The notes under the pieces are model-generated. The model saw only the letters and a program-made list of their open reading frames with translations, was not told the DNA's origin and did not search any database. From Gallaecimonas kandeliae (lineage in GTDB: Bacteria; Pseudomonadota; Gammaproteobacteria; Enterobacterales; Gallaecimonadaceae), in the NCBI RefSeq assembly GCF_030450055.1, contig NZ_CP118480.1:1391415-1455414 (forward strand): a stretch of DNA of 64,000 bases, in the 5' to 3' direction. This document shows, piece after piece, positions 1 to 64,000 of the stretch; position 1 is the stretch's first letter, and each line of letters starts with the position of its first letter. The position numbers and the translations under genes are program-made.

Positions 1-1
1 G

Positions 2-613
2 GACATACTGGACGTGGGCGGCGGCCAGGGGGAGATGAGCCTGCTGCTGGCCGGCCTTGGCCACCGCCTGGAGCTGGCCGAGCCGTCCGCCGAGATGCTG
101 GCCAAGGCCCGCGAGGCCTTTGCAACTGCCGGTGTCCAGGTGCAGTGCCGCCAGGCCCGGCTCAAGGAGCTTACCGGCCAGTACCCGCTGGTGCTCTTCC
201 ACGCCGTACTGGAGTGGCTGGGGGACCAGCACGGCTCACTGCAACAGGTGATGGACAGGGTGGCACCAGGCGGTCACCTCTCCTTGCTCTTCTACAACCG
301 CCACAGCATCGACTTCAACCACCTCATCCGCGGCAACTACCGTCACCTGGAAAGGGGCAGCTACGGTGGCGGTCACAGCCTGACCCCTCACAGCCCGCTC
401 TGGCCGGAAGACGTCTACGGTTGGCTGGAGGAGGCCGGCTGGACCCTGGAGGCCAAGACCGGCATCCGCTGTTTTTCCGACTATTTCCAGAAAGGGGAGC
501 AGCAGCCGGATCTCGAGACCCGGATCCGCTGGGAGGAATGGGTGGCCAATCGCGAGCCCTATCGCAGCCTGGCCCGCTATATCCACGTCCTGGCCAGGAG
601 GCCGGCTGAATAG
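2..613 (+). CDS. cmoM: tRNA 5-carboxymethoxyuridine methyltransferase CmoM, 5' end outside the window
   Basis: SAM-dependent methyltransferase; CmoM methylates the carboxyl group of cmo5U at tRNA position 34, finishing mcmo5U. The window opens inside the gene: the frame is open from base 2 and begins within motif I (DILDVGGGQGE), so roughly the first 45 residues are missing. Family hallmarks seen are FHAVLEW (motif after the SAM site), GGHLSLLFYN, VYGWLEEAGW, KTGIRCFSDY and the C-terminal EPY-SLARYIH, all as I remember them from E. coli CmoM (formerly SmtA). The stop is at 611-613. The GTG at 14 is internal and not a start. Confidence is high for the family and moderate for orthology. Confidence 0.88.
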   Translation, partial: DILDVGGGQGEMSLLLAGLGHRLELAEPSAEMLAKAREAFATAGVQVQCRQARLKELTGQYPLVLFHAVLEWLGDQHGSLQQVMDRVAPGGHLSLLFYNRHSIDFNHLIRGNYRHLERGSYGGGHSLTPHSPLWPEDVYGWLEEAGWTLEAKTGIRCFSDYFQKGEQQPDLETRIRWEEWVANREPYRSLARYIHVLARRPAE

Positions 614-662
614 AGCCCGGGCTGCGGTTAGATCCCAGGTCCTGGCCAGGAGGCCTGGCTGA
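587..662. repeat. short direct repeat of the cmoM 3' end
   Basis: The last 23 bases before the cmoM stop region (587-609) recur at 639-662 with a single added base, with 29 bases between the copies. It looks like a local duplication of the gene's tail that left a non-coding copy downstream. No function is evident; the copies are themselves partly palindromic (CCTGGCCAGG). Confidence 0.6.
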
Positions 663-751
663 GGCCCTGACCCTTTCCCATGCCAGCTCTTGGCAATAAA
701 GGCAGGCCTGCGGGCCAGTCTGCAGCTTACCTTTTCTCGACGAGAAAGGCC

Positions 752-1513
752 TCAGTGCCAGAGAGGGCCATGGGGACCCTTGCCAAGGGGGGCCCTGGCG
801 GCCCTGGCTATGGCCCCTTGCAGGTATTGGTGGGCCAGTAGCACGGCCATGGCCAGGGGCTTGCCCTTGGCCAACTCCGTGGCAATGGCGGCGGCCAGGG
901 TGCAGCCGGTGCCGTGCAGCTGGCCGTCCGGCTGGCGTCGGGCGGTGAGGCTGGACAGGCGCTTGCCGTCCCAGAGCCAGTCGGTGAGCAGGGCCCCCTG
1001 GCCGTGGCCGCCCTTGAGCAGGAAGGCGCAGGGCAGGGAGGCCTTGAGGCCTTCGAGCAGGGCCTTGGGTTCCAGGCTTTGGGCCAGCAGGGCGCCGGCC
1101 TCTGGCAGGTTTGGGGTCAGCAGGGAACAATGGGGCAGCAGGGCCGCTATGGCTTCCAAGGCCCCCAGGCGCAGGCCGCTGCTGGCCGACAGTACCGGAT
1201 CCAGTACCAGCGGCGCCTGGCCTTGCCAGGCTTCCAATTCGGCTGCCACCGCCTGGGCTATGGCCGGGCTACCCAGCATGCCCACCTTGATGGCCAGGGG
1301 CGGGATGTCGGCCAGCACAGCCCGCAATTGGGCCGCCACCAGGCTGGGGGGCAGTAGCTCCAAGGCCTGCACCCCCTGGCTGCTTTGCACCGTCAAGGCG
1401 GTGGGCAGGGCCATGGCATAGCCGTCCAGGGCCTGGCAGGTCTTGATGTCGGCCTGGATACCGGCGCCGCCGGACGGATCCGAACCGCCGATAAAGAGCA
1501 CGGGATAGCGCAT
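752..1513 (-). CDS. thiD: hydroxymethylpyrimidine (phosphate) kinase ThiD
   Basis: Phosphorylates HMP and HMP-P to HMP-PP for thiamine synthesis; ribokinase-like fold, cytoplasmic. Seen: N-terminal IGGSDPSGGAGIQAD substrate loop, ALTVQ, IKVGMLGS, the VLDPVLSASSG segment, LTPNLPEA, LLKGGHG, and the C-terminal HGTGCTLAAAIA anion-hole/catalytic-base motif. About 253 residues, normal for ThiD (about 266) apart from a short C-terminus. I chose the ATG at 1513 because the family begins MxxPVxLxIGGSD; the longer frame from 1540 adds nine unrelated residues. It stands alone, divergent from the Yip1 gene, so it is probably used in pyrimidine salvage or with thi genes elsewhere. Confidence 0.92.
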   Translation of the reverse strand: MRYPVLFIGGSDPSGGAGIQADIKTCQALDGYAMALPTALTVQSSQGVQALELLPPSLVAAQLRAVLADIPPLAIKVGMLGSPAIAQAVAAELEAWQGQAPLVLDPVLSASSGLRLGALEAIAALLPHCSLLTPNLPEAGALLAQSLEPKALLEGLKASLPCAFLLKGGHGQGALLTDWLWDGKRLSSLTARRQPDGQLHGTGCTLAAAIATELAKGKPLAMAVLLAHQYLQGAIARAARAPLGKGPHGPLWH

Positions 1514-1645
1514 GGCCAGTCCTGCATCTGAAGGAAACAACGCCTAATGGTCGGTCAACTGAGCCCGCCGGGCAAGGCGGATTGCCAGGGCGTGCCAGCC
1601 TTGACACAATCTGGCCATTACTCGTTCAGGTCGCCAAGGAACTGC

Positions 1646-2260
1646 ATGCCTTACCAAGCCCTTCTTTCCCTCTGGGCCCGCCCCAGGGAAACCTACAGAG
1701 CCATCATCCAGCACAGGCCGGGCAACAGTTCTGTTGGCCTTTACGTGCTGGCCTTCTACCTGACCCTGGCCCAGCACCTGCTCAGCAGCCACCACAGCTC
1801 TTTGGCGGTGACCCTACTGGTGCTGGTAGCCCCCCTGGTGGCGACGACGCTGCTCTACCTGCAGGGCTGGATGTTGCGGCTGGTGTGCGGCTGGTTCGAC
1901 GGCCAGGCCCAGGCCCTCGGGATCCGGACCGCCCTGGCCTGGGGCGGCGTCCCCGCCACCCTGGGCATCCTCCTCTGGCTATTGGGTTACCTGCTCTACG
2001 GCGATGCCATGCTCTGGGAAGAAAGCGGCCAGCTGCCGAAACAGGGGGGCGTGCTGGTCGTCAGCCTGGTGGGGCTGGTACTGACCTGCTATTCGGTGAT
2101 CACCACCTGCCAGATGCTGGCCGAGGCCAACGGCTTCAGCGCCTGGCGCGCCCTGGCCTCGGTACTGCTGACCCTGATGCTGGCCACGATGCTGGCGTTG
2201 GCTGTAGCCATCCCCTTGATATTGCTGGTATTGGGGCCTGATATCCTGGCCCTGCAGTGA
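1646..2260 (+). CDS. Yip1-family inner membrane protein
   Basis: A 204-residue integral membrane protein with about five hydrophobic segments and the bacterial Yip1-domain layout: a short cytoplasmic N-terminus (LLSLWARPRETYRAI), then paired helices, with a W-G-G-V-P-A turn near the middle. The ATG at 1646 follows an AAGGA Shine-Dalgarno by 5-6 bases and gives the typical N-terminus; longer in-frame starts add hydrophilic residues with no RBS. Yip1 proteins are linked to membrane trafficking in eukaryotes, but the bacterial role is unknown. It is upstream of the aminopeptidase gene with a 99-bp gap. Confidence 0.75.
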   Translation: MPYQALLSLWARPRETYRAIIQHRPGNSSVGLYVLAFYLTLAQHLLSSHHSSLAVTLLVLVAPLVATTLLYLQGWMLRLVCGWFDGQAQALGIRTALAWGGVPATLGILLWLLGYLLYGDAMLWEESGQLPKQGGVLVVSLVGLVLTCYSVITTCQMLAEANGFSAWRALASVLLTLMLATMLALAVAIPLILLVLGPDILALQ

Positions 2261-2359
2261 GTTCGTCGTCCCTGGGCGGCAATTGGTCGTAGCCGCTTGG
2301 GCGCCAGCGCCTCCAGTGTTAACGTCTCTGTAACTTAAATCACGGAAGAAAGATACCTT

Positions 2360-4981
2360 ATGCGTAAACTCGTCCTCAGTACCCTGACCCTGGCCCTGCT
2401 GGGCTGCCAGGACACCGAAAACACCCAGGTGCAACAGGCCACGCCTGCGCCTGCCGTGGCGGCGGCCGAGCAGGTGCCAATCGCCCAGTTGCCCGATTGG
2501 GAGGCGCCCAGCCATTACAGCCTGACCCTCTGGGTGAACCCGGACCAGCAGAGCTTCAAGGGAGAGGGTGAGATCGCCATGACCCTGTCCAAGGCCAGCG
2601 ATCATCTCTGGATGCACGCCAAGGACATGAGCCAGCTGCAGATCCAGGCCCAGACCCAGGACGGCGAGCTGCTGGATGCCAAGGTCGAGACCAAGGATGA
2701 CAGCGGCGTCATTAAGGTCAGTTTTGCCAAAGTTCTGGAGCCCCAGAAGCTGACCCTCAAGGTCACCTACCAGGCGCCCTACAACCAGTCCCTGGAGGGG
2801 CTTTACAAGGTCAGCGAAGGGGGCCGCAACTACGCCTTCACCCAGTTCGAGTCCATCGACGCCCGCCGCGCCTTCCCCGGGTTTGACGAACCGCGCTTCA
2901 AGGTGCCCTTCGACATCACCCTGGCCATTCCCAAGGGCATGAAGGCGGTCGCCAATACCCCTGAGGTCAGCCGCAAGGAAGAGGGCGACTGGACCTACAT
3001 CCAATACGCCACCACCAAGCCCCTGCCCAGCTACCTGCTCGCCTTCGCCGTGGGGGATCTCGACATCGTCGATTGGCAGCCCATGCCCAAGACGGCCCTG
3101 CGCGACCATGCGGTACCCCTGCGCGGCGTGGCCGTGCACGGCAAGGGCGAGAAGCTCAAATACGCCCTGGAGCACAGCGCCGGTATAGTCCAGACCCTGG
3201 AGGACTACTTCGGTATCCCCTATCCCTACAAGAAGCTGGACATCATAGCGGTGCCCGACTTCGCCGCCGGCGCCATGGAAAACCCCGGCGCCATCACCTA
3301 TCGCGAACAGCTGCTGCTGATGGACGAGGATGCCCCCTTCTGGCAGAAGCGCTCCTACGCCTCAGTGCATGCCCACGAACTGGCCCACCAATGGTTTGGC
3401 GATCTGGTGACCATGCCCTGGTGGACCGATATCTGGTTGAACGAAGCCTTCGCCACCTGGGCCGGCAACAAGGCCGCCGCCACATGGGCGCCGGACTGGG
3501 GTTATGACCTTGGCATAGCCCAAGGCGCCCAGCGGGCCATGAGCGCTGACTCCCTGGTCAACATGCGTGAAATTCGCCAGCCCATCCTCAGCAATGCCGA
3601 CATCTCCAACGCCTTCGACGGTATCACCTACCAGAAGGGCGGCGCCGTGCTGAAGATGTTCGAATACTTCGTCGGGCCCAAGACCTTCCAGAAAGGGGTG
3701 CACCAGCACCTGGTTGACCACGCCTGGGGCAACGCCACCGCCGAGGACTTCGTCGGTGCCATCGCCAAGGCGGCCAATAACCCGGCCATCAACCATGCCT
3801 TCATGACCTTCCTGACCCAGACAGGGGTACCTAAGGTGGCAGTGGAAACCCACTGCGAGGACGGCAAGGCAAGCCTGCACCTGACCCAGAGCCGCTACCT
3901 GCCGCTGGGCTCCAAGGGCGATCCTAACCGCACCTGGGACGTGCCTTTCTGCTTCAGCGCCGACGGCCAGCGCCATTGCCAGCTGCTGACCGAGAAGGAA
4001 ACCGACATTCCCCTGGCCCATTGTCCCAAGACCCTGCTGCCCAACGCCGACGGCACCGGCTACTATCGTTTCAGCGTCAGCGATTGGCAGCCGCTGGTGG
4101 CTGCGTTGCCGACCTTGCCCAAGGGCGAGGCCCTGGCGGTGCTGGACAGCTTCAATGCCGCCCTGGCCGACGGCTCTTTGAGCGTGGATGACTACCTGGC
4201 CCAGATGCCGACCATTGCCCAACTCAAGGACCGCGAACTGGCCACGGCTCCCATGGACCAGTTGACCTTCATCCTCGAGCACCAGAGCCAGGATAAGGAC
4301 GCCCGCCGCGCCCAGTACCAGGCCTGGTATGGCCCGCGCCTGGCCACCCTGGGGCTCGCCACCCGAGCTGCTGAGTCCAAGGATGACACCCTGCTGCGTA
4401 ACTCCCTGGTCTATTTCCTGGCCGAAACCGCCAAGGCCCCACTACTGCGGGCCCAGTTGGGCGAGGCCGCCAAGGCCTACATGGCCGGCAAGCCGAGCGG
4501 CATCAGCCCGGATCTGACCGGCCTTGCCTTGGACGTCTGGGTTCAGGACACAGGCCGCCCCGCTTTCGAGGCCCTCAAGGCGCAGCTGGCCGCCAGCGAA
4601 GACTCAGTGGTGCGCCAGCGGGCGGTGCAGGCCCTGGCCAGCACCGAGGAGCCCCAGCTCTCCAAAGAAGTGCTGGACATGGCCCTGACCGGGCCGCTGC
4701 GGGTCAACGAGCGCTTCATGATCATGGGCGACCAGGCCTATAGCGACAGGACCCGCGCCGCCACCTACGACTGGTTCAAGGCCAACCGCCAGGCGGTGGA
4801 GGCCATGTGGCCAGCTGCCCATCGCAAGCGCATCGTCTCCGCCTTCAGCGGCTTCTGCTCTGACGAGATGGCCAAGGACCTTGCCGACTACTTCGGTAAG
4901 CTCAACTACGAAGGTGGTGAGCGCAACCTCAAGGGGGCAGTGGAGAGCATCGAGCTCTGCAGCGCCCGCGCCAAGGGCTGA
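2360..4981 (+). CDS. M1-family zinc aminopeptidase, predicted lipoprotein
   Basis: Gluzincin aminopeptidase of 873 residues. The N-terminus is a lipoprotein signal with lipobox LLGC at residues 13-16, so it is probably anchored in the outer membrane facing the periplasm. Catalytic signatures are intact: the exopeptidase motif GAMEN at 304-308, zinc motif HELAH at 339-343, and the third zinc ligand E362 in LNEAF, giving HExxH-x18-E. A TYQKG segment matches the transition-state tyrosine region. The C-terminal half is the helical ERAP1-like domain. This is an ERAP/Shewanella-type secreted M1 enzyme rather than cytosolic PepN. RBS is GGAAGAAAG at 2343-2351. It is followed by a strong terminator. 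Confidence 0.9.
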   Translation: MRKLVLSTLTLALLGCQDTENTQVQQATPAPAVAAAEQVPIAQLPDWEAPSHYSLTLWVNPDQQSFKGEGEIAMTLSKASDHLWMHAKDMSQLQIQAQTQDGELLDAKVETKDDSGVIKVSFAKVLEPQKLTLKVTYQAPYNQSLEGLYKVSEGGRNYAFTQFESIDARRAFPGFDEPRFKVPFDITLAIPKGMKAVANTPEVSRKEEGDWTYIQYATTKPLPSYLLAFAVGDLDIVDWQPMPKTALRDHAVPLRGVAVHGKGEKLKYALEHSAGIVQTLEDYFGIPYPYKKLDIIAVPDFAAGAMENPGAITYREQLLLMDEDAPFWQKRSYASVHAHELAHQWFGDLVTMPWWTDIWLNEAFATWAGNKAAATWAPDWGYDLGIAQGAQRAMSADSLVNMREIRQPILSNADISNAFDGITYQKGGAVLKMFEYFVGPKTFQKGVHQHLVDHAWGNATAEDFVGAIAKAANNPAINHAFMTFLTQTGVPKVAVETHCEDGKASLHLTQSRYLPLGSKGDPNRTWDVPFCFSADGQRHCQLLTEKETDIPLAHCPKTLLPNADGTGYYRFSVSDWQPLVAALPTLPKGEALAVLDSFNAALADGSLSVDDYLAQMPTIAQLKDRELATAPMDQLTFILEHQSQDKDARRAQYQAWYGPRLATLGLATRAAESKDDTLLRNSLVYFLAETAKAPLLRAQLGEAAKAYMAGKPSGISPDLTGLALDVWVQDTGRPAFEALKAQLAASEDSVVRQRAVQALASTEEPQLSKEVLDMALTGPLRVNERFMIMGDQAYSDRTRAATYDWFKANRQAVEAMWPAAHRKRIVSAFSGFCSDEMAKDLADYFGKLNYEGGERNLKGAVESIELCSARAKG

Positions 4982-4993
4982 AGCCCGCCATGG

Positions 4994-5020
4994 AAAAAGC
5001 CCCCGACAGGGGGCTTTTTT
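4994..5020 (+). terminator. intrinsic terminator after the M1 aminopeptidase
   Basis: A GC-rich stem AAGCCCCC / GGGGGCTT with a short GACA loop is followed directly by six T, 13 bases past the stop codon. Confidence 0.9.
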
Positions 5021-5159
5021 GTGGGCCCTTGTCGCCAAGATGTCACCTCAGCTTCATCAAAGTGCATAGAATCCCAAAGTTTTTGCCTATTTATTGCCCA
5101 TCCGCGGCCCCCTGCCTATCTTCATAACTGGTCTGTACAGTCTCATCGGGGAAACCGCC

Positions 5160-6431
5160 ATGCTTTACCAACTGCACGCCCATGCCTTGCAAGCCTTCCA
5201 GCCCTGGCACCTCTGGGCCCAGGCCCTGCGTAAGCAACTGACCCTGCCCTGGAGCCCCGTGCCTTACACCCAGAGCGGCCGCACCTTGCTGGCGGCGGTG
5301 GAGCTGTTCGAGCGCTGCACCAACAACTATGAAAAGCCCGAGTTCGGCCTCTGCGCCACCCAGATAGAGGGACGCACCGTCATGGTGCGCGAGCAGGTGG
5401 TGGCCACCAAGCCCTTCTGTGAGCTCAAGCACTTCCGCCGTTTCACCCAGCGCCAGGATCCCAAGGTGCTGCTGGTGGCACCTCTTTCGGGCCACTACGC
5501 CACCCTGCTGCGCGGCACCGTGGCGCACTTCCTGCCGGACCACGAGGTCTATATCACCGACTGGGTCAACGCCCGCGATGTACCGCTCTCGGAAGGGGAG
5601 TTCAGCTTCGACGACTATGTGACCTACGTCATGGAGTTCATCGAGCAGCTGGGCCCGGACGTGCACGTGGTGGCGGTCTGCCAGCCCAGCGTGCCTGTGC
5701 TGGTGGCCTGTGCCCGCTTGGCGATGATCCAGTCCCGCCACCAGCCTTTGACCTTGACCCTGATGGGGGGGCCCGTGGACACCCGCATCAACCCCACCGA
5801 GATGAACGACTACGCCTCGGACCGGGATCTGGAATGGTTCGAGGACAACGTCGTCTGCACCGTGCCTGACGGCTTTGCCGGCACAGGGCAGCGGGTCTAC
5901 CCCGGCTTTATCCAGCTGTCCGGCTTCATGATGATGAACCCGGATCTGCACATCCGTAAGCATTTCAAGTTCTATGAAGATCTCATCAAGGGCGACGGCG
6001 ACAGCGCCGAGGCGCACCGGGACTTTTACAACGAGTACCTGGCGGTGATGGATCTGCCGGCGGCCTTCTACCTGGATACGGTGCACAAGGTCTTCATCGA
6101 ACACCTGCTGCCCAGGGGCAAGATGAGCTACCGCGGTGAACCCGTGGATCTGGGGGCCATCAGCCAGACGGCGCTGATGACCATCGAAGGGGAGTTCGAC
6201 GACATCACCGGCATGGGCCAGACCCAGGCCGCCCAAAAGCTCTGCAGCGGCATAGCCCCTTCCCGCAAGCTCCACTATGTCCAGCAGGGGGTTGGGCACT
6301 ACGGCATCTTTAACGGCAGACGCTTCCGGGAAGAGGTGGGCCCCCGCATCAAGGCCTTCATCCGCGAGAAAGGACAAAGGCCGGCACCCAAGGCTGCCGC
6401 CAAGCCCAGGAGCCGTCCCCCCAGCCCCTGA
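5160..6431 (+). CDS. phaZ: intracellular polyhydroxyalkanoate depolymerase PhaZ
   Basis: Degrades native intracellular PHA granules to hydroxyacids, mobilising stored carbon. From the ATG at 5160 the protein is 423 residues. It has the PHB_depo_C-type alpha/beta hydrolase arrangement: LLVAPLSGHYATLLRGTV near 104-121, YITDWVNARDVPL, and VVAVCQPSVPVL with Cys174, equivalent in my reading to the catalytic cysteine of Ralstonia PhaZ1. The VEGEFDDI-like segment (TIEGEFDDITG) and VGHYGIFNG supply the Asp and His of the triad. The in-frame ATG at 5094 would add 22 residues not typical of the family. No phaC or phasin gene is nearby. The C-terminal tail is Pro/Arg/Lys-rich. Confidence 0.88.
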   Translation: MLYQLHAHALQAFQPWHLWAQALRKQLTLPWSPVPYTQSGRTLLAAVELFERCTNNYEKPEFGLCATQIEGRTVMVREQVVATKPFCELKHFRRFTQRQDPKVLLVAPLSGHYATLLRGTVAHFLPDHEVYITDWVNARDVPLSEGEFSFDDYVTYVMEFIEQLGPDVHVVAVCQPSVPVLVACARLAMIQSRHQPLTLTLMGGPVDTRINPTEMNDYASDRDLEWFEDNVVCTVPDGFAGTGQRVYPGFIQLSGFMMMNPDLHIRKHFKFYEDLIKGDGDSAEAHRDFYNEYLAVMDLPAAFYLDTVHKVFIEHLLPRGKMSYRGEPVDLGAISQTALMTIEGEFDDITGMGQTQAAQKLCSGIAPSRKLHYVQQGVGHYGIFNGRRFREEVGPRIKAFIREKGQRPAPKAAAKPRSRPPSP

Positions 6432-6626
6432 GCCCTCTCGGTGGCCTCCTTGGGCAGTGACTGAACGGCAGCACTTGATCGGGCGCAAGGCCTTTGGGCA
6501 CCTTTTCAGGTATCCTTCTCCTTGCGCCTTGGTGACAAGGCTGCTTTAACAACGATAACCATGTTGATCAGTCGCTTGGATTGCTCCGGTGCCGTCGGTC
6601 GGTGGCAGCTTTGAGGTGGGGACGCT

Positions 6627-7889
6627 ATGACAAGAAAGATAAAGGTGCTGCCCAGCCAGCTCTGTGTGGGACTCTTCGTGGATCTCTCATTGAGGTGGGT
6701 ACAGCACCCTTTCCTGTTCAGCCGCTTCAAGATCCGCAACGATGAACAACTGACCCTGATCCAGAGCCTGGGCTTGGAGGATGTCATTGTCTGGCTTGAC
6801 AAGTCCGATGCCCTGCCGCTGCCGCTGGTAAAGGCGGCGCCTGAGCCCGAGCCTCAACCGGCACTGGTACAGGAGCGGGACGAGGCCTTCCTCAAGAAGC
6901 AGGAAAAGATAGAGCGCCAGCGGGCCTACATGCGTGGCCTGAACAAGGCCACCCAGGATTTCCAGCGTACCGTTGCCAACGTCAAGGCGGTGATGCAGGA
7001 CATGCAGCGCCGGCCGCTGGCGGCCTTGGAGGATGCCAGTCAGGTGGTGGAGGAGATCACCGACACCATCACCGACCAGAGCAACATACTGCTGCACCTG
7101 ATGAACGAACCCAAAGGGGACGACGGCTTCTACTGCCACAGCCTCAACGTGGCTGTGTTGTCCATGCTGGTGGCCAAGACGGCGGGCATGCCGAGGGAAG
7201 AGATCCGCCAGGCCGGCCTTGGCGGCATCTTCCACGACCTTGGCAAGCTGCGGATCCCCAGCCAGATACTGCGCAAGACAGATGCCCTGAGCGAGGCCGA
7301 AAACAACTTCCTCAAGATGCACCCCCAGTACGGGGTGGAGCTGGCCAGCCGCCACGGGGATTTCCCGCCGCGGGTATTGAACGTCATAGCCCAGCACCAC
7401 GAAATGCTGGACGGCTCAGGCTATCCCAAGGGGCTGACTCAGGGGGGGATAGACAAGCTGGCCCAACTGGTGGCGGTGGCCAACGAATACGACAACCTCT
7501 GCCATGGCCGCCGTGACAAGCACCCCATGCCGCCCCATGCAGTGCTGTCGCACCTGTTCCGCCACGGCAAGGAGCTGTTCAACCAGGAACTGGTCCAGCA
7601 TTTCATCCGGGTTTTGGGGGTCTATCCGCCTGGCACCGTGGTGCAGCTCAGCAACGACCAGTACGGCCTGGTGATGACGGTCAATGCCAGCCGGCTGTTA
7701 AGCCCGGCGGTACTGGTCTACGACCCTGCCATACCCCGCGACCAGGCGGCCATCATCGATCTGGAAGAAGAGGGGCTGACGGTCAGCCGAACGGTGCGCA
7801 TTGCGGCGTTGCCGACCGCCGTATTCGACTACCTCAAGCCCCGTAGCGACATCAGTTACTTCATGGAACTGGGCAAGCGCAGCGCCTGA
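6627..7889 (+). CDS. HD-GYP domain c-di-GMP phosphodiesterase with N-terminal DUF3391
   Basis: A 420-residue two-domain regulator. Residues 1 to about 125 form the DUF3391 module (KIKVLPSQLCVGLFV; a KFxI-like FSRFKIRN stretch) that often precedes HD-GYP. Residues about 150-340 are the HD-GYP domain: H171, the metal-binding H203-D204 in IFHDLGKLRIP, and HHEMLDGSGYP at 257-267, which is the full GYP signature with the expected catalytic residues. It likely hydrolyses c-di-GMP to GMP in the cytoplasm and controls motility or biofilm. No receiver domain is present. It is convergent with the small lipoprotein gene 3 bp downstream. Confidence 0.92.
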   Translation: MTRKIKVLPSQLCVGLFVDLSLRWVQHPFLFSRFKIRNDEQLTLIQSLGLEDVIVWLDKSDALPLPLVKAAPEPEPQPALVQERDEAFLKKQEKIERQRAYMRGLNKATQDFQRTVANVKAVMQDMQRRPLAALEDASQVVEEITDTITDQSNILLHLMNEPKGDDGFYCHSLNVAVLSMLVAKTAGMPREEIRQAGLGGIFHDLGKLRIPSQILRKTDALSEAENNFLKMHPQYGVELASRHGDFPPRVLNVIAQHHEMLDGSGYPKGLTQGGIDKLAQLVAVANEYDNLCHGRRDKHPMPPHAVLSHLFRHGKELFNQELVQHFIRVLGVYPPGTVVQLSNDQYGLVMTVNASRLLSPAVLVYDPAIPRDQAAIIDLEEEGLTVSRTVRIAALPTAVFDYLKPRSDISYFMELGKRSA

Positions 7890-7892
7890 GCC

Positions 7893-8168
7893 TTATTGCC
7901 CCTGGCGGGACTGCTGTATGTAATAGCGGGCCCGCTTGGCTTTCTCGATGCAGCTGTCGTAACGCTCTATGGACTGCTGGCCCTTGGCCAGGGACAGAAG
8001 CCCCAGCGCCTTGGTATAGCTGACGGTGCCGGCAAAGCCGTCGGCCTTGGCCAGATCCAGGGCCTTCCAGGCGGCATCCAGCTCGGCAGCACAGGTGGTG
8101 CGGCCGTCCTGGGTGGCGGCGCAGCCGGCCAAAAGCAAGGGCAATAACAACAACAGTTTCTTTTTCAT
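7893..8168 (-). CDS. small hypothetical lipoprotein
   Basis: 91 residues. The signal peptide MKKKLLLLLPLLLAGC ends in lipobox LAGC. The mature part is a short, probably helical region with two cysteines (TTCAAEL and DSCIEKA) about 45 residues apart that could pair in the periplasm. It resembles the small, helical, TPR-like lipoproteins common in Alteromonadales, but I cannot name the family. Start ATG at 8168 has a GGAGAAACACC leader. It converges on the HD-GYP gene with only 3 bp between the stops and no terminator of its own in that gap. Confidence 0.7.
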   Translation of the reverse strand: MKKKLLLLLPLLLAGCAATQDGRTTCAAELDAAWKALDLAKADGFAGTVSYTKALGLLSLAKGQQSIERYDSCIEKAKRARYYIQQSRQGQ

Positions 8169-8303
8169 GGTGTTTCTCCTGAAGACGCATCCACTCTAGC
8201 ATCCCGGCCGGCGGTGGCCCAGCAGCAGGGTGGGGCCATTTAGCTCCATGTCAGTTCCTTGGACTAGGCTTTCGGATAAGACCTTGTAAGCCAATACAAA
8301 ACC

Positions 8304-8326
8304 GGATAGCGTTTGCTATCCTTTTT
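8304..8326 (+). terminator. terminator-like hairpin in the leader of the downstream lipoprotein gene
   Basis: GGATAGC / GCTATCC with a GTTT loop and five T, 52 bases before the ATG at 8378. The flanking genes diverge from here, so no transcript is expected to end at this place. It could be an attenuator in the lipoprotein gene's leader or a leftover terminator. Confidence 0.6.
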
Positions 8327-8377
8327 GTTAATAAAATGAAATACCTTGTTTGTCTGCCGCAACTGAGAATAAGCACA

Positions 8378-9589
8378 ATGCACAATAAAAAGATCGGGAC
8401 CTTGTTGCTGGCATCCCTGGCACTGGCGGGTTGTGCCGGGACAACGCCAACCACGCAAGTGCCGCTGGCCGCGGGCTCGGATGAGCGGACCGTGGATGTC
8501 AACCTGCCGGCACCGGAGATCAGGGATGCCCTGGATAACAGGCGGGACTGGATCCTTGCCCATACCGACGACATGAAGAAGGTCGCCGGCGAACTCAAGG
8601 ACAGCAATGGCACCGCCAGCTACGTGGCCTATTACGACAAAGGCGAACTGCGCTACATCAAGGAGCGCCTGGAAGCCGGGGACAAGGGCTACGGCGAGCA
8701 TCACTACTTCGTCGACGGCGGCAACCTCTTCGGTTACGAGGAAGATGCCGACTGGACCTTGGCGCTGCCGGACGGCGGCCATAAGGTGGACGAGCGGGAC
8801 ATCGACCTCTACCTCGACCAGTACGGTACCATCGCCTACCAGAGCTACGTCAAGAACGGCCAGCGCACGGCACTGCCGGTCTCCAAGATAGACAACATCA
8901 AGACCCGCTTCGGCCTGCTCGAGGGCTACTCGGCGGCGCTGCTGCGGGGCGAAAAGCCGCCGGTGATGACGGCGTCCGTGCCGCCCATGGATGTGCCCCA
9001 GGCCCCGCCTCCAGCAGAGGCCAAGCCTGTGCCTCCGCCGGAGTCCAAGCCGGCACCCAAACCGGTTCCCGAGGCCGACCAAGGCGAAACCCGCCATGTC
9101 GCCAAGGCCAGCTCCAGTGACTGGCGCATGCCGGAATACGTCGGCGTATCCAAGTCGAGGCGCAAGGGCATGAACATGGGCACCTTCCAGGTCGCCACCA
9201 GCGACGTCAACATGGAAGTGCTGCCGGGGATCCTGGCCAAGGATTACCACCTGGGGCAGATGGTGTCCCTGACCCAGTACTGGTGCGCCTACAAGCCCGA
9301 CAACTTCGAGATGGAGTGGAACTACTGGTCGGCCAGCCGCCAACGCTTCCAGGGCCAGTACGTGTTCACCTGCGGCCAGGCCAGGCAGGTGATGACGGAG
9401 CTGGGTGATGGCAAGCGTACCGTCATCCCAGTCCATGTGCGCCTCGATGGCGTCCAGGATGCCGCCGTGACCCTGCTGACCCTGGACAGCCCCGAACAGA
9501 AGGCCACCCTCAAGGGCCTGGAGAAACGCTTCGCCACCCCTTGTGTGGAGCATTTCTGCAAGGGCCAATCCTACCTCGACAAGAAGTGA
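8378..9589 (+). CDS. hypothetical lipoprotein with proline-rich linker
   Basis: 403 residues from the ATG at 8378, chosen because it gives a clean lipoprotein signal (HNKKIGTLLLASLALAGC); upstream starts would bury it. An N-terminal domain of about 185 residues rich in Asp/Lys/Tyr is followed by a proline/alanine/lysine linker (about residues 205-245, PPPAEAKPVPPP-type) and a C-terminal domain of about 150 residues with four cysteines (YWCAYKP, FTCGQ, TPCVEHFC). The linker suggests the C-terminal domain reaches away from the membrane. I do not recognise either domain. A short terminator hairpin follows. Confidence 0.75.
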   Translation: MHNKKIGTLLLASLALAGCAGTTPTTQVPLAAGSDERTVDVNLPAPEIRDALDNRRDWILAHTDDMKKVAGELKDSNGTASYVAYYDKGELRYIKERLEAGDKGYGEHHYFVDGGNLFGYEEDADWTLALPDGGHKVDERDIDLYLDQYGTIAYQSYVKNGQRTALPVSKIDNIKTRFGLLEGYSAALLRGEKPPVMTASVPPMDVPQAPPPAEAKPVPPPESKPAPKPVPEADQGETRHVAKASSSDWRMPEYVGVSKSRRKGMNMGTFQVATSDVNMEVLPGILAKDYHLGQMVSLTQYWCAYKPDNFEMEWNYWSASRQRFQGQYVFTCGQARQVMTELGDGKRTVIPVHVRLDGVQDAAVTLLTLDSPEQKATLKGLEKRFATPCVEHFCKGQSYLDKK

Positions 9590-9595
9590 AAACCA

Positions 9596-9622
9596 GCCGG
9601 CGGCTAAGCCGCCGGCGCCTTC
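9596..9622 (+). terminator. intrinsic terminator after the lipoprotein gene
   Basis: A perfect 9-bp GC stem (9596-9604 with 9608-9616, loop TAA) followed by CTTCTTTC. The T tract is weak. It lies between the lipoprotein stop and the start of the alkyltransferase-like gene. Confidence 0.7.
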
Positions 9623-9632
9623 TTTCCCGCCC

Positions 9633-9938
9633 ATGAAAGCGACCCAGACCAATCCCCAGCGCCTCTATGCCCTGGTGGCCCTGATCCCGTCCGGCCAGGT
9701 GGCCACCTATGGCCAACTGGCCTCCATCCTCGGTTGGGGGCCGCGTCTGGTGGGGCGCCATATGAGCCATTGCCCTGAGGGCCTGCCCTGGCATCGGGTG
9801 GTCAACGCCAGCGGCGATTGTTCCATCCCCGATGGCGAGGGGCGGCTGATCCAGCGCCAACGGCTGCTGGCCGAAGGGGTCCCGCTCACCCGTGGCGGCC
9901 GTGTCAACTTGCGCCTGGCCCTTTGGTCGGGGCTTTAA
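9633..9938 (+). CDS. alkyltransferase-like protein (ATL/YbaZ family)
   Basis: 101 residues from the ATG at 9633. This is the DNA-binding/active-site domain of O6-alkylguanine-DNA alkyltransferase (IPSGQVATYGQLA; the arginine-finger helix LVGRHMSHC; LPWHRVVN), but the acceptor cysteine of PCHR is tryptophan here (W53 in PWHR). That replacement defines ATL proteins, which bind O6-alkylguanine without repairing it and channel it to nucleotide-excision repair. The gene ends 9 bp before the amidohydrolase start, so the two may be cotranscribed. Confidence 0.9.
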   Translation: MKATQTNPQRLYALVALIPSGQVATYGQLASILGWGPRLVGRHMSHCPEGLPWHRVVNASGDCSIPDGEGRLIQRQRLLAEGVPLTRGGRVNLRLALWSGL

Positions 9939-9947
9939 GGAGTCAGG

Positions 9948-11579
9948 ATGTTTCGTCTACTGCTGGCAGCGGCGGCGCTGCTTTCTTCCCTGGCCCAGGC
10001 ACAGAGCCTGGTGTTGGACAACATCAAGGGCTATGGCTGGGACGGCCACAAGTTGGTGCGCTTTAGCCGGCTGGTGGTGCAGGACGGCAAGGTGGTGGCC
10101 AGGGGCGATGCCCGCCTGGCCATGCCGGCCGGTGCCGAGGTCCGCGACCTCAAGGGCAAAACGGTGATCCCCGGCCTCATCGACGCCCACGGTCACCTGC
10201 TGGGCTTGGGCGAGAGTATCCTCAATGTGGATCTCGCCGGTAGCCGCAGCCTGGCCGAGGCCCTGGCCAGGGTTGCCCGCTTCGCCAAGGCCCATCCGGC
10301 GCTTCCCTGGATCCAGGGCAGGGGCTGGAACCAGGAGCTGTGGCCCGATAAGCGGATGCCCAGTGCCAAGGATCTGGACACCCTTGGCGACAGTCGCCCG
10401 GTCTGGCTGACCCGGGTGGACGGCCACGCCGGCTGGGCCAACGGCGCTGCCCTCAGGCTGGCCGGTATCGATGCCGGCACCCAGGCCCCGGCCGGGGGCC
10501 AGATCTTGAGAGGCCAGGGCGGCCGGCCCAGCGGCGTACTGGTGGACAACGCCATGGCGCTGATGGAAGCCAAGCTGCCGCCGTTGGACCAGGTCCAGCG
10601 CCAACAAGCCCTGGACGCGGCCTTGGCCATCATGGGCCAGGTGGGCCTGACCGCCATGCATGACGCCGGCGTGGATCTGCCCACTTGGCAGCTCTACCTG
10701 AAAAACCAGGACAGCCTCAGCGCCCGCCTCTACGTGATGCTCGATGGCAAGGACGGCACCTGGGCCAAGGTCGGCAAGCCCCAGCCCTGGCAGGGGAAGG
10801 ACCTGCTGGCGGGCATGGCCGTCAAGCTTTATGCCGACGGGGCCCTCGGCAGCAGGGGAGCGGCGTTGCTGGCCGATTACAGCGACAGGCCGGGCCAAAG
10901 GGGGCTGATGATCTTCCCTCCCGGCGAGCTTGAAAAGCGGATGGGCGCCGCCGCCGAAGCCGGCTTCCAGGTCAATGTCCACGCCATAGGGGATGCCGGC
11001 AATCGCCGGGTGCTGGACGGTTTTGCCGCCCTGCCCGAAGCGTTGCGAAAGGGCCGGCGCCATCGCATCGAGCATGCCCAGGTCTTGGCACTGAGTGACA
11101 TACCCCGCTTCGCCCAGCTCGGCGTCATCGCCTCCATGCAGCCCACCCACGCCACTTCCGACATGAACATGGCCGAAAAGCGCCTGGGGAAGGAAAGGGT
11201 CAAGGGGGCTTACGCCTGGCGCCGGCTCATCGACTCGGGCGCCCGCCTGGCGGCTGGCTCGGATTTCCCGGTGGAAAGCCCCAATCCCTTTTTTGGCCTC
11301 TACTCGGCGGTGACCCGCCAGGACCATCAGGGCCAGCCCCCCGGCGGCTGGTATGCCGACCAGGCCCTGAGCAGGGAAGAAGCCCTTTATTACTTTACCC
11401 GGGGCGCCGCCTACGCGGGCTTCATGGAAGACTTCACCGGCAGCCTGGCCCCCGGCCAATGGGCCGATCTGCTGATTTTGGACCAGGACTACTTCCAGGT
11501 GCCGGCGGCACAGATCTGGCAGATGAAGCCGAGGGAAACCTGGCTGGCAGGCAAGGCCGTCTACGTCAGGCCGCAATGA
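9948..11579 (+). CDS. secreted amidohydrolase, YtcJ-like
   Basis: 543 residues with a Sec signal peptide (FRLLLAAAALLSSLAQAQ). This is the amidohydrolase-3/YtcJ type metal-dependent hydrolase: PGLIDAHGHLLGLG carries the first metal histidines, then the barrel motifs ADGALGSRGAALL, VHAIGDAGNRRVLD, HRIEHAQVL and AAGSDFPVESPNP (final catalytic Asp). The C-terminal PGQWADLLILD strand is typical. The substrate is unknown; related proteins act on N-formyl or cyclic amide compounds. A GGAG Shine-Dalgarno lies at 9939-9942. It is probably cotranscribed with the ATL gene and ends in a bidirectional terminator. Confidence 0.88.
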   Translation: MFRLLLAAAALLSSLAQAQSLVLDNIKGYGWDGHKLVRFSRLVVQDGKVVARGDARLAMPAGAEVRDLKGKTVIPGLIDAHGHLLGLGESILNVDLAGSRSLAEALARVARFAKAHPALPWIQGRGWNQELWPDKRMPSAKDLDTLGDSRPVWLTRVDGHAGWANGAALRLAGIDAGTQAPAGGQILRGQGGRPSGVLVDNAMALMEAKLPPLDQVQRQQALDAALAIMGQVGLTAMHDAGVDLPTWQLYLKNQDSLSARLYVMLDGKDGTWAKVGKPQPWQGKDLLAGMAVKLYADGALGSRGAALLADYSDRPGQRGLMIFPPGELEKRMGAAAEAGFQVNVHAIGDAGNRRVLDGFAALPEALRKGRRHRIEHAQVLALSDIPRFAQLGVIASMQPTHATSDMNMAEKRLGKERVKGAYAWRRLIDSGARLAAGSDFPVESPNPFFGLYSAVTRQDHQGQPPGGWYADQALSREEALYYFTRGAAYAGFMEDFTGSLAPGQWADLLILDQDYFQVPAAQIWQMKPRETWLAGKAVYVRPQ

Positions 11580-11583
11580 AAAA

Positions 11584-11606
11584 GGGCGCCGTTGGCGCCC
11601 TTTTTT
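11584..11606. terminator. bidirectional intrinsic terminator
   Basis: GGGCGCC / GGCGCCC stem with GTT loop, T6 on the right and A5 on the left, so it can serve both the amidohydrolase gene and the small convergent gene at 11612-11782. Confidence 0.9.
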
Positions 11607-11611
11607 GTCCC

Positions 11612-11782
11612 TTACTTCTGCCCTGCCTTTTCGATGGCGCTGTTGAGTTCGCCACCCAGGAACTGGGCACCGAAGATCAGCAAGCCGCCGATGAGCATGG
11701 TGTTGCGGCTCTTCAGCAGCCAGCCCAGCACCAGCAGCACCAGGCCGATGACCCTCACCACATTGTCGAATTGGTCCAACAT
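11612..11782 (-). CDS. 56-residue membrane protein
   Basis: A short gene between the amidohydrolase and the desulfurase fusion. It reads MLDQFDNVVRVIG, then a hydrophobic helix (LVLLVLGWLL), a basic turn (KSRN), a second glycine-rich hydrophobic helix (MLIGGLLIFGAQFLGG) and a polar end (ELNSAIEKAGQK). The ATG at 11782 follows GGGAAAGAGGG closely, a strong purine-rich ribosome site. It reads straight into the bidirectional terminator, as a real gene would. I do not know the family; a two-helix inner-membrane hairpin is the best description. Confidence 0.65.
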   Translation of the reverse strand: MLDQFDNVVRVIGLVLLVLGWLLKSRNTMLIGGLLIFGAQFLGGELNSAIEKAGQK

Positions 11783-11883
11783 CCCTCTTTCCCTTAAGTT
11801 TTTTGTTATCTAAGGGTTATTGTTTGCCAGCTGAAAACACAAGGCAACAAAAATGCCTTGGTAAGGCCCCTGGTAGGGCCTTT

Positions 11884-14127
11884 TCAGCGGTTCAGGGCCA
11901 CGCCACCCTTGAGGTGGTAGGCCTGGCGTCCCAGGCGGGTGAGGGCCAGCGCCGCCACCTGGGAACGGGAGCCGCTGCGGCAATAGCAGATCAGCGGCTT
12001 GTCTTCCTCCTGCTCCAGCAGGTACTGGGCCAGGCGCGACAGCGGGGCACTGGCGTCACCGCCCAGGTGTTGCAGGTGGTGTTCATGACTTTCGCGCACG
12101 TCCACCAGCAGAGGTGATTGCATGCGCTCCAGATCCTCCAGGCTCAGCTCCTGCTCGGGGCGCAGGGCCCTGTCGGTCAGGGTCACGCCGCAGCGGATCT
12201 CGCTGGCACTTTGGGGGCATTCCAGGGCGTCATCCAGGGCCGTCTTGCGGGCGGCGAAGGTGTCTTCGTCCAAGGTAGAGACCGGGGCCAGCACCTCGGC
12301 CAGCAAGGGGTTGTTACGCTGCTCGGCCTCGAAAGAGGTGAACAGCAGGTTGTCGTAGTCGTGGGCTGGCAGCAGCAAGGCCTTGGCCGGCATTTTTTCT
12401 GCCAGCAGCCTGAGGCTGTGGAAGAGGGCGTGGGCATCGGAACTGGGGAAGTCGGTACGGCCCAGGCCGCCGTGCAGCACCGTATCGCCGACGAAGGCGG
12501 CCTTGATGGCGCTGCCCTTGGAGAGGAGCAGGGCCACGGCATCATCGGTATGGCCCGGGGTGGGCAGCCGGCTCAGCCACTGCTCGCCAAGCTTCAGGGC
12601 CGGCAACCCCAGGGGACCCTGGGCTGCATGCCTGGGCCAACCCAGGTGGTCTACCTGCTGTTCTTCCAGGGAGCCGCCCAGGCGGGCACGCAACTGTGGC
12701 GCGGCGGACTGGTGGTCACCGTGGCCGTGGCTGTCGAGGATGGCGATCACCTTGAGATCCTGGCACTGGATGATCTGCACCAGCCGCTCGGTCAGGGGGG
12801 AGACAGGGTCGACGATGACGCACTGGTCGCCGGCCACCAACAGGTAACAGCAGTCGGCCCCGCTTTTCAGCTGCACCAGCCCCTGGATCTTCTCGTCGGT
12901 ATGGGCCTGCTGCGGGTGGCGGCAGGAATGCTTGAGGGCTTCCGCTGCCTCCAGGATCCGAACGCAGGCCTGGTCGACTTGCTCCTGGGTCATGGCCGGG
13001 CCGAAGGAGAGGCGCACCGCCGCTTCGCTTTGCCAGGCCGGCAGCCCCATGGCGTCCAGCACGAAGGAGCGGGTGGCGCCCGAAGAACAGGCCGAGCCGC
13101 TGGACACGCGGATGTTGGCGGCGTCGAAGAGATCCAGCAGTTCCTTGGAGGCAAAGCCCTTGACCGCGAAGTTGAGGGTGGTGGGCACGCTCACCGCAAA
13201 GTCGTTGTTGAACACCAGGCCGGGAAAAGCCTGCTGCAGGGCCCCGGCCAACTGGGCCCGGAAGGCCTCCAGGGTGGCCACGGCTCTGAAGCTCTGGTGC
13301 TCAGGGTCCAGCAGGGCCTCCAAGACCGGCTTCAAGGAAGCGATGCCCGGCAGGTTCTCGGTGCCAGAACGCAGACCCTTTTCCTGGCCGCCACCGGCGA
13401 TAAAGGGGGAGAAGGGCGCGCCCTGGCGCACGTAGAGCATGCCGATGCCCTTCATGGCGTAGAGCTTGTGCCCGGAGAAGGGGGCATAGTCGATGCTGGT
13501 CTGGCTGAGCGCCAGGGACATCTTGCCGAGACCCTGGACGCAATCGACCATCCACAGGCACTGAGGGTTCTGGCTGCGGATGGCTTCTTCCACCGCCTTG
13601 AGATCCTGGCGGGCCCCGGTCTCATTGTTGACCGCCATGGTGCAGATCATCAGGGCGTCGCCGGCATGTTCGCGGATGAAGTCCAGATCCAGCAGGCCTT
13701 GCTGGTTGACGGGAATGGCCACCACCTCGGCATCGATGCCCAGCAGCTGGTTCCAGTGCTTGAGGGTGTTGGGCACGGCCTTGTGCTCTGTGGCGCCGAA
13801 AAGCAGCAGCTTGCGGGGGCGGCTGAGCAGGGCATTGTCGGCCTTGACGGCGGACAGGGCTGAGACCACGGCTGTCTGTATGCCTTCGGTGGCGCCTGAG
13901 GTGAAGATCAGGTGACCGTCTTTGGCACCCAGCACCTGGCGGGCCAGGGTGCGGGTGCTTTCCATCAGGTGCTTGGCCCTTAGGCCAGTCATATGGGGTG
14001 AGCTGGGGTTGCCGAAAAGATCCTGCATGACCTCCTGTACGGCGCTGACCGAAGCCGGCATTACAGGTGTAGTGGCATTGGCATCCAGGTAAATCTCGCT
14101 TTGGCAAGGAAGGGACTGCTCGCCCAT
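11884..14127 (-). CDS. cysteine desulfurase / persulfide-dioxygenase-like metallo-beta-lactamase / rhodanese triple fusion
   Basis: 747 residues carrying three sulfur-handling modules. Residues 10-400: NifS/IscS-type PLP desulfurase, with PLP lysine K221 (SGHKLYAMKG), NNETG, and mobile-loop cysteine C347 in SSGSACSSG, so it should make a protein persulfide from cysteine. Residues about 410-610: metallo-beta-lactamase fold with H467/H469/D471/H472, H526 (TPGHT), D548 and H589; the GGLGRTDF loop is that of ETHE1/persulfide dioxygenases. Residues about 655-747: rhodanese domain with active C716 in CYCRSGSR. Separate enzymes of these types form, oxidise and transfer persulfide sulfur, so channelling in one chain is a reasonable inference. 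A perfect inverted repeat lies just upstream. Confidence 0.88.
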   Translation of the reverse strand: MGEQSLPCQSEIYLDANATTPVMPASVSAVQEVMQDLFGNPSSPHMTGLRAKHLMESTRTLARQVLGAKDGHLIFTSGATEGIQTAVVSALSAVKADNALLSRPRKLLLFGATEHKAVPNTLKHWNQLLGIDAEVVAIPVNQQGLLDLDFIREHAGDALMICTMAVNNETGARQDLKAVEEAIRSQNPQCLWMVDCVQGLGKMSLALSQTSIDYAPFSGHKLYAMKGIGMLYVRQGAPFSPFIAGGGQEKGLRSGTENLPGIASLKPVLEALLDPEHQSFRAVATLEAFRAQLAGALQQAFPGLVFNNDFAVSVPTTLNFAVKGFASKELLDLFDAANIRVSSGSACSSGATRSFVLDAMGLPAWQSEAAVRLSFGPAMTQEQVDQACVRILEAAEALKHSCRHPQQAHTDEKIQGLVQLKSGADCCYLLVAGDQCVIVDPVSPLTERLVQIIQCQDLKVIAILDSHGHGDHQSAAPQLRARLGGSLEEQQVDHLGWPRHAAQGPLGLPALKLGEQWLSRLPTPGHTDDAVALLLSKGSAIKAAFVGDTVLHGGLGRTDFPSSDAHALFHSLRLLAEKMPAKALLLPAHDYDNLLFTSFEAEQRNNPLLAEVLAPVSTLDEDTFAARKTALDDALECPQSASEIRCGVTLTDRALRPEQELSLEDLERMQSPLLVDVRESHEHHLQHLGGDASAPLSRLAQYLLEQEEDKPLICYCRSGSRSQVAALALTRLGRQAYHLKGGVALNR

Positions 14128-14170
14128 TGACTGCTCCTTTACTTATTCACATCCAAGGAAGGCCACAGTC

Positions 14171-14193
14171 TATATATTCGTAACGAATATATA
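14171..14193. promoter_or_regulatory. perfect 10-bp inverted repeat, candidate operator of the desulfurase fusion
   Basis: TATATATTCG / CGAATATATA around a TAA spacer, 44 bp before the start of the triple-fusion gene. A second overlapping palindrome (GAATATATATATTC, 14185-14198) extends it. AT-rich ATTC...GAAT palindromes are the kind bound by ArsR-family persulfide sensors (SqrR/BigR); assigning it to such a regulator is inference and no regulator gene is adjacent. Confidence 0.6.
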
Positions 14194-14244
14194 TATTCCA
14201 TTTTAAAATATAGGGTGTCTGCTGATAGCAAAAAGCCATAAGCT

Positions 14245-14667
14245 TTAGGGCTTTGACCAGTTTTCCGCCAGATCCCAACCCTTGTCGGTCTTCACCAATT
14301 CGTACCGGTGTTCGACTTTCACCACATCGCCGCTGTGGAAGTTGCCGAATTGCAGCTGCAGTTGCCAGAGGCTGAGCCCCTGGTCCAAGGCGCCCAACCA
14401 CTGCCCTTGGCGGGCCTTGTTTTCGGTCTGGCCAGCCAGATCCTCGAAGTCCTTGAGGAACACCAGGTCGTAACGCACGTCCACCAGGTAGCCGTTGTCG
14501 CCATCGGCCTTGCCGTCCACCTTCTCCAGGTTGCGGACCAGCACCGTGTCGTCGCCCAGCAGGCGCTGGTAATGGCGGCTCAGGATCTGCTGCATGTCGC
14601 CGGCGTCAGGGGCCTGGCTACAGGCGCCAAGCAACAGTGCCAGGGCCAACCAAAGGGCTCTTCTCAT
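14245..14667 (-). CDS. small hypothetical lipoprotein
   Basis: 140 residues. Signal peptide RRALWLALALLLGAC with lipobox LGAC; the mature protein is a single compact alpha/beta domain without further cysteines. The middle (GYLVDVRYDLVFLKDF) and end (YELVKTDKGWDLAENW) look like the strands of an NTF2- or DUF4878-like fold, which is a guess from pattern only. It is upstream of, and in the same direction as, the desulfurase fusion, but the operator-like palindrome sits between them, so they probably have separate promoters. Confidence 0.65.
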   Translation of the reverse strand: MRRALWLALALLLGACSQAPDAGDMQQILSRHYQRLLGDDTVLVRNLEKVDGKADGDNGYLVDVRYDLVFLKDFEDLAGQTENKARQGQWLGALDQGLSLWQLQLQFGNFHSGDVVKVEHRYELVKTDKGWDLAENWSKP

Positions 14668-14843
14668 TTATCACTCCACTTTATCCAACCGCGAAAAGGT
14701 TTTCGTTGCAACATGCTGTTTATAAGCGTTCGAAGCTTAACCTTTCATTAGTAAAACTAATTCATTCTTGGCAAAAAAGGTCATGTGCCAGAGTCGGGGG
14801 CTGCCCCTATAATGCCGGCATTGTCGACATTTGTGGGGGCCTT

Positions 14844-15464
14844 ATGCTGCTCACCGTCTTATACATCATAGGTATCACCGCCGAAGCCATGACCGGGGCC
14901 CTGGCCGCCGGTCGGCGCAACATGGATCTGTTCGGGGTGATGATCATCGCTTCGGTCACCGCCATCGGCGGCGGCTCCATCCGCGACATCCTCCTGGGCC
15001 ATTATCCCCTGACCTGGGTGGCCCATCCCCAATACATCGCCATCGTCTGCTGTGCCGCCCTGGTGGCCACCTGGATAGCGCCGCTGATGGGCAGGCTGCG
15101 CAAGGTGTTCCTGGTGCTGGACGCCTTGGGCCTGGTGGTGTTTTCCATCATCGGCGTCAAGGTGGCCCTGGGCATGGAGTTCGGGCCTGGCGTGGCGGTG
15201 ATGTCGGCGGTGATCACCGGCGTTTTCGGCGGCATCATCCGCGACATGCTGTGCAACCGCATCCCCCTGGTGTTCCAGAAGGAACTCTATGCCGGCGTGT
15301 CCCTGGCCTCGGCCGTCATTTACCTGACCCTTACCGCCATCGGCTTGCCGGAGATGCCGGCCACCCTCATCACCCTGGTCAGCGGTTTTACCCTGCGCAT
15401 GGTGGCACTGCGGTTCAACATCAGCCTGCCGGTGTTCCAGTACCACCAGCCGGAACATGACTGA
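14844..15464 (+). CDS. UPF0126/TRIC-type membrane protein (YicG/YadS family)
   Basis: 206 residues with seven hydrophobic segments in two homologous halves. Each half has a glycine-rich kinked helix ending in a charged turn: TAIGGGSIRDILLG in the first, VFGGIIRDMLCN in the second, which is the family signature. NCBI names such proteins trimeric intracellular cation channel family, and the E. coli paralogues have been linked to glycine transport. I started at the ATG at 14844 (GGGGGCC upstream); longer frames read through a non-coding leader. It is followed by an intrinsic terminator. Confidence 0.88.
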   Translation: MLLTVLYIIGITAEAMTGALAAGRRNMDLFGVMIIASVTAIGGGSIRDILLGHYPLTWVAHPQYIAIVCCAALVATWIAPLMGRLRKVFLVLDALGLVVFSIIGVKVALGMEFGPGVAVMSAVITGVFGGIIRDMLCNRIPLVFQKELYAGVSLASAVIYLTLTAIGLPEMPATLITLVSGFTLRMVALRFNISLPVFQYHQPEHD

Positions 15465-15485
15465 AGGTCGCTAGTTGGACAAAGA

Positions 15486-15509
15486 AGCCCGCAGCAGCGG
15501 GCTTTTTTT
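15486..15509 (+). terminator. intrinsic terminator after the UPF0126 gene
   Basis: AGCCCGC / GCGGGCT stem, AGCA loop, T7 tail. Confidence 0.9.
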
Positions 15510-15601
15510 ATGAACGGATCTGTTGCAAGCCTGTGATTTAAACAGGACTTTTTCCTGGCTAGCGGATAAGCTTGAACGAGCTTCTCAGCGGAAAGGGCCA
15601 G

Positions 15602-16432
15602 ATGTTGACGCAGGAAATCGACTACTTCACCGACCTCACCAAGCAGGTCATGGACTACCTGGTCCAGTACGGCTTCGCCATCCTTGGCGCCCTTATCATA
15701 GTGCTTGTCGGTTGGCTGGCCTCGGCCTGGGTCAGGCGTTCCATGCTGCGCCTGGGCGAGCGGCGGCACTGGGACCAGACCCTGGTCCGCTTCTTCGCCA
15801 ATGTGGCCAGGTTGTCGGTACTGGCGATATTCGTGGTGATCGCCATCGGCAAGCTGGGGATCACCATAAGCCCGCTGATCGCCGCCATCGGCGCCGCCAC
15901 CTTCGGCTTGAGCCTGGCCGTACAGGGCCCCATCTCCAACTATGGCGCCGGCTTGGCGCTGATCCTGACCCGGCCCTTCGCCGTGGGGGACACCCTGGAG
16001 ATCCTGGGGCGGGACGGCCAGGTGGAGGCCATCACCCTGGCCCAGACGGTACTGGTGACGGAAGACGGCGAGCGCATCTATATCCCCAACCGCAAGGTGC
16101 TGGGAGAGATCTTCCAGAATTCCAAGACCTGCAAGCTGGCCCAGACGACCTTGTTGCTGCCCAAGGGCGCCGATCCCGAGCAGGCCCTGGCCGTATTGGA
16201 AGCCCTGCTGGCGGACTGGCAGCAGCCGGACGCCCCCAAGGCCCAGGTGGGCATAGACGCCTTCACCCCCCTGGGGGTCAGGCTGGTGTCCCGGGTTTGG
16301 CTGGAGACGGCCCGCTACCATCAGCAACGCCTGGAGCTGAACCTCATCATCTACCAGCGCCTCAAGGCCGCCGGCATGGTGCCGGCCACCCCTGGGTTGG
16401 CGCTGGGACTCGAAAAGGGAGATTTGACATGA
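15602..16432 (+). CDS. small-conductance mechanosensitive channel, MscS family
   Basis: 276 residues. Three transmembrane helices, then the MscS pore and cytosolic vestibule: the TM3 region GAATFGLSLAVQGPISNYGAGLALILTRPFAVGDTLEI matches the channel core, followed by the beta domain (VEAITLAQTVLVTEDGERIYIPNR) and the C-terminal alpha/beta domain. It should open on membrane tension to release solutes in hypo-osmotic shock. The ATG at 15602 is chosen over an upstream TTG because GGAAAGGG precedes it. The stop overlaps the next start as ATGA, so it is translationally coupled to the lipoprotein gene. Confidence 0.88.
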   Translation: MLTQEIDYFTDLTKQVMDYLVQYGFAILGALIIVLVGWLASAWVRRSMLRLGERRHWDQTLVRFFANVARLSVLAIFVVIAIGKLGITISPLIAAIGAATFGLSLAVQGPISNYGAGLALILTRPFAVGDTLEILGRDGQVEAITLAQTVLVTEDGERIYIPNRKVLGEIFQNSKTCKLAQTTLLLPKGADPEQALAVLEALLADWQQPDAPKAQVGIDAFTPLGVRLVSRVWLETARYHQQRLELNLIIYQRLKAAGMVPATPGLALGLEKGDLT

Positions 16433-16833
16433 AACATGCCTGGATAGCGGCATTGCTGGCCCTGGCCGGTTGCAGCCATGCCGAGAACCCAGCCGGAACA
16501 GCCAAGCTGGCCCCTCAGCCGGCCAAGGTCCAGGAGGTCAAGGTGGACAAGAACATCAAGCAACCCGTGGTGACTGGCGTCATATCGACGGACGGCAAAG
16601 TCATCTTCTTGCCGATGGAAGGGGGCTTTTTCGGCATAGTGGGTGATGACGGCCACAAGTGGTTGCCCATGGGGCTGCCCGCCAACATGCGCCGCCACAA
16701 CCTGCGGGTACATGTGGAGGGCCGGCCCGATCCCAAGATGATGACCATTCAGCAGTGGGGCACACCGCTGCACATCACCCAGATCACTGTCCTGGATGAT
16801 AAGGACGCTGTGGACCCAAACGCGCAATATTGA
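16429..16833 (+). CDS. hypothetical lipoprotein coupled to the MscS gene
   Basis: 134 residues: signal MKHAWIAALLALAGC with lipobox LAGC, then a small domain with a VTGVISTDGKVIFLPMEGGFFGIVGDDG core and a later HVEGRPDPKMMTIQQWGTPLHI segment, which reads as a small beta barrel of OB-fold type. No named family is recognised. Its start overlaps the MscS stop by four bases. Its last 50 bases overlap the 3' end of the convergent antiporter gene. Confidence 0.75.
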   Translation: MKHAWIAALLALAGCSHAENPAGTAKLAPQPAKVQEVKVDKNIKQPVVTGVISTDGKVIFLPMEGGFFGIVGDDGHKWLPMGLPANMRRHNLRVHVEGRPDPKMMTIQQWGTPLHITQITVLDDKDAVDPNAQY

Positions 16834-18373
16834 GCACGTGGCGGGCAAAGCCCGCCCCGGCTTCCTCGAAGAAGTTGAACACTTCGATGCCCATGGCCTT
16901 GAGCTCTTCCACCTCGTCGTGGAACTTGGCCACGGCTGCCACCTTGCCCTGGTAACCCCTGGTCTTGAGTTCCTCCGCCGCGAAGAGATTACCGTGGTGG
17001 TTGGGCATGGCCAGCAGCACCAGCTCCAGCTCGTCGTCGTGGCGGATCTTGGACCAGAAGTCCGAATCGGTGGCGTCCCCCACCAGCACCTGGCGCCCGG
17101 CCTCCCAATGCTCCCTGACCTTGTCGATGGCGTGGTCTATGCCCAGCACCCCCTCGCCGAACTCCGCCTCCAGTTGGTCGTAGGCGCCGGTGCCGAGGCG
17201 GCCCATGCCGAAGATCAGCACCTTGGCCCCGCCGATGTCGATGGGGGCGTCGTCCGGGTGCAGGCGCCGCTTCTGGTACCGGATGAGGCGCGGCGCCAGG
17301 AAACGGTACACGGCCTCGGCCCAGAGGCTCAAAGGGGCGGCCAGGGCGAAGGACAGGGACAGGGCTATGGCGATGACCGTCAGCCAACTGCCGTCGATGA
17401 GCCCTGCCTTGGCGCCCAGGGCGGCGACGATAAGGCCGAACTCCGAATAGGTCGCCAGGGTCACCGCCGCCAGCACCCCGGTGCGCACCCGCAGGCCGAA
17501 CAGGCTCAGCACCCAGAAATAGAGGCCGGCCTTGACCGGCAACAGCAGCACCAGCAGCACAGCTGTTACCAGCATCTGCGGGCTGGGTAGGCCGTCCAGG
17601 CCGATGCTGAGGAAAAAGCCCACCAGCAACAGTTCCTTGAGGTTGAAAAGCGTCTTGCCGAGGGCGTCGGCCCTGCTGTGGCCGCCGGCCAGCATGCCCA
17701 TCACCAGGGCGCCGAGGTCAGGCTTGAGGCCCGCCGCCTGGAACAATCCCACCCCCGCCACCAGGGCCAGGAAGAGGCCGGCCAGGCCCTGAAGCTCGGA
17801 GTTGCCGCACCAGTCCAGCAGTTTGTAGAGCAGGGGCCTGGCCAGGGGCAGCAGCAGCAGCAAGGGCGCCCAGGGTGCCGGCCACTGGCCCTGGGCAAAG
17901 CTCAGGAAGAGCACCGCGAAGAGATCCTGCATCACCAGTATGCCGATGGCCAGGCGGCCGTAGAGGGAGCTGGTTTCCCCCTTGTCTTCCAACACCTTGA
18001 CGGCGAACACGGTGGAGGAGAAGGCCAGGGAAAAGGCCACTATCAGCCAGGCGGGCAGGGCGCCCCCGGCCAGGCCGAGCAGGGCCAGCAGCCCTATGGC
18101 GAGGGTGAAAAAGGCCATGGTGCCAAGGAGATGCGCCGTGGTGGCGCCCCAGACCTCGGGTTTCAGGAGGTTCTTGAGCTTGAGCTTGAGGCCGATGGTG
18201 AACAGCAGCAGGGTGACGCCAAGCTCGGCAATGCCGTGGAGGGCGGCGGGAGGCTGGATGCCAATGCCGTGGAGGGCAAAACCGGCGGCCAGGAAACCCA
18301 CCATGGGCGGCAGGCCGAAGCGGCTCAGCAGCAGGCCGCAGAAGAACGCCAGTGCGATGACAGCCGCGCTCAT
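16784..18373 (-). CDS. KefB/YbaL-type monovalent cation:proton antiporter with TrkA-N domain
   Basis: 529 residues. Residues 1 to about 365 form the CPA2 antiporter membrane domain (about 12-13 helices; LPPMVGFLAAGFALHGIG near the start, LVMQDLFAVLF and the FFLSIGLDGLP region). Residues about 380-500 are a TrkA-N/RCK domain with the nucleotide loop VLIFGMGRLGTGAYDQLE. It exports K+ or Na+ in exchange for H+, gated by NAD(H) or glutathione-type ligands in relatives. No KefF/KefG ancillary gene is adjacent. It converges with the preceding lipoprotein gene and overlaps it by 50 bp, so the stops are arranged tail to tail without a terminator. Confidence 0.87.
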   Translation of the reverse strand: MSAAVIALAFFCGLLLSRFGLPPMVGFLAAGFALHGIGIQPPAALHGIAELGVTLLLFTIGLKLKLKNLLKPEVWGATTAHLLGTMAFFTLAIGLLALLGLAGGALPAWLIVAFSLAFSSTVFAVKVLEDKGETSSLYGRLAIGILVMQDLFAVLFLSFAQGQWPAPWAPLLLLLPLARPLLYKLLDWCGNSELQGLAGLFLALVAGVGLFQAAGLKPDLGALVMGMLAGGHSRADALGKTLFNLKELLLVGFFLSIGLDGLPSPQMLVTAVLLVLLLPVKAGLYFWVLSLFGLRVRTGVLAAVTLATYSEFGLIVAALGAKAGLIDGSWLTVIAIALSLSFALAAPLSLWAEAVYRFLAPRLIRYQKRRLHPDDAPIDIGGAKVLIFGMGRLGTGAYDQLEAEFGEGVLGIDHAIDKVREHWEAGRQVLVGDATDSDFWSKIRHDDELELVLLAMPNHHGNLFAAEELKTRGYQGKVAAVAKFHDEVEELKAMGIEVFNFFEEAGAGFARHVLNIARLGPQRPYHPGQ

Positions 18374-18446
18374 ATCTGTAATGGTTCCCTGGTCCTTTTT
18401 ACCTCATGATAACAGCATCCTATTTTCAGCGCGTTACAGAGGTTTT

Positions 18447-18929
18447 ATGCAACCAAAGGATATTGCCCTCAGGCTATTGGACGGCCGCGATACCAACATC
18501 AACGACTACCAGGGCAAGCTGTGGCTGGTGGTGAACACCGCCAGCAAGTGCGGCTTTACCCCCCAGTATGAAGAGCTGGAGGCGCTGTGGCGGGAGTTTG
18601 GCGACCAGGGGCTGGTGGTGTTGGGCTTTCCCTGCAACCAGTTCATGAGCCAGGAGCCGGGGGAAGCCGGTGACATCGCCCAGTTCTGCTCCCTCAACTA
18701 CGGCGTCAGTTTCCCGATGTTCACCAAGACCGAGGTCAACGGGCCCAACACCCATCCCCTTTTCAGCTGGCTTAAAGACAAAGCGCCCGGGGTCATGGGA
18801 TCCCGGGCGGTCAAATGGAACTTCACCAAGTTCCTGGTGAGCCCCGACGGCCAGGTGAAGCGCTACGCGCCCCGCACTGCGCCATCAAGGCTCAAGGGTG
18901 CCATCACTCAGTGGCTGCCGGGCGGCTGA
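18447..18929 (+). CDS. glutathione peroxidase (BtuE/Gpx family)
   Basis: 160 residues, thioredoxin-like fold. Cys35 in NTASKCGFTPQY is the peroxidatic residue (selenocysteine in mammalian GPx1); the catalytic partners are in FPCNQF and the VKWNFTKFLV motif. It reduces peroxides using glutathione or thioredoxin; bacterial cysteine forms mostly use thioredoxin. The ATG at 18447 follows AGAGG. The last 26 bases overlap the end of the convergent M28 peptidase gene. Confidence 0.93.
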   Translation: MQPKDIALRLLDGRDTNINDYQGKLWLVVNTASKCGFTPQYEELEALWREFGDQGLVVLGFPCNQFMSQEPGEAGDIAQFCSLNYGVSFPMFTKTEVNGPNTHPLFSWLKDKAPGVMGSRAVKWNFTKFLVSPDGQVKRYAPRTAPSRLKGAITQWLPGG

Positions 18930-20517
18930 ACTCGGCGCCGCTCTGCCAGCTGGGCCAGTCGCGGCTGGTGATCAGCATCTGGATCATGTCGTGGAAGGCC
19001 TGCAGGTCAGACAGGGCGCCGCGCAGGTCCCAGTCGGCCTGGTATTCGTCACAGGCGTTGTGATAGCAGCCCTTGAGGCGCGCCTTCATCATCTCCCGGT
19101 ACTTGGCCACATCGGCGTCCCAGGGCTGGCTGCCGCCACCGGCGAAGAGTGCCGGTATGCCGGCCTTGGCGAAGTTGAAGTGGTCTGAGCGGTAGTAGCC
19201 GCCGGCTTCCGGCCTGTCGTTGGGGACCAGGGTCCGGCCTTGCTTGCGCAGGGCCTCGCTCAGCTCCTTCTCCAGGCTGGTCTTGCCCTTGCCTACCACC
19301 ACCATGTCCTTGGTGGGACCATAGACGTTGAGGCTGTCCATGTTGATGTCGGCGACGGTGCGGCCCAGGGGGATGGAGGGATTGCTCACATAGTACTTGG
19401 AGCCCAGCAGGCCCTGTTCCTCGGCGGTCACCGCCAGGAAGGCGATGGAGCGGCGTGGCTTCTCAGCGCCCTTGTAGAGATCCTCGAAGGACTGGGCCAG
19501 GCTGATGAGGCCGGCGGTGCCGGTGGCATTGTCCATGGCGCCGTTGTAGACGGGGTCGTCCTTGTGGCTCGGGTCCGTGCCCAGGTGGTCCCAGTGGGCG
19601 GTGATCACCACTGTCTCCTCGGTCTGGCCGGGCAGCACGCCCATGACGTTGTGGGACTCTGTGGTCTTGAAGTCGCTCTTGATGTCGACGCTGGCCTTGG
19701 CGTTGAGGGGCTTGGCCATGGGCGCCTTGCCGGCCGCCTTGGTGGTGGCGGCAAAATCGAGGCCGGCCTGGGCGAAGAGGCGCTTGGCGGCGTCTTCGGT
19801 TATCCAGCCGGAGAAGGCGGATTTGGGGCCGTTGTCGTCGGCAAGATCATAGCGGGTGCCGCCCCAGGAGTTCTCCACCACGGACCAGGGATAAGAAGCA
19901 GGCTCGGTCTGGTGGATGATGAGGGCGCCGGCGGCGCCTTGGCGGGCCGCTTCGTCGAACTTGTAGTCCCAGCGGCCGTAGTAGGTCATGGCGCGGCCGT
20001 CGAAGCGCTTGTCACCGGTGGCGTAGCCCGGATCGTTGACCAGCATCACCACCACCTTGCCTTTGACGTCCAGGCCCTGGTAGTCGTCCCAGCCCAGCTC
20101 AGGGGCATGGATACCGTAGCCCACGAACACCAGATCGGCGTCCTTGACGGTGGTTTCGGCCACCGCCTTGGGGCTGTTGATCACCATGTCCTTGAGGTAG
20201 TCGAGCTTGAGGTTGCCCAGGGTCAGCTGGCCTGGGTGGCTGGTGATGGCCACCAGGGGCACGGGCTGCAGGTAGCTGTCGCCGAAGCCGGGTTTTAGCC
20301 CCAGGCGCATGAACTGGGCCTGGAGGAAGGCGAGGGTCTTGGTTTCGCCGATGGTGGCGGGCAGGCGGCCCTGGAATTCGTCGGACGAGAGGGTCTTGAC
20401 GAAGCTGCCGTAGCTGCCGGCATCCAGCCCCTTGGCGAGCTTGTCGCCGGGGACGCTGGCCTGGGCACCGGTGGCCAGCAAAAGGCCTGCTGCAAGCAAG
20501 CTGAGTCTGGTTTTCAT
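18904..20517 (-). CDS. secreted M28-family zinc peptidase with PA insert
   Basis: 537 residues with a Sec signal (KTRLSLLAAGLLLATGAQA). The zinc ligands of the M28 aminopeptidase fold are visible in order: His in AHWDHLG, bridging Asp in GAMDNATG, the catalytic Glu pair in TAEEQGLLGS, Asp in DINMDS, and His in YRSDHFNF. Between about residues 120 and 270 is a protease-associated (PA) type insert (AGALIIHQTEPASYPW). The role is periplasmic or extracellular release of amino acids from peptides. I placed the start at 20517, giving the signal peptide; the longer frame from 20832 is not coding-like. It is next to the NagD-type gene on the same strand. Confidence 0.9.
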   Translation of the reverse strand: MKTRLSLLAAGLLLATGAQASVPGDKLAKGLDAGSYGSFVKTLSSDEFQGRLPATIGETKTLAFLQAQFMRLGLKPGFGDSYLQPVPLVAITSHPGQLTLGNLKLDYLKDMVINSPKAVAETTVKDADLVFVGYGIHAPELGWDDYQGLDVKGKVVVMLVNDPGYATGDKRFDGRAMTYYGRWDYKFDEAARQGAAGALIIHQTEPASYPWSVVENSWGGTRYDLADDNGPKSAFSGWITEDAAKRLFAQAGLDFAATTKAAGKAPMAKPLNAKASVDIKSDFKTTESHNVMGVLPGQTEETVVITAHWDHLGTDPSHKDDPVYNGAMDNATGTAGLISLAQSFEDLYKGAEKPRRSIAFLAVTAEEQGLLGSKYYVSNPSIPLGRTVADINMDSLNVYGPTKDMVVVGKGKTSLEKELSEALRKQGRTLVPNDRPEAGGYYRSDHFNFAKAGIPALFAGGGSQPWDADVAKYREMMKARLKGCYHNACDEYQADWDLRGALSDLQAFHDMIQMLITSRDWPSWQSGAEFSRPAATE

Positions 20518-20615
20518 GGGGTTATCCTTATGGTCATCGCCCCTGCACCTTGGCACGGTGGCAAGGGCCTGCCAATGGCCTCTCGGCCATCGGCGCCGGG
20601 GCTGCGATGAAAGGT

Positions 20616-21362
20616 TTAGAGGATGTCTATCTCGGCAACGCTGGCGAAGACGTGGTTGGGCCTGAAGGGCATCAGGGCAATGTCCTTTTTCTGGGACACC
20701 CCGGACAGCACCAGTATGGTCTCCAGGCCCGCCTGGAAGCCGGCCAAGATGTCGGTGCGCAGGTTGTCGCCGATGATGACGGTGTTCTCGGAATGGGCGC
20801 CGATGTGGTTGAGGGCCGAGCGCACTATCCAACTGGACGGCTTGCCCACGTAGAAGGGCTGCTTGCCGGTGATGCGCTCTATGGGGGCGCAGAGGGCCCC
20901 ACAGGCCGGGCTCTGGTTGGGGCCGTTGAAGTCCGGGTTGGTGGCGATGAAGCGGGCCCCTTCGGCCACGAAGCGGGCGGCCTTGTGGATCATGTCCCAG
21001 TTGTAGGAACGGGTCTCGCCGACGATGACGAAATCCGGGTTGATGTCGGTGATGGTAAAGCCAATCTTGTAGAGCTCGTGGGTCAGGGCCCCGTCCCCTA
21101 TGACGTAGGCCTTGTTGCCGTCCTGGCGGCGCAGGAAATCGGCGGTGGCCATGGCGGCGGTATAGAAGGCCTCCTCCGGCACCTTGACGCCCCCGGCGGC
21201 CAGGCGGTTGTGCAGATCCCTGGCGGTTTGGGAGGGGTTGTTGGTCAGCAGTACCAGGGGGTTGCCTTGCTCCAGTACCCGCTTGATAAAGGCGTCGGCG
21301 CCGGGAATGGCGGTGTTGTCGTGCATCAGCACGCCGTCGATGTCGCAGATGATGTTTTTCAT
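20616..21362 (-). CDS. nagD: NagD-type HAD phosphatase
   Basis: 248 residues. HAD class IIA: motif I CDIDGVLMHDN (D7, D9), motif II LLTNNPS, and motif III/IV GDNLRTDILAG with the lysine in YVGKPSSW. E. coli NagD is a UMP/GMP nucleotidase and the length (250) matches, with the same DINPDFVIVGETRSYNWDMI cap-region pattern. There are no nagBAC genes beside it. The ATG at 21362 is the natural start (MKNIICDIDG). It is divergent from the DUF3025 gene. Confidence 0.88.
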   Translation of the reverse strand: MKNIICDIDGVLMHDNTAIPGADAFIKRVLEQGNPLVLLTNNPSQTARDLHNRLAAGGVKVPEEAFYTAAMATADFLRRQDGNKAYVIGDGALTHELYKIGFTITDINPDFVIVGETRSYNWDMIHKAARFVAEGARFIATNPDFNGPNQSPACGALCAPIERITGKQPFYVGKPSSWIVRSALNHIGAHSENTVIIGDNLRTDILAGFQAGLETILVLSGVSQKKDIALMPFRPNHVFASVAEIDIL

Positions 21363-21458
21363 GGGCTGGCGCCGCTTGCTTGGGGTGCCTTCAGTGATAC
21401 CAGAAAAAGCCGCCGTTTTGCTACACTGGCGCCCTTTTGCTGATGGGGGAAAGCGCCG

Positions 21459-22256
21459 GTGACTTGGCAACGCCACTTTCTGGATGAGGGGCTCTACGGG
21501 GACCTCAAGGCTCTGTTCCCAAAGCTGGGTGATGAATCTGGCTTTCCGGGGCTCGATACCCTGACGGCCTGGTTGCCGGCCGGCACCGCCACCCGCTCCG
21601 GCCAGCCGGTCAGTTTCTGCAGCGCGCCCCTGGACGACTACTACGAGGCGCAGATCCTGGCCACGGGCCGGGTGCCGACCCGGCCGGACAACTGGCACGA
21701 CTGCTTCAACGCCCTGGCCTGGGCTCTGTACCCCCGCGCCAAGGCCGCCATCAACGCCCAGCATGTGGCCGATATCGAGGCCCATGGCCTCAGCCCCAGG
21801 ACCTTGCGCCGTGACAGCCTGACCCTCTTCGACGAATGTGGCGTGCTGGTGGTGGCGGCCAGCCTCGAGCCTTTGGAAGCGCTGCGCCAGCACCACTGGC
21901 AGCAGGCCTTCGTCGAGGGCAGGGAACAGTGGGGCAGCGCCACCCGGCCATTCGTGTTCGGCCACGCCGTTTACGAGCAGGGCCTGGCCCCTTACCTTGG
22001 CCTTACCGCCAAGATGCTGCCGCTGCTGGCACCGCCGGCCTTCTTCGGCTGGGCGCTTAAGGCCCAGTACGCCTGGCTGGATGAGCGGCTCTGCGAACTG
22101 CTGGCCTCGGACGGCCTCAAGGACAAGTCGTTGCTCTCGCCCCTGCCGCTGCTGGGGGTGCCGGGCTGGTGGCCACAAAACAGCGACCCTGCCTTCTACG
22201 CCAACCTGGATTACTTCCGGCCCCTGCGCCGGCCAAGGCCGCCGCTTCAGCCATGA
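21459..22256 (+). CDS. DUF3025 family protein
   Basis: 265 residues, cytoplasmic, uncharacterised. It matches the DUF3025 pattern as I know it: YYEAQILATGRVPTRPDNWHDCFNALAW, ALYPRAKAAIN, RDSLTLFDECGVLV, and a C-terminal PLPLLGVPGWWPQNSDPAFY. Start is a GTG at 21459 with GGGGGAAAG nine bases upstream; the nearest ATG is far inside the conserved region. It ends at a bidirectional terminator shared with the symporter gene. Confidence 0.85.
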   Translation: MTWQRHFLDEGLYGDLKALFPKLGDESGFPGLDTLTAWLPAGTATRSGQPVSFCSAPLDDYYEAQILATGRVPTRPDNWHDCFNALAWALYPRAKAAINAQHVADIEAHGLSPRTLRRDSLTLFDECGVLVVAASLEPLEALRQHHWQQAFVEGREQWGSATRPFVFGHAVYEQGLAPYLGLTAKMLPLLAPPAFFGWALKAQYAWLDERLCELLASDGLKDKSLLSPLPLLGVPGWWPQNSDPAFYANLDYFRPLRRPRPPLQP

Positions 22257-22260
22257 AAAA

Positions 22261-22285
22261 AGCCGCCCTGGGGCGGCTTTTTTTC
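22261..22285. terminator. bidirectional intrinsic terminator
   Basis: AGCCGCC / GGCGGCT stem with CTGG loop, T8 on the right and A6 on the left, between the convergent DUF3025 and symporter genes. Confidence 0.9.
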
Positions 22286-22297
22286 GCTCTTGCCTGC

Positions 22298-23599
22298 TCA
22301 GGCATGGCCGTGGGGGAGGTGCACTTCCTCTTCCGCCTTGGCGGCGTTGGGGTCGTTGAAGCGCCCTTCGTCCAGCTCCCCTTCGGACTTGGCCACCACC
22401 AAGGTCACCATGGCGTCGCCTGTGACATTGACGGCGGTGCGGGTCATGTCCAGCAACCTGTCCACGCCCATGATGAGGCCTATGCCCTCCACCGGCAGGT
22501 GCACCTGGTTGAGCACCATGGCCAACATGATGAGGCCGACGCCGGGCACCCCGGCGGTGCCCACAGAGGCGAGGGTGGCGGTGAGGATCACCATCAGGTA
22601 GTCGGTGAGGCTCAAGTCGATGCCGTAGACCTGGGCGATGAAGACGGTGGCCACCCCCTGCATGATGGCGGTGCCGTCCATGTTGATGGTGGCGCCGAGC
22701 GGCACCGTGAAGGAGGCGATGCTGTTGTTGACCCCCAGTTTCTTGGTCACCGTTTCCAGGGTCACCGGCAGGGTGGCGTTGGATGAGGCGGTGGAGAAGG
22801 CGAACAGCGCCGTGTCGCGCATCTTGCGCAGGAACATCAGCGGACTCAGGCGGGCCAGCAGCTTGAGCAGTACCGGGTAGCTGATGAAGGCATGGATGGC
22901 CAGCACTCCCAGCACCAGGAAGAAGTACTTGCCGAGGCTACCGAGGGTATCCAGGCCCTTGTCGGCAAAGAGCTTGGCCATCAGGCAGAAGACGCCGTAG
23001 GGCGCCAGGTTCATGAGGATGGTGACCAGTTTCATGATCACCTCGTTGAAGTCCTCGAAGACCTTGGCGATGCGCTCACCGGCCTTGCCGGACAGGGCTA
23101 TGGCCACCCCGAACAGCACGGCGAAGACGATGATCTGCAGCATGTTGCCCTGGGCCATGGCCTGGATGGGGTTGGACGGCACCAGGTTGGTGATGACGTC
23201 GGCCAGGGAGGGCGCCGCCGAGGCTTTGAAGCTGGCGTCGCTATGCAGCTCGAGGCCAATGCCGGGCTTGACCAGCACCGCCAGGGTGATGGCCAGGGTG
23301 ATGGCCAGGGCCGTGGTGATGAGATAGAGGCCTATGGCTTTGACGCCGAGGCGGCCGAGCTTGGTTGGGTCGGACAGGGAGCAGGTGCCGCACACCAGGG
23401 ACACGAACACCAAGGGCACCACCAGCATCTTCAGGGAGGCGACGAACAGCTTGCCGCCGATCTGGAACAACGTCAGGCAGGAGGCGGTGAAACTGGAATC
23501 CGGCGCGAAGCCGTGCAGGGCCAGGCCCAGGGCGAAGCCCAGTACCATGCCGATGAAGATGCGCGCCGTAAGGCCCAGTTTTCCTTTTTGTTTTGTCAC
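22298..23599 (-). CDS. dicarboxylate/amino acid:cation symporter (DAACS family)
   Basis: 433 residues, eight transmembrane helices with two re-entrant loops. Signatures: the serine-rich hairpin FAFSTASSNATLPVT, TINMDGTA in the unwound TM7 (NMDGT is the Na+/substrate site), and VPGVGLIMLAMVL with the later GVDRLLDMTRTAVNVTGD. It imports glutamate, aspartate or C4-dicarboxylates with Na+ or H+; the NxxxD in the last motif suits an acidic amino acid or dicarboxylate, but GltP versus DctA cannot be decided by eye. Monocistronic. Confidence 0.9.
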   Translation of the reverse strand: MTKQKGKLGLTARIFIGMVLGFALGLALHGFAPDSSFTASCLTLFQIGGKLFVASLKMLVVPLVFVSLVCGTCSLSDPTKLGRLGVKAIGLYLITTALAITLAITLAVLVKPGIGLELHSDASFKASAAPSLADVITNLVPSNPIQAMAQGNMLQIIVFAVLFGVAIALSGKAGERIAKVFEDFNEVIMKLVTILMNLAPYGVFCLMAKLFADKGLDTLGSLGKYFFLVLGVLAIHAFISYPVLLKLLARLSPLMFLRKMRDTALFAFSTASSNATLPVTLETVTKKLGVNNSIASFTVPLGATINMDGTAIMQGVATVFIAQVYGIDLSLTDYLMVILTATLASVGTAGVPGVGLIMLAMVLNQVHLPVEGIGLIMGVDRLLDMTRTAVNVTGDAMVTLVVAKSEGELDEGRFNDPNAAKAEEEVHLPHGHA

Positions 23600-23687
23600 G
23601 GGCTGTCCAAGATTCTGCTAACAAATGCCAGCTAATCTAACAGCTTGAAGCAGGGATGAACAGGGAAGGGGAGGCGGGGGCCGGGCA

Positions 23688-23714
23688 CAAAAAAGCCCGG
23701 CTGCTGCCGGGCTT
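23688..23714 (-). terminator. intrinsic terminator after astB
   Basis: Stem AAGCCCGG / CCGGGCTT with a six-base loop; on the minus strand the T tract (TTTTTTGTG) follows, 13 bases beyond the astB stop. Confidence 0.88.
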
Positions 23715-23726
23715 TGGGGAAGGAAC

Positions 23727-25067
23727 TTAGTCCAACTGGAAGGGGTAGACGGAACCGAGGCCGAGGATCTGGGTCAGTTCGTCCAGGGCGTCGCGGCTTT
23801 CCATCAGCAGCGCCGGATCGGCCAAGTCCGCCACGTGTAGCTCTTCACGGTAGTGCTTGTCCACCCAGGTATTGAGGCGGTTGAAGAGGGCGTCGTCCAG
23901 CAGGCAGCTGGGGTTCACCGCCGCCACTTCCTCGTCGTTCAAGGCCACCCGCAGGCGCAGGCAGGCCGGGCCGCCGCCGTTGCGCATGGACTGTTTGACG
24001 TCCATGTAATGGACTTCCTTGATGGGGCTGTCCTGCTCCACCAGGCTGGCCAGGTAGGTCCTGACGGCGTCGGATTCTTCACATTCGGTGGGGGCTATGA
24101 TGGCCATGATGCCGGACGGCAGCGTCACCACCTGGGTGTTGAACAGGTAGGTCTTGACCGCCTCGGCCACGCTCACCTGATCCCGCGGCACTTCCACGAA
24201 ATGCAGCTCGCCGTCGCCGAATTTGCGGCGGATCTCGGCAAACTTGGCCTGGGTGTCGACAAAGGCGTCCTGGTGGTAGAACAGCAGGTTCTGGTTGCCG
24301 ACGCTGATGACGTCGTTGTGGAAGACGCCGGCGTCGATGACGTCCGGGTTCTGCTGGAGGTAGACCACGGTGTCGTCGTCCAGGCCGTGCAGCCGGGCTA
24401 TGGCCTGGGAGGCTTCCAAGGTCTGGCGGGCCGGGTATTTCTTCGGCGCCGGGGCAGCGGCGTTGAAGGCCTCGCGGCCGTAGACGAAGAGTTCCACGCC
24501 GGCGTGGCCGTAATGGCTGCACAGGCGGGTGTGGTTGGCGGCGCCTTCGTCACCGAAGTGATCGTTGTCCGGCAGGTGCTTGTGGTGCTGGAAGTGGCGA
24601 TCGTCGTTGAAGATGGCCTGGAGGATGCGCCCCGTCACCGCCGGCTCCAGGCTGCGGTGGAACTTGTTGGTCAGGTTGGCGGGGGTGAAATGCACCCGAC
24701 CGTCGCTGGTGTCCGCCGAGGGCGAAATGGTGGCGGCGTTGGCCGTCCACATGCTGGAGGCCGAGCAGCAGGCGGCGAGGATGGCCGGGGCCTCCTTGGC
24801 GGCCTTGGCCAGCACCTGGGCGTCGGTGCCGCTAAAGCCCAGGCGGCGCAGGGTCGCCATATCAGGACGTTCCTGGGGCGCCAGCACGCCTTGCTTGAGG
24901 CCCAGGTCGTGCAGGGCCTTCATCTTCATCAGGCCCTGCTTGGCGGCCTGCCTGGGGCTGGAGGCGCTGGCGGCGTTGGACAGGGAGGCCACGTTGCCGA
25001 AAGACAGACCGGCGTAGTTGTGGGTTGGGCCCACCAGGCCGTCGAAATTGACTTCGAAATGTTTCAT
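23727..25067 (-). CDS. astB: N-succinylarginine dihydrolase AstB
   Basis: 446 residues, full length for AstB. It is the second step of the arginine succinyltransferase pathway, hydrolysing N2-succinylarginine to succinylornithine, CO2 and ammonia. Pentein fold. Signatures: [18 protein letters not shown] at the N-terminus, [51 protein letters not shown], and [14 protein letters not shown] carrying the active cysteine. The other ast genes are not in the window, so the pathway is dispersed here. Divergent from topA. Confidence 0.96.
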
Positions 25068-25209
25068 GCCCTATTCCTTGTTTTAGCCTTGGACGGGATC
25101 TTTTCAGTTGTCGGCATTATACCCATAGCAAGGAAAGGGTAACGGTCGGCCTTGCAAATGATGGATAAGTTGAATTAATTAGAAAAAGGGACGACTTCAG
25201 GCTTGCGCC

Positions 25210-25238
25210 TTGCATCGGCTGAGTCAAAACACTATATA
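25210..25238 (+). promoter_or_regulatory. probable sigma-70 promoter of topA
   Basis: TTGCAT at 25210-25215, a 17-base spacer, and TATATA at 25233-25238, about 45 bp before the topA start. Good match to -35/-10 consensus and correctly spaced. Confidence 0.6.
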
Positions 25239-25282
25239 TGGGCACCCCTGACGGGCCCCAGCCAACCTAACGTAAGAGACTC

Positions 25283-27832
25283 ATGGCAAAATCACTGGTG
25301 ATAGTGGAGTCCCCAGCCAAGGCCAAGACCATTAATAAATATCTTGGCAAGGACTTCATCGTTAAATCTTCTATCGGCCATATTCGCGACCTGCCCACCA
25401 GCGGGGGCGGCGGCAAGGGTAAGAAAAGCAGCGCGACCAACGCCCTGGTGGCGCGCATGGGCATAGACCCCGACAACCACTGGCAGGCCCATTACGAGGT
25501 GCTGCCCGGCAAGGAAAAGGTGGTTGCCGAACTCAAATCCCTGGCGGACAAGGCCGACAAGGTCTATCTCGCGACGGACTTGGATAGGGAAGGGGAGGCC
25601 ATCGCCTGGCACCTCAAGGAGCTGATCGGCGGTGACGACAGCCGCTTCCAGCGGGTGGTGTTCAACGAGATCACCAAGAAGGCCATCCAACAGGCCTTCG
25701 AGCACCCCAGCCAGGTCAGCCAGGAGAAGGTGAACGCCCAGCAGGCGCGCCGTTTCCTCGACCGCGTCGTCGGCTACATGGTGTCGCCGCTGCTGTGGAA
25801 GAAGATAGCCCGTGGCCTCTCGGCCGGCCGGGTGCAGTCCGTCGCCGTGCGCCTGGTGGTGGAGCGTGAGCGGGAGATCCGTGCCTTCACGCCCGAAGAA
25901 TACTGGGATCTCCATGCCGACCTGCAGGCCGCCGAAGGCGCCCTGCGCATGATGGTCAGCCACCAGGACGGCCAAGCCTTCAAGCCCGTGACCGAAGCCC
26001 AAACCATGGCCGCCGTCGCCGCCCTCAAGGGCGCCGGCTACCAGATCACGGACCGTGAGGACAAGCCCAGCCAGTCCAGGCCTTCCGCCCCCTTCATCAC
26101 CTCCACCTTGCAGCAGGCGGCCAGTACCCGCCTGAGCTTCGGGGTCAAGAAGACCATGATGCTGGCCCAGCGCCTCTATGAAGCCGGCCACATCACCTAC
26201 ATGCGTACCGACTCCACCAACCTCTCCGCCGAGGCGGTGGACGCGGTGCGTGGCTACATCCAGAGCGAATTCGGCCCGGCCTACCTGCCGGCCGGCCCCC
26301 TCACCTACGGGGCCAAGGCCAACGCCCAAGAAGCCCACGAGGCCATTCGCCCCTCGGACGTGCGCATCAAATCCGAGGACCTGGACGTCGAGCGCGACGC
26401 CCAGCGCCTCTACGAACTCATCTGGCGCCAGTTCGTGGCCTGCCAGATGACCAACGCCGTCTACGACGTCACCCAGCTCACCGCCACCGCCAAGGCCCAG
26501 GGCAGCGACTTCACCCTCAAGGCCAAGGGCCGGGTGCAGCGCTTCGACGGTTGGACCCGGGTGCTGAACCCCATGAAGCGCAAGGAAGACGACGAGCAGC
26601 TGCCCAACGTGGCCGTGGGGGAGACCCTCAAGCTCGACGCCCTGGATCCCAGGCAGCACTTCACCAAGCCGCCGGCCCGTTTCACCGAGGCGTCCCTGGT
26701 CAAGGAGCTGGAAAAGCGCGGCATAGGCCGGCCTTCCACCTACGCCTCCATCATCTCCACCATCCAGGACCGCGGTTACGTCAAGGTGGAGAACCGCCGC
26801 TTCTACGCCGAGAAGATGGGGGAGATCGTCAACGACCGGCTGGTGGAGAACTTCACCAACCTGCTCAGCTACGACTTCACGGCCCGCATGGAAGGGGAGC
26901 TGGACGACATCGCCAATGGCGGCCGTGAATGGCACGCCGTGCTCGACGAGTTCTACGGTGACTTCAAGAAGCGCCTGGACGACGCCGAAGAGGGCATGCG
27001 CTCCAACGCCATGGTGCTGACCGACATCGACTGCCCTACCTGCGGCCGCAAGATGGGCATTCGTACCGCCAGCACCGGCGTCTTCCTCGGCTGCTCCGGC
27101 TACAACCTGCCGCCCAAGGAACGTTGCAAGACCACCATCAACCTCACCCCAGGCGAGGAAGTGATCAAGGTCGACGACGAGGAAGGGGAAACCAACGCCC
27201 TGCTGGCCAAGAAGCGCTGCCCCAAATGCGGCACCGCCATGGACTCCTACCTGGTGGACGCCGGTCGCAAGCTCCATGTCTGCGGCAACAACCCCGACTG
27301 CGACGGCTACCTGCTGGAGACCGGCGAGTTCAAGCTCAAGGGCTATGACGGCCCCCTGATCGAGTGCGACAAGTGCGGCTCGAACATGGAGCTCAAGAAC
27401 GGCCGCTTCGGCAAGTACTTCGGCTGCACCAACGCGGACTGCAAGAACACCCGCAAGATCCTGCGTAACGGCGAAGTGGCGCCGCCCAAGGAAGATCCCG
27501 TGGCCCTGCCGGAGCTCAAATGCGAGAAATCCGACGCCCACTTCGTGCTCCGCGACGGCGCCGCCGGCATCTTCCTGGCCGCCAGCACCTTCCCCAAATC
27601 CCGGGAAACGCGGGCGCCGCTGGTGTCTGAGCTCAAACGCTTCGAAGACAGGCTGCCGGAGAAGTTCAAGTACCTGGCCAAGGCGCCGCTCAAGGACAAG
27701 GACGGCAACCCGACCCTGGTCAAGTTCTCCCGCAAGACCAAGAGCCAGTACGTGGGCTCAGAGAAAGACGGCAAGGCCACCAGTTGGATGGCCTTCTATG
27801 AGAACGGCAAATGGGTGGACAACGGCAAGTAA
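25283..27832 (+). CDS. topA: DNA topoisomerase I TopA
   Basis: 849 residues, type IA topoisomerase that relaxes negative supercoils. The TOPRIM domain starts with [17 protein letters not shown] and contains the [15 protein letters not shown] metal site near residues 97-111. The catalytic tyrosine is Y306 in [11 protein letters not shown]. Three C-terminal zinc ribbons follow ([28 protein letters not shown] with their downstream cysteine pairs), then a zinc-less [20 protein letters not shown] end domain. Slightly shorter than E. coli (865) and colinear. RBS TAAGAGA. The topA-(membrane protein)-cysB neighbourhood is, from memory, seen in Shewanella relatives. Confidence 0.97.
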
Positions 27833-27844
27833 GCCGCCTCAACA

Positions 27845-27873
27845 GAAAAAGCCCCGCCTAGGCGGGGCTTTTG
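27845..27873 (+). terminator. intrinsic terminator after topA
   Basis: GCCCCGCC / GGCGGGGC stem, TA loop, T4GTTT tail. Confidence 0.9.
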
Positions 27874-27904
27874 TTTGCCTGGCTGGCAGTCAGCGCCGGC
27901 CATG

Positions 27905-27928
27905 AAAAAACCGCCCTGGGGCGGTTTT
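27905..27928 (-). terminator. intrinsic terminator of the minus-strand membrane-protein gene
   Basis: AACCGCC / GGCGGTT stem with CTGG loop; A6 on the left gives a T tract for the minus-strand transcript ending at 27946. Confidence 0.85.
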
Positions 27929-27945
27929 GGGTATCCGGTATTGGG

Positions 27946-28716
27946 TCACCACTTCTTCTTGGGCGAGAACAGCAGATCCACGTCGTCCGGCTGCTGGATG
28001 TCCCCTTCCTTCTTCTCCGCCTTGGGCGGCACCAGGGCGGCGCCCCTGTTGTGGTTGATCTCGTCCAGGTGCAGCTGGATCTCCTGGAGCTTGGCGCGCA
28101 GGTAGTTGTCCTGGTGGGCCTGGGAAGCGGCCAGCTGCTTGGCCTTGTTGAGGAACTGGCGGGCCGAGCCGAACTGCTTGATGGTCTTGGCGGAGACGCC
28201 GCGGGCGATGAGGCCGTCGACGTTGATCTTGAGGCGCATCCTGTCGAGGAAGGCCGCTTCGTTCCTGAACACCTCGGCGTCCACCTTGCCCTTGTTGAAC
28301 TCGGTGCGCAGCACGGCGATCAGCCGCTTGACGGCCTGCAACAGCTGCACCATCTGCAGTTCGTTGTCGGGCAGCCGGACATTGTCGTCGCTGGGCCTGT
28401 AATGCTGCAGCGCCTGCTGTTGCTGGTTGAGGGCGTCGTCGGCGCGGGCCTTGAGGTTGGCGTCCTTGTTGAACTTGAAGGCGCCGTTGAGGGCGTCGGC
28501 GAGGCGGCCGTAGAGGATGGCCACCAGTTGGCTGGAGATGGGCATCTGGCCGGCGAAGGGCAGCAGATCCTCGGTTTCTTCGATGATGGCCTTGTGGCGG
28601 GCAAGCTCCTGGCGCCTTTCTGCTTCTTGCTTTTGCCGCTGTTGTTGGACCACGTTGATGACGATCATCACCAACAGCAGTATCACAATCACGGCAGTCA
28701 CAATGTATGGTGTCAT
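27946..28716 (-). CDS. membrane-anchored helical protein of unknown function
   Basis: 256 residues. One N-terminal transmembrane helix (YIVTAVIVILLLVMIVINVV) is followed directly by a glutamine/lysine/glutamate-rich helical region (QQQRQKQEAERRQELARHK) and a mostly helical cytoplasmic domain. There are no cysteines or catalytic motifs that I recognise. It sits between topA and cysB, facing cysB's promoter, and I recall a hypothetical gene at this place in related genera. It is divergent from cysB across a 143-bp promoter region. Confidence 0.75.
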   Translation of the reverse strand: MTPYIVTAVIVILLLVMIVINVVQQQRQKQEAERRQELARHKAIIEETEDLLPFAGQMPISSQLVAILYGRLADALNGAFKFNKDANLKARADDALNQQQQALQHYRPSDDNVRLPDNELQMVQLLQAVKRLIAVLRTEFNKGKVDAEVFRNEAAFLDRMRLKINVDGLIARGVSAKTIKQFGSARQFLNKAKQLAASQAHQDNYLRAKLQEIQLHLDEINHNRGAALVPPKAEKKEGDIQQPDDVDLLFSPKKKW

Positions 28717-28838
28717 GTTATTGTCCTGTTGCGCCTGCGCATTTGAGTGAGTGTATAGGAACGGCTGTCATTTCGGTAGCATATCAACCATTTGCCAGTC
28801 GATATAGAACCCGGTTAGGTTATACTTTTTTGGCATAA

Positions 28839-29834
<996 letters not shown>

Positions 29835-29940
29835 GGGCCAAAACCTTAATCCAGGTCAAAACCTTGCCGGTGGTGACGCCTTAAAGTTGTCCCTGAAGCC
29901 CGAGGGGTTTCACTCTGCTGACAAGTTAGTTCCATGCATT

Positions 29941-29967
29941 GCCCGGCCAAGCGCCGGGCATTTTTTT
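29941..29967 (+). terminator. intrinsic terminator between cysB and pntA
   Basis: GCCCGGC / GCCGGGC stem, CAAGC loop and T7. The remaining 29835-30152 interval (318 bp) has no further gene I can support; it should hold the pntAB promoter. Confidence 0.9.
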
Positions 29968-30152
29968 GACTGTTTGGGGCCGAGGACCGGTGCGGCTCAA
30001 GGCTCCGGGGCCGGGCAAAAGCCAGATCGCATAGTCATAGAACAAAAAGGACTTGCCCAACTGCCTGATTTTTCTGTTACATCTAGGGAAAGCTTTGCAA
30101 TCTTGCCCGAAGTCGCAGCCGTATCGCGGGGCCCCAACCTCAGGGAGCAGTC

Positions 30153-31673
30153 ATGCGTATCGGCGTACCTATCGAAAGCCTACCCGGTGAAAACCGGGTG
30201 GCCGCCTCGCCCAAATCCGTGGGCGAACTCATCAAGCTGGGCTTTGTGCCCGTCGTCGAACCCGGGGCCGGCAAGGGCGCCAGCTTCGACGACGCCGCCT
30301 ACCGGGAGGCCGGCGCCGAGCTTGGCGACCCCTGGGACTGCGACCTCGTCTTCAAGGTCAACGCCCCCAGCGACGAGGAGATAGCCCGCCTCAAGGAGGG
30401 GGCCACCCTGGTCAGCTTCATCCAGCCGGCCCAGAATCCCGAGCTGCTGGCCAAGCTCCAGGCCCGCAAGGTCAAGGTGCTGGCCATGGACATGGTGCCG
30501 CGCATCTCGAGGGCCCAGTCCCTGGACGCCCTCTCCTCCATGGCCAACATCGCCGGCTACAGGGCCGTGGTGGAAGCGGCCAACGCCTTCGGCCGCTTCT
30601 TCACCGGCCAGATCACCGCCGCCGGCAAGGTGCCGCCGGCCAAGGTGCTGGTGATAGGGGCCGGTGTGGCGGGCCTGGCCGCCATCGGCGCCGCCGGCTC
30701 CCTGGGGGCCATAGTGCGCGCCTTCGACACCAGGCCAGAGGTCAAGGAGCAGATCCATTCCATGGGCGCCGAGTTCCTCGAGGTGCAGCTGGAGGAGGAG
30801 GGCGGCAGCAGCGACGGCTACGCCCGCGAGATGAGCCAGGCCTTCATCGACGCCGAGATGGCGCTCTTCCTGGAACAGGCCAGGGAGGTGGACATCATCA
30901 TCACCACGGCCCTCATCCCCGGCAGGCCGGCCCCCAAGCTCATCACCCGCGACATGGTCAAGGCCATGAAGCCGGGCTCGGTGATCGTCGATCTCGCCGC
31001 CGCCAACGGCGGCAACTGCGAACTCACCAAGCCGGGCAAGCGCTTCAAGTCCGACAACGGCGTCATCATCCTCGGTTACACCGACCTGCCGAGCCGCCTG
31101 TCAGGGCAGAGCTCCACCCTCTACGCCACCAACCTGGTCAACCTCGCCAAACTGCTGTGCCCGCAGAAGGACGGCAACATCCACCTCGACTTCGAGGACG
31201 TAGTGCTGCGCAACATGACGGTGGTCAGGGACGGCGAGCTGACTTTCCCGCCGCCGCCGATCTCGGTCTCGGCCGCGCCCAAACCGGCGCCTGCCCCCAA
31301 ACCGGCACCCAAGGTGGAAGCCCCCAAGGAGCCGGGCCGCAAAAAGTACTGGCTTGCCGCCGCCGGCCTTGCCGCCTTCGGCTGGGTGGCCAATGCCGCG
31401 CCGCCGGCCTTCCTGTCCCACTTCACGGTGTTCGTGCTGGCCTGCGTGGTGGGCTACTACGTGGTCTGGAACGTCACCCACGCCCTGCACACGCCGCTGA
31501 TGTCGGTCACCAACGCCATCTCCGGCATCATCGTCGTCGGCGCCCTGTTGCAGGCGGGGTCGGGGGGCTTCACCGGCTTCCTGGCCTTCGTGGCGGTGCT
31601 GATCGCCACCATCAATATCGTCGGCGGTTTCACCGTCACCCGCCGCATGCTGAAAATGTTCCAGAAGGGGTAA
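30153..31673 (+). CDS. pntA: NAD(P) transhydrogenase subunit alpha
   Basis: 506 residues. Proton-translocating transhydrogenase, moving hydride from NADH to NADP+ driven by the proton gradient. Domain I (residues 1 to about 375) starts [20 protein letters not shown] and contains the NAD-binding [20 protein letters not shown] and the RQD-loop equivalent; the [14 protein letters not shown] linker leads to four C-terminal transmembrane helices of domain II. CAGGGAGC ribosome site nine bases before the ATG. Four bases separate it from pntB, so they form an operon. Confidence 0.96.
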
Positions 31674-31677
31674 CAGG

Positions 31678-33051
<1,374 letters not shown>

Positions 33052-33056
33052 GCGAC

Positions 33057-33081
33057 AAGGCGCCCCAGGGCGCCTTTTTTT
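33057..33081 (+). terminator. intrinsic terminator after pntB
   Basis: GGCGCCC / GGGCGCC stem with CA loop and T7. Confidence 0.92.
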
Positions 33082-33085
33082 GTAG

Positions 33086-33575
33086 CTGCTTGATTTAGCT
33101 GAGGGTTTACCGTGGAAGGGGAGGGGGGTAACCTGGGGTTCACATGCTTGCCTGGGGCGGCGAATGTATTCGTTGGGGAGCCCACCGGGCCAAGAGCCAG
33201 AACCTGGCGCGAGATCGCTCGGGGAGTCGGACAACAAGGAACGTGAGGGAGTGGAGGCCCGTCATCTCAAGGGCGGTAGCGTGTCTTGAAGGTGCCTGCG
33301 GCACGGCTGTTTGTTTGCCGGTTCCCGCACCGGCGGGCGGGTTACTTTCTCTCTGTGCAAGAGAAAGTAACCAAAGAGTGCACCCCCGCTTCCGCCACCG
33401 CTACGCGGTCCCCTCGCGTCCAGCTGCTTGCCAGGAACCGGTTCATACGCGTGTCCAGACGCGTACTCACCTGTCTCGCCATCCCTGGCTCGACTTCCTT
33501 CACGCAGCCTCCCACTCGGTGGCTCCAAGGGGGAAAGGCCCCGAACCAGTAGGCGTGGCAGGCTGTGAGATAGTA
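33086..33575 (+). repeat. GC-rich structured interspersed repeat, copy 1
   Basis: Non-coding stretch following the pntB terminator. It begins CTTGATTTAGCTGAGGGTTT and shares blocks with copy 2 at 43788: a 38-base block (33246-33283) is identical to 44008-44045, and the preceding GGAGTCGGACAACAAGGA is nearly so. The 3' part has a 13-bp hairpin (33340-33372) and a TACGCGT / ACGCGTA hairpin (33447-33468). Short open frames run through it on both strands but none has gene-like features. The 5' border abuts a terminator and the 3' border abuts module R. Confidence 0.75.
33340..33372. other. perfect 13-bp hairpin of repeat copy 1
   Basis: Arms 33340-33352 and 33360-33372 (GGTTACTTTCTCT and its complement) with a 7-base loop. 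The equivalent hairpins of copies 2 (44105-44127) and 3 (44564-44591) have different but still complementary stems, each with a TACTTT core. Confidence 0.85.
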
Positions 33576-33586
33576 GGTTGCGTCGT

Positions 33587-33886
33587 TCAGGTTTTTGGAT
33601 GGGCATACAGTATATCCAACCAAGAAATAGCAATCTGGCACCTTTATCACGGACGCCTGGCTCTTTTATCTCAAAAAAAATTGCTAAGTCACTGAGTATA
33701 ATCGATTTTTTATCTGGTCTGACTTCATGATAAGAAGCCGGACCGACCAGCAAAAGGAGCCGGCGCGTTTTTGTGCAGACGCTTGAGTGGGACTGATGCA
33801 TTAGTCTTGTAAAAGAGCGAGTTGCACTCATTCGGCAAGGTGGTCTAATGAGTGAAAACGAGCCGGCTTTATAACTATTGTTAAGC
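33587..33886 (+). repeat. module R copy 1, attI-like platform ending at core GTTAAGC
   Basis: A ~300-bp module present twice (second copy 44702-45002). Both start at TCAG(G/A)TTTTTGGATGGG, share 27 identical bases there, vary in the middle, and end in an 85-base block (33789-33873) identical between copies, then six bases, then the core GTTAAGC (33880-33886). Similarity stops just after this core, where the cassette begins. A CACTCATT / AATGAGTG hairpin lies in the conserved block. On the minus strand the left end carries TACTGTAT, a LexA half-site-like sequence (33593-33612). Position and core fit an integron attI; no integrase gene is attached. Confidence 0.7.
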
Positions 33887-33896
33887 GTGTAAAAAT

Positions 33897-34355
33897 ATGT
33901 CGAGAATTCCAACAGTACTCGCTTTATACAATCTTGGGTTTTTGACTGAAAAAGAAGCCACAGATTGGGCTGATGCGCAGCTTCTAAACGAAAGTGAGAA
34001 CTTCGATCATATATCTACACTATCGTTAAAAGGTCCGAGTTATTGTTTAAAGTTGCCAAGTTATGAATTTCCAGGGCCTCGCAAGTTTACTTATATCGAA
34101 GAGTTCGCGCTAAGAACTAAAATTCTTGTTCCTAAAAACGAAGATGAAAAATCAAGGTTCTTAAATTGGCTTTCTTCCGAATGTATGGGGCGTGATATAA
34201 AGATCCCTGAAGTTTATTTTGGCTATCTTATCGAACATTACTTTTTTGAGTGCGATGATTTAGCATTTGCTAACAACTTCTTGGAAGAGCAACTTAAAAT
34301 ATTAATACCTAAAAACTTGGGCGTAGCAGATGAAATTTGGGCATCAATCGCTTAA
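33897..34355 (+). CDS. hypothetical protein, first cassette after module R1
   Basis: 152 residues, AT-rich compared with the chromosome. No recognised family; predicted soluble, mixed alpha/beta, with EDEKSRFLNWLSSEC and a C-terminal helical YFGYLIEHYFFECDDLAFANNFLEEQL. The ATG lies 11 bases after the core GTTAAGC with no Shine-Dalgarno, as is common when the first cassette relies on the platform for expression. Cassette limits are firm: its 5' TTAAGC is exactly complementary to the GCTTAA of the attC R'' site overlapping its stop codon. Confidence 0.7.
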   Translation: MSRIPTVLALYNLGFLTEKEATDWADAQLLNESENFDHISTLSLKGPSYCLKLPSYEFPGPRKFTYIEEFALRTKILVPKNEDEKSRFLNWLSSECMGRDIKIPEVYFGYLIEHYFFECDDLAFANNFLEEQLKILIPKNLGVADEIWASIA

Positions 34356-34454
34356 CAAGTGCAGCTTGCCGGACCTGGGTAAACTGTCACCTTTTTCGCG
34401 CTGCGCAGCAAAAAAGCCGCCAGTTCACCCAAGCCGCAACTGCAGGCGTTATAC
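34350..34454 (+). other. attC recombination site of cassette 1 (105 bp)
   Basis: R'' GCTTAAC at 34350-34356 and R' GTTATAC at 34448-34454 enclose an imperfect palindrome. Reading the 3' half backwards reproduces the 5' half: TGCAG-TTGC-GG, then CTGGGT/CTTGGGT and AACTG match with a few unpaired bases, around a loop with CTTTTTCGCG...AAAAAAGCCG. R'' is the exact complement of the core at the start of the cassette (33880-33886). This is the standard layout of an integron attC. Confidence 0.85.
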
Positions 34455-34493
34455 GCCAATAGAGTAGCGCGTGATTTTTAGAGCAAGGATGTT

Positions 34494-36803
34494 ATGTCAA
34501 TAAAGAGCATAGAAAAACTAAAAAATTTCGGTATCTATCAGAATCATACAAATTCCAATGCTAAAGATTTTGGGAAGTACAATCTGTTTTATGGTTGGAA
34601 CGGAAGTGGTAAGTCTACACTCTCAGGTGTTTTTAGATGCATCGAAAACAAAGCTAATTCAGAAAAGTTCCCATCTTCGGAGTTAACTGTAGCTATAGAT
34701 GACGGCACGTTTATTACGCAAGCGAGTATTACCAACGCCGATTTAAATATCTACACATTCAATCACGACTTCATTGAAGAAAATATTTCATGGAACAACG
34801 TAGTCAAGAGTATCTTACTTGTAGACAAAGCGAAGATTGAAGAACGTCAACGACTGGATAAACTGAAGGCATTGCAAAAGATAGATTCAGAAGCGCATAG
34901 CAAAGAAGCCGAAGAGATTAGGAAACTCGACAGCGCCGTATCAAAATTTGATACTGATAGCGCAAGACACCTGAAGACAAGCCTTCAGTCGATTGATACA
35001 ACAGATCGCTATTACTTAAATTACGATAAACGCAAGTTTGAGGCGTTTGTCGCCGCAAACATTGAATCAATGAAGACGGATGAGCCACTTCTTAATGAAG
35101 ATAGAATTATCGAACTAACCAATGCTGCTAAACCAGATCAGAAGAACCCTATTTCATTCACACGAAAGGCCATTAATCAGGAAACCTTCGCCAAAGCAAA
35201 AGAACGTCTTGATGATCTTCTAAATACCAGCGTAGTCAGTAAAACCATTCAACGACTTGTTGAGCATGGTGATATAAAGTCTTGGGTTGAAACTGGTCTT
35301 GATCTTCATAATCGCCATGATACAAACCAGTGTGAATTTTGTGGTAATGCCATAACTGAAGATCGCATCAAACAGCTCGAAGCCCATTTCAATGACGATT
35401 ACAAAGCTTTTCAAAGCAGGCTTGTGAATGCTGATGGTTGGCTTACAGATCAATACATTCAAGTCCCTGTTTTACCAGCGGCAGCTGACTTTTACGAAGA
35501 ATTTAAAATGGAGTACAGCGAATTCTGTGCAGCCTTGGAAAAGGCTACCAAAGACCTTAATGAAGAAATCTCAGCTTGGCACAAAATCCTGAAAGAGAAG
35601 ACAGGAAACCCACTTGAGACTGGTCTTACGGTCGACGTTATTAGCGAATCTTCGATAAAGGCCTTTAACAATGCTATGGCAGCGATTGGTACAACTGTTG
35701 ATAAGCACAACCACAAATCGAACAACTTCAAGGAGGAAACAGACAAATCCAAGAAACAACTTGAACTTCACTATGCAACCACAGAGGTTAAGTCTTTCGG
35801 TTACCACAGCAAGAAAAAGGAAGTCGTTGACCGTACGGCCGCAAATAATACGTTAAAAGCCACAATAACTAGCCGAAACAGTGAAATTAGAAGCCTTGAA
35901 GATTCCTTATCAAACGAAGGCTTGGGGGCTGACCAGTTTAATGAATCACTTCACAAGTTTCTTGGTCGTAGTGAATTAACTCTTCGTTTTAGCCCTGTTA
36001 AAAAAGGCTATGAAATATTGCGGAACGATTCCGTTCCGGTAGAAGGAAACTTAAGCGAAGGTGAAAAAACGGCTATTGCCTTTGTTTACTTTATAACCAA
36101 GTTAAAAGAAAACGATAACAAGATGGAAAATACTATCGTTGTTGTGGATGATCCTGTTTCAAGCTTTGACTCGAACCACTTATTTCATGCGTATTCGTTT
36201 CTTCGTAGCAATTGTGACAAAGCAAAGCAGTTATTTGTATTTACGCACAACTTTACTTACTTCAAATTGATCCGTGATTGGTTTGAAGGTGTAAACCGCA
36301 ATAGAAAAAGAAAGAATCCGCCCAAAGATCCAAATGCGTTCTTTTATACAATTGAAGCGTCAACAGTCGCTCCACGCCAATCAACATTTAAAGACGCAGA
36401 CTCTAGTCTGGTTAATTACAATTCAGAATACCATTATATATTTTCAAAGCTGTATGCATACAAAGACAATTCTGCATTGTCTCGAGATGAAGCCTTTTTA
36501 ACTGCGAATCTCTCAAGGAAACTGCTTGAATCATTTTTTAGCTTCAAGTTTCCAAAGCACCGAAGTGATATTGCACAGCTTATGAATTGTGGCTTGAACG
36601 GTTGCGAAATCACAGATGAATCTACCAAAGAAAAGATTTATCGATTCATAAACAAATACTCACATAGCGCTGTTATTGAAATTAATGAAGATTCTTCTGA
36701 AAACCTTTTAGGTGAAAGCCAAAATGTCATTGGTGATATTTTTACATGGCTTCAGGAAGTTGATGAGATTCATTACAACGAAATGCTCGAAGTTATCGCA
36801 TGA
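34494..36803 (+). CDS. AAA_13 family ATPase with zinc hook, RloC/PrrC-like putative anticodon nuclease
   Basis: 769 residues. SMC/Rad50-like ATPase halves: Walker A GWNGSGKST (34-42), signature LSEGEKTAIAF (520-530) and Walker B VVVDDPVSSFDS (549-560). Two coiled-coil arms flank CEFC (C280, C283), a Rad50/RloC-style zinc hook. The C-terminal domain has R675-x3-E679 and H724 (SRKLLES ... KYSHS), resembling the Arg-Glu-His triad of the PrrC/RloC anticodon nucleases. RloC is a phage-defence tRNase triggered by DNA damage; the same role here is inference. Strong RBS (CAAGGATG) and AT-rich. It sits directly behind attC 1, so it is the second cassette; its own attC is not recognisable. Confidence 0.8.
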   Translation: MSIKSIEKLKNFGIYQNHTNSNAKDFGKYNLFYGWNGSGKSTLSGVFRCIENKANSEKFPSSELTVAIDDGTFITQASITNADLNIYTFNHDFIEENISWNNVVKSILLVDKAKIEERQRLDKLKALQKIDSEAHSKEAEEIRKLDSAVSKFDTDSARHLKTSLQSIDTTDRYYLNYDKRKFEAFVAANIESMKTDEPLLNEDRIIELTNAAKPDQKNPISFTRKAINQETFAKAKERLDDLLNTSVVSKTIQRLVEHGDIKSWVETGLDLHNRHDTNQCEFCGNAITEDRIKQLEAHFNDDYKAFQSRLVNADGWLTDQYIQVPVLPAAADFYEEFKMEYSEFCAALEKATKDLNEEISAWHKILKEKTGNPLETGLTVDVISESSIKAFNNAMAAIGTTVDKHNHKSNNFKEETDKSKKQLELHYATTEVKSFGYHSKKKEVVDRTAANNTLKATITSRNSEIRSLEDSLSNEGLGADQFNESLHKFLGRSELTLRFSPVKKGYEILRNDSVPVEGNLSEGEKTAIAFVYFITKLKENDNKMENTIVVVDDPVSSFDSNHLFHAYSFLRSNCDKAKQLFVFTHNFTYFKLIRDWFEGVNRNRKRKNPPKDPNAFFYTIEASTVAPRQSTFKDADSSLVNYNSEYHYIFSKLYAYKDNSALSRDEAFLTANLSRKLLESFFSFKFPKHRSDIAQLMNCGLNGCEITDESTKEKIYRFINKYSHSAVIEINEDSSENLLGESQNVIGDIFTWLQEVDEIHYNEMLEVIA

Positions 36804-36946
36804 TTGGTGTAAAGAAAGAATCCAAAGGACACCCATCCTCAGCTTTTCATTGCAGCCGGCCGCCAGAGTATCAGCTGATTGAAGCGCCATGTCTCTACCA
36901 AAGCCTGGCGTTTAGGAATACCTGTTAGAGAAATTTAGGATATATC

Positions 36947-37186
36947 ATGGAAATGGAAATTGAACATTATTCTGCAATGTTCCTTATTGCGGTTTTGCTT
37001 TTTATCGCTATCACCGATCTGAGATTTAAACAGAGGCAAGCCTGGTTCGTCTCAATGGTTGGTATTGTCCCTGCTGGCGTTTCAATTATTGAAAGACTCA
37101 CAGACCTATGGGTAGCCATTGCTGCCTTAGTGGTGGTTATTTTATTCATTGTTTTCACCAGAAAGAAAAACGTCAGTACGGTATGA
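36947..37186 (+). CDS. small two-helix membrane protein
   Basis: 79 residues: two hydrophobic helices (AMFLIAVLLFIAI, LWVAIAALVVVILFIVF) joined by a loop with TDLRFKQRQAW and a GIVPAGVSIIERL segment, with a positively charged end (TRKKN). Family unknown. AT-rich; same strand as the other cassette genes. The ATG has a weak TTAGGATATATC leader. There is no clear attC on either side. Confidence 0.55.
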   Translation: MEMEIEHYSAMFLIAVLLFIAITDLRFKQRQAWFVSMVGIVPAGVSIIERLTDLWVAIAALVVVILFIVFTRKKNVSTV

Positions 37187-37333
37187 TAAGGTGCTACAGG
37201 TGATTAAAAAAGCCATTCCTGCTGAGTAGAGCATTGCTATTACCTACTTTTTTAAATCTATAACGGCGAAATTTAATTTTAACTTGATTTCGATCTGCTC
37301 ATTTGAAATGTCTTATAACAAAAGGAGTTAGTC

Positions 37334-37468
37334 ATGGAAGTCTTTTACCATATTTTGCATTGGGGAACCCCATTAGGCCTTGGGCTGTTCTTCTTCTTGT
37401 CCAGTGCCGGCGCTGGGGTCTTGTTCTGGGGCATATCCCATCTTATTAAAAGCCAAAAAATAAAATGA
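37334..37468 (+). CDS. 44-residue membrane peptide
   Basis: Reads MEVFYHILHWGTPLG, one hydrophobic glycine-rich helix (LGLFFFLSSAGAGVLFWGI) and a basic tail (SHLIKSQKIK). The ribosome site AAAGGAG lies 8 bases before the ATG, the best in this stretch, which is the main reason to believe it. The function is unknown; a single-pass inner-membrane peptide is all that can be said. Confidence 0.5.
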   Translation: MEVFYHILHWGTPLGLGLFFFLSSAGAGVLFWGISHLIKSQKIK

Positions 37469-37533
37469 AGTAACCACGGCTTATAGTTGAATGCACGTCT
37501 TGTGCGGGGTCTTATAGTCACAAGGAGTAGCCA

Positions 37534-37923
37534 GTGTCAAAGTCTACGGCAATATCGATAGAAGAAGGCTTTGGTAAAGTTAAGTGCTTCGAGAACAGAA
37601 CCCCAGAAACGGCTGAAGGGGATATGCAGGATGCCTTTGTTAAATTGGCGGACTTTGATCGGAGCGCTATCTATCTGACGCACTATGTTGGTTTCAGCGA
37701 GTGGGAGCGGCATCCAGCCGGTGACGAATTGGTGCAAGTCGTCGAAGGCGAAACAACCTTGGTTCTCCTGATGGATGGCGTTGAAAATAGGAACATACTT
37801 CGCCAAGGTGAGTTCTTGGTGGTGCCCCAGGGGGTTTGGCACAGGTTCGAATCACCCAAGGGGTTGAAGGTTTTGACGATCACGCCGCCTCCGACCGAGC
37901 ATAGCGTCGAGATGCCAGAGTGA
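37534..37923 (+). CDS. cupin-domain protein
   Basis: 129 residues, single cupin barrel. Motif 1 is HPAGDELVQVVEGETTLVL and motif 2 is GEFLVVPQGVWHRFESP, with the usual His/Glu positions partly kept (H in HPAGDE, E, and H in GVWHRF). Likely a small metal-binding sensor or enzyme of the YlbA/cupin_2 kind; the substrate is unknown. GTG start at 37534 with AAGGAG seven bases before. Base composition is intermediate between the AT-rich cassettes and the host. Confidence 0.8.
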   Translation: MSKSTAISIEEGFGKVKCFENRTPETAEGDMQDAFVKLADFDRSAIYLTHYVGFSEWERHPAGDELVQVVEGETTLVLLMDGVENRNILRQGEFLVVPQGVWHRFESPKGLKVLTITPPPTEHSVEMPE

Positions 37924-38012
37924 ATGCAGGGTGGAATATAAAGCCAGGTAGGCCAGGGCTGTTCGCTTCGTTTTCAACCAATTAAATTTCCTACTGCGGA
38001 GGCTTGTGCGGC

Positions 38013-38588
38013 ATGGTTAAACTATTATTCGTTACAATTTTATTATGTTCTTTCAATCTTGACGCTGCCTGGACTAGATTTGAGCGAATTATACCTGCAA
38101 ACATGAAAGAAAAGGGATTGGACATTCATTTTGAAAAATCAAAAGGAATTGAGAATTACAGAATATGGTTCAATGATGAAAAAATTCTAGTTTCAAAAGA
38201 TATCATTGGTAAATCCGCCTGGTTAGTTCTTTCTAAAGAACCCATAGCACCGAAAAATCAAGATCTTAGAGGTTTCTTCGATTCTTATTACATAAATCAA
38301 CATTTCGAAAAGCCAAATCCCCGGCAGGAAATGACGAAGGCAGAAGAAAAAGAATTTTTAATGTTTCCGAAGATTTCTAAACAGATAGTGATGACCACGA
38401 AGATCAGTGAGGAATTTGATGGTAGCGGAAGCCGTTTTTTTGAGGCTGTATTGGACCCTTCTGTGATAAAAAGATCTTATATTTATGTCGGGCCGTCTGT
38501 GGCGGTGGCTGATGGTGGTTTGTTTTACACAATAGACATAAATTCATTCTATGAGGAATATCGACATGCCAACAAGCGGAGAAATTAA
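38013..38588 (+). CDS. secreted hypothetical protein
   Basis: 191 residues from the ATG at 38013, which lies 10 bases after GGAGG; an upstream TTG would sit on the ribosome site. Signal peptide VKLLFVTILLCSFNLDAAW. The mature protein is lysine- and phenylalanine-rich without recognised motifs (LDIHFEKSKGIENYRIWFNDEKI; YIYVGPSVAVADGG). Strongly AT-rich, so probably acquired together with the upstream cassettes. It is the last AT-rich gene of array 1. Confidence 0.65.
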   Translation: MVKLLFVTILLCSFNLDAAWTRFERIIPANMKEKGLDIHFEKSKGIENYRIWFNDEKILVSKDIIGKSAWLVLSKEPIAPKNQDLRGFFDSYYINQHFEKPNPRQEMTKAEEKEFLMFPKISKQIVMTTKISEEFDGSGSRFFEAVLDPSVIKRSYIYVGPSVAVADGGLFYTIDINSFYEEYRHANKRRN

Positions 38589-38705
38589 ATAATAAGTATG
38601 CCCATCGCAAAGACTCCAGCGAGTGACAATTACCACAGAACCGTCGATCTACACCCGTCCCGTTCGACTAGGGTTGTTACCAGCAGATGGACCAGGAGGA
38701 ATAGC

Positions 38706-39371
38706 ATGACACCCATCATAACGGCCTTTGCACAGTCACCCGATCGTGGCCGGGGGCTGGCGCGGGATATGCGGGTGCGCTGGGCGCTGGAAGAAGTGGG
38801 GCAGCCATATCAGGTCCGCCTGGTTTCGTTCAGCGAAATGAAGCAAGCCGCGCATCTGGCGCTGCACCCTTTTGGCCAGATCCCCACTTACGAGGAAGGC
38901 GACCTCTGCCTCTTCGAGACGGGGGCCATAGTCCTCCATATCGCCGAGCGCCATCAAGGCCTGCTGCCGGCGGATGCCAAGGCGCGGGCGCGCGCCATCA
39001 CCTGGATCTTCGCCGCCCTCAATACGGTGGAGCCGGTGATACTGGATCTCACGACCGCAAAGCTGCTGGAGGGCGACAAGCCCTGGAGCCAGGAACGCCT
39101 GCCGCTGGTGGAGGAGCGTATCCGCACTCGGCTGGGCCAGCTTTCTGACTACCTGGGGGATGCCGACTGGCTGGAAGAGGGCTTCAGCGCCGGGGACTTG
39201 ATGATGGTCTCGGTGCTGCTGAGGCTGAGGGCGTCGGGTCTCCTGGACGAATATCCCAACCTCTGGGCCTATGTCGCCCGCGCTGAAGAGCGGCCTGCCT
39301 ATCAGCGCGCTTTCGCCGCCCAAAAGGCGGTTTTCACCAGCAGGCAACAGGCAGATGGGCATCAGCCTTGA
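38706..39371 (+). CDS. glutathione S-transferase family protein
   Basis: 221 residues, thioredoxin-like N-terminal domain (residues 1 to about 85, with HPFGQIPTYEEGDLCLFETGAIVLHIAERH, the cis-proline and glutathione-binding ES/ET motif) and a helical C-terminal domain. The likely catalytic or G-site start is AQSPDRGRGLARDMRVRWALEE. Conjugates or transfers glutathione; the substrate is not evident. The ATG at 38706 follows AGGAGG. GC content returns to the host level from this gene onward. Confidence 0.85.
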   Translation: MTPIITAFAQSPDRGRGLARDMRVRWALEEVGQPYQVRLVSFSEMKQAAHLALHPFGQIPTYEEGDLCLFETGAIVLHIAERHQGLLPADAKARARAITWIFAALNTVEPVILDLTTAKLLEGDKPWSQERLPLVEERIRTRLGQLSDYLGDADWLEEGFSAGDLMMVSVLLRLRASGLLDEYPNLWAYVARAEERPAYQRAFAAQKAVFTSRQQADGHQP

Positions 39372-39538
39372 ACGGTGCAGTTGCAGGCTGGAAGCGTGGC
39401 GAAAGTGACAAATGGAGCCTGCCCGGCGAGCCCTGAAATGATCTGCCCTAGAGCCGAGGCCTGGCAGGGCTATGATGCCCATCTTATTCAATGCCCAGGC
39501 TAGGCTTGTTCTGGCGAGTTTGGATATGGAGTCTGACG

Positions 39539-40210
39539 ATGCGCAAGGCACTCGGCACGGAAGAACTGAAGCGCCTCTATGGCGGCATAGCGAAACGGTA
39601 TGAGGTCCAGCATGGGCTGCTCACCTTCAAGACCGACCAAAAGGGCAGAGCGCTCCTCATCGATAACGCCGTGAGAGAAGGCGACAAGGTGTTGGATTGT
39701 GGTGCCGGCACCGGCATCACCGGCATCCTGGCCGCCAGGAAAGTGGGGCCAAAGGGCCAGGTGACGCTCTTCGACCTCAGCGAGGACATGCTCGCCGTCG
39801 CCCGGGAGAAGGTGGCGCGGGAGCATCTGCAGGAAAGGGTGGCATTGCAGAGCGGGGACATGGTCCAGCTGCCGTTCGCCGACAACAGCTTCGACGTCGT
39901 GCTGTCGAGCTACAGCCTCTGCCCCTTGTACGACCCGGTAAAAGGGGCGCTGGAGCTGTACAGGGTGACGAAGCCGGGGGGCAAAATCGCCGTTGCTCAC
40001 TCGACTGAACCCAAGAATGGGGTGGTGCGCTACCTGGCCGACCGGGTAGAAGATATCGCCTGGCATTTCCCCTGGTTGTCGATGGGGTGCCGCGCCGTCG
40101 ATGTGCTGCCCGCCCTCAAGGAGGCCGGCGGCAAGGTCCTGCTGCAAAGACATATCGGCTTTCCCCTCTGGCCTTTCCTGGTCTTCGTCATCGAAAAACC
40201 TTTATCCTGA
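39539..40210 (+). CDS. class I SAM-dependent methyltransferase, UbiE-like
   Basis: 223 residues. Motif I VLDCGAGTGITGILAARKVG, motif II region VTLFDLSEDML, motif post-I ALQSGDMVQLPFADNSFDVVLSSYSLC, and motif III TKPGGKIAVAHSTEP. This is the UbiE/COQ5-like small-molecule methyltransferase fold; the substrate is unknown and it is not near ubiquinone genes. ATG at 39539 preceded by TGGAGTCTGACG. Same strand as GST and VOC neighbours, with gaps of 167 and 57 bp. Confidence 0.82.
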   Translation: MRKALGTEELKRLYGGIAKRYEVQHGLLTFKTDQKGRALLIDNAVREGDKVLDCGAGTGITGILAARKVGPKGQVTLFDLSEDMLAVAREKVAREHLQERVALQSGDMVQLPFADNSFDVVLSSYSLCPLYDPVKGALELYRVTKPGGKIAVAHSTEPKNGVVRYLADRVEDIAWHFPWLSMGCRAVDVLPALKEAGGKVLLQRHIGFPLWPFLVFVIEKPLS

Positions 40211-40267
40211 CCAGGCCAAGCAGCCGGCGCGCTGTCTGCGCCTGCCATCCAACTTACAAGGAATGTC

Positions 40268-40651
40268 ATGACGCATCTCGATCACCTCATTTTGCGGGTA
40301 AAGGACGCATCGAAATCGGTGGAGTTTTACACCCAGGTTGTGGGCTTCTCCCATGAAGGCGTAGCGGCGCCTTTTGAGCTCATCAGGGTCAGCGAGCATT
40401 TGACCCTGGATCTGCTTGAGGAGGCGCCCAAGGACTTGGTTCATCTGGCCTTTTCTCTTGATAGAGATGCCTTCATCAGGCTCCACCAGCGCCTGCTGAG
40501 CGGCAAGATACCCTTTGGCTCGGACGTATTCGACAGGAATGGCCTGATTGGTACCAACCATTACGGTGCCCGTGGCCTGGCCCAAGCCTTCTATTTTTAT
40601 GATCCCGATGGCCATAACCTGGAAGCCAGGTGCTACGAAGGGGTCAGCTGA
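40268..40651 (+). CDS. VOC-family protein (glyoxalase/bleomycin-resistance fold)
   Basis: 127 residues with two beta-alpha-beta-beta-beta units. The N-terminal metal histidine is in THLDHLILRVKD, with VEFYTQVVGF; the later unit has DLVHLAFSL and FYFYDPDGHNLEARCY with the terminal Glu metal ligand. Resembles the fosfomycin/glyoxalase-like VOC proteins that modify small electrophiles; exact activity unknown. CAAGGAATGTC ribosome site. Part of a run of small detoxification-type genes. Confidence 0.85.
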   Translation: MTHLDHLILRVKDASKSVEFYTQVVGFSHEGVAAPFELIRVSEHLTLDLLEEAPKDLVHLAFSLDRDAFIRLHQRLLSGKIPFGSDVFDRNGLIGTNHYGARGLAQAFYFYDPDGHNLEARCYEGVS

Positions 40652-40733
40652 GGGGGGGGCGGCAGCGGCCTTACCGCGCAGCCCTTCCTGGGCTTGAGGG
40701 GCCAGGCGCAACGATGAACGACGGGAGAGTGCG

Positions 40734-40946
40734 ATGACTGAGTTGATACTGGGATCTGAAATCACCTGCCCTGAATGTGGCTTTCGCAAGAAGGAACGGA
40801 TGCCGACCGACTCGTGCCTCTTCTTTTACCAGTGTGAAGGGTGCCACAAGCTGTTGAGGCCCAAACCGGGAGACTGCTGCGTCTTTTGCTCTTTCGGCTC
40901 AGTTCAATGCCCACCAAGGCAACAAGGGCAGGGCTGTTGTGAATGA
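40734..40946 (+). CDS. small cysteine-rich protein with GDCCVFCS motif
   Basis: 70 residues with nine cysteines: CPECG, CEGC and the block GDCCVFCSFGSVQCPP. I recognise GDCCVFCSYG-type blocks as a widespread small family, often found near metal or mercury resistance genes, with probable zinc or iron-sulfur binding, but no function is established to my knowledge. ATG at 40734 with GGGAG upstream. Confidence 0.75.
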   Translation: MTELILGSEITCPECGFRKKERMPTDSCLFFYQCEGCHKLLRPKPGDCCVFCSFGSVQCPPRQQGQGCCE

Positions 40947-41023
40947 ACCCGCCAGCAAACCGCCTTGAGCCTCTGCCCTGGCGCTTTTGTTGGTGGTGAC
41001 CTTGTGACACAGGAGAAGACGTT

Positions 41024-41419
41024 ATGCCAAGCCGCCTAGCCTCATGCAGCTGTGGCCAGCTCAGCGCCAAAGTCGTCGGTGAGCCGGTACGGGTTTCCAT
41101 CTGCCATTGCCTTGCCTGCCAGCGCCGCACCGGCAGCGTCTTTGGCGAGCAGGCCAGGTTTCGCCGCCAAGACGTGACCCTTAGTGGCGATTCCACCCGC
41201 TATGTCCGCGTCGGCGACGAAGGCTCGAGCGCCAGCTTCCACTTCTGCCCCCGCTGCGGCGCTACCCTCTATTACGAGGCAGAGGGGCTGGAGGCCTTCC
41301 TGACGATCCCGGTCGGCGCCTTTGCCGACCCCGATTTCCCGGCGCCGACCGTCTCCGTCTATGAGGAGCGAATGCATCACTGGGTGCAGCCGCCGCCTGA
41401 GGCGGAGCACATTCCCTAG
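41024..41419 (+). CDS. GFA/CENP-V family zinc protein
   Basis: 131 residues. Glutathione-dependent formaldehyde-activating (GFA) fold: CSCGQLSAKV, ICHCLACQRRTGS with the CxxC zinc pair, and HFCPRCGATLYY with the second CxxC. The family name comes from the formaldehyde:glutathione adduct enzyme; most members are uncharacterised. AGGAG ribosome site. One of three GFA genes in the window (also 41475 and 53637). Ends at a bidirectional terminator. Confidence 0.88.
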   Translation: MPSRLASCSCGQLSAKVVGEPVRVSICHCLACQRRTGSVFGEQARFRRQDVTLSGDSTRYVRVGDEGSSASFHFCPRCGATLYYEAEGLEAFLTIPVGAFADPDFPAPTVSVYEERMHHWVQPPPEAEHIP

Positions 41420-41434
41420 GCTCCCTTAAAAATG

Positions 41435-41465
41435 AAAAGGCCCTGCCGTCGCGGCAGGGCCTTTT
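41435..41465. terminator. bidirectional intrinsic terminator
   Basis: 13-bp stem AAAAGGCCCTGCC / GGCAGGGCCTTTT with GTCGC loop, between the two convergent GFA genes. Confidence 0.93.
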
Positions 41466-41474
41466 GTTACCGCC

Positions 41475-41888
41475 TTAGCCGGGCATCCGCTCGAAGGCCG
41501 GCAGGCCTGGGTCTATGCTGTCCCACGCCAGCCCGCGAGAGCGGTAGGTGAGCGCCTGGGGCGCGAAGCGGCCAGGGTCGTCCAGGCTGGCGGCGTGGAC
41601 GGCGATGAGGTCCGGCATGGCGGCGAAAGTCAGGTAGACAGGGGTCCCGCAGACGGGGCAGAAGGCATGGACCTTCACATTGCCGCTGTCGGCGACCTCC
41701 TCCCAGTGCGACGCCTGGCCGGTGATCCTCATCTCGGCCCGGGCCGGGAAGGTCAGGTAGGAGCCGTGCCCGGTGCCGCTGCGCCGCTGGCATTGGCGGC
41801 ACTGGCAGTGGTTCTGGAAGAGGGGGGCCTGCCGGGTCTCGTAACGGACAGCGCCGCAGGCGCAGCCACCGCTGTAGGGCGGGTTCAT
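41475..41888 (-). CDS. GFA/CENP-V family zinc protein, third gene of an ArsR operon
   Basis: 137 residues: CACGAVRYET, CQCRQCQRRSGTGHGSY and AFCPVCGTPVYL give the four zinc cysteine pairs of the GFA fold. The ATG at 41888 overlaps the stop of the SRPBCC gene as ATGA, so it is translated from an arsR-SRPBCC-GFA transcript. In other bacteria ArsR-plus-SRPBCC pairs accompany such small enzymes; a shared response to a reactive compound is inferred. Confidence 0.87.
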   Translation of the reverse strand: MNPPYSGGCACGAVRYETRQAPLFQNHCQCRQCQRRSGTGHGSYLTFPARAEMRITGQASHWEEVADSGNVKVHAFCPVCGTPVYLTFAAMPDLIAVHAASLDDPGRFAPQALTYRSRGLAWDSIDPGLPAFERMPG

Positions 41889-42367
41889 GCGCAGACCCCG
41901 CTGGCCTCGGATTTCGGCTTGGCGAAGACGTCGATGCCTTGCCCCGTTTCCAGCAGGGATTTGAGGCTGGAAAGCACGATCGGCCAACCCCTTTGGATGC
42001 CCATGGCCATGCCGCTACCCGCCTCGAGTTCGTCGTGGGTCACGGTCAGGCGCACCATTTCCTCGTAGGCCTCGATGTCGAAGCTCACGCGGCTGTAGCT
42101 GTCCGGATCGGCGGCCTTGGCCGGATCTGCCCAGGTGATGACCAGGCGTGTCGGCGGCAGCACTTCGACCACCTCGCCGACCAGATTGACGGTGCGCTGC
42201 TCGTTGGTGCGCACGTGCTTCCAGGGCGAGCCTGGCCGCCAGTCGGAGATATTCTCATGGCCCCAGTAGCGCCGCGCTATCTCCGGCTTGGTGATGGCCT
42301 CGAACACCTTCTCCGGGGTCGAGCGGATGTAGGTCACGTAAATGAAGCTGGTCTTTTCCTTGTTCAT
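41885..42367 (-). CDS. SRPBCC (AHSA1-like) domain protein
   Basis: 160 residues. Activator-of-Hsp90-ATPase-like START-type pocket: TYIRSTPEKVFEAITKPEIARRYWGHENISDWRPGSPW, then RLVITWADP and RLTVTHDELEAGSGMAMGIQRGWPIVLSSLKSLLETG, all standard for the SRPBCC proteins encoded beside ArsR regulators. Probable small hydrophobic ligand binding. It overlaps both neighbours by four bases (ATGA with arsR upstream and GFA downstream). Confidence 0.9.
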   Translation of the reverse strand: MNKEKTSFIYVTYIRSTPEKVFEAITKPEIARRYWGHENISDWRPGSPWKHVRTNEQRTVNLVGEVVEVLPPTRLVITWADPAKAADPDSYSRVSFDIEAYEEMVRLTVTHDELEAGSGMAMGIQRGWPIVLSSLKSLLETGQGIDVFAKPKSEASGVCA

Positions 42368-42684
42368 TGTCCCTCTCCTTCGAGTTCACTCTTCAGGTCG
42401 TGCAGCAGCGAGAGCCGCTGGCGTTCAAATTTCCGTACCCATCGTTCGTAGATCTCGTGCAGCGGCACCGGGTTGAGGTAGTGCCGCTTCTCCCGGCCAT
42501 GCCTGGCCGTGCTTACCAGATTGGCCTCCTCGAGGAGGCCGATATGCTGGGTGGCCGATTGCCTTGCCATGTCCAGGTGCTCGCAGAGCTCGCCCAGGGT
42601 CTGGCCGTTCTGTTCGAACAGCAGGTCTAGGACCTTCCTGCGTGTCGGGTCGCCCAGCGCTTTGAAAACCTTGTCTGCGTCCAT
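42364..42684 (-). CDS. ArsR-family transcriptional regulator
   Basis: 106 residues from the ATG at 42684 (AAAGGAA nearby); the longer frame adds non-conserved sequence. Winged helix-turn-helix: VFKALGDPTRRKVLDLLFEQNGQTLGELCEHLDMARQSATQHIGLLEEANLV, followed by KRHYLNPVPLHEI. There are no metal-binding cysteines in the recognition helix, so it is of the non-metal, SRPBCC-associated type. First gene of the three-gene operon, which it probably represses. A TGCAGGTAAATGCCTGCA inverted repeat (42714-42731), 30 bp upstream of the start, is a plausible operator. Confidence 0.88.
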   Translation of the reverse strand: MDADKVFKALGDPTRRKVLDLLFEQNGQTLGELCEHLDMARQSATQHIGLLEEANLVSTARHGREKRHYLNPVPLHEIYERWVRKFERQRLSLLHDLKSELEGEGQ

Positions 42685-42713
42685 CTGTTCCTTTCCTCTA
42701 CGTGAAGAAATTA

Positions 42714-42731
42714 TGCAGGTAAATGCCTGCA
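42714..42731. promoter_or_regulatory. inverted repeat upstream of the arsR-like gene, candidate operator
   Basis: TGCAGG TAAATG CCTGCA: perfect 6-bp arms with a 6-base spacer, placed in the promoter region of the arsR-SRPBCC-GFA operon. Confidence 0.5.
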
Positions 42732-42893
42732 TGTCAAATGGCCTTCTGACGTAATGACGCTTCTGGCTGCTCGCTTGAGGGCTGAGGAGACAGGGTTCTT
42801 GCCAGCACCGGCCGCCAGGCGGGGCAGGGGCAGACACTATCCTCTAAAGATGGCTTTGTGTTTTGGCCCGAAGCGGCCGAGGAGGAAACAGAG

Positions 42894-43703
42894 GTGCCAA
42901 GTCCCAATCTTCATGTGCGCTCGGTGGGTGCCGGTCCGGCCGTCATTTGCCTGCACTGCAACGCCAGCAGCTCTGGCCAGTGGCGCGCCCTGGCAGAGGA
43001 ATTGGCCGCTGATCACCGGGTCCTGGCCCCCGATCTCTATGGCGCCGGCAAGAGTGCCGGCTGGCCTGGGCAGCACCAGCTGTCCCTGAGCGATGAGGTG
43101 GCCTTTATCAGCCCGCTGCTGGGCACCGAGCCAGGGCCCCTTGCCCTGGTGGGCCACTCCTATGGCGGCGCCGTCGCCCTCGTCGCGGGGCTCAGGTATC
43201 CCAAGCGCATCAAGGCGATGGTGCTCTTTGAACCGACGCTTTTTTCCCTGGTGGACGCCCAGTCCCCGCCCCCGAACAGGGCCGACGGCATTCGCAGTGC
43301 CGTCGCGTCCGCAACGGCAGCCCTTGACCGCGGCGACCCCGACGAGGCGGCCCGGTATTTCATCGACTTCTGGTCTGGCGAGGGCTGCTGGGCCGCGACG
43401 CCGGACGAGCGTAAAGCGGCCATGGCCAAAGCCATCGCCAATATCCGCCATTGGCAAAGTGCCCTCTTTGGTGAACCGGCCGGGCTGGCGGCCTTTGCCT
43501 CGCTGCAGATGCCCATCCTTTACCTTCAAGGGGGCCGTTCACCCAAGTCGGCCCAGGCCGTCGCCGAGGTCCTGATCCCCGTCCTGCCCAATGTCCGGGT
43601 GCTGCGCTTTCCCGAGCTGGGGCATATGGCCCCCGTCACCCATCCCCAGGTGGTCAACGCCGCCATCGCCGATTTTCTTCGGGAGAGCTGGGCCTTGCCT
43701 TGA
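42894..43703 (+). CDS. alpha/beta hydrolase
   Basis: 269 residues. Oxyanion region ICLHCNASSSGQW, APDLYGAGKSAGW, nucleophile elbow LVGHSYGGAVAL (Ser in GHSYGG), acid region MPILYLQGGRSP and catalytic His in FPELGHMAPVTHP. Substrate unknown. I chose the GTG at 42894 since GAGGAGGAAACAGAG precedes it closely; another GTG at 42858 lacks a ribosome site. Host-like GC. Ends in an intrinsic terminator that marks the left edge of repeat copy 2. Confidence 0.87.
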   Translation: MPSPNLHVRSVGAGPAVICLHCNASSSGQWRALAEELAADHRVLAPDLYGAGKSAGWPGQHQLSLSDEVAFISPLLGTEPGPLALVGHSYGGAVALVAGLRYPKRIKAMVLFEPTLFSLVDAQSPPPNRADGIRSAVASATAALDRGDPDEAARYFIDFWSGEGCWAATPDERKAAMAKAIANIRHWQSALFGEPAGLAAFASLQMPILYLQGGRSPKSAQAVAEVLIPVLPNVRVLRFPELGHMAPVTHPQVVNAAIADFLRESWALP

Positions 43704-43757
43704 GCGCCTGGTACGCCAAGCGGTTCGCTCTGCCGATAGCGGCAGGAGGCCGGACGG

Positions 43758-43782
43758 AAAGGCGCCATCCGGCGCCTTTTTT
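43758..43782 (+). terminator. intrinsic terminator after the hydrolase gene
   Basis: AAAGGCGCC / GGCGCCTTT stem, ATCC loop, T6. Confidence 0.92.
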
Positions 43783-43787
43783 ATAGC

Positions 43788-44290
43788 TGTTTGATTTGGC
43801 TAAGGGTTTACCGGGGGAGGGGAGGGAGTTAACCTGCGTTTTACATTTTGCCTGCGATGGATGGGTGAGCCTCGAAGTCAAAGCACTGCTTTGACGCAGG
43901 CGAACGCCCGCACACAGGATGTGCGGGCCGGTAGGCCCACCAGGGACGGGTCAGAAGTCGGGATCTGTTGAGGAACTTGTCTAGGGAGTCAGACAACAAG
44001 GACTGTCAGGGAGTGGAGGCCCGTCATCTCAAGGGCGGTAGCGTGGGTTTTGATGTGCCCTGCGGGCACGGGCTTTTCATTTGCGGGGGGCGCCCCGCTG
44101 GCGCGGTACTTTTGCGGCAAAAGTACCCAAAACCCGGCCCCACGCTTCGCTTGTCCTTCGCCTCTGGTCGCTTGCCGCTGACCGCTGCATACGCGGGTCC
44201 AACCACGTATTCCGCTCGCTCGGCGTCCTGCCTCGCGCCAGCTCACGCTCTCGGCGCCTCAGCGCTGCACTTAACGGGGCGAAAGCGCCA
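43788..44290 (+). repeat. GC-rich structured interspersed repeat, copy 2
   Basis: Begins with TTGATTTGGCTAAGGGTTTA, matching copy 1 at 33090. It carries the identical 38-base block (44008-44045), a perfect hairpin at 44105-44127 (GGTACTTTTGC-type stem) and the CATACG...CGTAT hairpin further on. An insert not in copy 1 (about 43870-43960) holds two more hairpins: GTCAAAGCA / TGCTTTGAC and CCCGCACA / TGTGCGGG. No gene is supported in 43704-45029 (1.3 kb); it is filled by copies 2 and 3 and module R2, with a spacer of about 110 bp at 44291-44399 that shows nothing I can name. Confidence 0.72.
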
Positions 44291-44399
44291 TCACCATTGG
44301 CTTAAGCTTATGGCCTGAGGTCCCGCAGTTTCGTTTGTGCTTCTGCACAACGCTAGGAAGAAACAAGAGCCCAGTACGGCTAACCAGGCTTGCAGGTGA

Positions 44400-44672
44400 G
44401 ACCCCGGAGCCCCTTTTAAGTGGAGCGCCTTACCGCCGGGAGTGAAAGGCCTGCCGAGACAGGACGTCGAGGCAGGCGAATACGTGCCGGGAGCGCGTAT
44501 GAGCCGGTGGCCTCGGAGCGACCAGAGGTAAGGACATCGCGTAACGCCAGGGGCGGTGCCTTTGGATACTTTGTGCGAAAACAAAGTATCCCGCCCGCCG
44601 GGGCGGGACCCGGCAAGCAATAAGCCATGCCGCAGGCATATCATCCGCCCTTTTGGCTAAATCAAGACGGTT
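44400..44672 (-). repeat. GC-rich structured interspersed repeat, copy 3, shortened and inverted
   Basis: Read on the minus strand it starts CTTGATTTAGCCAAAAGGG at about 44668, then the GGCGGGCGGG run, the hairpin 44564-44591 (GGATACTTTGT stem) and the CATACGCGC...GCACGTATTC hairpin, in the same order as copies 1 and 2. The 5' middle part with the 38-base block is missing. Its tail (CACTTAA-GGGGC) faces the tail of copy 2 across about 110 bp, making an inverted pair. Its other end lies 30 bp from module R2. Confidence 0.7.
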
Positions 44673-44701
44673 TGACACGGTTGTCCATTGGACAGCGCCC
44701 C

Positions 44702-45002
44702 TCAGATTTTTGGATGGGCATACAGTATATCCAGGTAAGCCGTGGCAATTTGGCTCCTTTATCACGGACACCTGGCTCGTTTATCTCGGCCATAGATAGC
44801 TAAGTTACTGAGAGTAAATGATTTATAAGGTGGTCCGACTTCAAGATAAGAAGCCGGTCCGAGCAGCAAAAGGAGCCGGTGCGTTTTCGCGCAGCCGCTT
44901 GAACGGGACTGATGCATTAGTCTTGTAAAAGAGCGAGTTGCACTCATTCGGCAAGGTGGTCTAATGAGTGAAAACGAGCCGGCTTTATACGTCTTGTTAT
45001 GC
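44702..45002 (+). repeat. module R copy 2, attI-like platform ending at core GTTATGC
   Basis: Second copy of the module at 33587. The 27 bases at 44707-44733 and the 85 bases at 44905-44989 are identical to copy 1; the middle differs by many substitutions but keeps the GGTC-GACTTC...GAAGCCGG-CC hairpin through partly compensating changes. It ends at GTTATGC (44996-45002), after which the sequence is unrelated to the other array. The LexA-like half-site is at 44708-44727, minus strand. No integrase is adjacent. Confidence 0.7.
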
Positions 45003-45029
45003 GAATTACTTTAAATCAATGGCATGCAA

Positions 45030-45944
45030 ATGAACTATTACATTATCGGCAGTAAATATGGAAATCAGAACGATGGATTTGATGATGTTTTTCCTTTGAT
45101 GCTGGAAAAAGGTGTCATATCGACTGGGTTTAACTGGGGTGAGGATATGTGTGACTTCGTGGGTAAAAAGCATGAAGTCATAATAAGTCACCTAAAAACA
45201 AAATCGGAATCAAAGGAATCTTACTCCACGCTTAAATATTTTTTAAATTTGATGCCTGGAGATTTAATTGCCGTAAAAATACATAGTGCACCATCAGGGA
45301 AGCAAGCTCGTCTTGTTATTGGTGCGTACGCGATTGTAAAAGGTATAGACGCTCCTGTTTATAAACGCTGTGATGAACTGGGTCATACAATAGAGGTTGA
45401 TTTCATTGAGGCTGGTTTAGAATATGAACTTCCTTTTGGGTATGGTCAAACGATTCATAAGGTTGACGATTTAAATAGGATAAAGCCTATCTTTGGTTAC
45501 TATTCAAATGAAGCGACCAGGCAAGATCATGAAGATAGTAGCTTTTCTTTGAAAACAACTGAAGATGTAGTGGTTGAAGCTACGGCTGGTTATATTTCGT
45601 CTCGTGCGCATAATAAAATTCAGAACTTACTAACTATCGAATTGGCTGAAAAGTACGGCCCGGAATTCGTAAAAATAGAGTCAAACTTCATAGACGTATT
45701 GGTCGAGTTGGAAGACAGGTTTATTTTATTTGAAGTAAAGTCCTCTTTTTCTGCTGAACGTTGTATACGTGAGGCTCTTGGGCAAATTATGCAATACGGT
45801 CATAACCTAAAGAAAAAATCTGGTAAAATTATTGAATATGTTGTAGTTGGTCCTGTAAGTGTCGACGACTCAGAAGACTCATTCTATACATATGTAGCAA
45901 ATGCTATATCAGAGCCATTCGCTTATAAGCAGGTAGTCGCCTAA
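45030..45944 (+). CDS. PUA/EVE-like domain fused to a PD-(D/E)XK nuclease, putative type IV-like restriction factor
   Basis: 304 residues, AT-rich. The N-terminal ~150 residues (YYIIGSKYGNQNDGFDDV..., GFNWGEDM, LMPGDLIAVK, ARLVIGAYAIV) resemble the EVE/PUA-like modified-base readers found in McrBC-type systems. Residues about 190-275 hold a restriction-endonuclease fold: E217, D222 (IDVLVE), E235-x-K237 (LFEVKSS) and Q252 (EALGQIMQYGH). A reader of modified DNA joined to a nuclease suggests self-contained type IV restriction; this is inference. The in-frame ATG at 45024 is an alternative start; neither has a Shine-Dalgarno. First cassette after R2; an attC overlaps its stop. Confidence 0.72.
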   Translation: MNYYIIGSKYGNQNDGFDDVFPLMLEKGVISTGFNWGEDMCDFVGKKHEVIISHLKTKSESKESYSTLKYFLNLMPGDLIAVKIHSAPSGKQARLVIGAYAIVKGIDAPVYKRCDELGHTIEVDFIEAGLEYELPFGYGQTIHKVDDLNRIKPIFGYYSNEATRQDHEDSSFSLKTTEDVVVEATAGYISSRAHNKIQNLLTIELAEKYGPEFVKIESNFIDVLVELEDRFILFEVKSSFSAERCIREALGQIMQYGHNLKKKSGKIIEYVVVGPVSVDDSEDSFYTYVANAISEPFAYKQVVA

Positions 45945-45998
45945 CACGGCACTCAAGCAAGGACGCGCTAAAGCGCGCCACTTAGCTTGGTGTTAGCG
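45939..45998 (+). other. attC recombination site of the nuclease cassette (60 bp)
   Basis: R'' GCCTAAC (45939-45945) and R' GTTAGCG (45992-45998). TAACAC pairs with GTGTTA at the ends, CAAGC-AAGG with the CCACTTAGCTTG side, and ACGCGCT / AGCGCG closes the tip. Length and layout match the classic 57-60 bp attC. The core at the cassette's 5' end (TTATGC) differs from the complement of R'' at one position. Confidence 0.88.
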
Positions 45999-46044
45999 CG
46001 CTCAAGTGGCGTTATTCATTTCTCACATCACAAGGAAGACATTC

Positions 46045-46650
46045 ATGGATCGAATTGTGGTTATGTCAGTCAAGCAAGCCCATCTCATTTGGATGCTATC
46101 GCTTCTCAACATTAGTCTTGGGTGGTTTATTCCGGGATTCGATGCATTGCGAAATAGCATCAGTGCTGTTGCACTGGAAGCGCCAGCCTATGCCTATACG
46201 CATCGCGCTGCGGACATTCTGATCGGAATTTCTATGTGCGTCTTCGGCGTTGGCATGCAACTGTCCATGCGACGCGGTATGTCTTTTTCCATGCTCTCAT
46301 CCGTTCTCTTTGGCCTTGGCATGATCAGCGCTGGAATATGGACCCTGGAGACGCCTCTTCACTTGCTGTACAACATCTCCATCTTCATGATTGTGCTACC
46401 GCTCGCAGTCGCGCTGGAATTTAGTCGCCATGCGCGCTCACCACAGTTCGAGTTGCTCTCATGCGTGATGGCATTTGTCCATGCCCTTATGTTCTGGTTG
46501 ATCTACGCCGGCTTCATTCCATCTGAGTACAACGGCCTTATCCAGCGCCTCTGGGCATTGCCAACAATGGGCTGGTTTGGTCTGGCAGCCGTTCAAGTTG
46601 CCAGAGAAAACGCTGCCGGGGGCATTCCAGCCACCCTGGGCGTGCGCTAA
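46045..46650 (+). CDS. DUF998-family membrane protein (integron cassette)
   Basis: 201 residues with about six transmembrane helices; DUF998-like pattern (LNISLGWFIPGFDALRNSISAVALEAPAYAYTHRAADILIGISM; ETPLHLLYNISIFMIVLPLA). Function unknown. The ATG at 46045 follows CAAGGAAG. The cassette begins right after attC at 45993 (TTAGCG) and its 3' R'' CGCTAAC (46645-46651) is the exact complement, overlapping the stop codon. So this gene is the second cassette of array 2. Confidence 0.8.
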   Translation: MDRIVVMSVKQAHLIWMLSLLNISLGWFIPGFDALRNSISAVALEAPAYAYTHRAADILIGISMCVFGVGMQLSMRRGMSFSMLSSVLFGLGMISAGIWTLETPLHLLYNISIFMIVLPLAVALEFSRHARSPQFELLSCVMAFVHALMFWLIYAGFIPSEYNGLIQRLWALPTMGWFGLAAVQVARENAAGGIPATLGVR

Positions 46651-46726
46651 CCAATCCTTCCGTTCACACTCATGCCTGTCGCATAGGCCGGTGCGGCACA
46701 CAGGCTGCTTGACTCCGTCGTCAGGC
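46645..46726 (+). other. degenerate attC of the DUF998 cassette
   Basis: R'' CGCTAAC is intact (46645-46651). The only R'-like sequence is GTCAGGC at 46720-46726, one base from GTTAGGC. Inside, GCCTGT and ACAGGC pair. The outer stem is poor, so the site may no longer recombine. Confidence 0.4.
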
Positions 46727-46753
46727 ATATATTCACACATATCGAGGCAGTAA

Positions 46754-47116
46754 ATGGAAAGACTATTTTCATACGGCACCTTGCAGATGGAACAGGTTCA
46801 GGAAAAAACCTTTGGTAGAAAACTCAGTGGTGAAAAAGATACCTTAATGGGTTACGTTCTTTCGGACATAAAAATTAAAGATCCAGAGGTAATTAAAACC
46901 AGTGGAACAGATACTCATCCAATTCTCAAGTTCACGGGTAATGGCACTGACATCGTAGAAGGCACTGTATTTGAACTAACCCCCTCGGAGTTGGCGCAAG
47001 CGGATGAATATGAAGTCGAAGAATATGTGCGCATTCTTGGTGAATTTGAATCAGGAAAGAATGCGTGGGTGTATGTATGCGCTGCAACCGAGCCAGCCAA
47101 GAACAGCGATGCCTAG
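46754..47116 (+). CDS. AIG2-like gamma-glutamylcyclotransferase family protein
   Basis: 120 residues, GGCT-like fold: the N-terminal LFSYGTLQ with the YGTL loop, MGYVLSDI, VEGTVFELTPSELAQADEYEVEEYVRI (E in the DxYE-type position) as in AIG2 proteins. Could act as a gamma-glutamylamine cyclotransferase; substrate unknown. Same strand as the preceding cassettes, with lower GC than the chromosome. A GCCTAGC at its stop and GTTATCT at 47172 might be remnants of an attC but do not form a convincing stem. Confidence 0.82.
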   Translation: MERLFSYGTLQMEQVQEKTFGRKLSGEKDTLMGYVLSDIKIKDPEVIKTSGTDTHPILKFTGNGTDIVEGTVFELTPSELAQADEYEVEEYVRILGEFESGKNAWVYVCAATEPAKNSDA

Positions 47117-47199
47117 CAAGATGCTGATAGAACTGCATTCTATTGCTGTCCATGCCGCCCCAGGGCTAGTTGTTATCTGAGAAATGAAGTTTAAAACCT

Positions 47200-47778
47200 A
47201 TGTGGATTAATGAAGGCAAGTTGGAAGGAAAGTTCGTAATACTTGAACCCTTGCGGATTGAGCATGTGCCTCGATTGAAGTCGGCTGTTCAAGATGGCGA
47301 GCCATGGAAGCTGTGGTTTGCGACTGTACCCAGCCCAGAAAATATGGGTGCCTATGTTGAATATGCCATTGAAGCCGGCAAGGCGAGGAATATCGCATAT
47401 GCAGTCCGTTCAAAGTTGACTGGCGAAATTGTTGGCACCACCCGTTATTATAATGTCGATGAACATAATAGAAGGGCAATGATTGGCTACACATGGTATT
47501 CAGCCTCAGCGCAAAGAACGCCTGTCAATACAGAGTGTAAGCTATTGTTGTTGAGCAACCTTTTTGAATCACATGATGCCATCGCCGTTGAGTTCAGGAC
47601 GCACTTTTTTAACCAAAGGTCCCGCTCCGCCATAGAACGCCTGGGTGCGAAGCTAGATGGCATCCTGCGTCATCATCAGATAATGCCTGATGGATCTCTG
47701 AGAGATACGGCTGTCTATTCGATAGTGGCTGCCGAATGGCCAGCGGTAAAAAACAACCTGTTAAGTAAATTAAACTGA
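47200..47778 (+). CDS. GNAT-family N-acetyltransferase
   Basis: 192 residues of the RimJ/RimL-like acetyltransferase_3 type: LEGKFVILEPLRIEHVPRLK, IAYAVRSKLTGEIVGTTRYYNVDEHNRRAMIGYTWYS, and RTPVNTECKLLLLSNLFE replacing the usual acetyl-CoA loop region, then FNQRSRSAIERLGAKLDGILRHH, which is the family's end motif. Acetylates an amine on an unknown protein or small molecule. No clear Shine-Dalgarno. An 8-bp hairpin (47782-47789 with 47806-47813, ACGACTTA / TAAGTCGT) follows the stop. Confidence 0.87.
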   Translation: MWINEGKLEGKFVILEPLRIEHVPRLKSAVQDGEPWKLWFATVPSPENMGAYVEYAIEAGKARNIAYAVRSKLTGEIVGTTRYYNVDEHNRRAMIGYTWYSASAQRTPVNTECKLLLLSNLFESHDAIAVEFRTHFFNQRSRSAIERLGAKLDGILRHHQIMPDGSLRDTAVYSIVAAEWPAVKNNLLSKLN

Positions 47779-47781
47779 AAG

Positions 47782-47813
47782 ACGACTTAAGGTAGCCCAA
47801 TGCCCTAAGTCGT
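47782..47813 (+). other. hairpin downstream of the GNAT gene
   Basis: Perfect 8-bp arms (ACGACTTA / TAAGTCGT) with a 16-base loop and no T tract. It might be a decayed recombination site or a processing/termination signal; it lacks integron core sequences. Confidence 0.4.
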
Positions 47814-47934
47814 GGGTGGCGTATGAAAATGCTTCTCTGAATTATTTTTCTGGTGTTATACCGTTAGGATCAGGGAGTGTCTGAAGGTGCCATGTTTTGG
47901 GGTCCTTGTCATTAATAATAAGGCGAGTCTCACA

Positions 47935-48537
47935 ATGGAAAGGCTGAATTCACTGGATGGTCTCATCGTAAGGCAGCAGAAAGAATGGGTGGAAATTCTT
48001 TCTGGTTTCGAGACGAAAAATAAATACACTGTGCTGGATGAAGCTGGCAATAACATCTATTATGCGGCAGAGGAGGGCGGCTCCGCGCTGCTCAGGGTAT
48101 TTCTAAAAGCCCTGCGCCCTTTTACGATCGTTGTCTTAGCAGAAAATAATCAGGAAGTGTTGCGCGTGGCAAGGCCGTTCAGGTTCTACTTCCATGAGGC
48201 CAATATCCTTGACTCTCAAGGTCAGTCTCTTGGGGCGCTGAAGAAACGTTTTTCTTTTTTTCGGCGTAAATACTCGGTCTTGGATAGCTCGGGGCGAGAG
48301 CTGTTCCAGCTGTTTGGGCCCATACTTAAGCCTTGGACCTTTGTCATCAAGAAGGGCGACGCTGAGTATGGGAAGATCACAAAAAAATGGAGCGGCCTGC
48401 TTAAGGAGGGTTTTACAGACGCCGACAACTTCGACGTGACTTTCCCCAGAGAGTGGGATGCCAGGTTAAAAGCACTCTTTCTCGGAGCCGTATTCTTGAT
48501 TGACTTTGTCCACTTCGAGAACAAAGGTAACGACTAA
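47935..48537 (+). CDS. phospholipid scramblase / LURP-one-like domain protein
   Basis: 200 residues from the ATG at 47935 (MERLNSLDGLIVRQQKE); the upstream in-frame ATG at 47893 adds a poor extension. It has the scramblase-type repeated beta strands: LIVRQQKEWVEILSGFETKNKYTVLDEAGNNIYYAAEE, RPFRFYFHEANILDSQGQSLGALKKRFSFFRRKYSVLDSSGRELFQL, and a C-terminal hydrophobic helix (RLKALFLGAVFLIDFVHFE), as in eukaryotic PLSCR proteins and their bacterial relatives. The bacterial role is unknown. Lower GC than the chromosome. Confidence 0.8.
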   Translation: MERLNSLDGLIVRQQKEWVEILSGFETKNKYTVLDEAGNNIYYAAEEGGSALLRVFLKALRPFTIVVLAENNQEVLRVARPFRFYFHEANILDSQGQSLGALKKRFSFFRRKYSVLDSSGRELFQLFGPILKPWTFVIKKGDAEYGKITKKWSGLLKEGFTDADNFDVTFPREWDARLKALFLGAVFLIDFVHFENKGND

Positions 48538-48632
48538 CACAACCGGCTGAAAGGTTGCGGGCGGTAGCCGTCTACGCAACGTCTTTCTTACTCGCCTTCG
48601 TTTGGGGGCATGAGATGACAAGGATATGATTG

Positions 48633-49130
48633 ATGCAATCTCCAACGGAAGAGTGGGAGAAAAAGGAAATTGCGCTTTGGGAGCGATTCTCGAGCTATTC
48701 TACTGAGGCCTTCCTGGCCCATATAGAAGAGTTGGTAGCACAACTGCCGGAAGGGCACCCCTTGGTTCCTTTCGAACGCGGCTGTGCCTTTGATTCCAGC
48801 GGTTATCCTGAGTTGGCAATCCCGCAGTACAGGGAAGCCATAGCGAAGGGTATATCCGGACTACGAAAAAGGAGGACCTCTATCCAACTGGCTAGTTCAT
48901 TGCGGAATCTGGGCAAGCTTGAGGAGAGCCTTTCAATACTCGAAGCAGAGCTAAGAAGCGATCCTGATGAGCTGGATGGGGCAGTGCGAGGTTTCCTGGC
49001 TCTAGTCCTCCATGATCAGGGGCGCAAAGATGAGGCCCTGCTTCATAGTTTGCAAGCGCTGTCCGTTTATTTGCCCCGCTACAATCAGTCCCTGTTCCGA
49101 TATGCAGGACGTTTAGTCGACAAGCGCTAA
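48633..49130 (+). CDS. tetratricopeptide-repeat protein
   Basis: 165 residues, soluble and helical. TPR-like units: PFERGCAFDSSGYPELAIPQYREAIAKG, TSIQLASSLRNLGKLEESLSILEAELRSDP and LALVLHDQGRKDEALLHSLQALSVY. Probably a protein-protein interaction scaffold; the partner is unknown. It resembles the small tetratricopeptide proteins common in integron cassettes and Bacillales-type accessory genes. ACAAGGATATGATTG leader with the ATG at 48633. Confidence 0.82.
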   Translation: MQSPTEEWEKKEIALWERFSSYSTEAFLAHIEELVAQLPEGHPLVPFERGCAFDSSGYPELAIPQYREAIAKGISGLRKRRTSIQLASSLRNLGKLEESLSILEAELRSDPDELDGAVRGFLALVLHDQGRKDEALLHSLQALSVYLPRYNQSLFRYAGRLVDKR

Positions 49131-49263
49131 TAGGCGTTTGGTCTGTATTGACATTTTCCAGTTGGCAACAATTTGCATGGTGATGCAAGTGCCGTTGAAA
49201 AGCACAAGTCGCCTCAATCACAGCCGTACGTGGATGTTAGGCCGCACGAGAGGAGCAAAGAAC

Positions 49264-49695
49264 ATGCCCGCATTAGAAGATATAAAAGTCCCTGTAAAGA
49301 TAAAACTTGCGGCCCTATGGGCTAGTACGATGTTTTGCTATGTCTACGGCGACTATTTCGAGCTCTACATACCCGGGAAGCTGCAAACGATGTTGCAAGG
49401 GCATATGGAGCCCCTTGGTGCGGTGACGCAGACAGTGCTGCTGGGCACTTCTGTCTTGATGATAATTCCAAGCATCATGATCTTCCTTAGCCTCGCCCTT
49501 AAACCCGTCGTCAGCCGTTGGCTCAACATAGTAGTGGGGTTGCTCTTCACGGTACTGATGCTGTTAATTGCCGTCAGTAGCGGCTGGGCTTTCTATGTCC
49601 TGTTTGCAGTGGTCGAAGTCGTGCTCACTTCGCTCGTGGTCTGGTATGCGTGGCGTTGGCCGAGACAAGCAACAGGCGCAGCATCCGGCATTTGA
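49264..49695 (+). CDS. DUF6326-family membrane protein
   Basis: 143 residues with four transmembrane helices and the family's opening: DIKVPVKIKLAALWASTMFCYVYGDYFELYIPGKLQTML, then LLGTSVLMIIPSIMIFLSLAL and RWLNIVVGLLFTVLMLL. Function unknown; the DYFELYIPG motif is the recognisable part. AGGAGCAAAGAAC ribosome site before the ATG at 49264. A GTTAGGC (49236-49242), the perfect integron R' core, lies 20 bp before the start, but I could not find the matching R'' and stem. Confidence 0.78.
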   Translation: MPALEDIKVPVKIKLAALWASTMFCYVYGDYFELYIPGKLQTMLQGHMEPLGAVTQTVLLGTSVLMIIPSIMIFLSLALKPVVSRWLNIVVGLLFTVLMLLIAVSSGWAFYVLFAVVEVVLTSLVVWYAWRWPRQATGAASGI

Positions 49696-49747
49696 CAGTG
49701 GCGCAACGCAGCGATGTTCAGCAGGTCCGTCAAGCGCGGGAGGATGA

Positions 49748-50140
49748 ACTCTTGCTTTTCATGTCGCCAAAAGGGCAAGGTGCAGCCACCCTGGTGGAGG
49801 TCGATGCCACGACGAACATTATAAGATGATGGAAGGGCAGCCTGAATGGGCCTATCTGCAGCGCCTTTATCGAGATAAGGCGATAGCAGACAAGGAGGTT
49901 ACGCAAAGAATACCGACGGTGATCCTCACTTCTTCAAAACTGAACGAGAGCAATTGGTGGATAGGGCACAGCGCCGAGGGGAAGATGGCTTGGCGGGCTT
50001 TGCATGACTCGCTGATCGACCGGAATCCCAGGGCCGTTCACTTTGTCACCGACACCTCCGACCATAACGTGCCCTTGGACAACCCGGGATTGACGACGAA
50101 GGCCATAGATACAGCGCTCTATATGGTCAGCGGCGTGTGA
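49748..50140 (+). pseudogene. remnant of an alpha/beta hydrolase
   Basis: From the ATG at 49826 there are 104 residues ending VHFVTDTSDHNVPLDNPGLTTKAIDTAL, which matches the final strand-helix (catalytic histidine, LDNP, last helix) of an alpha/beta hydrolase. The nucleophile elbow and core are absent. Just upstream a different frame reads GAATLVEVDATTNII, like the strand after the elbow, so a frameshift and a 5' deletion are likely. Interpretation is moderate; there is no trace of the missing half elsewhere in the window. The 50141-50342 interval holds no gene I can support. Confidence 0.5.
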
Positions 50141-50342
50141 GCAGGCTATTCGCGGATTGGTCCAGCAGGTTTTCAATGGGAGAGCAGGCCCACCTGAGTT
50201 TGTGTGCCTGAAGGTGTGGGCTGGGAAGGCGGCAAGTTTGGGGCGGGCGGAAAGCTAGATCCACTTGGCCCTTACAACACGCTAGAAAAGGTCATTACCC
50301 CTGCTTGGGCTGCCGCGCTGAAGGGGTAGGCTAGAGCCCCAG

Positions 50343-51086
50343 TTACAGCTTCACGCAGGTAAAAATGGCGTTGCCGGAGTGGTTGTCCCAGGGAATGATC
50401 TTCTCGTAGTCATGCTCGAAGACATGCACTTCGAAGTAGGGCGCCAATATGGCCAGCAGTTCGTCGAAGCCGAAGGCCACCATGGGGTGCTCGTCGCGCC
50501 AGGATTGGGTTTCTTCGGCCGTGGTCTTTTCGATACTGACCTTCAGCGACTGCCTTTCACCGGCGCCGCTGTAATACCAGCCGGACTGGAAGGTGAGCAG
50601 GCTGCCTTCCTGTTCTGCCGAGTGCCGTACAAAAGAAGCGTTGTTGATCTTGTTCTTGTCCACCACGTTAAAACAGAAGACGCCGCCTGGCTTGAGTGCC
50701 CGGTGGACGCTGGCGATGCAGTCTTTCAGCCTTGCCAGCCCAGCGCTGTAGTGGATGGAGTACAAGAAGCAGGTGATAAGGTCCAGCGGCTCGGCCACCT
50801 CGAAACTGCACATGTCCTGCAATGAAAACTGCGCTTGTGGGCAGCGCATGACCGCGATGTCCAGCATCGGCTGGTTGATGTCGAGCCCGCTGCTGACGTA
50901 ACCGAAATCCACGAAATGACGGACATGGGGGCCAGTGCCACAGGCGAGATCGAGGTGGCTATTGCCGCTGTTCCCGAAGATCTGGTGCAGCCTGCGAATG
51001 CAATGGCTCTGCGCCTGGTAGTCGATATCGGCACACATTAAGTCGTAATAACCGGACAGGTCGGTGTACAAGGCGTTGGCGGACAT
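50343..51086 (-). CDS. class I SAM-dependent methyltransferase
   Basis: 247 residues from the ATG at 51086. SAM-binding motif HLDLACGTGPHVRHFVDFGY, acidic post-motif SGLDINQPML, then LQDMCSFEVAEPLDLITCFLYSIHYSAG and RALKPGGVFCFNVVDKNKI. Small-molecule methyltransferase of the Methyltransf_25 kind; the C-terminal half (DYEKIIPWDNHSGNAIFTCVK) resembles the glycine/sarcosine- or D-glucuronate-type tailored enzymes but I cannot identify the substrate. Monocistronic; host-like GC, so it marks the right border of the accessory region. Confidence 0.82.
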   Translation of the reverse strand: MSANALYTDLSGYYDLMCADIDYQAQSHCIRRLHQIFGNSGNSHLDLACGTGPHVRHFVDFGYVSSGLDINQPMLDIAVMRCPQAQFSLQDMCSFEVAEPLDLITCFLYSIHYSAGLARLKDCIASVHRALKPGGVFCFNVVDKNKINNASFVRHSAEQEGSLLTFQSGWYYSGAGERQSLKVSIEKTTAEETQSWRDEHPMVAFGFDELLAILAPYFEVHVFEHDYEKIIPWDNHSGNAIFTCVKL

Positions 51087-51110
51087 CTGAGCCTGGTTTT
51101 TGAGCAGCAA

Positions 51111-51484
51111 TTTTGCGGTGGCGCATCATATATCAGCGAATGGTAATTGCGAAGCAGAGATAGCGACCAGCTGTGACGGGCAGCAACAATGCCGGTGACA
51201 ACTGAAAATCGTCACGGGTTATAGCTTGTTTTTATTCGCTTTTATTTGACCTGGCTGCGGTACTGGGCCCAGCCATTGTCGATGGCAGTACCGTTGGTTG
51301 TTCCTGGACTGGGCTGATCAGGCCTGGTGGGGACTCAGCAATCCAAAGGGCGCTGCCTTTGCTGGTCGAAACACTTGGAAATACCTTTTTCACCGCAGCA
51401 GGGCGACCTTGTGGGATACTTTAACTTCGAGTTATCCCTTTGTATTCGAATTGGAAATTCAAACGCATAAAAAGGAACCCTGCG
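51111..51484. other. intergenic region without a supported gene
   Basis: 374 bp between the methyltransferase start and the SPFH gene. It should hold both divergent promoters. I see an AT-rich stretch near 51220-51250 but no terminator, repeat or RNA gene. AAAAAGGAACC just before 51485 is the SPFH ribosome site. Confidence 0.5.
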
Positions 51485-52360
51485 ATGGCAACACAACTCC
51501 GGGCCCCTGCGGTGGGCATCGCCAAAATAGTCCCTTTCCTTGTCCTGCTGGCTATCGTCGTGGTGGCCTACGGCAGCTGGTTCACGGTGGACCAGGGGGA
51601 GCGGGGGGTGCATCTGCGTAACGGCCGCATCATCGGCACCGCCGAGCCGGGGCTGGGGTTCAAGATGCCGCTCATCGACAAGATAGTGAAGATCTCCACC
51701 CAGACCCACACCGTCAGCTACTCCAAGCTCCAGGCCTACAGCCGCGACCAGCAGCCGGCCACCATCAGGGCGTCGGTGACCTTCCGTGTGCCGGAAGACA
51801 AGGTGGCCCAGGTCTATGCCAACTTCATGAACATCGACTCCATGGTCAACCGCCTGGTGGACCGCGCCGTGCCCACCCAGGTGGAGAACATCTTCGGCCA
51901 GTACACCGCCATCTCCGCCGTGCAGGAACGGGTCAAGTTCGTGATGGACGTGACCGACGCCATCAAGAAGGCGGTGCAGGGGCCCATCGAGATAAGCTCG
52001 GTGCAGATAGAAAACATCGACTTCTCCAACGCTTATGAGAAATCGGTGGAAGACAGGATGCGCGCCGAGGTGGAGGTGCAGACCCAGAAGCAGAACCTGG
52101 AGAAGGAGCGGGTCAGCGCCCAGATAGCGGTGACCAAGGCCCAGGCGGAAGCCGATTCCCAGCTGGCCCGGGCCAAGGCCGAGGCCGAAGCCATCCGCAT
52201 CAAGGGTGAAGCCGAGGCCGCCGCCATCAAGAGCCGCGCCGCCGCCCTGGCCCAGAACAAGGATCTGGTGGAGCTGACCAAGGCCGAGAAATGGGACGGC
52301 AAGCTGCCCCAGACCATGCTGCCCAACAGCACGCTGCCGTTCTTCGATACCCATAAATAA
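51485..52360 (+). CDS. SPFH/Band-7 domain protein (prohibitin-like)
   Basis: 291 residues. One N-terminal transmembrane helix (IVPFLVLLAIVVVAYGSWF), then the SPFH domain (FTVDQGERGVHLRNGRIIGTAEPGLGFKMPLIDKI, QPATIRASVTFRVPEDKV) and a long Ala/Glu/Lys coiled coil (about residues 190-260, AQAEADSQLARAKAEAEAIRIKGEAEAAA) used for ring assembly. It ends in a conserved KWDGKLPQTMLP. Close to prohibitin/HflC-type scaffold proteins that organise membrane proteases; no hflK or nfeD partner is adjacent, so the partner is unknown. It ends in a terminator. Confidence 0.92.
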   Translation: MATQLRAPAVGIAKIVPFLVLLAIVVVAYGSWFTVDQGERGVHLRNGRIIGTAEPGLGFKMPLIDKIVKISTQTHTVSYSKLQAYSRDQQPATIRASVTFRVPEDKVAQVYANFMNIDSMVNRLVDRAVPTQVENIFGQYTAISAVQERVKFVMDVTDAIKKAVQGPIEISSVQIENIDFSNAYEKSVEDRMRAEVEVQTQKQNLEKERVSAQIAVTKAQAEADSQLARAKAEAEAIRIKGEAEAAAIKSRAAALAQNKDLVELTKAEKWDGKLPQTMLPNSTLPFFDTHK

Positions 52361-52367
52361 GGTAAGG

Positions 52368-52392
52368 ACGCCGGCATAGCCGGCGTTTTTTT
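52368..52392 (+). terminator. intrinsic terminator after the SPFH gene
   Basis: ACGCCGGC / GCCGGCGT stem, ATA loop, T7. Confidence 0.92.
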
Positions 52393-52438
52393 CGCCCAGC
52401 TTTCCGGGCCAGAGGGAGGCAATCTCAGGAGGGCAATC

Positions 52439-52810
52439 ATGGACATCAATATCCGCTGGCTGGGGGCCTTGCTGGCCTCCATGCTGCTGTTGCCCCTGTT
52501 GCCCCTGTTGCCCCTGTTGCCCCTGTTGCCCCTGGTGCCCGCGGCCCTGGTGCTGGGGCTGGCCTGGCTGCGGCCGGGGCAAGTGGCCTGGTCGGCCTTG
52601 AGCCTCGCCATGCCTGTCGGCGCCGGCCTTGCCGCCCTATCGGTGCTCTACCTGCTCTGGCGCCCCCAGGGGTACCGTCTGGCCCGGCTCTGGGCGGCGG
52701 CGGTGCTGGGCACAGGGCTCTGGTTCTTGGGGACAGTCACTGTGCAGGTCGAATCCTGCGTCAAGGGGCCCCAGATTGATTTGCAGCGCATGGTGGCCCA
52801 CTGCAAGTAA
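52439..52810 (+). CDS. small membrane protein with a Leu-Leu-Pro tandem repeat
   Basis: 123 residues, about four hydrophobic segments. The first segment is built by five exact nine-base repeats coding Leu-Leu-Pro (52487-52531) plus a variant copy. The remainder has LVLGLAWLRPGQVAW, LAALSVLYLLWRP and a C-terminal tail with two cysteines (ESCVKGPQIDLQRMVAHC), likely periplasmic. Family unknown. Start ATG at 52439 after CAGGAGGGCAATC. It precedes the multi-pass protein gene by 61 bp and may share its transcript. Confidence 0.7.
   Translation: MDINIRWLGALLASMLLLPLLPLLPLLPLLPLVPAALVLGLAWLRPGQVAWSALSLAMPVGAGLAALSVLYLLWRPQGYRLARLWAAAVLGTGLWFLGTVTVQVESCVKGPQIDLQRMVAHCK
52487..52540 (+). repeat. 9-bp tandem repeat (CTGTTGCCC), five perfect copies and one variant
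   Basis: Units at 52487, 52496, 52505, 52514 and 52523 are identical; the sixth (52532-52540) has T to G. The period keeps the reading frame, so copy-number change would alter the length of a membrane helix rather than switch the gene off. Confidence 0.97.
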
Positions 52811-52871
52811 AGGGCTTGCCCGAGGTGGGCCAAAGGCCATGCACGCATCACAACCACAAGAAGGAAAATCC

Positions 52872-53555
52872 ATGCTCTACAGCATCGCCGGCAGCCTCAA
52901 TACCGCCTTTATCTTCGTCAGCTTCTATGGGGTCTGGACCCAGCTCGCCAAGGTGCTGGGCCGCAAAGACGCGGGGGAGGGCAGGCCCACCGAGATCCTC
53001 TCCCTCAACCAGTTCACCGTCAGCTTCCTGGCCTACTGGTCCTTCTTCGTCTACGGCTTTTCCATCCAGCCCTTCAATCACTTCATCGTCTGGCCAAGGC
53101 TGCTGGGGTCCCTGCTGGTGCTGGCCATCCTCTTTGAGATCTACCGCGACAGGGGCAGCCGCACCGCCAGGCTGGCACTGGCAACAGGAGCCTTGCTGAT
53201 GATCCTGGGCTTGGTCGGCCTGGTGGCGGGGCACCGCTATGTGGACGAAGGCAAGCTGCTCTCGCAAGGCCTCATCGTCACCATCACAGTGTTGCTGGCC
53301 CAGGGCTACCTGCACCAGATAGGCCTCATTCTCAAGGCCGGCCGGACCGGCGCCGTTTCCCTGAAGATGAGCCAGTTCATCCTGGCCATGGATGTCACCA
53401 CCATCTTCTTCGCCCTGGTGATGGGGCTGGAAACGGGCTGGCCCCTGCTGCTGCTGGCCAGTGTCAGCGCGGCCACCAAACTGGCCATCATGTGGCTGTT
53501 CCGCTGGGTGCGGCTGAGCCCGGCGGCCAGAGGCAGGCGGGAAGCGGCCGCCTGA
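52872..53555 (+). CDS. multi-pass membrane protein of unknown function
   Basis: 227 residues, about seven transmembrane helices from the ATG at 52872 (AAGGAAAATCC leader). The order of segments and the polar FTVSFLAYWSFFVYGFSIQPFNHFIVWPR stretch recall PQ-loop/SWEET-type proteins, but the PQ motif itself (IQPF) is only a loose match. No cysteines or charged residues within helices stand out. Genes before and after give no functional hint. Confidence 0.65.
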   Translation: MLYSIAGSLNTAFIFVSFYGVWTQLAKVLGRKDAGEGRPTEILSLNQFTVSFLAYWSFFVYGFSIQPFNHFIVWPRLLGSLLVLAILFEIYRDRGSRTARLALATGALLMILGLVGLVAGHRYVDEGKLLSQGLIVTITVLLAQGYLHQIGLILKAGRTGAVSLKMSQFILAMDVTTIFFALVMGLETGWPLLLLASVSAATKLAIMWLFRWVRLSPAARGRREAAA

Positions 53556-53636
53556 GGCAAGGCCCCAGGTTCGGCGCTTCCACTACACTTCAAGCTGCCC
53601 CTGCCGGGGCAACTTTCACCTTAAGGAGACGCTAGC

Positions 53637-53984
53637 ATGACATACCAGGGAAGCTGCCACTGCGGCCGCATCGCCTTCGAAGTGGACGGCCAGGTAGATG
53701 GGGCCCTGGCCTGCAACTGCTCCATCTGCAGGCGCAAGGGGGCCTTGATGTGGTTCGTACCCCGCAGCGCCCTCAAGCTGCTGACCCCGGAAGACGCGGC
53801 CAGCACCTATAGCTTCAACAAGCACGTCATCCGGCACCGCTTCTGCCCCGTCTGCGGCATCCACCCCTATGGCGAAGGCCAGGATCCCAAAGGCAACGCC
53901 ATGGCCGCCATCAACCTCAACTGCATCGAGGACCTGGACCTGGCGGCCCTGCCGGTCAAGCATTTCGACGGCCGTTCTCTCTGA
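53637..53984 (+). CDS. GFA/CENP-V family zinc protein
   Basis: 115 residues. SCHCGRIAFEV, ACNCSICRRKGALMW and HRFCPVCGIHPYGEG give the GFA zinc cysteines; the end (NLNCIEDLDL) is typical of the shorter GFA members. Third paralogue of this family in the window; it is more like the eukaryotic CENPV-type short forms than the other two. AAGGAGACGCTAGC ribosome site. Confidence 0.9.
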   Translation: MTYQGSCHCGRIAFEVDGQVDGALACNCSICRRKGALMWFVPRSALKLLTPEDAASTYSFNKHVIRHRFCPVCGIHPYGEGQDPKGNAMAAINLNCIEDLDLAALPVKHFDGRSL

Positions 53985-54118
53985 TATTTGCGGAACTTGG
54001 CCGGCCGCGGCCACAGGGATAGGGCAGGCGGCGGGCCCCTGCCGTTGGGCGGCCTGGCCTGGGCCGCCTGCCTTTACCTATACTGGCGGACCTTGGTCCC
54101 GCTCCCAGAAGAAAAACC

Positions 54119-55219
54119 ATGACCGATCACCTGGGCGCTTTTCGCGCCGCCTTCAACCAGTGCCGCCATAGCACGGTGCGCAACCAGAAAATCTCCCTCA
54201 AGGCCAGCCTGCAGCGGCTGGCGGATGCCACCGGTGAGGCCGAGGAAGCCGACGTTTACGGCAGCGGCGCCCTGATCACGGACTTCGAAGCCGAGGTGGC
54301 CCGGCTGCTGGGCAAGGAAGCGGCGCTCTTTTTACCCAGCGGCACCCTGGCCCAGCCCATGGCCCTGAAGATCTGGGCCGAAGAGCAGCGCAGTCCCTAT
54401 GTGGCACTGCACGCCACCAGCCACCTGGAGCTGCACGAGCAGAAGGGTTTCGAAATCCTCTACGGCCTCAAGGGCGTTACCCTCGGCGACGCCCACCAGG
54501 TGCCGACCCTGGCCCAGCTGCAGGCGGCCGCCCTAAACCCCCTGGCTGCCGTGCTGCTGGAACTGCCCATGCGCGAGATAGGCGGCCAGCTGCCACCCTG
54601 GGACGAACTGGTGGCACAGAGCCAATGGGTGCGGGGGCAGGGAATACGCCTGCACCTGGACGGCGCCCGGCTCTGGCAATGCCCGGCCGCCTACGGCAAG
54701 TCCCTGGCGGAAATAGCGGCGTTGTTCGACTCGGTCTATGTGAGCTTCTACAAGGATCTCGGCGGCATCAGCGGCGCCGTGCTGGCAGGCGACCAGGACT
54801 TCATCGCCAAGGCCCGCATCTGGCTGCGCCGGGCCGGCGGTAACCTCTACAGCCTGGCCCCCTATGTGATTGCCGCCCGGGAGGGCCTGCGCGAACACCT
54901 GCCGCAGCTTCCCAAGCGCCGGGACAACGCCCAGTGGCTGGCCCAGCAGATCAACGCCCTGGCCGGGTTCAGCACCTGGCCCTTGCAGCCCCAGACCAAC
55001 ATGTTCCGGCTGCGCATCCAGTGCCAGCCGCAGCGCTTCTTGGAAAAGGCGGCCCGCTGGATGCGCCAGAGCGGCCTGGCCCTCATCACGCCGCCCTACC
55101 AGGTAGGGGAAGCGCACCTTTGCTGCGAGCTGACCATCGGCAGCGCCTTCGACCAGCAGAGCCGGGACCAATGGCAGGCGGCCATAGACGCCTTCGCCGC
55201 CGAGGTGCTGGCGGACTGA
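54119..55219 (+). CDS. PLP-dependent beta-eliminating lyase / low-specificity threonine aldolase
   Basis: 366 residues, fold type I. The internal-aldimine lysine lies in VYVSFYKDLGGISGAVL; GIRLHLDGARLWQC holds the pyridine-nitrogen Asp and Arg; SGTLAQPMALKIW binds the cofactor phosphate. These fit the threonine aldolase/beta-eliminating lyase family (PF01212), which splits threonine to glycine and acetaldehyde. It lacks the usual N-terminal D-x-R-S-D-T-x-T motif and starts with an unusual HLGAFRAAFNQCRH, so substrate preference may differ. ATG at 54119 preceded by AGAAGAAAAACC. Confidence 0.85.
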   Translation: MTDHLGAFRAAFNQCRHSTVRNQKISLKASLQRLADATGEAEEADVYGSGALITDFEAEVARLLGKEAALFLPSGTLAQPMALKIWAEEQRSPYVALHATSHLELHEQKGFEILYGLKGVTLGDAHQVPTLAQLQAAALNPLAAVLLELPMREIGGQLPPWDELVAQSQWVRGQGIRLHLDGARLWQCPAAYGKSLAEIAALFDSVYVSFYKDLGGISGAVLAGDQDFIAKARIWLRRAGGNLYSLAPYVIAAREGLREHLPQLPKRRDNAQWLAQQINALAGFSTWPLQPQTNMFRLRIQCQPQRFLEKAARWMRQSGLALITPPYQVGEAHLCCELTIGSAFDQQSRDQWQAAIDAFAAEVLAD

Positions 55220-55258
55220 AGGGCGTGACCCGGCGCCAACAAGGGAATGACCAGGACA

Positions 55259-56206
55259 ATGACAGTCACGCAATCTTGGGAGCAGGGCGACTGGCCGGCC
55301 AGTGCCGACGCCTGGGTCAAGGCCGAGCTGGAAAAGCGGCAGATCCCGGCAGGAATGCCCCTTGAGGCGGTGTCCGGCTGGGCCCTGGGGCAGATCCTGA
55401 GGCAGCCCACGGCCCAGGGGGACTACTACTTCAAGGCCACGGCAAAGCTGCCTTTGTTCTCCAACGAGGCCAGCCTGTGCCGCACCCTCAGCGACTGCTT
55501 CCCCGGCGCGACGCCGGCGACGCTGGCCATCCAGGCGGACAGGCAATGGATGCTGTCTGGCAGCTTTGGCCAGCCGTTGGCGCAGGACTGCGACCTGTCG
55601 GTCTGGGCCGAGGCCTTTGCCGCCTATGGGCGCCTGCAGAGCAGCTCCATCCCGCACCTTGAGCGGCTGAAGGCCAGCGGCTGCCTGGCCAGGCCCGTTA
55701 CGGCGCTGCCCGAGCGGCTGGCGGAGCTCTTCTGTGACGAGCGCCTCGCCGGCCTGCTGCCTTCAAAGGCGCTGGCCTACGCCACCGAGACGATAGCCAA
55801 AGTGGCCGAGGCCATTGCCGACTTGGGGCGCCATCCCCTGCCGGACGCCCTGATGCACGGGGATCTGCATATCGAGAACATAGCCCGGACCCAGGACGGC
55901 TTTGTCTTCTTCGACTGGAGCGACGCCTGCATCAGCCACCCCTTCATCGACGGCACCTATGTCTACCGCATGCCGGAAGGCGCGGGAAAAGAGCGCATCA
56001 TCGACGCATACCTCGGCGGCTGGACGGCGTTCATGGACAAAGGAGCGCTGCGCCAGACTTGGGACAGGGCGGAGATCCTCTGTTATGCCCACCAGGCCCA
56101 GTCTTATGGGTCCATGATGATCCAGCTTCCCGAGCAGGGCCGTGCGCCCCTGAAGACGGCCTTCGAGAACGCCTTTATCCGGCTTAATGACAAGGCCAGG
56201 AGCTGA
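55259..56206 (+). CDS. aminoglycoside phosphotransferase (APH)-family kinase
   Basis: 315 residues. Catalytic loop LMHGDLHIENIARTQDG and metal site VFFDWSDACISHPFIDG are the APH/choline-kinase signatures. The N-lobe is short and unusual (DYYFKATAKLPLFSNEASLCRTLS for the ATP lysine and Glu). Likely phosphorylates a small molecule or a sugar-like metabolite; I see no antibiotic-resistance context. The start is uncertain: ATG at 55259 has AAGGGA 12 bases before it, while the ATG at 55247 abuts the same sequence. It follows the lyase gene by 39 bp and may be cotranscribed. Confidence 0.85.
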   Translation: MTVTQSWEQGDWPASADAWVKAELEKRQIPAGMPLEAVSGWALGQILRQPTAQGDYYFKATAKLPLFSNEASLCRTLSDCFPGATPATLAIQADRQWMLSGSFGQPLAQDCDLSVWAEAFAAYGRLQSSSIPHLERLKASGCLARPVTALPERLAELFCDERLAGLLPSKALAYATETIAKVAEAIADLGRHPLPDALMHGDLHIENIARTQDGFVFFDWSDACISHPFIDGTYVYRMPEGAGKERIIDAYLGGWTAFMDKGALRQTWDRAEILCYAHQAQSYGSMMIQLPEQGRAPLKTAFENAFIRLNDKARS

Positions 56207-56221
56207 GCGGCCTCGCAAACC

Positions 56222-56247
56222 AAGGCGCCCCAGTGGCGCCTTTTTTA
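56222..56247 (+). terminator. intrinsic terminator after the APH-like gene
   Basis: AAGGCGCC / GGCGCCTT stem, CCAGT loop, T6. Confidence 0.92.
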
Positions 56248-56457
56248 TTGCCCCAATGCTTACAAGTGGGTGAAAAACAATCTTTTTAATGCAAAACGGC
56301 GGCGGCTGGCTAGGCTCTATGAAAAGCACCCCAGGCTGGGGCAGGTTCCTCTTTCACGTGCGGCGCAGGTGCGCCGCCTCTTCGTCCAAGATGAGGCCAT
56401 GGAAAGGCGCCTTGCCCGGTTTGGGCTTAGGAAAGGCAATAACAACAAGGAACCACC

Positions 56458-59400
56458 ATGGACAAGCCAATCGACACCCCCGCCGGGCTGGACGCGCCCC
56501 GCAGCAAGATCCTCAACCTTGATTTCAGCCAGAAGGCCCTGGCCTATTTCCCGGACCACGCCGTCTACTGCAGTTTCTACGTCAACGACCATTCCCTGGA
56601 CATGCACCAGCGCTGGCAGGAGCTGGCCAGGCGCCTGGACGCCTACTGCGCCGACAAGGGCTACCGCAGCGCCGTGATCCTGGGGGTGGGCTTCGAGCTC
56701 TGGGCCGGCTGGAGCGAGGTGCTGGGGTATTCGCTGCCCCAGGGCATGGGCTCCAAGGCCAAGCTCGACGAACTGGGCCAGATCGTCGGCAACAGCGGCG
56801 GCGATCTCTGGTTCCACATCAAGTCCGACGACAAAAGCGACGCCGAGGCGCTGCGGGCCCTGGTGGAAGACGCCATGGCGCCTTACTGCCTGAAGGCGCC
56901 GCTTATAGTGGCGGCGGACAAGCGACACGGCGGCAAGGTGCTGGGGGGCCGTTTCACCGACGGCATCATCAACCCGCCGGACGCCGAGGATCTGTCCCAG
57001 CGCACCGTCATCGGCGGGGAAGATCCCAGCCACAGGGGCGGCGCCTTCCTGATCTCCCAGCGCTTCCTCCACGACTGGGAGAAGCTCGGCGCCATGAGCG
57101 AGCTGGACAAGCAGAACATGATAGGGCGGGACGACAAGGACAGGCTGATCCCCATGGACGACAGCGCCAGCCACATCAAGCGGGTGCGCCAATTGAATGG
57201 AGACAGGGTCAACTTCCGGTTGCTGCGCCAGGCGCTGCCCTTCGGCCACAAGGCCGACAACCGATCCCGTGAAGAGGGGGTCTTCTTCGCCGGCTACGCC
57301 AAGGCCAGCCATGTCTTCGACCAGCTGCTGGACGGCATCGCCGGCCACCAGAAGGGTTTCATCCAGGACCGGCTGTTCAGCGTCACCCACAGCCACCAGG
57401 GCTCTTACTGGTACGTGCCCAGCCTCGAAGAATGCGGCATCCAGGCCGGCCCCGGCAACGAAGAAATCACCATGAACGCCTACTTCGACGTGCGCAGCGA
57501 AAACGGCTACATGTTCTACAACGCCAAGGACTACCAGCACAAGGTGCGCCATTCCAAGCTGACCCAGGACTGCCCCCTGAGCGACCGCATACTGGCGCTG
57601 GTGGACAAGCAGTTCTCCCGCTGGCACGACACCTGGTACAAGCCGCGCCAGACCCCGCCCCTTGGCCACCTGCGCGACCACCTGGGCCCCGACGACAAGG
57701 CCCTGCTGGACGCCTCTGTGGTGCTGCGCAAGGGCAAGGCCACCCAGCTCAGCCTGTCCAAGATCCTGGTCAGCCCCGAGTACAGCAAGAAGGCCAACCT
57801 GCTGGCCATAGATCCCTTGGAGATCATCGTCGGCAACATGCCCCAGCTCTCCCTCGGCATCGGCAGCCAGGTGCTGGAGTACCTCAGCGAGGACGAGAAG
57901 ATCACCGGCTTCTTCAGCATGCTCAACGAGTATTCGGCCACGGGCCACAATGTGCCCAACCACAGCCGCCTGCTGGAGCTTGGCCTGGACGGGGTCCGCG
58001 CCCTGTTCAGCGAGCGGGCCAGCACGGCGCCGGCCGAGCGCCGCGACTTCTACCAGGCGGTGACCTGGACCCTGGAGGGCCTGTCGGCCTTCATCGAGGC
58101 CTACGGGAACCTCGCCCGGCGCATGCTGGAGGAGGGCACGGAGCTGTCGGACAGCGAGCGGGCCAACCTTCAGGACATCGCCCAGCGCATGGACAAGATA
58201 GCCCACCAGGCCCCCGAGACCTTTCTTGAGGGCCTGAACCTGGTGTTCCTGCTCAACTGCGCCCTGCACCAGACCGGCGAACCCATGTCCATCGGCCGCC
58301 TCGACCAGTTCATGCTGCCGCTTTACGAGCAGGACAGGGCCGCCGGGGTCAGCCAGGAGGCCATCCAGGAGATGCTGGACGCCTTCTGGCTGAAGATGGA
58401 CGAGACGGTGCTCTACAACTACAACCACCTCAACGACTACCTCAACTACGGCACCGGCGCTGTCTTCTACTCCGGCGGCAACTTCCCGCAAGGGGCGGCC
58501 ATCAACCAGTGGGTGCAGCAGCTGACGGTGGGCGGTGTGGTGGCGGACGACGCTCCCGTGCCCAAGGACGGCTCCAACGACCTCACCCTGATGTGCCTGC
58601 GCTCGGCCAGGCGCCTGCCCCTCAACGCCCCCTGCCTGTCGCTGCGGGTCCACAAGAACATGCCGGAGCCCCTCTTCGAAGAGGCGGCCAAGGCCATCCT
58701 CAGCGGCGGCGCCCACCCCATCATGCTCAACGACGACAAGCTGGTGCCGGCGCTGATGGCCTGCGGCCCGCTGCGCCTCGAAGACGCCCGGGATTACACC
58801 TGCGACGGCTGCTACGAGCCGGTCATCGCCGGCAAGACGGAATGGGCCTTCAGCTATGTGCCGCTGCTGCCCTATGTCGGCATGGCTATCAACCAGGGCG
58901 CCACCATACAGGGGGCGGGGCCCGTGAACCTGCGCGGCCTGAAAAGCTCCTGGAACTCGCCGCCGGCCCAGGAGATCCACAGCTTCGACAAGCTGATGGA
59001 CATCTTCTACAGCCACTGGAAGTGGGGCATAAACCAGTTCTTCAACACCCTGATGAACGGCTACGGGGCGCTCTGGAACTACTGCCCCAGCCCGCTGTTC
59101 TCTGCCTTCTTGGACGACAGCCTGGAGACGGGACGGGATCTCACCGACGGTGGCGCCCGCTACCACATAGTGGCGCCCATGATGTGCGGCATCACCAACG
59201 CCATCAACGCCCTCTACGCCATCAAGAAACTGGTGTTCGACCCGGCCACGGCCCGCTGCTCGCTGCCGCAGCTGCTGCTGGCGCTGCAATGCAACTGGGG
59301 CCAGAACATGCAGCCGCCTTTCTACACCAGCCTGGAAGGGCCACTGCGCCGCGATCAGGACGCCATCTTCTTCAAGGAGCTGCGCCAGGTGGCCCTGGCC

Positions 59401-60063
59401 CTGCCCAAGTTCGGGGTCGGTGACGACGCCGAGCTTGGCGAGCTGGCCAAATCGGTGGTGGCGCGCTGCGTGGGTATCATCCATGAGTGCTTCGACAAGC
59501 CCCTGCCGGGCATCAAGGCCGCCTACGAGGCCATACAGCAGCGCTACGGCAGCCCGGAGCGGCCCTTCGCCTTCACCATCACCCCTGGGGTGGGCACCTT
59601 CGAGGACAACGTCGGCCTCGGCATGGGCATGGGCGCCTCGGCGGACGGCCGCCTGGCGGGCCAGCCCACGGCGGACGACTTCGCCGCCGCCCCCTGGCCG
59701 GACGACCTGCCCTTCAACAGCCAGCAGAGCGACCCCTTCACCAGCCTCAAGGCCTGGAACGTCGAGCCCATCAACCACGGCATGGCCAACTGCGCCCCCA
59801 TCGACCTCAACATCCCGGAGGACTTCCCCCTGGACAAGTTGACCGAGCTGGTACGGGACTTTGCCCACGGCAAGCTGGGCTCCAACATGATCACCATCAC
59901 CTGCGCCGATCCCGCCACCTTCCAGGCGGCCCAGCAGTACCCCGAGAAGTACGACCTGGTGCGGGTACGGATGGGAGGCTGGAGCGAGTTCTATGTGGCC
60001 ATGTTCGACTTCCACCAGGACTACATATTGCGCCGGCCCTACTACGCGGTGCCGAGGGGCTGA
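56458..60063 (+). CDS. DyP-type heme peroxidase fused to a glycyl radical enzyme (1201 residues)
   Basis: Two enzymes in one frame. Residues about 20-335 are a dye-decolorising peroxidase: GRFTDGIINPP with distal Asp168, proximal heme ligand His239 (ASHIKRV), distal Arg257 exactly 18 residues later, and the GVFFAGYAKASHVFDQ C-terminal core. Residues about 375-1201 are a PFL-like glycyl radical enzyme of the non-PFL class: thiyl Cys785 and general base Glu787 in DGCYEP, and the radical loop VRMGGWS with Gly1174 (family consensus RVxGY). GRE proteins usually have 780-850 residues, so this half is complete. The GRE half needs a radical-SAM activase, which is not in the window. AAGGAA ribosome site, single start at 56458, terminator after it. 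Coupling an oxygen/peroxide-handling domain to an oxygen-labile radical enzyme suggests protection, but the reaction is unknown. Confidence 0.87.
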   Translation: MDKPIDTPAGLDAPRSKILNLDFSQKALAYFPDHAVYCSFYVNDHSLDMHQRWQELARRLDAYCADKGYRSAVILGVGFELWAGWSEVLGYSLPQGMGSKAKLDELGQIVGNSGGDLWFHIKSDDKSDAEALRALVEDAMAPYCLKAPLIVAADKRHGGKVLGGRFTDGIINPPDAEDLSQRTVIGGEDPSHRGGAFLISQRFLHDWEKLGAMSELDKQNMIGRDDKDRLIPMDDSASHIKRVRQLNGDRVNFRLLRQALPFGHKADNRSREEGVFFAGYAKASHVFDQLLDGIAGHQKGFIQDRLFSVTHSHQGSYWYVPSLEECGIQAGPGNEEITMNAYFDVRSENGYMFYNAKDYQHKVRHSKLTQDCPLSDRILALVDKQFSRWHDTWYKPRQTPPLGHLRDHLGPDDKALLDASVVLRKGKATQLSLSKILVSPEYSKKANLLAIDPLEIIVGNMPQLSLGIGSQVLEYLSEDEKITGFFSMLNEYSATGHNVPNHSRLLELGLDGVRALFSERASTAPAERRDFYQAVTWTLEGLSAFIEAYGNLARRMLEEGTELSDSERANLQDIAQRMDKIAHQAPETFLEGLNLVFLLNCALHQTGEPMSIGRLDQFMLPLYEQDRAAGVSQEAIQEMLDAFWLKMDETVLYNYNHLNDYLNYGTGAVFYSGGNFPQGAAINQWVQQLTVGGVVADDAPVPKDGSNDLTLMCLRSARRLPLNAPCLSLRVHKNMPEPLFEEAAKAILSGGAHPIMLNDDKLVPALMACGPLRLEDARDYTCDGCYEPVIAGKTEWAFSYVPLLPYVGMAINQGATIQGAGPVNLRGLKSSWNSPPAQEIHSFDKLMDIFYSHWKWGINQFFNTLMNGYGALWNYCPSPLFSAFLDDSLETGRDLTDGGARYHIVAPMMCGITNAINALYAIKKLVFDPATARCSLPQLLLALQCNWGQNMQPPFYTSLEGPLRRDQDAIFFKELRQVALALPKFGVGDDAELGELAKSVVARCVGIIHECFDKPLPGIKAAYEAIQQRYGSPERPFAFTITPGVGTFEDNVGLGMGMGASADGRLAGQPTADDFAAAPWPDDLPFNSQQSDPFTSLKAWNVEPINHGMANCAPIDLNIPEDFPLDKLTELVRDFAHGKLGSNMITITCADPATFQAAQQYPEKYDLVRVRMGGWSEFYVAMFDFHQDYILRRPYYAVPRG

Positions 60064-60080
60064 GCCGCCCAGGCAGTTCA

Positions 60081-60104
60081 AAGGCGCCTGCGGGCGCCTT
60101 TTTT
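60081..60104 (+). terminator. intrinsic terminator after the DyP-GRE gene
   Basis: AAGGCGCC / GGCGCCTT stem with TGCG loop and T6. Confidence 0.92.
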
Positions 60105-60162
60105 GTCTTGAAAGCGGCCCCCGCGCCCACCTCCTCAGCACAGCCACGAGAAAGGGAAGTCC

Positions 60163-60306
60163 ATGCTGTCGATGGTTGCCGAGGGCAGCGGCGCCGCTGC
60201 TGGCCTAACTGTTTCAGGCCATCTTTCCCCTCTTGTCCATCTTCCCAATACCCCCGCCGGTGCTCCACCTAAGCGCAAGGAAGACCTGGACGACGACGCC
60301 CCTTGA
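60163..60306 (+). CDS. possible 47-residue protein
   Basis: ATG at 60163 preceded by GAAAGGGAAGTCC, a fair ribosome site; reads MLSMVAEGSGAAAGLTV... and ends KRKEDLDDDAP. Low complexity and no known family. It is the only gene-like frame in the 430-bp interval between the DyP-GRE terminator and the next gene. The rest of the interval has a CTATCC / GGATAG hairpin at 60307-60325. Confidence 0.3.
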   Translation: MLSMVAEGSGAAAGLTVSGHLSPLVHLPNTPAGAPPKRKEDLDDDAP

Positions 60307-60493
60307 GCTATCCGTCTGAGGATAGGTACCCTGGCTTTTGCTAAATTGGAGAGTGGATTGCGGCTGGGCTGGACCAGATGCACTATGGGCTGTGGCCGTT
60401 GCAGGCTGGCGGGCGGCCTGGAAGCCGGTGGCTGCCAGCACAGGAACCCCAGGCTTCGCGACCCTCAATTGTGACCCCTGTGGAGGGTGATGT

Positions 60494-61267
60494 ATGCGGC
60501 GTGCTATGGCCTGGTTGGCGTTGTTGTTGGGGCTCGGATGCCACGGCCTTCATGCCGAAGAGGTGGTGATAGGCGCAGAGGACGACTGGTATCCGTACTC
60601 GGGTGTCCAGGACGGCAAGGCCCAGGGTATGGCCGAGGACATCGTCAAGGCCGCCTTTGCCGCCAGGGGCATCCAGGTCCGCTTCGTGCTGCTGCCCTAT
60701 GTCCGCTGCATGAACGAGGTCAAGGCCGGCAAGCTGCTGGCGTGCTTCGATACCCCCCGCACCAGCGACGTGGAAGCCGACTACCTGTGGCACAAGGTGC
60801 CGCTCTTTTCCGCCGCCGCCTACATCTACGCCAAGGCCGACTCCCCGGAGCAGGGCCTTGGGCTTCAGGATCTGCTGGGCAAAAGTATCGCCACCACCCG
60901 CTTCTACGGCTACGGCGAGGGCTTCGACGGCAATACCGCCATCCAGCAGCGCCCCACCGACAGGGACATCTTCGGGCTGCGCCAACTTATCCACGGCAAG
61001 GTGCCTTACTTCGCCGGCTTTGACAGAGTCATGGCCTACCTCGAGACCCGCTATCCCGAGCTGAAAACCCAGGTCAAGGTGGTGGGCTCCATCGCCACCA
61101 CCGACATCTACATGGCGTTTTCCAAGACCTTTCCCGGGGCCGAGGCGAAGCTGGCGGCTTTCAACGAGGGGCTTGCCGAGATCCACCACCAAGGTAGGTA
61201 CCACAAGCTGCTGGCCGATTGGGATGCCCGCTACCCGGCCCTGGCTCGGCCCGGCGAGCGGCCATGA
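60494..61267 (+). CDS. periplasmic solute-binding protein, family 3 type
   Basis: 257 residues with signal peptide RRAMAWLALLLGLGCHGLHA. Bacterial extracellular solute-binding protein 3 fold: EVVIGAEDDWYPYSGVQDGKAQGMAEDIVKAAFAARG, FVLLPYVRCMNEVKAGKLLACFDTPRT (two cysteines likely paired), LLGKSIATTRFYGYGEGF, and a C-terminal NEGLAEIHHQGRYHKLLADW. There is no permease or ATPase gene nearby, so it may be an orphan sensor partner or a periplasmic receptor rather than a transporter part. GTGGAGGGTGATGT ribosome site. Coupled by ATGA overlap to the next gene. Confidence 0.82.
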   Translation: MRRAMAWLALLLGLGCHGLHAEEVVIGAEDDWYPYSGVQDGKAQGMAEDIVKAAFAARGIQVRFVLLPYVRCMNEVKAGKLLACFDTPRTSDVEADYLWHKVPLFSAAAYIYAKADSPEQGLGLQDLLGKSIATTRFYGYGEGFDGNTAIQQRPTDRDIFGLRQLIHGKVPYFAGFDRVMAYLETRYPELKTQVKVVGSIATTDIYMAFSKTFPGAEAKLAAFNEGLAEIHHQGRYHKLLADWDARYPALARPGERP

Positions 61268-61773
61268 AACTGGTGCCGGCCAAGCAGATCAAGAAGCCCA
61301 GGCTGGTGGTGTCGCCGGCCCCCTTGGTGATGGCCCTGCTGGGCCTGGGCTTTGCGCTGCTGGTCTTGGGCCTGGCACTCTTGCCCCTGAATGAAGGGCT
61401 GCGCCTGGGGCTGCAAGGTGCCCTGGCGCTGCTGATGCTGGGCATGGCCCGTAACCTCTGGCGGCACGGCCTGGCCAGCCTGGTGGCCAATGGCGAGGGG
61501 CTTTACTTCCTCAGCGAAGTGCCGGGGCGTTTTTACCTGGTGCCCTGGCAGGGCATTGGGGTCATGGAGAAGGCCATGTTCCCGCTCAACCGCAAGGGGC
61601 TGCGCATCGAAGTGCTGGGCCACTATGCCGCCGGCTTGCAAAAGGACGACCTGGTGCCCAATACCCAGCGCGAATCAGGCCGCTTCTTCGTCTACACCTT
61701 GCCCCAGCTGCATAGCAGGGACAGCTTGCTGCGGGCTCTGGGCCGGTTTCGCACGCCTGAGAGGGAATGCTAA
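61264..61773 (+). CDS. inner membrane protein of unknown function
   Basis: 169 residues: cytoplasmic start (MKLVPAKQIKKPRLVVSP), two transmembrane helices (LVMALLGLGFALLVLGLALL; LGLQGALALLMLGMA), then a small beta-rich domain (GEGLYFLSEVPGRFYLVPWQGIGVMEKAMFP ... LRIEVLG), which resembles a PH-like domain. Overlaps the solute-binding gene stop by four bases, implying translational coupling. I cannot name the family. Confidence 0.7.
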   Translation: MKLVPAKQIKKPRLVVSPAPLVMALLGLGFALLVLGLALLPLNEGLRLGLQGALALLMLGMARNLWRHGLASLVANGEGLYFLSEVPGRFYLVPWQGIGVMEKAMFPLNRKGLRIEVLGHYAAGLQKDDLVPNTQRESGRFFVYTLPQLHSRDSLLRALGRFRTPEREC

Positions 61774-61889
61774 ATTGCGGCTACACTCAGACCAGTAATT
61801 CCGGTTGAGAGACAAGCGCTTATGCATGCCTTTGTGGTGACGGCCTTAAAATGGGCGGGACCCTTTTTCCCTTGGTGGAGGCGCTGAGC

Positions 61890-62774
61890 ATGGAAAGCTT
61901 CAGCACCCAGCAGTTGCAGGCGGCCATAGCCCAGCTCGACCAGGCCCTCTACAACCACGAACAGTGGCATAAGAGTGTGCTGCGGGTGTTGATCCTGCAC
62001 CTGCCTCCGGATCCTCCCGACCTGATGCAGGATGCCCACCGCCGCTGCCTGTTCGGGCAGTGGTACGAAAGCCTGGCGGCGGCCTTCCTGCGCGACCATC
62101 CCTCTTTCCATTCCCTGGGGCCTGCCCATGAGAAGATGCATGTCTGTGCCAGGGCGCTGCTGCAGCGGGTGCAGGACGGCCTGCCCATCTCGCCGAACGC
62201 CTTCGACCAGTTCAACAATGCCCTGGACAGGATGCGCCTCGAGTTCCAGGCCCTGCGGCAGGAACTGACCGACATGATGCAAAACCGCGATCCCCTGACG
62301 GGGGCCAGGAACAGGAGCACCTTGCTCCCCTTCCTGCGTGAGCAGCAGGCCCTGGTCAAGCGGGGCCTGCAAAGCTGTGTTATCGCCATGCTGGATCTCG
62401 ACCATTTCAAGGACGTCAACGACACCCATGGTCACACAGTGGGGGACGCCGTGCTGGTCGCCCTGGTCGGCCGCCTGCAGCAGATGATCAGGCCCTATGA
62501 CCGCATCTATCGCTACGGCGGCGAGGAGTTCCTGATCTGCTTGCCGGGCATGACGCTGGACGAAGCGGGCAGGGCGGTGGAGCGCATGCGCGGCGCCGTT
62601 GCCTGTCAGGCCATCCCCTTCGACGAGGCCGGCCGCTCTTTGCAGGTGACCATCTCCATCGGCCTGGCCGAGCTGTCGTCGACAGGTTCGGTGGAGGAGG
62701 CCATCGACTGTGCGGACAAGGCCATGTACGAGGCCAAGGAGGCGGGGCGCAATCAGGTGAAGTGGGCTGTCTGA
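61890..62774 (+). CDS. diguanylate cyclase with zinc-binding CZB domain, DgcZ-like
   Basis: 294 residues from the ATG at 61890 (GTGGAGGCGCTGAGC leader); the in-frame ATG at 61851 adds 13 residues. CZB domain with H23, C53, H80 and H84, the same spacing as the zinc ligands H22/C52/H79/H83 recalled for E. coli DgcZ (YdeH). Then a GGDEF domain with RNRSTLLPFL, GGEEF at 210-214, and the inhibitory I-site RPYD (201-204) five residues before it. Zinc inhibits DgcZ; product is c-di-GMP. Neighbours another cyclase, so this is a c-di-GMP locus. Confidence 0.92.
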   Translation: MESFSTQQLQAAIAQLDQALYNHEQWHKSVLRVLILHLPPDPPDLMQDAHRRCLFGQWYESLAAAFLRDHPSFHSLGPAHEKMHVCARALLQRVQDGLPISPNAFDQFNNALDRMRLEFQALRQELTDMMQNRDPLTGARNRSTLLPFLREQQALVKRGLQSCVIAMLDLDHFKDVNDTHGHTVGDAVLVALVGRLQQMIRPYDRIYRYGGEEFLICLPGMTLDEAGRAVERMRGAVACQAIPFDEAGRSLQVTISIGLAELSSTGSVEEAIDCADKAMYEAKEAGRNQVKWAV

Positions 62775-62849
62775 ACGGTAACAAGACGGCGCCCACAGTT
62801 CCGGAGCTATGGCCATTACCTGGGGGGGCTTTTCGCTTAACATTTGCCC

Positions 62850-64000
62850 ATGACCAAAGTGCTATCCCGGCTCAGGCTGCACCACCTTATCCTCTTCCTT
62901 GCCCTGTCGGGGGTCCTTGTCACCCTGGGCAACGCCTATGTCGCCAGTTACCGCGCCCAGCGGGAACTGCTGATCGCCAACACCCTTGAAGCCAACAGGG
63001 TCTACGCCGCCAAGCTGGCGGACATGACCGACCAATTCTTCCGTGCGGCGCAGCGCCAGCTGGCCTACAGCGCCGCCTTGTTGTCGGGGGCCATGACGGA
63101 CGGCGAAACCCTTGACCATGAAACCAAGCGGTTGTTGGCCCAGAGCGATACCTTCAACTCGGTGGCGGTGGTGGACGCCACCGGCAAGGTGCTGGCCAAT
63201 GCCCCCCAGAGCCTGGGGCTGGTGGGGCGCATTGTCCATACCGATGGCGTGGCCGAGGCCCTGGCGCAGCGCCGGCCGCTGATCACTGGCCCCTATAATG
63301 CCGCCACGGACAGGCTGATACTGCTGATCTCCCAGCCCATCTTCTCGGCGGCGGGAAGCTTCCAAGGCTTTATCGGCGCCGCCATCTACCTCAAGGAAAA
63401 GAACGGCCTCCAGACCCAGCTGGGGGAGCATTACTACAGGGACGGCTCCTACCTCTATGTGGTGGACGGCCAGGGGCGGCTCATCTACCACCCCGACCCC
63501 AGCCGCATCGGCGAGCGGGTCAGGGGCAACCCTGCCATTGATGCCGTCACGGCCGGGCAGGCGGGCAGCCGAGGGCTGGTCAACAGCAGGGGCGTGCCCA
63601 TGCTGACAGGCTATGCCCCAGTGCCGGTGACCGGCTGGGGTATCGTTTCCCAAAGGCCGCTGGCGGCGACCCTGACCGACCTCGAACAGCAGATGCGTGG
63701 GGTCTTCTGGGACACCAGCCTGGTGGTGGCGCTGACTGCCTTGCTGATCGGCATCTTCGCCATGTTGATCGCCAGGCCCCTGCGCAAGCTGGCAGGCAGT
63801 GCCAGCCGCATGGATGCGGACAGCACCCTCGAGCACCTGGCCCAGGTGCATTCCTGGTATTACGAGGCGGCCATGCTCAAGCGCGGCCTGCTCAAGGGGA
63901 TGGGCCTGATGCAGGAGCGGATAGGGCGGCTCAACAAGGAGAGCCTGACCGATCCCCTGACCGGCCTCTACAACAGGCGCGGCATGCAGCTGATGCTGGA
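62850..64000 (+). CDS. Cache-domain diguanylate cyclase, truncated by the window end
   Basis: At least 383 residues, open to the right edge. An N-terminal transmembrane helix (HHLILFLALSGVLVTLGNAY) leads to a periplasmic dCache-type sensor domain of about 250 residues (FNSVAVVDATGKVLANAPQ; YLYVVDGQGRLIYHPDPSRIGERV; RGVPMLTGYAPVPVTGWGIVSQRP), a second transmembrane helix (SLVVALTALLIGIFAMLIARPL), then a linker and the beginning of a GGDEF domain (ESLTDPLTGLYNRRGMQLML). The catalytic GGDEF is beyond the window, so activity cannot be judged. ATG at 62850. Confidence 0.88.
   Translation, partial: MTKVLSRLRLHHLILFLALSGVLVTLGNAYVASYRAQRELLIANTLEANRVYAAKLADMTDQFFRAAQRQLAYSAALLSGAMTDGETLDHETKRLLAQSDTFNSVAVVDATGKVLANAPQSLGLVGRIVHTDGVAEALAQRRPLITGPYNAATDRLILLISQPIFSAAGSFQGFIGAAIYLKEKNGLQTQLGEHYYRDGSYLYVVDGQGRLIYHPDPSRIGERVRGNPAIDAVTAGQAGSRGLVNSRGVPMLTGYAPVPVTGWGIVSQRPLAATLTDLEQQMRGVFWDTSLVVALTALLIGIFAMLIARPLRKLAGSASRMDADSTLEHLAQVHSWYYEAAMLKRGLLKGMGLMQERIGRLNKESLTDPLTGLYNRRGMQLML

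Follow-up and report, generated by a model that had tools for sequence, protein, structure and literature searches.

The window, a stretch of 64,000 nucleotides of the Gallaecimonas kandeliae contig NZ_CP118480.1, carries on its forward strand a gene in which one uninterrupted frame of 1201 residues (56458-60063), as the earlier note had claimed, joins two enzymes. The predicted product is a type-B-like DyP heme peroxidase followed, in the same chain, by a glycyl radical enzyme (GRE) half (Table 1). An AAGGA stretch resembling a ribosome site was seen by eye 5' of the ATG. Because a terminator-like hairpin lies right after the stop codon, the gene looks monocistronic in this locus; four such hairpins were found in the region against 2.4 expected. 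No FNR-like box with two mismatches or fewer was found from position 52450 to the start of the fusion gene, and two such boxes lie inside the gene, whose opposite strand also carries an open frame of 1276 aa. An uncommon, secreted-looking DUF2608 gene, for which the literature search found no paper, lies immediately downstream of the fusion in three loci, which is a new observation.

Table 1 Features of the fusion locus, with positions in the window
Feature	Position	Strand	Basis
Terminator-like hairpin after the upstream gene	56222..56242	+	Hairpin scan
DyP-GRE fusion gene	56458..60063	+	Single open frame, 1201 aa, ATG start, homologous fusions
DyP heme-peroxidase half, about residues 31-335	56548..57462	+	TIGR01413 above cut-off; DypB fold match
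Asp168, distal acid of DyP	56959..56961	+	DypB alignment; Asp in 5/7 fusions, Glu in 2/7
His239, putative proximal heme ligand	57172..57174	+	DypB alignment; invariant 7/7
Arg257, putative distal Arg	57226..57228	+	DypB alignment; invariant 7/7
GRE half, about residues 375-1201	57580..60060	+	Pfam, alignment to solved GREs, profile-profile comparison
His497 of the T-G-H loop	57946..57948	+	Aligns with G-H of glycerol/diol dehydratases; invariant 7/7
Glu608	58279..58281	+	Aligned with His of the dehydratases' G-H-S-I-S loop; invariant 7/7
Cys785-Tyr786-Glu787, thiyl loop D-G-C-Y-E	58810..58818	+	Alignment to solved and canonical GREs
Gly1174-Trp1175, radical loop R-M-G-G-W-S	59977..59982	+	Alignment to solved and canonical GREs
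Terminator-like hairpin just 3' of the fusion stop	60080..60101	+	Hairpin scan

The expected Pfam domains were recovered in part. The PFL-like domain scored 331.9 bits against a cut-off of 24.3, which places the protein in the GRE superfamily, whereas Gly_radical (PF01228) reached 16.8 bits, below its cut-off of 22.2, and the N-terminal DyP model PF04261 gave no match in the Pfam scan. Dyp_perox_C (PF20628) scored 70 bits versus a cut-off of 20, and the NCBIfam model Dyp_perox_fam (TIGR01413) 122.1 bits versus 100.5, which assigns the N-terminal half to the DyP superfamily. No GRE equivalog of NCBIfam reached its own cut-off with the window protein: the best model, PFL2-3, gave 247 bits versus 678.2, and the GRE half stays far below all the cut-offs listed, the other equivalogs being further off. 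Membership in any named GRE (PFL, choline lyase, hydroxyproline dehydratase, sulfopropanediol dehydratase, decarboxylases) was rejected on these missed cut-offs. Profile-profile comparison (hhalign) matched the GRE half to five canonical GREs with an E-value of 9.3e-68 over 615 columns; the region before residue ~483, judged by eye, corresponds to a diverged PFL N-terminal part with the motif E-I-I-V-G-N-M-P. The full-length AlphaFold model, built from a 3-row alignment, exhibited a pLDDT of 40 and a pTM of 0.42, too poor for a heme-to-Gly distance, and the low-confidence model of the DyP half (8 alignment rows, pLDDT 56) matched the DypB fold with an E-value of 9.2e-16.

All six catalytic residues named in the earlier note (Asp168, His239, Arg257, Cys785, Glu787 and Gly1174) were found at their positions. 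The predicted proximal His, distal Arg and distal Asp of a DyP-type active site are all present, and these residues and the fold are shared, by alignment, with type B DyPs (Rhodococcus DypB, 3qnr/3vee, and encapsulin-associated DyPs). The fusion DyPs differ from them in being joined to a GRE and in having Ala or Gly where DypB has Asn246, and in the tree they form a clade apart from the 25 free DyPs sampled. In the GRE half, Cys785, Glu787 and Gly1174 line up with the Cys, Glu and radical Gly of the solved GREs, as the earlier note required, and of the five canonical GREs, in alignment and in profile-profile comparison. With GREs of the PFL2 and glycerol/diol dehydratase type (1r8w, 5i2a, PflD, YbiW) the fusion has in common the PFL-like domain, Cys-x-Glu, the radical Gly and the G-H loops; it differs in the DyP in cis, the Tyr after the Cys, the Trp after the Gly, exchanged pocket residues and the canonical activase, for which none was found. 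The His-Ser of the glycerol dehydratase pocket aligned with Glu608-Pro609 and its later Asp with Phe or Leu of the fusions. Cys785, Tyr786, Glu787, Gly1174 and Trp1175, together with the Arg of the radical Gly, are invariant in the seven fusions, and the first five are the same in a Hymenobacter GRE. The radical motif and thiyl loop are indeed unusual: the five canonical GREs have Tyr at the place of Trp1175 and no Tyr after the Cys. Tyr in D-G-C-Y-E and Trp in R-x-G-G-W thus appear to be private to the fusion clade, a new observation made at the level of sequence.

Six further full-length fusions were found by the search for homologous architectures, in L. anticariensis, in the genomes G215, G511 and G917, on an Asticcacaulis plasmid and on an IMG/VR contig. 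Among plasmid records 144 had a match to the query, one covering 80% of it; the nine matches in phage records were partial, with none covering 80%. In the viral_contigs set a single fusion sequence gave no match, the GRE profile and the full fusion profile both found the same one contig, canonical GREs gave one partial match and free DyPs nine, a yield insufficient for a deeper alignment. A chance fusion, a pseudogene or an assembly artefact would agree with the rarity and patchiness of the gene, which is absent from all four genus mates and decayed in two Litchfieldella genomes. Against this stand the seven full-length fusions, the window's included, from several taxa, a segment between DyP and GRE that measures 160-214 residues in every one of them, and a low dN/dS of ~0.15 for the DyP and ~0.23 for the GRE half between the window fusion and that of L. 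anticariensis, the sole pair computed, whose dS of 0.8-1.5 is near saturation. We rejected artefact and pseudogene on these grounds as extremely improbable, and with them the missing stop that the earlier note had considered.

The earlier note knew of no described fusion of this kind, but the architecture is already known: PMC5041501 describes fungal and bacterial proteins that carry DyP-B at the N-terminus and a PFL domain at the C-terminus, with a function called 'elusive'. Narrow literature searches for such a fusion gave no other paper. The window protein has the same domain order as the fusion of Chaetomium cochliodes and related bacteria. According to PMC5041501, the fungal gene was induced 3-fold by H2O2 and 18.5-fold by peroxyacetic acid, and a putative PFL activase is reported in the fungus, whereas no canonical activase was found in the window genome; the likeness observed is one of architecture. 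In PMC12235711 a fungal protein bears the name AmmeMemoRadiSam system protein B, so that the fungal 'PFL activase' might conceivably belong to this kind.

A second arrangement was observed in Hymenobacter, where a GRE of the same clade as the fusion GRE is followed 11 bp on by a separate DyP gene. Each of the two frames has one interruption, and a second GRE copy is present as fragments only. The Hymenobacter DyP, on a very long branch, groups with free DyPs and is probably of another lineage than the fusion DyP; because of this grouping, the pairing of GRE and DyP seems to have arisen twice, independently, which is a new observation.

Where the mechanism of a GRE is known, an oxygen-sensitive radical-SAM activase starts the enzyme, and this dependence ties GRE chemistry to anoxia. 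For the known activase families, no such gene was found in the window, in the rest of the genome or in four further genomes with the fusion: TIGR02494, the canonical activase model, was above cut-off in none of the five (the window genome G000, G059, G215, G511 and G917), in each of which the fusion is the sole PFL-like match. In all three genomes with canonical GREs used for comparison (G026, G049, G347) the same model was above cut-off, at a distance of a few kb at most from the GRE, a small comparison of five genomes versus three that leaves aside the Asticcacaulis, IMG/VR and Hymenobacter bearers. That fusion-bearing genomes have no canonical activase (5/5 checked) is a new observation. 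The TIGR02494 search showed that the activase is also absent as a rule in the four genus mates devoid of the fusion. On a plasmid of Moraxella and Acinetobacter, which are oxygen-users, the annotated activase is the gene next to the GRE.

Other radical-SAM proteins were present. A PF04055 scan, run outside G215, G511 and G917, gave 12 matches in G000, nine of them named above curated cut-offs (MiaB, RimO, HemW, BioB, LipA, HemN, RlmN, EpmB, QueE); one of the others is nearest to a peptide maturase, below cut-off, one was assigned to no family and one is an IMP dehydrogenase by eye. Proteins assigned to no family or judged only by eye are L051 and L057 (G000), L053, L062 and L111 (G059) and L090 and L098 (G215). 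An AmmeMemoRadiSam enzyme, weakly PflA-like in G059 and G917, was seen in the TIGR02494 search in G059, G060 and G917 and not in G000, G215 or G511, and was rejected on this distribution as the general activase. PF13353 matched QueE, EpmB and ArsS in G511 and MoaA and AmmeMemoRadiSam in G917, with no shared candidate lacking a family; this model is a weak control, the true activase of G347 reaching only 33.5 bits, not above several matches in the five fusion genomes. One of the leftover proteins or the AmmeMemoRadiSam enzyme could be the activase.

The missing activase hints that activation may come from the peroxidase half and peroxide. We propose, with a probability of about 0.4, that the heme, once charged by H2O2, generates the radical of the GRE half in cis, replacing a radical-SAM activase. 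We infer each radical-transfer step, and the reaction, as follows: the DyP half would react with H2O2 to a ferryl heme or protein radical, the hole would pass to Gly1174 and/or Cys785, probably via conserved aromatics including Trp1175 and Tyr786, and in the GRE barrel the Cys785 thiyl would carry out hydrogen-atom chemistry on a small substrate. The heme domain would thus stand in for the activase much as happens in class I ribonucleotide reductase, where an oxygen-built cofactor starts the barrel for which class III relies on a glycyl radical. In this working parallel a Cys thiyl in a related barrel is started from a distant, oxygen-derived metal oxidant; the oxidant protein is unrelated to DyP and the fusion would have no nucleotide substrate. 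In-cis activation is favoured by the five genomes in which no canonical activase was found, the probable second DyP pairing, the invariant Cys785, Tyr786, Glu787, Gly1174 and Trp1175, the adjacent activase kept by the Moraxella/Acinetobacter plasmid GRE, and the peroxide induction given for the fungal gene in PMC5041501. The leftover radical-SAM proteins, the weak PF13353 control, the activase-free genus mates and the fungal putative activase speak against it. So do the replacement of Asp168 by Glu in two of seven fusions, the interrupted frames, fragmentary second GRE copy and long DyP branch of Hymenobacter, the small number of genomes compared, and O2, which cuts glycyl radicals.

The same residues would also suit an ordinary GRE with a built-in guard, in which the DyP removes peroxide near an oxygen-sensitive radical set by an unrecognised radical-SAM activase. 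Gly1174, Cys785 and Glu787 are conserved in all seven fusions, radical-SAM proteins assigned to no family exist, G059 and G917 hold the AmmeMemoRadiSam enzyme, PMC5041501 reports a putative activase in the fungus, and the peroxide induction there is consistent with protection. This is nevertheless unlikely, as the known activase families are above cut-off in none of the five genomes, AmmeMemoRadiSam was not seen in three of them and the PF13353 matches of G511 and G917 offer no common candidate lacking a family. Because no known activase was found, the peroxide scavenging beside a conventionally activated radical put forward in the earlier note is in our view less likely than the peroxidase acting as the radical source. 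Slightly more doubtful is a tandem oxidation enzyme, in which DyP and barrel would treat the same substrate one after the other, Cys785 perhaps serving the barrel with no stored glycyl radical. The exchanged dehydratase pocket, the Gly_radical score below cut-off and the downstream DUF2608 gene, which suggests a pathway, point that way, but the radical Gly, its Arg and the Cys-x-Glu, needless for storage-free chemistry, are invariant in 7/7.

In-cis activation, extended to the neighbouring-gene arrangement, would tentatively define a class of the GRE fold independent of an S-adenosylmethionine activase, in which a heme peroxidase in the chain or in the next gene loads the glycyl or thiyl radical with H2O2 in oxygen-using organisms. 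Ribonucleotide reductases took a comparable step between class III and class I, and such a class would be its peroxide counterpart among the GREs. A GRE clade for which the search yielded no known activase, seemingly paired twice with a peroxide-using heme enzyme, raises the question of whether peroxide can make a glycyl or thiyl radical. If the peroxide start is false, a new activase family is to be found in the fusion genomes, one of which is a single contig. If it is true, it would be a new start for radical enzymes, would link GREs with class I ribonucleotide reductase and would possibly provide an oxygen-compatible scaffold for hydrogen-atom chemistry.

The fusion is encoded by a single open frame, read without interruption as the earlier note had stated, and both halves were assigned with family models. 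The DyP (heme peroxidase) half, the first ~335 residues, matched TIGR01413 with 122.1 bits (cut-off 100.5) and PF20628 with 70 bits (cut-off 20). It aligned best with DyPs of type B, the top alignments including DypB and encapsulin-associated members, and a model of this half, of modest quality (mean pLDDT 56), gave DypB as the first fold match (E 9.2e-16), the best match being the engineered DypB N246A. Residue 259 of the fusion, which aligns with Asn246 of DypB, is Ala, and Gly in two fusions. The full-length model (pLDDT 40) was too poor to give distance evidence either way. The glycyl radical enzyme (GRE) half, residues ~375-1201, matched PF02901 with 331.9 bits (cut-off 24.3) from residue 483 onwards, the residues before it being assigned by eye. 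The assignment made in the earlier note was matched by this model but not by Pfam Gly_radical, which stayed under its cut-off (16.8 vs 22.2 bits); the radical loop reads R-M-G-G-W-S vs R-V-x-G-Y-S. In profile alignments with glycerol dehydratase, diol dehydratase and others, Gly1174, Cys785 and Glu787 fall at the radical Gly, the thiyl Cys and the Glu, respectively; five canonical GREs gave the same pairing when compared profile to profile (E 9.3e-68, 615 columns), confirming the active-site residues named earlier. The gene looks monocistronic in the window, since terminator-like hairpins lie on both flanks (4 observed vs 2.4 expected in the scan). An antisense frame spanning the whole gene is most probably a side effect of its codon composition.

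Coordinates of the fusion gene, its remnants and neighbouring or related features
Feature	Location	Strand	Remark
DyP-GRE fusion gene	window 56458-60063	+	single open frame, 1201 residues
Terminator-like hairpin	window 56222-56242		flanks fusion gene; hairpin scan
Terminator-like hairpin	window 60080-60101		flanks fusion gene; hairpin scan
Antisense open frame	window 56317-60147	-	1276 aa
Codon of residue 259	window 57232-57234		
Radical-SAM/SPASM protein	L057 736-1989	-	window's own genome; nearest cyclophane peptide maturase XyeB, under cut-off
Second GRE copy	L168 9602-11443		Hymenobacter plasmid; four annotated fragments
Decayed fusion remnant	L002 10001-10561		L. qijiaojingensis
Decayed fusion remnant	L003 10001-10172		L. 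anticariensis
RHS/YD-repeat and SpvB-like frame (by eye)	L001 1388-9040	-	2550 aa; L. anticariensis fusion locus
Cytidine-deaminase-like gene and transposase-like frame (by eye)	L115 1476-3497		IMG/VR contig
DUF2278 + formylglycine-generating-enzyme-like gene	L079 9628-11715		upstream of Asticcacaulis fusion
DUF2608 (PF11019) genes	L109 12601-13752; L149 2042-3034; L150 12473-13426; L167 5556-6479		three adjoin fusion, one elsewhere in window's own genome

Full-length fusions were found seven times, the window's included: in Litchfieldella anticariensis (75% identical to the window's), in a member of its family (G215, 53%), in one genome of the same class (G511) and one of the same phylum (G917), on a plasmid of Asticcacaulis sp. 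AND118 (34%, 94% covered) and on an IMG/VR contig (36% over residues 24-1194). The fusion is therefore real, and an assembly error as origin of the joined halves is ruled out. In the one pair computed, the window against L. anticariensis, dN and dS were 0.232 and 1.52 for the DyP half, 0.138 and 0.85 for the linker and 0.180 and 0.80 for the GRE half, from which both halves look kept. The fusion is rare and patchy across the surveys: it was present in 2 of 369 genomes of the class (E <=1e-40; a third match, G347, is a canonical GRE), in 2/398 of the phylum (E <=1e-100), both counts including the window's own genome, only in the latter among 59 genomes of relatives, and in none of the four genus mates searched. 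The 275 genomes of the L. anticariensis family gave two full-length fusions and one remnant, with matches to the DyP part alone in five more. The free DyP matches of this family (L084-L089) belong to frames that, at 464-583 residues, exceed the length of a plain DyP and are possibly extended or fused otherwise. All that L. qijiaojingensis bears is a broken remnant of the GRE half. L. anticariensis, besides its intact gene, carries a decayed C-terminal scrap ~16 kb away, matching residues 1107-1140 and 1171-1198 only. A large RHS/YD-repeat frame lies beside the L. anticariensis fusion; the IMG/VR contig, on which a frame resembling a transposase was also seen by eye, may belong to a mobile element instead of a virus; and the two genes upstream of the Asticcacaulis fusion are closely spaced on the same strand.

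His239, Arg257, His497, Glu608, Cys785, Tyr786, Glu787, Arg1171, Gly1173, Gly1174 and Trp1175 are invariant in all seven fusions, as are further Trp residues in the DyP half (W82, W118, W207) and the linker (W389, W393), while the distal Asp168 is Asp in five and Glu in two (Asticcacaulis and IMG/VR). The radical loop of the five canonical GREs is R-V-[AS]-G-Y, and their Cys is followed by Val or Ile in G-C-x-E in four, the loop of L114 being G-C-V-V, so that the MGGWS and DGCYEP motifs are as unusual as first noticed. Among the sequences compared, the Tyr beside Cys and the Trp beside Gly are private to the fusion clade. Tyr is redox-active, and both residues could be used by a hole-transfer path, or could merely shape the pocket. 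In the alignment, glycerol dehydratase has His-Ser where the fusion has Glu608-Pro609, and Asp where it has a hydrophobic residue; as these pocket residues differ, the substrate is probably not that of the dehydratases.

A second pairing was found on a plasmid of Hymenobacter cellulosilyticus, where a GRE of the fusion clade, retaining D-G-C-Y-E and R-M-G-G-W, is followed 11 bp on by a separate DyP gene, each frame having one interruption. A GRE tree (13 rows, quick method) separated the seven fusions and Hymenobacter from five canonical GREs with SH-aLRT 100, the position of Hymenobacter among the fusions being unsettled. In a DyP tree of 33 rows, the seven fused DyPs grouped together as a single clade with SH-aLRT 100. 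The DyP of Hymenobacter was placed with 25 free DyPs, sampled by using the fused protein as query, on a very long branch that makes this position unsure. The eight best matches listed for the Hymenobacter DyP were itself and seven free DyPs, with no fused one, and its top NCBIfam match was EfeB-like TIGR01412, under cut-off. This DyP thus seems to lie outside the fused lineage and, the domain order (GRE then DyP) being opposite to that of the fusions, one GRE type seems to have acquired partners from two DyP lineages, once as a fusion and once as an adjacent gene; repeated pairing is likely. The unsure placement, the way the free DyPs were sampled, the interrupted frames and the fragmented second GRE copy on the plasmid speak against it.

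Wherever the mechanism of a GRE is known, a radical-SAM activase of its own starts it. The earlier note saw none in the window, and this holds genome-wide: TIGR02494 gave nothing over cut-off in the window's own genome, a single contig of 99.98% completeness, or in the other four fusion-bearing genomes searched, L. anticariensis, G215, G511 and G917 (the Asticcacaulis, IMG/VR and Hymenobacter bearers were not among them). No known GRE activase was found in these five genomes. The model exceeded its cut-off in 3/3 comparison genomes with canonical GREs (G026, G049, G347), a few kb or less from the GRE, and on the nearly identical plasmid elements of Moraxella osloensis and Acinetobacter towneri the annotated activase is the gene next to the GRE. 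TIGR02494 also stayed under cut-off in the remnant-bearing genome G060 and in four fusion-free genus mates, so that absence is the rule in this lineage, and the fusion-bearing genome conforms to it. PF13353, whose range includes NrdG-type enzymes, gave 1e-54 and 1.4e-53 in G026 and G049 (NrdG- or PflA-like, without a name from any model) and no match as large in the five. As a control for GRE activases this model is weak, because the activase of G347 scores only 33.5 bits and matches in the five reach 52.6. The named fusion bearers are presumably mostly oxygen-users, which fits the window's own genome having no strong NrdG-type match.

PF04055, searched in this genome, L. anticariensis and G060, gave 12 matches in the first, nine of which were named over curated cut-offs (MiaB, RimO, HemW, BioB, LipA, HemN, RlmN, EpmB, QueE); the others are the SPASM protein L057, L051, for which Pfam gives Radical_SAM only and no family was assigned, and an IMP dehydrogenase (by eye). 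PF13353 matches in the other fusion genomes were named by model as PqqE, EpmB, MoaA, QueE and ArsS or are SPASM/PqqE-like by eye (L053, L090, L098); L062 was left without a name, and L111 had no family at 1e-30. An AmmeMemoRadiSam enzyme, weakly resembling PflA, occurs in L. anticariensis (L064) and G917 (L120), with a similar one in G060 (L065, by eye); the TIGR02494 search showed none in the window's genome, G215 or G511. No radical-SAM gene is annotated on the whole Hymenobacter plasmid, whose gene table is incomplete. In each of the five genomes the fusion is the sole PFL-like protein, and there is therefore no second GRE whose activase it could borrow.

An uncommon, secreted-looking DUF2608 protein (PF11019, E 3.6e-23 to 4.2e-31), in which a signal-like N-terminus and the HAD-like motif D-D-D-D-T-L were seen by eye, is encoded by the next downstream gene on the same strand in G215, G511 and G917. 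The window's own genome has one 156 kb from the fusion, in the same sub-clade as the adjoining ones (13-row tree), and L. anticariensis has none; by listing, it is not the next gene at the window, L. anticariensis, Asticcacaulis or IMG/VR loci. DUF2608 was present in 20/369 class genomes (19 over cut-off), both fusion-bearing ones included, and in 0/14 controls. A PF04185 phosphoesterase gene follows it in G511, and a phospholipase D-like gene and a weak HAD match (under cut-off) follow the Hymenobacter DyP. By their predicted families, these neighbours suggest that a phosphorylated compound takes part at some step of the pathway.

The domain anatomy, its conservation and the absence of any known activase from five genomes are observations, beside which we infer each radical step of a start in cis, to which we give a probability of about 0.4. 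H2O2 and the heme of the DyP half would yield ferryl heme and a protein radical, the hole would pass from the heme to Gly1174/Cys785, and the thiyl would then work in the GRE barrel. A DyP half that guards a GRE started by an as yet unrecognised activase is less probable, and tandem oxidation by the two halves slightly less so again. PMC5041501 reports a putative PFL activase in a fungus bearing the fusion, and there the expression of the fusion gene rose 3-fold with H2O2 and 18.5-fold with peroxyacetic acid.

This account already describes the DyP/PFL architecture and calls its significance elusive, so the earlier supposition that such a fusion was undescribed does not stand; a full-text literature search found no other account. 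Relative to that account, the absence of any known activase from bacterial bearers, the other DyP pairing, the residues private to the clade and the link with DUF2608 are new. The fusion architecture itself is known; a start in cis, if proved, would be a novel way of setting this chemistry going.
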